Origin: a virus
Strand: one strand, 5' to 3'
DNA: 26,037 nucleotides
Virus record (IMG/VR): IMGVR_UViG_3300021959_000331
Coordinates: 1 to 26,037 of that record
Of the stretch, positions 1 to 26,037 are shown in pieces. A program made the position numbers and the translations under genes. Within the stretch, counting starts at the first letter, position 1. Each line of letters starts with the position of its first letter. The notes beneath the pieces were generated by a model, which saw only the letters and a list, made by a program, of their open reading frames with translations, searched no databases and had not been told where the DNA came from.

Positions 1-1446
1 GTAAGAGGGCCAGTCGGCTCTGGCAAGTCCGTTGGCTGTTGTGTAGAAGTGTTTCGCCGCGCAATCCAACAGGGCAAAGGGCCAGATGGAATCCGCAAAA
101 GCCGATGGGCAATCATTCGTAATACCAATCCTCAACTTAGAACTACCACCATCAAGACATGGCTTGACTGGTTTCCAGAATCAGACTGGGGCAAGTTCAC
201 TTGGTCAGTGCCATATACGCATCACATCAAGAAGGGCGACATTGATCTTGAGGTTATCTTCTTAGCTTTAGACCGCCCCGAAGATGTCAAGAAACTGCTA
301 TCCTTAGAATTGACTGGCGTTTGGATTAATGAAGCTAGAGAAATTGCCAAGAGCATTATTGACGCTTGCACTATGCGTGTGGGCCGCTTTCCTTCTATGC
401 GTGATGGTGGCCCTACTTGGACTGGTGTCATTGCCGATACCAACGCGCCCGAAGAAGATCACTGGTGGCCGATTATGGCAGGTGAAGTTCCAGTGCCAGA
501 TCATATACCGCGTGAGCAAGCTAAGATGTTGGTTAAGCCAGACAACTGGTCTTTCTATACCCAACCCTGCGGTATGGTTGAGAAAAAGGGTGAAGAGGGC
601 GAGATAGAAGACTATGAGCCAAATCCCAAGGCTGAAAACACCAAGAACATGCTCAAGAGTTATTATTCCAATTTGATAAGGGGTAAGACTAAATCATGGA
701 TAGATGTGTATGTGATGAATCGTCTGGGCCACATCCAAGATGGAAAACCTGTCTATCCGATGTTTGCAGCAGAAGTACACATAGCAAAAGAAGAAATACC
801 AGTAGCGGCAAATTCTCCAGTATATGTTGGCGTGGACTTTGGCTTGACCCCTGCGGCAGTGCTTGGGCAAAAGGTTCGAGGGCGATGGTTTATTCAATCC
901 GAAATTGTGGCCGTAGACATGGGCATCGTGCGTTTTGCCGAAGTTCTTAGAAACGAGCTAGCTATAAGATTTGCGGCAGCGTCAGAGGTAATAATCTATG
1001 GCGACCCCGCAGGTGATTTCCGCGCACAGACTGATGAATCTACTCCATTTCACATCTTGCGCGGAGCAGGTTTGAGGGCGTTCCCTGCGCCTTCCAACTC
1101 CGTTGACCTTCGGCTTGAGTCTGTCTCCTCCCAATTGACTAAGATGGTCGAAGGTAAACCTGCTTTATTAATTGATCGTAGATGCCCACAGCTAATCAAA
1201 GGCTTTGAGGGCGGCTATGCTTATAAGCGCATGGAAGTCTCTGGCGAAAGATACGCAGATAAGCCAGACAAGAATATGTTTAGCCACGTTCACGATGCTG
1301 CGCAGTACCTTTTCTTAGGCGCAGGTGAGGGTCGGGCGCTTATGAATACACAAAAACCTGCAAGGGTATCCGTTGCAAAACGTAGCTTTGATGTCTTTTC
1401 TAAGCAGTCACACCCTAAAAGGCAGGGGTTTTGGGCAAGAATGTAG
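1..1446 (+). CDS. terL: Terminase large subunit, 5' end outside the window
   Basis: DNA-packaging motor: an ATPase that pumps phage DNA into the prohead through the portal, plus a nuclease that cuts concatemers. The frame is open from base 1, so the gene is truncated by the window edge; 481 residues are visible. The first codons spell GPVGSGKS, a Walker A loop (about 10-33). LTGVWINEARE (about 310-342) is the Walker B region with its catalytic acid. The C-terminal RNase H-like nuclease shows VGVDFGLT (about 826-849, first acid), YGDPAGDFRAQTDEST (about 997-1044) and HDAAQYLFLGAG (about 1291-1326, third metal-binding acid). An internal GTG at 49 is not the start, because it would discard the Walker A loop. 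No small terminase subunit is visible; it probably lies to the left. Identity as TerL is firm. The exact packaging type (direct repeats or headful) cannot be read here. Confidence 0.95.
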   Translation, partial: VRGPVGSGKSVGCCVEVFRRAIQQGKGPDGIRKSRWAIIRNTNPQLRTTTIKTWLDWFPESDWGKFTWSVPYTHHIKKGDIDLEVIFLALDRPEDVKKLLSLELTGVWINEAREIAKSIIDACTMRVGRFPSMRDGGPTWTGVIADTNAPEEDHWWPIMAGEVPVPDHIPREQAKMLVKPDNWSFYTQPCGMVEKKGEEGEIEDYEPNPKAENTKNMLKSYYSNLIRGKTKSWIDVYVMNRLGHIQDGKPVYPMFAAEVHIAKEEIPVAANSPVYVGVDFGLTPAAVLGQKVRGRWFIQSEIVAVDMGIVRFAEVLRNELAIRFAAASEVIIYGDPAGDFRAQTDESTPFHILRGAGLRAFPAPSNSVDLRLESVSSQLTKMVEGKPALLIDRRCPQLIKGFEGGYAYKRMEVSGERYADKPDKNMFSHVHDAAQYLFLGAGEGRALMNTQKPARVSVAKRSFDVFSKQSHPKRQGFWARM

Positions 1447-1476
1447 TTTGTGCATTGTGATTTATCTTGTTCTATG
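1447..1476 (+). promoter_or_regulatory. Candidate late promoter, copy 1 of TTTGTGCRTTG
   Basis: Immediately after the terminase stop codon lies TTTGTGCATTG (1447-1457). Read as a sigma70-type promoter it gives TTGTGC (1448-1453), a 17-base spacer and TCTATG (1471-1476). The same 11-mer occurs at 4688 and 16130. The next gene starts at 1508 behind AAAGGAG. The element could equally be recognised by a phage-modified polymerase; function is inferred from recurrence and position only. Confidence 0.45.
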
Positions 1477-1507
1477 GTTACGAATGTAAAAAATAAAGGA
1501 GCGCGTT

Positions 1508-1735
1508 ATGTGTTTTGGGCCTTCAAAGGAAGAGAAGAAAGCTGCTGCTGAACAGCGCGTTGAGGCAGATGCAGCGGAGCAAAAAGTAAAAGAAGTATCT
1601 GCTACTCAAAAGCGCGAAGACATCCAAGAAGCTATTGAGTCAAGCACTGAGCGCCAAGGCGGTATGCGTGGTGGCGCAGGTCGCAGATCGCTTATGAGAG
1701 CAGCTGGCGCAGGGTTTTTAGGTAGGTTTGACTAA
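1508..1735 (+). CDS. Small protein between terminase and portal, function unknown
   Basis: A 75-residue protein with a strong ribosome site (AAAGGAG, 7 bases before ATG). The middle is highly charged and probably a coiled helix (residues about 6-50, rich in Lys, Glu and Ala). The tail is glycine- and arginine-rich (GGAGRRSLMRAAGAGFLGRF). Small proteins with a Cys near the N-terminus and an RRSL-type tail are often found at this place next to podovirus portals, but I cannot assign a role. Its stop overlaps the portal start in TAATG, so the two are translationally coupled, which suggests a head or connector role. It is the first gene after the intergenic promoter candidate at 1447. Confidence 0.75.
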   Translation: MCFGPSKEEKKAAAEQRVEADAAEQKVKEVSATQKREDIQEAIESSTERQGGMRGGAGRRSLMRAAGAGFLGRFD

Positions 1736-3276
1736 TGGCTGATGATCCAATTGCAAAAAAGTACATCGAAAAGTACAACAAGGCTAAAGCCTTAAGGGAT
1801 AACTGGGTTCCGCTTTTTGAAGAGTGTTATGAATATGCACTGCCTCAACGAGAGTCATTCTATTATGAAGAAGCAGGTCAGCGTAGAGATGACAAAATCT
1901 TTGACGAGACTGCTGTAGTTGGAGTTCAAGAGTTTGCTAGCCGCTTGCAGTCGGGTATAGTTCCTAACTTTGCGCGATGGGCTGATCTTATGGCAGGGAG
2001 TGAAGTACCCAAGAGCGAAAGAGAGGCCGTAGACAATCAGCTAGATGAAGTAACTGAATACGTCTTTGAGGTTTTGCAAAACTCAAACTTTAGCCAAGAA
2101 GTGCATGAGTCTTTCATGGATTTAGCAGTTGGCACTGGTATTCTTTGCGTAGAAGAAGGCGATGCAGTTAATCCTATTAACTTCTCGGCTATACCACTTC
2201 CGCATATAATTCTTGAGAATGGCCCTAATGGGCAGATTGACCACGTTTATCGTGAGCGCAAAAAGGTTAAGTTCGATCATCTTGAGTTAATGTACCCGAA
2301 GGGCAAGTTTAGCCCAAAGGTGCAAGCTATGATGGGCAAAGAGCGAGAAACTACTGTTCTTGAGATTGTTTGCAGAGACTACTCCAAAAAGAACGAATAC
2401 TCCTATCTCCATTACGCTATCTGCCTGACAACAAGCACCTGCTTATATACGAAGGAATTAAGCGGTCTGGGTTCTAATCCATTTGTTTGCTTTCGTTGGG
2501 GAAAGTGCGCAGGTGAAGTATATGGGCGAGGACCACTACTTAACGCCCTGTCTTCAATCAAGACAACCAACCTTACCATTCAGTTGATACTTGAGAACGC
2601 GCAGATGTCGATCTCTGGCATATATCAGATGGAAGATGACGGTGTAATCAACCCTGACACGATAAACTTAGTGCCCGGCACAATCATACCGAAAGCTATG
2701 GGGTCAACTGGCCTTCAGCCTATCCAAGCAGCAGGTAAGTTTGATGTTGCGCAGCTTGTTCTTAGCGATATGCGTCACAACATTAAACAAGCTTTATACA
2801 ATGATATGCTCGGCAAGCCTGACACCACACCCGCAACTGCAACAGAAGTCGCAGAGCGTATGGCAGACCTGTCTCGCAGAATGGGCGCAGCTTTCGGCAG
2901 ATTGCAAGCAGAGCTAGTTCAGCCAGTATTGCAGCGTGTGATCTATATTCTTAAGAAGCAGGGTCGCATTGAAGTACCAACAGTTAATGGCAGAGAGGTT
3001 AAGGTTCGATCTGTATCCCCATTAGCCCAAGCACAAGCAAACCAAGACATTTCTAGCGTAGCAAGATTCCTAGAATTAGTTGGTGGGACGTTTGGCCCTG
3101 AGATGTTGCAGCTTTTAATTGATGGCGAACAGACTGCAATTCACCTGTCTAAAAAGTTTGGTGTACCAGAAAGCTTGATTCGTGATGAAGAACAGCGTAA
3201 ACAAATAGCTGCATTAGCGCAGCAAATGGCGCAGCAGCAACAGCAACAGGGACAGATGGTTGCCGAACAAGGTTAA
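1735..3276 (+). CDS. Portal (head-tail connector) protein
   Basis: Forms the dodecameric ring at the capsid vertex through which DNA is packaged and ejected; T7 gp8-like family (bacteriophage head-to-tail connecting protein). The 513 residues compare well with 536 in T7. Typical features are the N-terminal helix with YEYALPQRESFY, the stretch EFASRLQSGIVPNFARWADLMAG (about residues 61-83), SNPFVCFRWGKCAGEVYGRGPL near residue 250, and the helical crown with TPATATEVAERMADLSRRMGAAFGRLQ (about 361-387). The C-terminus is glutamine-rich (AQQMAQQQQQQGQ), a low-complexity tail. It starts in a TAATG overlap with the preceding gene, and its last 17 bases overlap the next ORF. Confidence 0.93.
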   Translation: MADDPIAKKYIEKYNKAKALRDNWVPLFEECYEYALPQRESFYYEEAGQRRDDKIFDETAVVGVQEFASRLQSGIVPNFARWADLMAGSEVPKSEREAVDNQLDEVTEYVFEVLQNSNFSQEVHESFMDLAVGTGILCVEEGDAVNPINFSAIPLPHIILENGPNGQIDHVYRERKKVKFDHLELMYPKGKFSPKVQAMMGKERETTVLEIVCRDYSKKNEYSYLHYAICLTTSTCLYTKELSGLGSNPFVCFRWGKCAGEVYGRGPLLNALSSIKTTNLTIQLILENAQMSISGIYQMEDDGVINPDTINLVPGTIIPKAMGSTGLQPIQAAGKFDVAQLVLSDMRHNIKQALYNDMLGKPDTTPATATEVAERMADLSRRMGAAFGRLQAELVQPVLQRVIYILKKQGRIEVPTVNGREVKVRSVSPLAQAQANQDISSVARFLELVGGTFGPEMLQLLIDGEQTAIHLSKKFGVPESLIRDEEQRKQIAALAQQMAQQQQQQGQMVAEQG

Positions 3277-3520
3277 TATTGGGATAGACGGAATACAAAG
3301 ACCCTCTGCTAAAGATGTGGAGGTAAGCCACAATATCGCCCATGTATTTAGTTCGCCCACAGGACAGGAAGTCCTGCGTTATCTGCGCTCCATTACAATC
3401 GAAATGGTTAATGGGCCTAATGTGACCACAGAAGAGTTGCGACATATAGAAGGTCAGCGTTATCTCGTTGGCCTTATTGAGCAACGTATCTCACATTCGC
3501 ACAGGAGTAAGAACAAATGA
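3260..3520 (+). CDS. Bbp19-like small virion-region protein
   Basis: An 86-residue protein resembling the Bbp19 family named after Bordetella phage BPP-1. The core pattern HVFSSPTGQEVLRYLRSITIE...VTTEELRHIEGQRYLVGLIEQRI (residues about 28-78) is characteristic. The family sits between portal and scaffold in many podoviruses; its exact role is not known to me. The best start is TTG at 3260 inside the portal gene; no ATG lies before the conserved core. A GTG at 3317 is an alternative that would shorten the protein to 67 residues and still keep the core. The end overlaps the scaffold gene in ATGA. The start codon is therefore uncertain while the gene itself is solid. Confidence 0.8.
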   Translation: MPNKVNIGIDGIQRPSAKDVEVSHNIAHVFSSPTGQEVLRYLRSITIEMVNGPNVTTEELRHIEGQRYLVGLIEQRISHSHRSKNK

Positions 3521-4242
3521 ACGAGACAGTAGCCGAAGCAGCCACAGAAGCGCCTACAGAAGAGCGTGATTTTGTTGTAGCAGAAGACAGTCAGCCACAA
3601 CGACCAGAGTGGTTGCCCGAAAAATACAGTACAGGTGAGGACTTAGCTAAAGCATATAGGGAGCTAGAGTCAAAGCTTGGCACAAAAGATGAAGACCTGC
3701 GCAAGCAAATTGTTGAAGAGATTCAGACTGAAGCCTTTAGCGAGAGGCCAGAGTCAGCAGGTGATTATCAACTGCCAGAAAGCGTTGACCAAGAGTCTGC
3801 TGTAGACAATGAGCTTTTACAGTGGTGGGCTGAACATTCTTTTGAAAATGGGTTTTCTCAGGAAGAGTTTAATAAAGGCATTGAAATGTACTCCCAAGCT
3901 GTAGGAAACGCACAGCCAGACCTTGAGGGCGAAGCCGCAAAGCTAGGTGAAAATGCAAATGACCGTATACAAGCGGCATCTATGTTTGCCGATAAGTTCT
4001 TTCCTACTGAAGCAATTCCTGCTGTAGAGCGTATGTGTGAAAGCCATGAAGGAATCCTTGCGCTTGAAACAATAATGGAAGCGATGAAGGACGGTTCATT
4101 TGCAGCAGAAGCGCAATCAACAGCAGGTCAAAGTGAGGCCGACTTAAGGGAGATGATGAATGACCCAAGGTACTGGAAAGATCGTGACCCTCACTTCATC
4201 AAGCAAGTTACTGAAGGATTCCAAGGGCTTTACAGAGGTTAA
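3517..4242 (+). CDS. Scaffolding (capsid assembly) protein
   Basis: An internal scaffold that guides assembly of the procapsid and leaves before or during packaging; T7 gp9-like. The 241 residues are very acidic. After a Glu/Ala-rich N-terminus comes the common motif RPEWLPEKYSTGEDLAKAYRELESKLG (about residues 29-55), then a helical, Glu- and Gln-rich body and a C-terminus with RYWKDRDPHFIKQV. T7 gp9 has 307 residues, so this version is shorter. Position between portal and capsid supports the call. The start overlaps the Bbp19-like gene in ATGA, implying coupled translation. Confidence 0.88.
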   Translation: MNETVAEAATEAPTEERDFVVAEDSQPQRPEWLPEKYSTGEDLAKAYRELESKLGTKDEDLRKQIVEEIQTEAFSERPESAGDYQLPESVDQESAVDNELLQWWAEHSFENGFSQEEFNKGIEMYSQAVGNAQPDLEGEAAKLGENANDRIQAASMFADKFFPTEAIPAVERMCESHEGILALETIMEAMKDGSFAAEAQSTAGQSEADLREMMNDPRYWKDRDPHFIKQVTEGFQGLYRG

Positions 4243-4267
4243 GATTCTAAAAAGGGGGCGTTATTAT

Positions 4268-4753
4268 ATGACCCCCTTTACCTTACGTCATGTTGATGAA
4301 GTTGTTGCCAACTTGAGTAAGGAAAATAAAAGAGAGCTTGCCATCTTAGGTCACACTGACGTTGAGCAAGCCATTATTGAAATGTACGAAACATCTGAGT
4401 GCTATCTTGTAAGGCGAGAGGGCGAAAGCTTTATAGCCGTTGGGGGCCTGTTCTTTACTGAAGATCAAGACTTTCCTCAAATGTTCTGCATGTTCTCAAA
4501 TAAAATAAAAGAAAACTTCACTATGCTAGCGCGTGGATCAAGGATGTTGGTTAACTTCTTTGACAAGACTCAGCCCAATATGACCATGACTATCTTAGCC
4601 GATTATGAGGGAATATTGCAGTGGGCAGCTTGGCTTGGCTTTGAACCTGTCGGCACTTCAGTGCTAGGAGAAAACAAGTATGTTGAATTTGTGCGTTGCA
4701 ATCCGAACAAAAAGAATGTTTACGATAGCTCATTACGGCCCATAATGCACTGA
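4268..4753 (+). CDS. T7 gp13-like protein with acyltransferase (GNAT-like) fold
   Basis: The start is ATG 4268 after AAAGGGGG, giving 161 residues. An upstream in-frame ATG at 4160 lies inside the scaffold gene and is less likely. The protein fits the T7 gp13 family (internal virion protein A, 138 residues in T7), required for assembly in T7 but apparently absent from mature T7 particles. The pattern is GNAT-like: VDEVVANLSKENKRELAILG at the N-terminus, SFIAVGGLFF (beta strands), and near the end ILQWAAWLGFEPVG, the usual last helix and strand of acetyltransferases. Whether it has catalytic activity cannot be told. A promoter candidate for the capsid gene lies within its 3' part at 4688. Confidence 0.78.
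   Translation: MTPFTLRHVDEVVANLSKENKRELAILGHTDVEQAIIEMYETSECYLVRREGESFIAVGGLFFTEDQDFPQMFCMFSNKIKENFTMLARGSRMLVNFFDKTQPNMTMTILADYEGILQWAAWLGFEPVGTSVLGENKYVEFVRCNPNKKNVYDSSLRPIMH
4688..4717 (+). promoter_or_regulatory. Candidate promoter for capsid gene, copy 2 of TTTGTGCRTTG
   Basis: TTTGTGCGTTG (4688-4698) is identical to the copy at 16130 and lies 135 bases before the major capsid start, inside the gp13-like gene. With a 17-base spacer after TTGTGC, the -10 candidate is AAGAAT (4712-4717). Being within coding sequence it could be chance, but the capsid is the gene most in need of extra transcripts. Confidence 0.35.
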
Positions 4754-4833
4754 AAGGCCCGAAAGGATACCCTTACTGAAGTGCGAGAGTGGACACCCGT
4801 TGTAAACTGCAACTTCAAACAAGGACTGTAAAA

Positions 4834-5643
4834 ATGGCTAATACAATTGACAATGCCTTTATCAAGCAGTTTGAAACCGAAGTGCATTTAGATTACCAAC
4901 GTATGGGTTCTAAACTACGGAACACTTGTCGGTCTACAAATGTCACAGGTTCAACTGCTCGTTTCCAAGTAATCGGAAAGGGCGCAGCAACTACGAAATC
5001 TCGTAATGCTAACATAACCGCAATGGAACTGGCGCACTCAACCGTCGAAGTCACTATGGCTGACTGGTATGCCCCAGAGTACATTGATAAACTGGACGAG
5101 TTGAAAATCAACATCAACGAGCGCCAAGCTGTAACAAAGTCTGCTGCTGCTGCGCTTGGTCGCAAGACTGACGAGCTTATCATTGCCGCACTAGACGCAG
5201 GTGCTAACAGCACTCAGGTCGCTGATACAGGTGGTGCGCTTGTAAAAGCAGATTTGCTTACTCTCTTTGAGACATTCGGATCAGAAGATGTCCCAGAAGA
5301 TGGGCAGCGCTATCTGGCAATGTCTCCTGCGGGATTTGCTGACCTGTTCTCAATCACTGAATTTGCTTCCTCAGATTACGTTGGGCCTCAAAACCTACCG
5401 TTTGCAGGTGGCATGACAATGAAAGAGTTCTTGGGCTTTAAGATTTTCTCAACCTCAGCAGTAGCAGGGGGCAAGAACTTTGCCTACCATACTTCGGCTG
5501 TTGGGCTTGGCATTAATGCTGATGTCCAGACTGAGATTAACTATGTCCCAGAGAAGGTTTCTCACCTTGCAACATCTATGATGTCAATGGGGGCTGTCGT
5601 TATTGATGACGATGGCGTCTTTGAAGTCTTAGATAACAACTAA
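4834..5643 (+). CDS. Major capsid protein
   Basis: Main shell protein with HK97-type fold, T7 gp10-like class. The start is ATG 4834 behind AAGGA, giving 269 residues (MANTIDNAFIKQFETEVHLDYQRM); an earlier in-frame ATG at 4789 has no better ribosome site and would add an atypical leader. Recognisable segments are FETEVHLDYQRMGSKLRNT at the N-terminus, VTMADWYAPEYIDKLDELKININERQ (about residues 71-96), and the C-terminal ATSMMSMGAVVIDDDGVFEVL strand. It is shorter than T7 gp10A (345). I see no slippery site for a 10B-like frameshift product near its end. An 80-base gap with a promoter candidate precedes it and a strong hairpin follows. Confidence 0.92.
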   Translation: MANTIDNAFIKQFETEVHLDYQRMGSKLRNTCRSTNVTGSTARFQVIGKGAATTKSRNANITAMELAHSTVEVTMADWYAPEYIDKLDELKININERQAVTKSAAAALGRKTDELIIAALDAGANSTQVADTGGALVKADLLTLFETFGSEDVPEDGQRYLAMSPAGFADLFSITEFASSDYVGPQNLPFAGGMTMKEFLGFKIFSTSAVAGGKNFAYHTSAVGLGINADVQTEINYVPEKVSHLATSMMSMGAVVIDDDGVFEVLDNN

Positions 5644-5647
5644 GGGG

Positions 5648-5665
5648 TGGGGGCTTCGGCCCCCA
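5648..5665 (+). other. UUCG-capped hairpin between capsid and gp11-like genes
   Basis: A 7-bp perfect stem TGGGGGC/GCCCCCA closes a TTCG tetraloop, an unusually stable RNA hairpin. It begins 5 bases after the capsid stop and ends 7 bases before the ATG of the next gene. No run of T follows, so it does not look like a normal intrinsic terminator. It could protect the 3' end of capsid mRNA or hold down translation of the downstream tail gene. Confidence 0.8.
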
Positions 5666-5672
5666 TACTGCC

Positions 5673-6257
5673 ATGCCAAGAGTAGCAGATTCCGCAATAG
5701 AAGTTGCAACCAACGCCTTATATCTTATTGGCGCAGATGCCATTACTGATTTTACGGCTGATACAGTAGAGGCAAAAGTTGCGAACGCTCTTTATGAAGA
5801 CATTGTTCGGACATCGTTTGCTTCTTTTAGGTGGCGTTTTGCAACTACACAATTTAATCTTACAAGGTTAGCAACAGCGCCCAAGGGTAAGTTTGATGCT
5901 GCTTACCACATACCCTCTTCTTGCATTACAGTAATAGGCGCAACAATTAATGATGCTCCAATTAAATACGATATTTATGGTAACAAAATATTCTGCAATG
6001 CAACCTCATCGGACACTGTAGTCTTAGATTATGTTGAACGTGAAGCTGAATCCAACTGGCCGTCTTATTTTACAACGCCCATTCAGTTTTTGCTTGCTGC
6101 ATCGTTTGCAATCTCAATAGCTAGGGATGCGCAGTTAGCTAGCTTGATGGAGCAGAAAGCAGCCTCATTGTTTATGAAAGCTAGAAACATTGACTCTCAG
6201 CAGCAAACAACGCGCAAGCTAAACACTTCGAGGTTTATTACTGAAAGGCGCAGCTAA
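5673..6257 (+). CDS. Tail tubular protein A (T7 gp11-like gatekeeper)
   Basis: An adaptor ring joining portal to tail nozzle. Its 194 residues nearly match T7 gp11 (196). The N-terminal half has SAIEVATNALYLIGADAITDFTADTVEAKVANALYEDIVRTSFASFRWRFAT in pieces typical of this family: a helix, then an aromatic- and Arg-rich segment. The second half carries a FLLAASFAISIARDAQLASLMEQKA helix (about residues 144-168). The ATG at 5673 is the only sensible start, but no clear Shine-Dalgarno is seen because the UUCG hairpin occupies that place. The stop overlaps the next gene in TAATG. Confidence 0.88.
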   Translation: MPRVADSAIEVATNALYLIGADAITDFTADTVEAKVANALYEDIVRTSFASFRWRFATTQFNLTRLATAPKGKFDAAYHIPSSCITVIGATINDAPIKYDIYGNKIFCNATSSDTVVLDYVEREAESNWPSYFTTPIQFLLAASFAISIARDAQLASLMEQKAASLFMKARNIDSQQQTTRKLNTSRFITERRS

Positions 6258-8494
6258 TGCAAAAGATCAGAGTACCAATTAGCAGCTTTCAGTATGGCGA
6301 AGTAAGTGACTCTCTTATTATGAGAACTGACACTGCTGTCTACAATGCGTCAGCGCAAAGCCTACAGAACATGGTTGTTATGGCAGAAGGGTCTGTCAAA
6401 AAGCGTTATGGTCTAAAGCATATTTATAATTATAGCTTAAATGATTCTACTAAAGAGCAGTCACATTTGTTCCCATTTGTTTTTGATGAAAATGAAGAAT
6501 ACATTATTTCGGTAGAACACCAGAAAGTAAGATGCTTTCGCCTTCTAACAGATGGAACAGTAAGCCTTGTTGCAACTATTACACAAGACACAAGTTCAGC
6601 TACACTTCCCTTCGATCAGGATTATCTAAAAGAATATACCACATCGCAGTATGGCGATGTTATGTTTATCTGCCATCCACTCTTTGCTCCAAGGATGCTG
6701 ACGCGAACAAGCCTTACTGCATTTGAGATTTCTACATATAGCTTTGACCAAAGGGCGGATAACAGCGCTACGTTCCAACCTTACTCCAAGTTCCAAGGTC
6801 ATGGCGTAACGCTTGATCCTAGCGCTACAACTGGAACAGGGATAACCTTAACAACAAGCGCTGCGTATTGGGATACAACAGGAAGCCAGTCTGGTGGTAA
6901 CTACGCTGACTCTCTGCATGTCGGCGTAGTGGTTAGGTATAGCGGCAATGAGGTTACAATAACTAGTGTTCAGTCTGCAACTCAGGCAACAGGTAATGTT
7001 GTTGACGAACTATCAACGCGCCTGTCTATTTTAAATCCATTTCGCACTATTGATGGAAGCACAACTGTAGAAGTTACAATGATTGAGCATGGTTTCGCAG
7101 GTAGTGAATCCATTACTTTTTCTGGTGCTTCAGCAACTGGCGGTATTAATACTGGCAACTTAAACGGAGCTAGAACTGTAAGCGGCATTATCGACGAAAA
7201 CACATTTACCTTTACTGCGGGTGGCGCTGCTTCCTCTGCTGAAGATGGCGGCGGTCAGGTGACTGTTGTAACTCATGCGCCTAGAGCAGATTGGGATGAG
7301 CAAGCTTGGTCGGCTAAGAGAGGCTACCCTGCGGCTGTTGAGTTTCACGAGAACCGCCTTTGCTTCGGCGGCACGATAGCAGAGCCAGATAACATTTGGA
7401 TGTCACAGATTGGCGAGTTCTTTAACTTTGACGTAGGCGATGCAGCAGATACAGATTCTATCTCTATGGTAGCTGCAACAGGTGATGTTAATGAAATAAG
7501 GTATCTTGTTTCAAACAGAGACTTGCAAGTCTTCACTGCATCTAATGAGCTTTATATTCCAACTTACCTTAATCAAGCCATTACGCCGACCAACGCACAG
7601 ATAAGAAAGCAGACACCATATGGGGTCGAACACGTTGAGCCTATGTCGATAGACGGCGCAACAATCTTTGTGCAGAATAATGGCAGGATTATTCGGGAGT
7701 ATATCTACACTGACACAGAGGAAGCCTATACTGCGACAGCTATCTCAACAATTGCCTCTCACTTAATAGATAACCCAAAGTATTTAGCCGTTGTTCATAG
7801 CGGCTTTGGCCTTCCAGATTCATATGCTGCCTTAACTCTTAACAATGGCGACCTTGCATTGTTCTCCTCAAACAGAGCGGAGAAGAGAGCATCATGGACT
7901 AGGGTAGTAGCCAATGGCACATTTGGATCGGTTTGCAGCATTGAGGATCGCTTGTTTGCTAATGTCTATGATTCAGGTGGTAACTTAAAGCTATGTGAGT
8001 TTGACACTGAGGTGGGCTTAGACTTCTGGCTTTATGGTGCAGTATCAACAAACCTTGTTGATGTAAGCGCTGTATATTCTTCTGGTGATTCTGTTGATGT
8101 AATAGCGATTAAAAGCTCCACTCAGTATTCGCTTGGTTCGTTTACTGTAAATGGAAGTAATAAGGTTGACCTTACTGCACATGCTTCAGAAAGCTATACC
8201 CATGCTTATGTAGGCAAGAAGTTTACAGCTCAGATAATAACAAATCCTATTGATGCTGCTATAGGCAATGGCCCTGCAACTGGTAGCGGAAGAGGGATTA
8301 CTAACATTGTTTTAGACTTAAAGAACGCAAACTCAGTTAAGGTAAACAGCAGAACGCCAACGATGGCCTCTGGATTTACTGGTAAAAAAGAGTTTCGCTC
8401 TCTGGGTTATAGTCGTGACCCACAGGTTACAATTGAACAAGATGATCCGCTTACTATGCAGGTCAATGGAATAATCGCGGAGTTAATAATATGA
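6257..8494 (+). CDS. Tail tubular protein B (T7 gp12-like nozzle)
   Basis: The 745 residues form the tail nozzle below the gp11-like adaptor (T7 gp12: 794). The start SFQYGEVSDSLIMRTDTAVYNASAQSLQNMVVMAEGSVKKRYG is the hallmark N-terminus, seen as FxxGE...R.D...Y..s...l.N......G...rR.G. A second hallmark, YPAAVEFHENRLCFGGTIAEPDNIWMSQIGEFFNF, is at about residues 356-391. Between them is a beta-rich insert with EHGFAGSESITFSGASA and a DENTFTFTAG strand, a domain frequent in phage tail proteins. It is coupled on both sides: TAATG upstream, ATGA with the gp14-like gene downstream. Confidence 0.9.
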   Translation: MQKIRVPISSFQYGEVSDSLIMRTDTAVYNASAQSLQNMVVMAEGSVKKRYGLKHIYNYSLNDSTKEQSHLFPFVFDENEEYIISVEHQKVRCFRLLTDGTVSLVATITQDTSSATLPFDQDYLKEYTTSQYGDVMFICHPLFAPRMLTRTSLTAFEISTYSFDQRADNSATFQPYSKFQGHGVTLDPSATTGTGITLTTSAAYWDTTGSQSGGNYADSLHVGVVVRYSGNEVTITSVQSATQATGNVVDELSTRLSILNPFRTIDGSTTVEVTMIEHGFAGSESITFSGASATGGINTGNLNGARTVSGIIDENTFTFTAGGAASSAEDGGGQVTVVTHAPRADWDEQAWSAKRGYPAAVEFHENRLCFGGTIAEPDNIWMSQIGEFFNFDVGDAADTDSISMVAATGDVNEIRYLVSNRDLQVFTASNELYIPTYLNQAITPTNAQIRKQTPYGVEHVEPMSIDGATIFVQNNGRIIREYIYTDTEEAYTATAISTIASHLIDNPKYLAVVHSGFGLPDSYAALTLNNGDLALFSSNRAEKRASWTRVVANGTFGSVCSIEDRLFANVYDSGGNLKLCEFDTEVGLDFWLYGAVSTNLVDVSAVYSSGDSVDVIAIKSSTQYSLGSFTVNGSNKVDLTAHASESYTHAYVGKKFTAQIITNPIDAAIGNGPATGSGRGITNIVLDLKNANSVKVNSRTPTMASGFTGKKEFRSLGYSRDPQVTIEQDDPLTMQVNGIIAELII

Positions 8495-8925
8495 GCGCTC
8501 AATTAGCATTAGGCTTAATGCAAGCCGCAGGTTCTTTAATTCAAGGAATAGGTGCTTATCAAACAGCAAAGCTTCAAACGTTTAATATTGGCACTGAATC
8601 TCAACTTGCAAATGCGCAAGGAATACAAACGCGCACAGCAGCGATAGGCGCATTTAAAAGCGCGGTTAAAAGTGCAGACGCTTTGTATAGTAAATTTGGT
8701 CGTGATGTATCTGATCCATCTGCGTTAGCTCAAAAAAGGGCTGATAAAGCAGTTGTTGGGAGTGACATTTCAGATGTAGCAATTATGGCAAGAATAAATC
8801 AGCTTGCTATGAAACAACAGGGCGCAGCCACAATGAGAACAGGTCGAGAAAGCCTCTATGCTTCAATGATGGAAGCTGCAACGACTGGTGGTGAAGCCTA
8901 CCTTGATTGGAAGAAGACTCTATAA
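8491..8925 (+). CDS. Internal virion protein, T7 gp14-like
   Basis: A 144-residue protein in the position of T7 gp14 (196 residues), which forms the outer-membrane part of the ejected channel. The N-terminus is hydrophobic and small-residue-rich (ALGLMQAAGSLIQGIGAYQTAK). The rest is Ala/Gln-rich amphipathic helix without Cys, as usual for these proteins. Assignment rests on gene order (after the gp12-like, before the gp15-like gene) and composition rather than a strong motif. It starts in an ATGA overlap and ends in a TAATG overlap. Confidence 0.72.
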   Translation: MSAQLALGLMQAAGSLIQGIGAYQTAKLQTFNIGTESQLANAQGIQTRTAAIGAFKSAVKSADALYSKFGRDVSDPSALAQKRADKAVVGSDISDVAIMARINQLAMKQQGAATMRTGRESLYASMMEAATTGGEAYLDWKKTL

Positions 8926-11900
8926 TGGCTATTGTAAGACAACAAAAAAGATTTGGGATTGCACCTATTGGAGTTACCAGAGTTCCAGTTGCAGGACAGG
9001 AAATTGGGCAGGCTGTAAAGCAGTCAGCCGCCAAAATGAGAGCCAGAGCTTTTGAGTTTGAAAAAAACAAAGCTATTGAGTCAGGTGAGCTACAAGCAGC
9101 AGAGCTTGGAATTAATGAAATACTCTCCTTTGATCCAGATACCAAAAAACCAATTGCCTCTCAACAAGCAGATCACATGGGGGAGTTTCGGAAAAACGCT
9201 TTTGAGAGAGTTCTTCTTCAACGCTTTCAAACATCTGTAAGCGATCAAATATCAGCAAAAGCCAATGAAATTGCACAAAAGGTTTCTGTTGAAGACAATG
9301 CTCCAGAGTTATTTGAGCAAACCTTCAATGCTTATTTAGAAGGTATTGGGCAAGATTCGTCTGGCTATTACAAACAAGTTATTGTTGACGCAGGAGCATC
9401 AGCCAGAACCAGAGGCGAAAGCCAACTTGAAGTTTTGCAAATTCAAAAAATGCAAGAAGAAACAAGGCTTGCTTACTCTCGGATTTTAAATGATTTTTAT
9501 GAGTCGGCTTATAACTCAGGCGCAAGTGGCGATGGAGACTTTCATGAGTTTTATCAAACGCAAACCGCAGTTGACGCAAAGTTTGAAGACTTCAAAACGC
9601 TAGGAATTGCGACTGACAATAAGTCTATAGAAGAGTTCAAGGCGGCAAAAACAGCTTTCCTTAAAGGGAGAATCTCAACTATACTAAAGCAGCCAGAAGT
9701 CGCAGAGTTTTCGGGCATGATACAAACCTACCTTCAAGTAGGCGGCAGCAAGGCAATAATGGATATGTTGCCACAAAAAGCTCAACACGCGCTAAATCAA
9801 GTTAGGCTGCTCTCTGATGACTTTACACCAGCAGACTTTGTTTCTCTTTCTGCTGATCTAAATACAGAATTTGGCGCGGCTTCAAATGTCGGCGCAGTGT
9901 TTGCTCAACAAAGAAAGCTTGAACAAGCGAGGGCAGATGCTGAACAAGAAGCTTTTGTCGCCGCCCTTAAGAAGCAAGTTTTCGATAACACTCAAATATT
10001 TGAAGACACATCAGCGGAAGCTTACATTAAGGGCAGAAATTTTACTCCAATAGAAGTAAAAAGCATTATGGCGCAGATGGATACTCTGCTTGATCAGGCT
10101 GCGTATTATCAGGCTGACATTGGCGCTGAGGCTTTTGGTAAGTTAAAGGCATCAGTCATAAAACAGAAAGAACAGCTTGCCGCAGGTCTTATGTCTCAAT
10201 TGCTTTCTTCGCCTAGAAAACCAAAGAAAGGGCCAGCAAAAGGTGGTGTTAGTCATACTGTATTAAATAAAGAGCAGATTTCTTTTTTGATTGATGGGAT
10301 TAAAGACCCAAAAGTTATTTTTAGTATACTGCCAAAAGAACACGCTAATTTGTATTTTGACCTTATGATGGAGAACCCAACTCCATTTAAGGATTTTTTA
10401 ACTGGTCGGAAAAAAATAGCCACAACTGTACAGCAAGATAGAAAAGCTGCACTTTCGTTGGCTATGGATCGGCAGCAAACATCTACTTTGCAAAGTATAA
10501 AGCTGAACACAACATCGTTGTTTGGCGCAGAAGAAATTGCAAAGAAATTTAAAGAAACATTTGGCTCAGAAAAGTTAATTGGGACTGAGTATCAAAGCGC
10601 TTGGAAAAAAATCTCAAGTGCAATAACCGCTAAAAAGAATGAAGACAACATTAAAGTTTTTAAAACCAATGCGTCAAGTCTTGTAGGCGAAGCTAACTCT
10701 GGCGGTATAAAATTTAAAGATGTTGGAAAATTTTTAGTAAGAGAAGGAGATGAAGTTGGAGCTAGTATAGATTTATTAACTTCACAAGCACAAAAAATTG
10801 TTGATGATTATGCTGACTCTCAATTAAGAAAAACATTAGGGGGTCTTTCTCAAGAACCAAGCGAAAAGTTAGAATCTTTACAAAGACTAGAAAGTTTTTT
10901 CTTAGGGGATGTTTCGGTAGAGCTTACACAAGAAGAAAAGCTAATTGCTGACGCTGTAAATAAAGCTCAATTAAACATTAAAGGTACTCCTGTTCGTTTT
11001 AATAATAAACAAATTACATCTGTTCTTTCAGGTCTTGCTTCAAACCAAAGCGCAAATATTGATGCAGCACAAAAAGCGCGTACAAGAAATGAGTTAGAAG
11101 CTAAAATTGACGCTGAAACACCATTTACTTCTGAACAATTAACAGACCCAAGGGGTATTACAAACACCGCTATTGAAATGCTTGGCCTTAATCCAAGTGA
11201 CTTTCCTGATTTATACACAATGTCAGCCGTAGACATTTTGGAAATTGAAGGCAACGCTGAGTACAAAAAGGCAATAGGCGATTTCTTAACTTACTCTAAG
11301 GGCAATCCGTATTTTCCTAATATGCTTATTGTAGATTCTGCAAAAAGCCTTCTTAGTGGTCAGTTAAGTGATCAACAGGCAGAAAACTTTGCTATGCACT
11401 TAAGGGAAGAGTTCTTTTTCCTTCAAGATGGAAGGTTAAAAGTTAAACCTGCATACTTGGGTATTGATAGCGATCTAAGCCAAGAAGATATAGCCAAGCT
11501 CAAAGTGTTCTCGATGGCTGATTTGGTGTCGGCATCTTATCAAGGTGGTGTTGGCAGGTTTATAAATGAAGTTTTAATTGCCCAAAATTTAACTAAAGAG
11601 CAGTTTAAAGGCATGACTAATTTTGATGATGCTACTTCTTTGGCATTAGCCGCAGGTATTCCATCTCAATTAATTCCTAGCATTACTCCTGTTATTGAGG
11701 CTGCGGTTATAGCAAATCAAATTGGGGGCAATAATTGGGAAAAAATTGTTAAGGGCATTTATGAAACAGGTTTTGTGGAAGACCCTAATGCTTATTCAAT
11801 CTTTACTGGCGGCAGTGAGTTTACAGCCCTTGACTGGACTGACTACTTTAGCGCAGATGACAAAGCAAAGTTTGATAGGTTTGTAGCGAAAAAAATTCAG

Positions 11901-12716
11901 AATATTAATATCTCGAACATAGGCCAAGAAAGGCTTGCAAAATATTATCCAAACTCAAAAGTTACTGTGACTCAAATGAGGCACGACCCAGACATATATC
12001 CGATTCAAACAACAAAGGATTTGTTTGGCAATCTAACTAATCACTTGGCTGAGTTGGATCAGGTTGATCGTGTTTTTTATGGCCCTCACCCATCTAGCGA
12101 TGCCGCAAACCCCATATGGATGCTGTTTAGAATGAGGCAGGATGGAAGTGTTGACGAGGTTGTTGGCTCTGCTTTTAGCCTTAATGAGTTAAAAACAGCT
12201 TTCGAGGTTGAACTTACTGATGTTGACCAACGGATTTATGGAGTTGGGGAGCAGCCAGAAGTGTATACTGAGTCTGGGGCCGAAGAAACAAATCTAGGTC
12301 AATTGGAGCAACAGTTAATAACTGAATTTGGCAAAGAAAATTACGAAAATGCTGTAAAAAGCGTTGGAACTGGAAATGTGCAAGCTCTTGTAAGCGAGTT
12401 GCAAGACCTCTCAGGAACAGCGCCCGAAACAAAATCATTAGGTGATACGCTTATAGACCTTGTAGCAGAGGGCGACGATAATGGCCTTACTTACACACAA
12501 AAAAATAGGCTATCTCAAGTAAAAAATAGAACGTTAAATTGGATCAGAACACAGAAAAAATACGACACAGGTTATGGGCCAAAGTTAAATGAGCTTGCTA
12601 AAGATTATATAATTAGAGTTGACCCTTACAGAAAGCTTCTTGGTTATAAAAGTGTTGATGAAGTTCCTGACTTTATTTTAGATGAAATCCAGAAAATGTT
12701 GGATGGGGAAAAATAA
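8925..12716 (+). CDS. Internal virion protein, T7 gp15-like, enlarged
   Basis: ATG 8925 in the TAATG overlap gives 1263 residues; an ATG at 8907 inside the preceding gene is disfavoured. The position between the gp14-like and gp16-like genes, and a long, helix-rich, Lys/Glu/Gln-rich composition, suggest the periplasm-spanning ejectosome tube protein. T7 gp15 has 747 residues, so this one is about 500 longer. The N-terminus (RQQKRFGIAPIGVTRVPVAGQEIG) is basic, followed by predicted helices through residue about 700; a region near 1090-1190 is acidic. I see no transglycosylase or peptidase motif. The gene is more A/T-rich in 10500-11100 than its neighbours. It ends in a TAATG overlap. Confidence 0.75.
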   Translation: MAIVRQQKRFGIAPIGVTRVPVAGQEIGQAVKQSAAKMRARAFEFEKNKAIESGELQAAELGINEILSFDPDTKKPIASQQADHMGEFRKNAFERVLLQRFQTSVSDQISAKANEIAQKVSVEDNAPELFEQTFNAYLEGIGQDSSGYYKQVIVDAGASARTRGESQLEVLQIQKMQEETRLAYSRILNDFYESAYNSGASGDGDFHEFYQTQTAVDAKFEDFKTLGIATDNKSIEEFKAAKTAFLKGRISTILKQPEVAEFSGMIQTYLQVGGSKAIMDMLPQKAQHALNQVRLLSDDFTPADFVSLSADLNTEFGAASNVGAVFAQQRKLEQARADAEQEAFVAALKKQVFDNTQIFEDTSAEAYIKGRNFTPIEVKSIMAQMDTLLDQAAYYQADIGAEAFGKLKASVIKQKEQLAAGLMSQLLSSPRKPKKGPAKGGVSHTVLNKEQISFLIDGIKDPKVIFSILPKEHANLYFDLMMENPTPFKDFLTGRKKIATTVQQDRKAALSLAMDRQQTSTLQSIKLNTTSLFGAEEIAKKFKETFGSEKLIGTEYQSAWKKISSAITAKKNEDNIKVFKTNASSLVGEANSGGIKFKDVGKFLVREGDEVGASIDLLTSQAQKIVDDYADSQLRKTLGGLSQEPSEKLESLQRLESFFLGDVSVELTQEEKLIADAVNKAQLNIKGTPVRFNNKQITSVLSGLASNQSANIDAAQKARTRNELEAKIDAETPFTSEQLTDPRGITNTAIEMLGLNPSDFPDLYTMSAVDILEIEGNAEYKKAIGDFLTYSKGNPYFPNMLIVDSAKSLLSGQLSDQQAENFAMHLREEFFFLQDGRLKVKPAYLGIDSDLSQEDIAKLKVFSMADLVSASYQGGVGRFINEVLIAQNLTKEQFKGMTNFDDATSLALAAGIPSQLIPSITPVIEAAVIANQIGGNNWEKIVKGIYETGFVEDPNAYSIFTGGSEFTALDWTDYFSADDKAKFDRFVAKKIQNINISNIGQERLAKYYPNSKVTVTQMRHDPDIYPIQTTKDLFGNLTNHLAELDQVDRVFYGPHPSSDAANPIWMLFRMRQDGSVDEVVGSAFSLNELKTAFEVELTDVDQRIYGVGEQPEVYTESGAEETNLGQLEQQLITEFGKENYENAVKSVGTGNVQALVSELQDLSGTAPETKSLGDTLIDLVAEGDDNGLTYTQKNRLSQVKNRTLNWIRTQKKYDTGYGPKLNELAKDYIIRVDPYRKLLGYKSVDEVPDFILDEIQKMLDGEK

Positions 12717-15700
12717 TGGCAGAGCCATATATTCTAACGCCTGTTACTGGTCAGCGAACTTCATTCTTTAACCCTACGTTTACAAATTCTGTTTACAGTA
12801 ACATTTCTTATTGGAAAGACCCTGTTGTTTCAAATGGGCTTTATAATAGATGGGCTGAAAGGGAAGAGTTTGATCGTGTAGTAGAGCCTTTCTATAAACC
12901 GATTGAAGAAGACCTTATGCTTGCTGCCACAAAAGCAGAGTTTGATGTAAAGAAGGAGCTTTATTTAAAAAAGCAAGCAGATAGAGGCGTGATGAGCAAG
13001 GCTTCTGTAGGTCAGACGCTTGCCGCAGGTCTTCTTGATCCCCTTGCCGCTATTCCAGTCTTTAGGTTTGTAAGAGGCGTTACCGCGACAAAGCAAGCAA
13101 TAAACCTTGGAGGCACTGCAACGGCTATTGCAGCAGGGGAAGAGGCTATTCGGTACTCAAGTATGCCTGATTACGATTGGCGCGAGGGTGCGGCTTATAT
13201 TGGCGCTTCTGCGGTATTAGGAAGTGGCCTTGGGTTTGGCATCGCAAAAGGCAAAGGTATGTTTAACGGTGCAATTACTGATGCACACCGCCGAATACAA
13301 GATCACTCCTTAACTATTCTCGAAATGGAAAAATTTGGAGAGCTTCAAGCAAGATTGGCTTCTGGCGCAAAAATGGAAAGACCGTTCAAAAGCTTTGGCG
13401 ATCAAGAGCTAACAGCAGAAGTCCAAAACATGACCCAAAGGATTCACGGAATTGCAAAAACAATTGCAGAGGTAGAGGATGGGGTTCATCCTGTGTTGGG
13501 GTCTGAAACATTAGATGGCTTAGTCTCTAGTTTAAACAAGACCACTAAAGAAAGAGATATTGTTATTGATGAGATGAACAAGAGGCGGTTAGATGAGGGG
13601 CTTACTGTTTCAGAAGACCCTTATAATCTTGCTGCAAGTTTTCTTGATAAGTTGGATATTTTACCAACGCCAATAAAGGCGATTGCTCGATTTAAGCTGC
13701 CTAAGAACGCTTCGCCAGAGCTTAAGCAAGCTATAAATAGATTTAAGAAATCTTCATTGCTTTTAGCAGGTGATAGCTCTTTGCTTTACGCAGGGCAAAA
13801 ACTAGGGATGACTTTGCCGCCAAGTGTTCACATAAGAAACCAACTAAGAAGAGCAGACGTTATTCAGTTTGAGTCAGAGCTTACTCGAATTTGGAAAGAC
13901 GCAACTGATGCCCCACGCATTGCGCCAAATCTTGTCCGTAAAGCAACGCGCTCAAGCGTAAGCTTAGACAAATGGGCTGAAAGAACGCTTATAAAACATA
14001 TTACTGGCGAAAACTTGACGGCTAAAGAGAAAGAAGCCGCAGAGTTGTTTCAAAAATACTTTGACCGAATGAGAAATGAGGCAACAGGGGCAGGTGTAAT
14101 TGGTTCAAGTAATTTTTTGCAATCAAGAATAATCCAAAAGAAAAGTAAAATAGATAACGGCGAAGATAAACTGCGAAGGGCAAGAGAAAACGGATATAAA
14201 GATGCAGAGGAGTATTGGAGCGCCCAAATAATAAGACATAGGGAAGACCTAGCAGAGCTTGAAAACAGTTTAGCATATGTAACAAGCGGCGACATTCGAC
14301 CTATGGGTAAAAAAGAGCCATATTTTATGCGTATGTGGGATCACAGAGCTATAGAATTAGATGAAAAAGGCTCTCAGACATTTAGAACAATACTTACAAA
14401 CTGGATTAGGCAAAATCCGTTTGGAGTAAAGTACAACAATAAGACTGGCTTGCATGAAAAAGCAGATTTAACAGGCGATTTGGAAGCCCAAGATAAATAT
14501 GTTGATTCAGTTATTCGCTCTATACTTAGCGATGACGTTCCTTCTGACATTCCGACATCTAAAAGCATTAAGTTCCCAAGCAGAGCTATTGCCATCCCAA
14601 ACTCTGAGGTTGTTGACTTTATAAATACAAATGTTCGTGAGGTAATTCGGACGTATAACACCAGAATGGGAAGCAAAATTGACTTTGCAAATATGTTTAA
14701 GCAAAATTACGACGAGCTAGCAGACGAGCTTACTGGTGATTTGCTTTCTAATGGCATGAAGTTAGAAGATGTTAATGAGTTAAGGCAAAACCTTACAATT
14801 CTTTATAGGCGTGTAACTGCATCTGCGCTTGATAATCCAACAAGCCTGTCTGCAAAAGCTGTACAGTTTTTAAAAGAGTATGCCTCTTTAAATTATCTTG
14901 GCGGCGCAGGGATTACTGCAATTGGCGATATTCCAAAAATGGTTATGGAGCATGGCTTTAAAGATATATTTAGAGCATCGCTTGGAGCAATGGAAAGCGC
15001 TTCTGTTCAGCGTCAATTTCACGAAATAAAAGGAATCTATGGCGAGGCTGTAGAGCTTTCTTTAGGAATTGTTCAGCAAAGGGTTCTAGAAGAAACTGGT
15101 GTTAAGATTGGTTCTGATATTTGGAACTCAGTAAAGAATATAGGCTTTATTGCAAACGGACTTGGCCCTATGACTGTTGGCCTAAAAACTATATCGGGAA
15201 CTTTGTCCGTTCATAAGTTTATACAGATAGCCAAAAATGTAGAAGCAGGCAAAACGTCTAACTTTGAGCTAGAATTTGCTGCAAGGTATGGTCTTGACCC
15301 AAAACATTTAAAAGCAATTGCAAAAGCGCCAACAGAAATAACAGATAGAGGCTTACACGTTGGTAATATATCTGAGTGGGCAAGCTCTGGCGTTCCAACA
15401 GAAACAATTGTGGCATTTAGGGCTGCTGTGTCTCAAAACATAGCAAATACAATTCTTACTTCTTCACCTGCTACTAGATTTAAATATGCAGATGGCTCTG
15501 TATTCCTTAAAATCAAAAATGCTCGAAAAATTATGCCAAATATACAAGAAGACCCAAGCTTTCCGGGCTATGCTCGGTGGGAAATGCCAATCGCTACACT
15601 TCCGTTTCAATTTTACAACTTCTCAATGTCAGCAATGGCTAACATCTTGCAAACATCAGCCCAAGGCCAACTAAAGTCTAAGTATGCAGGTTTTGCGACT

Positions 15701-16129
15701 ATGATTGGCATGGGTTATTTAATCGCAAAGATCAAAACTCCATCTTGGGCATGGGAAGAGATGGATTATGACCAAAGATTTATGGCGGCAGTCGAAAGAA
15801 GTGGTATATCTTCTGTTTATGGAGATGTTGCATTTAATTCTATCAGGGTTGGGGTTCAGCTTGGACTTAATGATCCAGATAATGACGCTGTTAGATTACC
15901 TTATTATGGTGAAGACGGATTTGCCGAAGGCATGATGACAATCATGGGCGCAGGACCGTCTACCATAAAGGACTTTGTTGACGCAGGTGCTAAAATCGGT
16001 CAGCAAGAGTATGCTGATGCCGCAAGGGAATTTTACTTTAGCTTGCCTTTGACTCAACTGTTCTGGGTTAAGGAAGATTCCAAAGCGTTCATTGATTATG
16101 CAACTAAGTCTGCATTTGGGCGTCAGTAA
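12716..16129 (+). CDS. Internal virion protein, T7 gp16-like, without visible transglycosylase
   Basis: A 1137-residue protein in the slot of T7 gp16 (1318 residues), which crosses the inner membrane and draws in the first part of the DNA. It begins MAEPYILTPVTGQRTSFFNPTF and continues with helix-rich sequence. A hydrophobic stretch VGQTLAAGLLDPLAAIPVFRFVRGV (about residues 98-122) and another near 1015-1032 (AGFATMIGMGYLIAKIK, about 982-998) may insert into membrane. T7 gp16 carries a lytic transglycosylase in its first 150 or so residues; no ES-containing active-site pattern is seen here. The missing domain fits the reduced length. It ends just before the 16130 promoter candidate, so it is the last gene of the core virion transcript. 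Confidence 0.78.
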   Translation: MAEPYILTPVTGQRTSFFNPTFTNSVYSNISYWKDPVVSNGLYNRWAEREEFDRVVEPFYKPIEEDLMLAATKAEFDVKKELYLKKQADRGVMSKASVGQTLAAGLLDPLAAIPVFRFVRGVTATKQAINLGGTATAIAAGEEAIRYSSMPDYDWREGAAYIGASAVLGSGLGFGIAKGKGMFNGAITDAHRRIQDHSLTILEMEKFGELQARLASGAKMERPFKSFGDQELTAEVQNMTQRIHGIAKTIAEVEDGVHPVLGSETLDGLVSSLNKTTKERDIVIDEMNKRRLDEGLTVSEDPYNLAASFLDKLDILPTPIKAIARFKLPKNASPELKQAINRFKKSSLLLAGDSSLLYAGQKLGMTLPPSVHIRNQLRRADVIQFESELTRIWKDATDAPRIAPNLVRKATRSSVSLDKWAERTLIKHITGENLTAKEKEAAELFQKYFDRMRNEATGAGVIGSSNFLQSRIIQKKSKIDNGEDKLRRARENGYKDAEEYWSAQIIRHREDLAELENSLAYVTSGDIRPMGKKEPYFMRMWDHRAIELDEKGSQTFRTILTNWIRQNPFGVKYNNKTGLHEKADLTGDLEAQDKYVDSVIRSILSDDVPSDIPTSKSIKFPSRAIAIPNSEVVDFINTNVREVIRTYNTRMGSKIDFANMFKQNYDELADELTGDLLSNGMKLEDVNELRQNLTILYRRVTASALDNPTSLSAKAVQFLKEYASLNYLGGAGITAIGDIPKMVMEHGFKDIFRASLGAMESASVQRQFHEIKGIYGEAVELSLGIVQQRVLEETGVKIGSDIWNSVKNIGFIANGLGPMTVGLKTISGTLSVHKFIQIAKNVEAGKTSNFELEFAARYGLDPKHLKAIAKAPTEITDRGLHVGNISEWASSGVPTETIVAFRAAVSQNIANTILTSSPATRFKYADGSVFLKIKNARKIMPNIQEDPSFPGYARWEMPIATLPFQFYNFSMSAMANILQTSAQGQLKSKYAGFATMIGMGYLIAKIKTPSWAWEEMDYDQRFMAAVERSGISSVYGDVAFNSIRVGVQLGLNDPDNDAVRLPYYGEDGFAEGMMTIMGAGPSTIKDFVDAGAKIGQQEYADAAREFYFSLPLTQLFWVKEDSKAFIDYATKSAFGRQ

Positions 16130-16159
16130 TTTGTGCGTTGATCTTTCTTTGTTTTTATT
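16130..16159 (+). promoter_or_regulatory. Candidate promoter for fibre module, copy 3 of TTTGTGCRTTG
   Basis: TTTGTGCGTTG (16130-16140) begins right after the gp16-like stop, exactly as copy 1 begins right after the terminase stop. TTGTGC (16131-16136), a 17-base spacer and TTTATT (16154-16159) make a plausible sigma70-type arrangement. The next gene starts at 16188 behind AGGAG. This is one of only a few intergenic gaps in the rightward gene set. Confidence 0.45.
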
Positions 16160-16187
16160 GAACAAGGAATTAATATAGGAGATAAAT

Positions 16188-16559
16188 ATGGCAACTTTAG
16201 CAAACCGAGTATACGACAACGGCTTGACCGTTTTAGATACAGAAGCAAATCGCGTTGATATTTGCAGTTCAGAGCCGTCAACTTACACTGCGGCAACGTC
16301 TACAAACACGCTTGGAAACACAACTAGCATTAGCATTTCTGCCCCTACTGATGGTGATACATCAGGGCGTAAAGTTACTCTTACCGCTATTTCTGGTGCG
16401 TCTGTAACAGGAACAGGCACAGCAACACATTATGCGATTACTGACACAAGCAATACACGCTTGCTTGTAACAGGTTCTTTATCATCTTCTCAGGCAGTTA
16501 CATCTGGAAATACATTTAGCTTAACAGCAGTTGATGTTGAGATTCCTGATCCGGCATAA
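16188..16559 (+). CDS. Small beta-rich virion-associated protein, first gene of fibre module
   Basis: A 123-residue Ser/Thr/Gly-rich protein behind TAGGAGATAAAT-ATG. The N-terminus is MATLANRVYDNGLTVLDTEANRVDICSSEP read in two parts; the rest alternates small polar and hydrophobic residues (VTLTAISGASVTGTGTATHYAITDT), as in beta-sandwich phage structural proteins. Similar short proteins with a DICSSEP- or DICSQEP-like motif and a THYAITD-like strand are common beside marine phage tail fibres, usually without assigned function. I infer a decoration or fibre-attachment role from position only. It is followed after 10 bases by the large fibre gene. Confidence 0.7.
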   Translation: MATLANRVYDNGLTVLDTEANRVDICSSEPSTYTAATSTNTLGNTTSISISAPTDGDTSGRKVTLTAISGASVTGTGTATHYAITDTSNTRLLVTGSLSSSQAVTSGNTFSLTAVDVEIPDPA

Positions 16560-16569
16560 GGGCTAAACA

Positions 16570-19455
16570 ATGGCTGTTCTTAAAAACAGAGCAAAAATGT
16601 CAACGTCCAGTACTGGTACTGGAACCATTACTCTGGGCAGTGCTGAGACTGGGTATCAATCTTTTGCTGATGCAGGGGTGGCTAATTCTGATCAGGTTCG
16701 CTATGTCATTGAGGATGGCAATGATTGGGAAATAGGGACAGGAACTTACACATCTAGTGGGACAACGCTCTCTCGTATTGTAAGTGAAAGTAGCAACTCT
16801 GATTCTGCTTTAAACTTAAGTGGCTCTGCAACTGTATTTATTACTGCGGCCGCAGAAGACTTACCTAATCTTTATGCTGACAATCCTGTTTCTGCTGTTG
16901 CTCCTACAGCAAGTGGGAATAATGCGGTAGCAATAGGCGAGGAATCTACAGCGAGTGGAACAGATTCTATTTCGCTTGGCTCTGACAGTGACGCAACTCA
17001 AACTGAGTCATCCGCTTTAGGTAAGTTTGCTCAAGCCACAGGAAGCGGCTCAGTTTCCCTTGGTGCTAGGTCAGTCGCAAGTGGCTCAAATTCAGTTGCT
17101 CTTGGTGGATACACAGATGCGACCAGCACTAACTCAATAGCGATTGGTTATCCTGCTCAAGCTGTTACTGGCAGTGGGGCTACTGCGATTGGTAATTCTT
17201 ACGCTTCTGGTGCTGATAGTTTTGCAGCAGTAATTACTAATAACACAAGTAGTTACGGCGCTACTGGGCAGGGCGCAACCGTAATTGGCAATACATCAAA
17301 AGGGACAGGTGAAAGAACTGTAAGTATTGGGCAAGGTAATATTGCATCTGGTGCAAATGCTACTGCGATAGGATACTTAAATACATCTGGAACTACGTCA
17401 TACAGCACTGCAATTGGTTATAATAATACCGCGAGTGCTGCTTGGGCGATGGCTCTTGGCAACGATAGCACGGCAAGTCATTCTAAAAGTGTAAGTATAG
17501 GGGATAGCGTTACAAGTACGGCAGCAAACCAAGTTAATCTTGGTGGAAGCACTCAAGCTGTACGCATCTCAGAGAGCTACACCCTACCGTCCAGTGACGG
17601 CTCTGCTAATCAAGTGCTTACAGCGGCTGGCGATGGCTCGACAAGTTGGGCGGCTGCTTCAGGTGGTGGCGGTGGTGGTGCAGACTTATATGCTGCAAAT
17701 GAAAGTAGTCCTTCAGCGCAGCCTTCAGCCACGGGTGCAAATGCAGTGGCCATAGGCGACAGCGCAATTAGTAGTGGTGAAGATGCAATCTCATTAGGGG
17801 TTTCAAGAGCCACAGGAAATCACAGTTTTGCTGCCGCTATCGCCGGAAATGCCTCACACATTGGCGCTAGGGGAAACTATTCTATTGCAATGGGCTATGA
17901 AGCTGACACTGGAACCTCAAGTCAAGGTGCAGTGGCGATTGGATTTGAGGCAAGCGCTGGGGCAAATTATGCTGTAGCACTTGGTCGATCTTCAGCAACT
18001 GGTGCAGATAGCGTAGCGCTGGGGATAGCCAATGGGTCTAGCAGCTATGGGGCGACTTCAGGAAATAGTATTGCCATAGGGAAGCATGCAAAATCTACGG
18101 ATACTGGGAGTGTTAGTATTGGCTCATGGTCTCAAGCAATCGCATCTTATGCACACGCATTTGGGCAAGGCGCAAAGGCTTGGGGCGTCAGGTCACTGGC
18201 TCTTGGTTACAATGCAAAGGCAAATGCAGCCGATGCGGTTTCAATTGGCTATGACATCGATAACGCAACAGCTAATCAAGTTGTCTTAGGTGGCTCAACT
18301 CAACAAGTCAAAATAAGTGACACCTACACCCTACCTTCGTCTGATGGAAGTGCCAATCAGGTTCTTCAGACAGACGGCAGTGGAGCCTTATCCTTTGCTA
18401 CTGTAAGTGGCGGTGGCGGCGACCCAGACCTTTATCGTGACAATGCCGTATCTGCAACGACACCTAGCGCCACTGGTGATAATGCAATCGCAATGGGCAC
18501 AGGAGCCGAAGCCTCCGCAACAGATGGCATTGCGATTGGCAAGGACGCCGATGCCACAGGTTCGTTCCGAAGTATCGGCATTGGGCGGCTTGCTCAAGCG
18601 CAAGGAATAAGCAGTATTGCGCTGGGGTACAGCACCTTGTCCACTTCTACAAACGGCAATGCCCTTGGAAACAGTGCTCAAGTAGCAATCGGAACAGGCG
18701 CGACTGCGATTGGTAATTCTTATGCTTCAGGTACAGAGGCGGTTGCAGCGGGAATTGCGAATAATGGTAGCAGCTATGGGTCTTCTGCTACAAGCAGCGT
18801 TTCGCTTGGAAAGCTGGCAAAGGCCACAGGTGGATATGCAACGGCGATTGGTGAAAGCACTCAAGCGCAAGGTAATAACAGTGTTTGTCTGGGTTACTAC
18901 AGTCAATCTCAAGGCCAAGGCACAATGGTTATGGGGTATGACGCACAGAGTACAGCCGTCCATTGTACTTCTATTGGCACAAATACCAGAAATGCTATTG
19001 ACGGTACGTTTAAGTTTAGCGGCGGTAAGCACAGTGCGGCAGGTGACGCGCAAGTAGGTATATATCCTGTTCTCTGCGAAACAACCGATGCTACCGCGAC
19101 AACGTTTGTAACTTACCACAGCAATACAATTACACCTCAAACAGACAACCAAATTGTTCTTCCGAATAATAGTGCTTACGCTTTTAGCGGAACTATTGTC
19201 GCACGACAAAAGGCTTCCGAAGGCACTGCTTGTGCAGCTTGGAAGATTGAAGGTCTTATAAGACGCGAGGGCAGCGCAGGGACAACAGTCCTAGTCAACA
19301 GCGCAAAGACTGTCTTAGACAACACCCCAAGTTGGGATGTTACATTGAGCGCTGACACAACAAATGGCTGCTTAAAGATACAAGGAACTGGCGCAGCCTC
19401 TACAAACATTCGTTGGTCTTCGACCATCACAACCTCAGAATTAACATACGCCTAA
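16570..19455 (+). CDS. Large tail fibre with three YadA-like beta-roll modules
   Basis: A 961-residue likely trimeric receptor-binding fibre. Residues 1-97 form an N-terminal attachment domain (ITLGSAETGYQSFADAGV, YVIEDGNDWEIGTGTY). Three homologous modules follow, at about 98-367, 371-614 and 617-812, each opening with LYADN, LYAAN or LYRDN and built from SxAxGxxAxAxG repeats as in the head of YadA-type trimeric adhesins. Modules 1 and 2 end in the same linker, YTLPSSDGSANQVL, then a glycine run. Residues 813-961 form a C-terminal domain (KFSGGKHSAAGDAQVG ... IVARQ ... WKIEGLIRREG ... ADTTNGCLKIQGTG) of a type common at the tips of marine phage fibres. No autocleaving chaperone motif is seen. 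Module 2 and 3 repeats suggest growth by duplication. Confidence 0.88.
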   Translation: MAVLKNRAKMSTSSTGTGTITLGSAETGYQSFADAGVANSDQVRYVIEDGNDWEIGTGTYTSSGTTLSRIVSESSNSDSALNLSGSATVFITAAAEDLPNLYADNPVSAVAPTASGNNAVAIGEESTASGTDSISLGSDSDATQTESSALGKFAQATGSGSVSLGARSVASGSNSVALGGYTDATSTNSIAIGYPAQAVTGSGATAIGNSYASGADSFAAVITNNTSSYGATGQGATVIGNTSKGTGERTVSIGQGNIASGANATAIGYLNTSGTTSYSTAIGYNNTASAAWAMALGNDSTASHSKSVSIGDSVTSTAANQVNLGGSTQAVRISESYTLPSSDGSANQVLTAAGDGSTSWAAASGGGGGGADLYAANESSPSAQPSATGANAVAIGDSAISSGEDAISLGVSRATGNHSFAAAIAGNASHIGARGNYSIAMGYEADTGTSSQGAVAIGFEASAGANYAVALGRSSATGADSVALGIANGSSSYGATSGNSIAIGKHAKSTDTGSVSIGSWSQAIASYAHAFGQGAKAWGVRSLALGYNAKANAADAVSIGYDIDNATANQVVLGGSTQQVKISDTYTLPSSDGSANQVLQTDGSGALSFATVSGGGGDPDLYRDNAVSATTPSATGDNAIAMGTGAEASATDGIAIGKDADATGSFRSIGIGRLAQAQGISSIALGYSTLSTSTNGNALGNSAQVAIGTGATAIGNSYASGTEAVAAGIANNGSSYGSSATSSVSLGKLAKATGGYATAIGESTQAQGNNSVCLGYYSQSQGQGTMVMGYDAQSTAVHCTSIGTNTRNAIDGTFKFSGGKHSAAGDAQVGIYPVLCETTDATATTFVTYHSNTITPQTDNQIVLPNNSAYAFSGTIVARQKASEGTACAAWKIEGLIRREGSAGTTVLVNSAKTVLDNTPSWDVTLSADTTNGCLKIQGTGAASTNIRWSSTITTSELTYA
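17182..18722 (+). repeat. Duplicated 20-base segment in fibre modules 1 and 3
   Basis: ACTGCGATTGGTAATTCTTA occurs at 17182-17201 and again at 18703-18722, encoding the same TAIGNSY segment in modules 1 and 3. The flanks are diverged at silent and non-silent sites. The match gives a possible recombination point that would remove or gain one module. Only the two ends of the given interval are the repeat copies. Confidence 0.8.
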
Positions 19456-19467
19456 AGGAGCAAACCA

Positions 19468-19767
19468 ATGGCTATACAACATACAATTGCAGAAGGTGCT
19501 TCACAGTACGGTATCAGCTTCAACAACGCTTACTACAGAATTGTAACAGCAAGCATCTCTCGTCAACGTGGGACTGATCCTAAGTTCTCAGTGATGATTG
19601 ATCTCTCAGCTTACGCAACCAACTCACCTACAGATGACACTAGAGAGGTGGATTTCCTTCGCCTAAATTGTCCTTTGGATACCATTAATTCTGCGAGTGG
19701 CGATGCCTTCTTGGACAAGTGTTATGCTTGGGCAATGACGCAAATGGATGGATCAACGGCGGTGTAA
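19468..19767 (+). CDS. Small fibre-region protein, function unknown
   Basis: A 99-residue protein behind AAAGGAG, 12 bases after the fibre gene. It has mixed alpha/beta character: MAIQHTIAEGASQYGISFNNAYYRI at the start, a strand FSVMIDLSAYAT, and a C-terminal helical part with FLDKCYAWAMTQM. The basic strand ASISRQRGTDPKF sits in the middle. I do not recognise a named family; short proteins of this type accompany tail fibres in marine phages. It could be a fibre chaperone or a minor appendage protein. Confidence 0.72.
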   Translation: MAIQHTIAEGASQYGISFNNAYYRIVTASISRQRGTDPKFSVMIDLSAYATNSPTDDTREVDFLRLNCPLDTINSASGDAFLDKCYAWAMTQMDGSTAV

Positions 19768-19770
19768 ACT

Positions 19771-20334
19771 ATGTCTTTAACGATCAATCATCAGACAAAT
19801 GATATCAGTGCTACCAGTGGTTCCGTCACGATTGACGGCGCTGCGGCTGGGGGTGGCGGTGGTGCGCTGGAGTTTGTTAGCAAGACAACGGTTAGTTCCT
19901 CTGTTTCACAGGTGGATTTTACTAGCCTTGATGATGACGCAGTTTACAGAATAATTGGTAAGTACGTTGTCTTTTCAGAAAGCACTTTTCCTAAGATTGA
20001 CTTAATGAACGCAAGTAATGTTGTTCAAACAAGCTGTTGTGCTTATCGGAGAGATGGTACATCAACGTTAACTATAACGTCAGGTCAAGACTTCATAAAC
20101 TGTTACGTTACCGACACTGACCGACATGGGTTTATCCTAGATGTATCTACAAAAGCCAATGGGAACTGGGTCTTTTACCGTGGTCATGCCCCCAAGAGCG
20201 ATGGGGCCACAGTTATTCACGGCTCCTACGATTCAAACAACACAAGCAACAGAATTGGCGGGATAAGGTGGAGACCTAACGGTGGGACAATTAGTTCAGG
20301 TCAATTTCTCCTCTACAAATATAAGGAAAGCTAA
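19771..20334 (+). CDS. Short tail appendage protein with glycine hinge and beta-sandwich tip
   Basis: 187 residues. A short N-terminal strand (TINHQTNDISATSGSVTIDG) is followed by a glycine hinge (AAAGGGGGALEF, about residues 24-35) resembling the hinges of the large fibre. The rest looks like a beta-sandwich receptor-binding tip: FVSKTTVSSSVSQVDFTSL, YRIIGKYVVFSE, and the final strands RWRPNGGTISSGQFLLYKYKES, a SG-x-x-LY ending often seen in fibre tips. Two adjacent Cys (SCCAY) are present. The ribosome site is weak, 3 bases after the previous stop, suggesting coupled translation. It ends in TAATG with the next gene. Confidence 0.72.
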   Translation: MSLTINHQTNDISATSGSVTIDGAAAGGGGGALEFVSKTTVSSSVSQVDFTSLDDDAVYRIIGKYVVFSESTFPKIDLMNASNVVQTSCCAYRRDGTSTLTITSGQDFINCYVTDTDRHGFILDVSTKANGNWVFYRGHAPKSDGATVIHGSYDSNNTSNRIGGIRWRPNGGTISSGQFLLYKYKES

Positions 20335-20543
20335 TGGACAAAATGGTAAATGGCTCATTAGTTAAAATGACTGATGAAGAAGTTGCGGAATTTAATGCAA
20401 GGCAAAATCAAAACGACTGGCTGCACAATCGGGTAGTGTCTTATCCACCTATTTCAGAGCAGCTAGACAAAATATATCACGAAGGCTTGGATGCTTGGAA
20501 GTCTGATATCAAGGCTATCAAAGACGCCTATCCAAAGTCGTAG
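20334..20543 (+). CDS. Tail assembly chaperone-like small protein
   Basis: A 69-residue protein whose second half, SYPPISEQLDKIYHEGLDAWKSDIKAIKDAYPKS, matches the pattern YPxIxxQLDxxxH...I.AIKxxYPK seen in small phage tail assembly chaperone-like proteins. The N-terminal half (VKMTDEEVAEFNARQN) is also typical. These proteins are thought to help assemble fibres rather than sit in the virion; that is family knowledge and not shown here. It is translationally coupled to the appendage gene upstream (TAATG). Confidence 0.72.
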   Translation: MDKMVNGSLVKMTDEEVAEFNARQNQNDWLHNRVVSYPPISEQLDKIYHEGLDAWKSDIKAIKDAYPKS

Positions 20544-20552
20544 GAGTAACAC

Positions 20553-21755
20553 ATGCTTGGCTTCAGCCCATTAGCTTCAGCTACCCTTGCAGATGATGGG
20601 ATTGTAACCACAGCAATCGGCGCTAATGCTATTACAACAGGCGCTCCTACTGTTGAATCTTCAACAATAACTCAAAGCCATTCCCTTAATGCTTCTGCTG
20701 TAACAGGCAGCGCACCAGTTATCGACTCGCCTACTGTTGCAAGGCAACTACCTGCTGACTCAGTTACTTGCGGTACGCCTGTTGTTGATCCTATTTCTAT
20801 CTCTTCTCAGCACCACATATTCAGAGAGCATATAGGAGGGTTTAGAGTAAGTGCGTCTGGCGGTAAGTTTTACATACAAGATTATGACACTATGGACGGA
20901 GCGCTTGGGGCATATATAGAAACTCCAACCCTTGAACTGCATAGCGGGATTTCAGTCCAAGATCGTGTATATCGTTTCTGGCTAACTGGCAGTGGTATGT
21001 ATTCTGGTGGTTCGGCTATACACGACTTTAGATTAAGAACACCTGATGGCACTGAGTATACTGATGGAGTTGTATTTACTGGCGGTCTTGGATATGAGCG
21101 GCTTGAATTAACTCTTGGCGCTAACCCACCAGAATATCTACAATATTATTGCGCTAACCATTCTGGTATGGGCGGCGATATATTTATTAAGATTGTTTCT
21201 ACTGCGGCAGAGGGCGCTCTTAATACCCAGATTGCAACTAGCGCTCCAACAATTGATACGCCACAGATTACTGTTAATCATGTATTAACTGCGAATAGCA
21301 TCTCTGCAAGTGCGCCAACCATTGATAACTCAACTGTTGCTATAGATCATAACTTTAGTCCAGTTATTAATATAGGCGCTCCGTCTGTCGATTCTCCAAT
21401 AATGACTGGCGTTCATGGCTTAACGTCAACAGATATTACAAACAGCGCACCAACAATTGATACCCCAACGTTAGTTGAAAACGTTGCTCTTACAGCAACA
21501 AGCATTACAACTAGCGCAGTTCAGATTGATACTCCTACAGCTAATGAAAGCAATGACTTTGTTGGCGTATCAATTACAACTGGTGTGCCTCAAGTAGATC
21601 AGCCTACAGCTATTGCGGGCGCTCCCTTAATTAATCCTGACATTGATGGAGCTAATGATTTAATTATCACTACTGAAGTTAGCGCGGTTCGTATCTCTAT
21701 TGGCGTTAATGATGCGATTGTTGATACAGAGATATTTCTTGCCAATGTCGCTTGA
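20553..21755 (+). CDS. Repeat-rich tail protein with cupredoxin-like insert
   Basis: 400 residues behind TAGGAG. About nine imperfect 22-residue repeats, with the core SAPTIDTPT (residues about 20-86 and 221-356), flank a distinct domain at about 87-216. That insert ends LQYYCANHSGMGGDIFIKI. Cys200, His203 and Met206 form C-x2-H-x2-M, and His157 lies in AIHDFRLRTPDG; together they resemble the four ligands of a type 1 copper site as in amicyanin. Domains ending YYC.NHSGMGG are frequent in marine phage structural proteins. Copper binding is inferred, not shown. The repeats may form an extended stalk presenting the domain. The final 45 residues (IDGANDLIITTEVSAVRISIGVNDAIVD) differ from the repeats. 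Confidence 0.78.
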   Translation: MLGFSPLASATLADDGIVTTAIGANAITTGAPTVESSTITQSHSLNASAVTGSAPVIDSPTVARQLPADSVTCGTPVVDPISISSQHHIFREHIGGFRVSASGGKFYIQDYDTMDGALGAYIETPTLELHSGISVQDRVYRFWLTGSGMYSGGSAIHDFRLRTPDGTEYTDGVVFTGGLGYERLELTLGANPPEYLQYYCANHSGMGGDIFIKIVSTAAEGALNTQIATSAPTIDTPQITVNHVLTANSISASAPTIDNSTVAIDHNFSPVINIGAPSVDSPIMTGVHGLTSTDITNSAPTIDTPTLVENVALTATSITTSAVQIDTPTANESNDFVGVSITTGVPQVDQPTAIAGAPLINPDIDGANDLIITTEVSAVRISIGVNDAIVDTEIFLANVA

Positions 21756-21774
21756 TATGGAATAAGGAGAAAGC

Positions 21775-22098
21775 ATGACCTTCTATATTAAACAGAATGA
21801 TACCAAGCCGATAATCAGCGCCACTTTAATTAATGGCGATGGTTCTGTTGCTAACTTAACTGGTGCTAGTGTCGCATTTAAAATGCGTAAGTCTGGTGAG
21901 TCATCATCTACTGTTGATTCATCAGCGACCATTGCATCTGCCTCAACAGGTGAGGTCACATACTCTTGGATAGCTGCTAACACTCAAACTGTTGGTAGTT
22001 ATGAGGGGGAGTTCCAAGTCACTTATGCTGACGGTGGAATCCAGACCTTCCCGAATAGTAGATACATTGAAATAGAAGTTGTGGATGATATAGCATGA
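21775..22098 (+). CDS. Ig-like baseplate/appendage protein (BppU N-domain-like)
   Basis: A 107-residue protein behind AAGGAG. The whole chain fits the N-terminal domain pattern of BppU-type proteins: QNDTKPIISATLINGDGSVANLTGASVAFKMRK read in parts, then a tG.V.Ysw strand (TGEVTYSWIAANTQTVGSYEGEFQVTYADG) and a final IQTFPNSRYIEIEV. In phages of Gram-positive hosts this domain attaches receptor-binding proteins; stand-alone copies are common in marine podoviruses. It probably is a small structural connector. Its stop overlaps the following gene in ATGA, linking fibre and lysis modules. Confidence 0.75.
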   Translation: MTFYIKQNDTKPIISATLINGDGSVANLTGASVAFKMRKSGESSSTVDSSATIASASTGEVTYSWIAANTQTVGSYEGEFQVTYADGGIQTFPNSRYIEIEVVDDIA

Positions 22099-22286
22099 CC
22101 AAACAAACCGTAGCATCAGCGCATCAGCGTATCGACAAAATAGAGAAGCAGATTATTGCTATGAAAACTGAAATGGACATACAGTTTAAGGATTTGTTTA
22201 ACCGCGTCAAAAGGATAGAAGCTATTCTAATTGGCAGTAGCGCATTTATTATTGTGCTTCTTTTGCGGATGACAATGACAGGCTAA
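22095..22286 (+). CDS. Small coiled-coil membrane protein, XhlA-like
   Basis: A 63-residue protein: a heptad-like helix (AHQRIDKIEKQIIAMKTEMDIQFKDLFNRVKRIE, residues 9-42) followed by one membrane segment (AILIGSSAFIIVLLLRM, about 43-59). This layout matches XhlA-type proteins, which assist holins in host lysis. It could instead be a spanin-like or unrelated membrane protein. It overlaps the upstream gene in ATGA and the downstream gene in TAATG, at the head of the lysis cassette. Confidence 0.65.
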   Translation: MTKQTVASAHQRIDKIEKQIIAMKTEMDIQFKDLFNRVKRIEAILIGSSAFIIVLLLRMTMTG

Positions 22287-22729
22287 TGATTGATCCTTTA
22301 ACAGCGTTTGCCGCAATCAAGGCCGCTGTTTCCGCGGGTCAGGAATTAGTAAACGTCACCAAGCAGATTGGTGAGTTCTTCGATGGCGTCGATGATCTGC
22401 GCAATAAACATAATAAGAAAAAAAGCAGCGCGTTTGGCAGTGAAGATGAGAACGCAATGGAAACCTTTGTTGCCTTGCAAAAGGCAAAGGATGCAGAGGA
22501 GGAGTTACGTGAATTAATAATTCATTTGCGTGGCTACTCTGCTTGGCAAGAATTGATTGCTATTAGAGCTAGGGTGCGGCGTGAAAGAAAAGAGCGTGAA
22601 GAGGAACAAGCTAGGCTAAAGGCTGAAAGGTTCGAGGCTATTGCCATATGGGGCAGTATTGGTTTAATTTTAACATTAGTAACTGGCTTCGCCATTGTTG
22701 TTTTGCTTGGCGTAACAGGGAGAATATAA
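22286..22729 (+). CDS. Membrane-anchored coiled-coil protein of lysis region
   Basis: 147 residues. The N-terminal third (MIDPLTAFAAIKAAVSAGQELVNVTKQIGEFFDGVDDLRN) is amphipathic, followed by a Lys/Ser linker (KHNKKKSSAFGS). A long charged helix follows (residues about 56-117, with RARVRRERKEREEEQARLKAERFE), then one C-terminal membrane segment (AIWGSIGLILTLVTGFAIVVLLGV, about 119-142). Proteins of this build beginning MIDP.TAFAA are widespread in marine phages next to holin genes; I know no proven function. A spanin-like or tail-associated role is conceivable. The stop is immediately followed by the next ATG. Confidence 0.65.
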   Translation: MIDPLTAFAAIKAAVSAGQELVNVTKQIGEFFDGVDDLRNKHNKKKSSAFGSEDENAMETFVALQKAKDAEEELRELIIHLRGYSAWQELIAIRARVRRERKEREEEQARLKAERFEAIAIWGSIGLILTLVTGFAIVVLLGVTGRI

Positions 22730-22930
22730 ATGGCACATACTCTTATAGACGATTGGAAGATTGTACCCCGACTTATGATGATAGCCGTCACCATTCTGAC
22801 CTATCAATCTGTGCACTGGTACATGTCATTGCCTGACCCCACCATACAGCAATCGGGATTGGTGTCCGTCTGTATGGGGGCGCTCACAGGCTGCTTTGGA
22901 ATCTGGATGGGTAAGGAGTCACAGAAATGA
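22730..22930 (+). CDS. Putative two-helix holin
   Basis: 66 residues with two membrane segments (about 12-32, VPRLMMIAVTILTYQSVHWYM; about 42-61, SGLVSVCMGALTGCFGIWMG) joined by a short turn containing LPDPTIQQ. The charged N-terminus MAHTLIDDWK and the tail GKESQK fit a class II holin-like topology. The motif DWK.VPRLMM...PDPT.QQ recurs in small proteins of marine phages. A holin opens the inner membrane for the endolysin. The ribosome site GGGAG lies in the end of the previous gene, and the stop overlaps the next gene in ATGA. Confidence 0.65.
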   Translation: MAHTLIDDWKIVPRLMMIAVTILTYQSVHWYMSLPDPTIQQSGLVSVCMGALTGCFGIWMGKESQK

Positions 22931-23316
22931 TACAAGCATTGATAGGGCCGATAGCAGAATTAGCAGGTGGTTGGTTAAAAGGTAAGACAGACAGGCAAGC
23001 TGCTGAAGCCAAGCTGAAGCTGACTGAAGCAGAGGCTAAGGCTAAGATAATGCTTAGTAAGGAAACATCCGTTGCTGATTGGGAGCGAATTATGGCCCAA
23101 GGCTCTCAGACATCTTGGAAGGACGAATGGCTAACAATTTTATTTTCAATTCCATTGGTGCTTGTTTTTCTTGGCGATACTGGCAGGGACATTGTAGCTA
23201 ATGGCTTTACTGCCTTGGAAACTATGCCCGACTGGTATCAATACACGCTTGGTGTTATTGTAGCTGCAAGCTTTGGTGTAAGGTCAGCAACTAAATTTTT
23301 CGGCAAAGGAAAATAA
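22927..23316 (+). CDS. Holin of GTA 3TM type
   Basis: 129 residues resembling the holin family found in gene transfer agents and many alphaproteobacterial prophages. An N-terminal hydrophobic helix (MIQALIGPIAELAGGWLKG), a charged coiled middle (residues 20-60, KLTEAEAKAKIML), then KDEWLTILFSIPLVLVFLGD (about 65-84) and PDWYQYTLGVIVAASFGVRSATKFFG (about 101-126). Together with the preceding small protein it may form a holin/antiholin pair. It overlaps the upstream gene in ATGA. A 75-base gap with A-runs follows. Confidence 0.78.
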   Translation: MIQALIGPIAELAGGWLKGKTDRQAAEAKLKLTEAEAKAKIMLSKETSVADWERIMAQGSQTSWKDEWLTILFSIPLVLVFLGDTGRDIVANGFTALETMPDWYQYTLGVIVAASFGVRSATKFFGKGK

Positions 23317-23330
23317 GAATTTTCTTTAAA

Positions 23331-23368
23331 CAAAAAAAATCTGCGGTTGTAAAAAAATAAAAAACCGC
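23331..23368 (-). terminator. Leftward intrinsic terminator candidate
   Basis: Read on the minus strand: GCGGTT, a 14-base T-rich loop, AACCGC, then AGA and eight T (23339-23332). The stem is 6 bp (23343-23348 with 23363-23368). On the plus strand no T-run follows, so it would act mainly on leftward transcripts, which come from the convergent regulator genes and would have crossed the endolysin gene. Confidence 0.5.
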
Positions 23369-23391
23369 CTTGAATATGGAGACTGTTGGTA

Positions 23392-23523
23392 ATGCAAAAT
23401 TGGCAGATAATTCTTTTAATAATGGTAAGCATTAATACTATTGTTAATTGCTGTCGATTGTTACTGGAAATGAAACGGCATGAAGCTGTGCCAAACTATT
23501 TAGGTGGTAAAAATGAGCTTTAA
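23392..23523 (+). CDS. Small membrane protein, 43 residues, upstream of endolysin
   Basis: A short ORF filling the gap between the holin and endolysin genes. It starts MQNWQIILLIMVSINTIV, with a single hydrophobic segment (residues about 4-25) containing two Cys (NCCRLLL), then a polar tail EMKRHEAVPNYLGG. GGAG lies 10 bases ahead of the ATG. The end overlaps the endolysin start by 11 bases, which would couple the two. It could be a spanin-like or holin-regulating peptide; no family is recognised. A competing ORF from the ATG at 23376 gives only 19 residues. Confidence 0.55.
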   Translation: MQNWQIILLIMVSINTIVNCCRLLLEMKRHEAVPNYLGGKNEL

Positions 23524-23980
23524 ATTATCAGATAGAAGTTTGTCTCGCCTTCGTGGTGTTCACCCTGATCTGGTCAAGGTGGTGAAGGCTGCGATTGACG
23601 TTACTGATGTAGACTTTGGTGTTGGAATTGGTTTGAGAACCGAGGAAGAACAGGCTGCTCTTGTCGCCAAGGGTGCATCACAAACCATGAAGAGCAAACA
23701 CTTGCGGCAAGAGGATGGCTTCTGTCATGCTGTTGATCTCTTTGCTTATGTTGGTGGCAATGTGGATTGGTCGTTACCTCTCTATGATAACATCGCTGAT
23801 GCAATGAAGAAGGGTGCGTTAGCTCACTCTGTTCAATTGCGTTGGGGTGCTGCTTGGTCTGTCCCAAATGTTATGGAGTGGGAAGGTACAATGGAAGAGG
23901 CGATGAACTCTTATATCGACCTGCGCCGTTCTCAAGGTCGCCGCCCTTTTATTGATGGCCCACATTTTGAGTTGATGTAG
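23513..23980 (+). CDS. Endolysin, M15-type zinc peptidase
   Basis: 155 residues, start ATG 23513 after AGGTGG (a GTG at 23504 is possible but less likely). The fold pattern is that of D-Ala-D-Ala carboxypeptidase / L-Ala-D-Glu endopeptidase-like phage lysins: SDRSLSRLRGVHPDLVKVV at the N-terminus, GVGIGLRTEEEQAALVAKGAS (about 36-56), SKHLRQEDGFCHAVDLFAY (61-79), WGAAW (111-115) and DGPHFEL (148-154). The likely zinc ligands are His63, Asp75 and His151. The spacing between His63 and Asp75 is longer than in the shortest family members because of the loop LRQEDGFC. It would cut peptidoglycan stem peptides after holin opening. There is no signal peptide. It converges with the leftward genes, 8 bases between stops. 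Confidence 0.9.
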   Translation: MSFKLSDRSLSRLRGVHPDLVKVVKAAIDVTDVDFGVGIGLRTEEEQAALVAKGASQTMKSKHLRQEDGFCHAVDLFAYVGGNVDWSLPLYDNIADAMKKGALAHSVQLRWGAAWSVPNVMEWEGTMEEAMNSYIDLRRSQGRRPFIDGPHFELM

Positions 23981-23988
23981 GCTAGGCT

Positions 23989-24186
23989 TTACTGCATATT
24001 TTTACTAGACCAAAAAGAACCTACGTTTTCTAAAATTGCAAACGCAACATCTTCATTCTTTTCTTTGTAGACTAAGCAAACCGCATTAACTAAAACACGT
24101 ATATCTTTTAAGGTCATCTCATCAGGCAGTTCTTCAATTGCATTACAAAATGCCTCAGTGTAAAACACAGCCCTAGCGTCTGTCAT
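23989..24186 (-). CDS. Small acidic protein at the end of the leftward operon, function unknown
   Basis: 65 residues from ATG at 24186 with GAGGAG 7 bases ahead; an upstream ATG at 24222 lies in the preceding gene and lacks a ribosome site. Predicted mostly helical: MTDARAVFYTEAFCNAIEELPDEM, LKDIRVLVNAVCLVYKEKNEDVAFAILENVG. The acidic surface and lack of any motif do not allow a function. It overlaps the 3' end of the alpha-CTD-like gene by 14 bases, so the two are probably translated together; it could be a partner protein of that regulator. Confidence 0.7.
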   Translation of the reverse strand: MTDARAVFYTEAFCNAIEELPDEMTLKDIRVLVNAVCLVYKEKNEDVAFAILENVGSFWSSKNMQ

Positions 24187-24622
24187 TTTCTTGCTCCTCA
24201 AAATATGCACGACGATTTTCAATTAGAATTATTTGATGAGCCCTTTGCCGTGACATGTTATACATTAATGCAATATCTTTTATTTCCACACCTTCTTTAG
24301 ATAGCTCAAGCATTTTTTTATCTCTGTAGAAATTTTTTCTAACTGGACTTCTGCGTTCTATATATAATCTTTTATCTATTAAGTTTTCTTCAGGCCAATG
24401 ATCGTTAATGTAAGTGCAAACTTCATTAAAGGACTTAGGCCCAAAGTTTGGTATTGTTAAAAGGTAATTTCCACTAGCGCATAGATCAGCAAACCGCTTT
24501 CTGCACTCAGGTTTCTTTAGATCAAACCCTTTTTCAAATTCATATTTAAGGCAGTTTAATGCGCGAACAGATAAGGGTTGTTTTCCTATCTGCTTTACTT
24601 TTACGTTAGATACATTGCTCAT
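24173..24622 (-). CDS. RpoA C-terminal-domain-like / sigma-region-4-like fusion, putative transcription regulator
   Basis: 149 residues from ATG 24622 with AAAGGAG 7 bases ahead (a longer frame from 24712 has no ribosome site and overlaps the upstream gene). Residues 16-26, PLSVRALNCLK, and 54-68, LLTIPNFGPKSFNEV, are the two signature segments of the RNA polymerase alpha C-terminal domain. Residues matching E. coli Arg265, Asn268, Cys269, Lys271, Gly296, Lys298, Ser299 and Glu302 are all kept (Arg20, Asn23, Cys24, Lys26, Gly61, Lys63, Ser64, Glu67), with about ten extra residues between the segments. HWPEENLIDKR (75-85) recalls the NWPPEN tail of bacterial alpha. Residues about 100-140, with DIALMYNMSRQRAHQI, form a helix-turn-helix like sigma region 4.2. 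The fusion suggests binding of UP-element-like and -35-like DNA, or contact with host polymerase. This function is inferred. Confidence 0.82.
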   Translation of the reverse strand: MSNVSNVKVKQIGKQPLSVRALNCLKYEFEKGFDLKKPECRKRFADLCASGNYLLTIPNFGPKSFNEVCTYINDHWPEENLIDKRLYIERRSPVRKNFYRDKKMLELSKEGVEIKDIALMYNMSRQRAHQIILIENRRAYFEEQENDRR

Positions 24623-24623
24623 T

Positions 24624-24836
24624 TCAGTTCTCCTTTGATGGCCTTGCTTTTGGTTTGAGTGACCAGTCTGGTGCAAGCTTTCGTTCCTGTTCGTAGTTGG
24701 TGCGGTTGCCACTTGTATCTACGCCAACACACTGATCGTGGAATCCATGCAGATCGTGGAATCTTACAAAGTCTTGACAGTCTTGCCAGTCAGTAAACGG
24801 TAAGAAAGCAATGAAAGCAAAGCTAAGACTATTCAC
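24624..24836 (-). CDS. Small protein with internal repeats, function unknown
   Basis: 70 residues with a GTG start at 24836; AAAGGAG sits 7 bases ahead, which supports the start. Its start overlaps the stop of the upstream helix-turn-helix gene, and its stop lies one base before the next ATG, so it fits the operon. The N-terminus is hydrophobic (LSFAFIAFLPF). It is followed by a short repeat-derived stretch DWQDCQDFVRFHDLHGFHDQC. The basic C-terminus is ERKLAPDWSLKPKARPSKEN. No domain is recognised. The gene could be recent or fast-evolving given the tandem repeats, and I hold moderate confidence that it is expressed. Confidence 0.55.
   Translation of the reverse strand: MNSLSFAFIAFLPFTDWQDCQDFVRFHDLHGFHDQCVGVDTSGNRTNYEQERKLAPDWSLKPKARPSKEN
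24734..24791 (-). repeat. Short tandem repeats in small leftward gene
   Basis: GATCGTGGAATC appears at 24734-24745 and 24752-24763 (period 18). Next to it AGTCTTG appears at 24770-24776 and 24779-24785, with a partial copy at 24788 (period 9). Both periods are multiples of three, so the frame of the overlapping gene is kept; they encode RFHD/GFHD and DCQD/DWQD-like steps. Confidence 0.85.
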
Positions 24837-25116
24837 CTGCCAACTCCTTTAGATTATATCTGCTAATGATTTGGCTGACTGCTTGATGCGAGGTGCCGAC
24901 AACGTGCGCTATGGAGCGGACTTTCATATCGGACTTCATGCAGAGTAATATTTTTTCTGCCTTCTGGGAGAGCTTTTGGCTCTTGTTGGGCCTACCCCCT
25001 TTGTAACCTCCGTCCCTGCCCTTGTACCCTGCGACAGCGTTGCTACCGCCTATGCGAGAGAGCATCCTTGCGTTCTCCACCTTGGCATAGACCATCATCT
25101 TTTCTAGCTGTGTCAC
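24829..25116 (-). CDS. Helix-turn-helix protein, resolvase-HTH-like
   Basis: 95 residues with a GTG start at 25116 preceded by a near-perfect ribosome site AAAGGAGG 9 bases ahead; ATG codons at 7 and 8 are later alternatives. The N-terminus is helical (MTQLEKMMVYAKVENARML), then a Gly/Arg/Lys-rich linker (GYKGRDGGYKGGRPNKSQKLS). The C-terminal helix-turn-helix is VRSIAHVVGTSHQAVSQIISRYNL (about residues 66-89). GRP followed by KLS and this HTH recalls the C-terminal domain of serine recombinases, but no catalytic domain is present, so this is a DNA-binding protein and not a recombinase. It is likely a small transcription regulator of the early module; a palindrome lies upstream at 25190. Confidence 0.75.
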   Translation of the reverse strand: MTQLEKMMVYAKVENARMLSRIGGSNAVAGYKGRDGGYKGGRPNKSQKLSQKAEKILLCMKSDMKVRSIAHVVGTSHQAVSQIISRYNLKELAGE

Positions 25117-25189
25117 TTGACTTGTCCTCCTTTGTTTTGTTTACTGGATTTGTGAGGCGGCTCTCTCAGAAACCCAAACTTTTTGTATC

Positions 25190-25208
25190 GTTTACCTGCC
25201 TGTTAAAC
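25190..25208. promoter_or_regulatory. Operator-like imperfect palindrome
   Basis: GTTTACCTGCCTGTTAAAC has perfect 5-base arms (GTTTA/TAAAC) and 7 of 9 matching half-site positions. It lies in the 110-base gap upstream of the helix-turn-helix gene that starts at 25116. That is a usual place for a regulator binding site, but a single copy only is seen. Confidence 0.3.
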
Positions 25209-25226
25209 TTTATATCAACTGCCGCT

Positions 25227-25415
25227 TCACACCTTATCAGGCCACTTTGCCCTTAAAAATTTTATATCGTAGTGGTGCGCAAAGCGTCTAAGCACAGGCT
25301 CGTCACACCTTAGTATCTTAGCTGCATCTTTCATTGTGTAATTGGCAGCAAAGCTTTGAACGAGTTCAATCTTCTCGCGCTGATGCCTCGCTTTTATTTC
25401 TTGCCATGTTTCCAT
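25227..25415 (-). CDS. Small helix-turn-helix protein
   Basis: 62 residues from ATG 25415, with AAGGAG 6 bases ahead; an upstream frame extension to 25484 runs through the terminator hairpin and is rejected. The N-terminal helix is charged (METWQEIKARHQREKIELVQSFAAN). A compact helix-turn-helix follows (YTMKDAAKILRCDEPVLRRFAHHYDI, about residues 26-51) and the basic tail ends FLRAKWPDKV. Small regulators of this style occur in phage early regions. Its ribosome site begins within a few bases of the T-run of an intrinsic terminator, so its expression probably depends on read-through. Confidence 0.7.
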   Translation of the reverse strand: METWQEIKARHQREKIELVQSFAANYTMKDAAKILRCDEPVLRRFAHHYDIKFLRAKWPDKV

Positions 25416-25429
25416 GATGTCTCCTTGGG

Positions 25430-25456
25430 AAAAAAAGGACGCTCCGAAGAGCGCCC
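25430..25456 (-). terminator. Intrinsic terminator with UUCG loop
   Basis: On the minus strand GGGCGCTC-TTCG-GAGCGTCC forms an 8-bp stem with one G-U pair (25449-25456 with 25437-25444), followed directly by seven T (25436-25430). It sits 47 bases after the SSB-like gene stop and just ahead of the AAGGAG of the next gene. It likely ends or attenuates the leftward transcript. Confidence 0.85.
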
Positions 25457-25457
25457 A

Positions 25458-25484
25458 AGTCTGTGAGTATTGAGGCAGACTCAC
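25458..25484. other. Interleaved inverted repeats before the terminator
   Basis: AGTCTG (25458-25463) can pair with CAGACT (25476-25481), and GTGAG (25463-25467) with CTCAC (25480-25484). The order a-b-a'-b' permits two mutually exclusive hairpins or a pseudoknot. It directly precedes the terminator in the leftward transcript. The arms overlap by one or two bases, so not all pairs can form together. Confidence 0.35.
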
Positions 25485-25502
25485 TGGGTAGAATGATTTA
25501 TC

Positions 25503-25901
25503 CTAAAACGGAATGTCATCTTCTGGCAAGGCTTTTGATGGATCAGGAATCTTTCTGTCCTCAGTGCCGCCTTGCTTATCACTTACGTTGAAGGACATAT
25601 AAGGCTTGCCGTCTTTCATTCTGCGCCAACCTGCAATGCGCTTCTCAAGTGGAGATTCGACTACTTGTTTCATTGGCCCAGAGTAATCGGGCGCTGCTTC
25701 GTTGCCCTTCTTATCATTCTCAAATAGAACGCCGACTTTCTGAAAGACTTCAACAATCTTTCTGCCGTCTCGCGTCTCGTCTGAAACCAAGACAATCTTA
25801 TTGTCATTGCCGTCAACATTTACCTTGCCTTGCAGGATCATCTTCTGCGTGGGAAAGGGTGTGAAGGCTGCGCCTCGGTTTGTATCGTCATATTCTGCCA
25901 T
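25503..25901 (-). CDS. Single-stranded-DNA-binding-like protein with acidic DDIPF tail
   Basis: 132 residues from ATG 25901, TAGGAG 8 bases ahead. The C-terminus LPEDDIPF is the acidic tip by which bacterial SSB recruits partner proteins. The body is beta-rich: MILQGKVNVDGNDNKIVLVSDETRDGRKIVEVFQKVGVLF (about 21-60), NDKKGNEAAPDYSGPM, then RIAGWRRMKDGKPYMSFNVSDKQGG (88-112). The segment with KPYMSFNVSDKQ resembles phage proteins found next to replication genes. It does not match the canonical SSB N-terminus, so I call it SSB-like. It probably binds ssDNA in replication or recombination. It heads the visible leftward early genes. Confidence 0.68.
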   Translation of the reverse strand: MAEYDDTNRGAAFTPFPTQKMILQGKVNVDGNDNKIVLVSDETRDGRKIVEVFQKVGVLFENDKKGNEAAPDYSGPMKQVVESPLEKRIAGWRRMKDGKPYMSFNVSDKQGGTEDRKIPDPSKALPEDDIPF

Positions 25902-25927
25902 GCTTTTGGCTCCTAGTTAGTAGTTGT

Positions 25928-25964
25928 GGGGCGGCTCTTAGTGGAGAGTCTACCGCGCCGCCCC
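25928..25964 (-). other. Hairpin with 8-bp perfect stem upstream of SSB-like gene
   Basis: GGGGCGGC (25928-25935) and GCCGCCCC (25957-25964) are perfect inverted repeats around a 21-base loop. The stem lies in the intergenic stretch between the truncated leftward gene and the SSB-like gene. No T-run follows on the minus strand, so it is more likely an mRNA-processing or stability element than a terminator. Confidence 0.6.
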
Positions 25965-25972
25965 TTGTACGG

Positions 25973-26037
25973 TTAGTCCAGAGGCAGGAGAACGCCCCTC
26001 TCCACAAGATTACCACCCATTGTTGGATGAGCCGCCA
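25973..26037 (-). CDS. C-terminal end of a leftward gene, cut by the window edge
   Basis: Read leftward from 26035 the frame gives AAHPTMGGNLVERGVLLPLD and a TAA stop at 25975-25973. Another frame stops within nine codons; the third stays open through the hairpin into the SSB-like gene but has an unnatural composition. Twenty residues do not suffice to name the protein. It would be the gene upstream of the SSB-like gene in the same leftward unit. Confidence 0.45.
   Translation of the reverse strand, partial: AAHPTMGGNLVERGVLLPLD

Follow-up and report, generated by a model that had tools for sequence, protein, structure and literature searches.

Bacterial RNA polymerase has two readers for the upstream part of a promoter, the C-terminal domain of its alpha subunit (alpha-CTD) and region 4 of the sigma factor (sigma4); phage mechanisms that modify, cleave or bypass these readers are known. 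The acidic alpha-CTD residues D259 and E261 touch sigma region 4. Public records already contain phage proteins annotated with alpha-CTD-like domains; among isolated phages, domains scoring above the profile cut-off occur in the 'RNA polymerase subunit alpha' of Bacillus phage Goe8 and in gp23 of Ruegeria phage vB_RpoS-V16, joined to an uncharacterised partner in the former and to a pyrophosphatase-like one in the latter, with no helix-turn-helix (HTH) detected. The vB_RpoS-V16 fusion (L157:3908-4774) is labelled an HTH protein in one record and a pyrophosphatase in another. The small activators of the phage Mu Mor/C family bind as dimers to an inverted repeat at the -35 region and activate host RNA polymerase. 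Mor, an HTH activator, makes use of the host alpha-CTD: it takes the position of the -35 element, beside a partial UP element that is bound by the alpha-CTD (PMC4390567). Our search of the literature (open PMC subset) found no description of a phage fusion of alpha-CTD and HTH.

The protein analysed here is encoded on the minus strand of a 26,037-nucleotide stretch of DNA (the window) from an IMG/VR record of a marine virus of bacteria. Its gene occupies 24173..24622 (ATG at 24622-24620, 149 codons from 24622 to 24176, stop codon at 24175-24173), and a strong ribosome-binding site, AAAGGAG, lies 5' of the ATG at 24636-24630. A homologue is found at the same genomic position in a second phage, L053, and this same-site homologue together with the ribosome-binding site rules out a spurious open reading frame. 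No homologue was detected in annotated phages by tblastn, and none was found in bacterial genomes. The original prediction described the product as an alpha-CTD signature fused to a sigma-region-4-like HTH and quoted the motifs LSVRALNCLK, PNFGPKSFNE, WPEEN and MSRQRAHQI, all four of which are present in the translation.

Judged by sequence comparison, residues 17-75 (24398..24574, minus strand) are a bona fide alpha-CTD relative. They match PF03118 (RNA_pol_A_CTD) with E=1.3e-6 and 28.4 bits against a curated cut-off of 23.8; a profile made from three RpoA CTDs only scores the protein at 21.4 bits, whereas none of 20,000 shuffled versions exceeds 13.5; and a profile built from three family members finds mostly RNA polymerase alpha chains in the PDB, with 9zum first. 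The same PDB search returned no helix-hairpin-helix (HhH) repair family, and an unrelated HhH family is ruled out for residues 17-75, since the profile matches are to RNA polymerase alpha. The sequence of 9zum has an alphaproteobacterial shape, and the closest known domain is the alpha-CTD of alphaproteobacterial type. In alignments, R20, N23, C24 and K26 correspond to R265, N268, C269 and K271 of E. coli alpha, while N59, G61, K63, S64 and E67 correspond to N294, G296, K298, S299 and E302. Conservation of the UP-element contact residues, as originally claimed, is borne out by all eight positions checked in the DNA-contacting 265 determinant (R265, N268, C269, N294, G296, K298, S299 and E302). 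The 261 determinant, which is a functional residue set and no criterion of PF03118 membership, is lost: K14 and P16 stand in place of D259 and E261, and it is lost in L053 too. Retention of the DNA-contact residues with loss of the sigma-contact residues argues for a DNA-binding use of the domain. The protein further differs from RNA polymerase alpha in its C-terminal HTH, in the absence of the N-terminal assembly domain from its 149 residues (Pfam scan) and in a 10-residue insertion within residues 27-40, which widens the L262-P293 spacing to 41 from the 31 of RpoA. The domain that had been predicted is thus real, but the insertion between its two motifs had gone unmentioned.

AlphaFold gave a poor model from two sequences (pLDDT 60.7) and, from a 29-row alignment, a model with a mean pLDDT of 84.7 and a pTM of 0.53, the latter leaving the relative placement of the domains uncertain. 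Helices are predicted at residues 19-28, 38-49 and 62-75, the positions expected for an alpha-CTD, but Foldseek of the model against PDB and BFVD returned no significant match, so that the alpha-CTD assignment rests on sequence. The C-terminal half, with predicted helices at 98-109, 114-120 and 125-148 and block means of pLDDT of 90-97 over residues 101-149, can safely be modelled as an HTH domain (residues 98-149, 24176..24331, minus strand). To sigma region 4 it bears a resemblance that falls short of an identification. The putative recognition helix shares the SRQRxxQI pattern with sigma region 4 (PF04545) and the weak Pfam matches include Sigma70_r4 beside HTH_7, HTH_29 and HTH_23; however, the Sigma70_r4 match (E=0.11, 12.4 bits) falls far under the cut-off of 24.1, and in hhalign a LuxR-type HTH (90.8%) fits about as well as sigma4 (93.2%). 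The 'sigma4' label is therefore unsafe: of the sigma-region-4-like HTH first proposed, the HTH is secure and the sigma4 part is not. A Pfam scan found no sigma region 2, the domain of -10 recognition, nor any other sigma region in the protein.

The linker between the two domains (residues 76-97, 24332..24397, minus strand) starts with HWPEEN, which seems to resemble the WPPENIEEL tail of another phage alpha-CTD protein, L020. The homologue in the second phage (L053:3448-4293) is a 282-residue protein, 77% identical over the shared parts. It has about 130 extra residues of no assigned fold between window residues 15 and 17, which L053 has gained or the window protein has lost, and an added gene for an Xre-type HTH is present in the same genomic slot. 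Between the two homologues dN/dS is about 0.38 for the alpha-CTD and about 0.86 for linker and HTH, values that come from one pair with 133 shared codons and small counts, and six of the 11 residues of the putative recognition helix (residues 124-134, 24221..24253, minus strand) are changed. Stronger constraint on the alpha-CTD than on linker and HTH is thereby suggested only; a constant target for the alpha-CTD and a phage-specific target for the HTH would be expected to produce such a contrast.

The alpha-CTD/HTH gene is part of an accessory cassette of about 660 bp (23981..24640). Its second member, a 65-residue ORF of unassigned function (23989..24186, minus strand), shares 14 nt with the end of the preceding alpha-CTD/HTH gene; it is 88% identical in L053 and, across the viral collection searched, was found only with a window-type gene (two phages). 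In the syntenic phage G002 (endolysin 99%, SSB 97%) a conserved 70-residue ORF directly follows the endolysin gene, and blastn shows window positions 23981 and 24640 adjacent at the junction, the cassette being missing as one clean block; this clean absence marks the gene as accessory. None of 40 relatives recognised by their portal protein has a PF03118 match, and in other relatives different small proteins, some with an HTH, are encoded between SSB and endolysin. In the window the 70-residue ORF lies upstream of the cassette (24624..24836, minus strand; conserved in G002 and L053). Two small HTH proteins (24829-25415), encoded past a terminator-like hairpin, come immediately before the alpha-CTD/HTH gene on its upstream side; one of 95 residues (24829..25116, minus strand; HTH_28 E=5e-4) is conserved in G002 and L053, and the other, an HTH-like protein of 62 residues (25227..25415, minus strand; HTH_28 E=0.019), is conserved in relatives. 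The hairpin with its T-run, a consensus match only (25437..25456, minus strand), separates the SSB-like gene from this regulator block, which varies among relatives between SSB and endolysin. The left arm is extended by contig L002, whose 3.0-kb overlap with the window is 99.9% identical; on the upstream side, the alpha-CTD/HTH gene is preceded in its own orientation by genes for a nuclease of RecE-like (YqaJ) type, a putative annealing protein and the SSB-like protein, and then by those for the small HTH proteins. The alpha-CTD/HTH gene and the lysis end of the structural genes run towards each other.

Scans of the viral collection with sequence motifs recovered 49, 7 and 3 stretches, nearly all of them small ORFs with an alpha-CTD-like domain, and all 33 representatives match PF03118 at E<0.1. 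The residue matching R265 is invariant among the 33 aligned members. Because the second motif served as the search pattern, its conservation is not evidence, whereas the R265 position lies outside the pattern and its conservation counts. At least five phage lineages, which are not counted as independent fusions, pair an alpha-CTD-like domain with an HTH; the pair named in the original prediction thus recurs outside the window. The alpha-CTD comes first in the window protein, L053, L046 and L166, and second in L015/L029, L008, L162 and L169; the L046 and L166 proteins look like orthologues, both encoded beside a RecA-like ATPase. A 235-residue fusion (L169:1181-1888), encoded beside an SSB gene and a few genes from an integrase, passes two Pfam cut-offs (Sigma70_r4 at 34.9 bits and RNA_pol_A_CTD at 72.4 bits) and thus carries a bona fide sigma4, its HTH segment matching a sigma-factor profile at 3e-7; no fusion of this type was found in bacterial genomes. 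It is a better test case for a union of sigma4 and alpha-CTD than the window protein. Phage late-activator profiles are matched by the HTH segments of L166 (1e-4), L162 (2e-4) and L015 (7e-5), and HTHs of paired proteins in other phages show weak matches to Pfam Mor. The window protein is likewise a small phage protein like Mor; unlike Mor it has an alpha-CTD built in, and its match to a late-activator profile (phrog_836) reaches E=0.14 only. The 261 determinant is lost in the window protein, L053, L015 and L166, kept in L008, L162 and L169, and kept at one of two residues in L046; its loss as a rule for HTH-fused proteins was dropped, since L008, L162 and L169 keep the residues. In the L015 protein (L015:2677-3291) the alpha-CTD region and its surroundings also match the NCBIfam profile for BREX PglW (E=1e-4), a hint that defence proteins may contain alpha-CTD-like domains. 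The L008 and L015 genes lie just upstream of terminase genes.

Given that the pairing occurs in several unrelated phages, the role is probably that of a phage transcription regulator. We propose, with belief somewhat outweighing doubt, that the window protein is an accessory DNA-binding regulator with two grips. Its HTH would recognise a defined site in the major groove, probably of phage DNA, and the Arg, Asn, Lys and Ser residues of the alpha-CTD-like domain would enter an adjacent AT-rich minor groove, as the host alpha-CTD does at UP elements. Such a binder would be suited to a -35/UP region, where a major-groove site adjoins an AT-rich minor groove, and bound to DNA of this kind it may alter the use of the promoter by host RNA polymerase; direct contact with the polymerase is not assumed. 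In favour of the proposal count the profile and PDB matches to alpha, the kept DNA-contact residues together with the lost sigma-contact ones, the invariant R265 position in the 33 aligned members, the contrast in constraint between the two homologues, the late-activator or sigma-factor matches of HTHs in the paired proteins (two of them encoded just upstream of terminase genes) and the lack of a T7-type RNA polymerase in the relatives examined. The Mor layout provides the closest mechanistic precedent. Within this proposal, we place an activator slightly below even chances and a competitor or repressor of UP-element promoters slightly above them. Against the proposal stand the repeat and promoter scans of the region, which returned no target site above chance, and the recombination-gene neighbours, HhH domains being able to serve in replication or repair; with these facts weighed, we still lean towards the two-grip regulator.

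A more direct takeover was envisaged as one option in the original prediction: by mimicking the adjacent alpha-CTD and sigma4 of the holoenzyme, the protein would make contact with host polymerase and divert it to phage promoters. The absence of a phage RNA polymerase, on which that idea drew, extends beyond the window: no T7-type enzyme was detected in the window, in the 40 portal relatives (many of these records being partial) or in Pelagibacter phage Hodr (34.2 kb), the isolate whose portal comes closest (63%), while the same search detects the enzyme of P-SSP7. The relatives must therefore use the host polymerase, which is consistent with hijacking, as are the L169 fusion with both domains above their cut-offs and the L166 protein, which has a sigma4-like ITRERVRQI helix and the domain order of the window protein. 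For the window protein itself we consider hijacking unlikely: its HTH falls under the sigma4 cut-off with a LuxR-type HTH fitting about as well, the loss of the 261 determinant weakens the case for polymerase recruitment, and a protein with neither sigma region 2 nor the alpha N-terminal domain contains nothing known to bind core polymerase.

A decoy in host shutoff would occupy the UP elements of strong host promoters such as those of rRNA and starve host transcription, the HTH only adding affinity. All UP-element contact residues are kept, as such a role would have it, and phages hit the same contact by other means, with T4 Alt and ModA modifying alpha Arg265 (PMC2988021). We find this improbable, as the HTH diverges fast between the two homologues, which would not be expected of a domain directed at conserved host promoters, and the cassette is dispensable in relatives. 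Even less credit is given to an accessory role in recombination or replication, with the HhH as a non-specific DNA grip unrelated to transcription. The neighbouring nuclease, annealing and SSB-like genes and the RecA-like ATPase beside the L046 and L166 orthologues speak for it; however, the profile matches are to RNA polymerase alpha instead of repair HhH families, the putative terminator stands between the SSB gene and the regulator block, and other carriers adjoin terminase genes.

Returning to the two-grip regulator, a wider and speculative extension, which we rate as possible though distinctly less than probable, is that phages, on repeated and independent occasions, joined an alpha-CTD that they had captured to a sigma4-like or Mor-like HTH, yielding 'surrogate alpha-CTD' factors that would replace the host UP-element and -35 contacts at phage promoters. 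A recurrent phage combination of an alpha-CTD grip with an HTH would, if true, be a new way of promoter takeover, and the alpha-CTD/HTH proteins would permit direct tests of the role of the alpha-CTD once it is cut loose from the polymerase.
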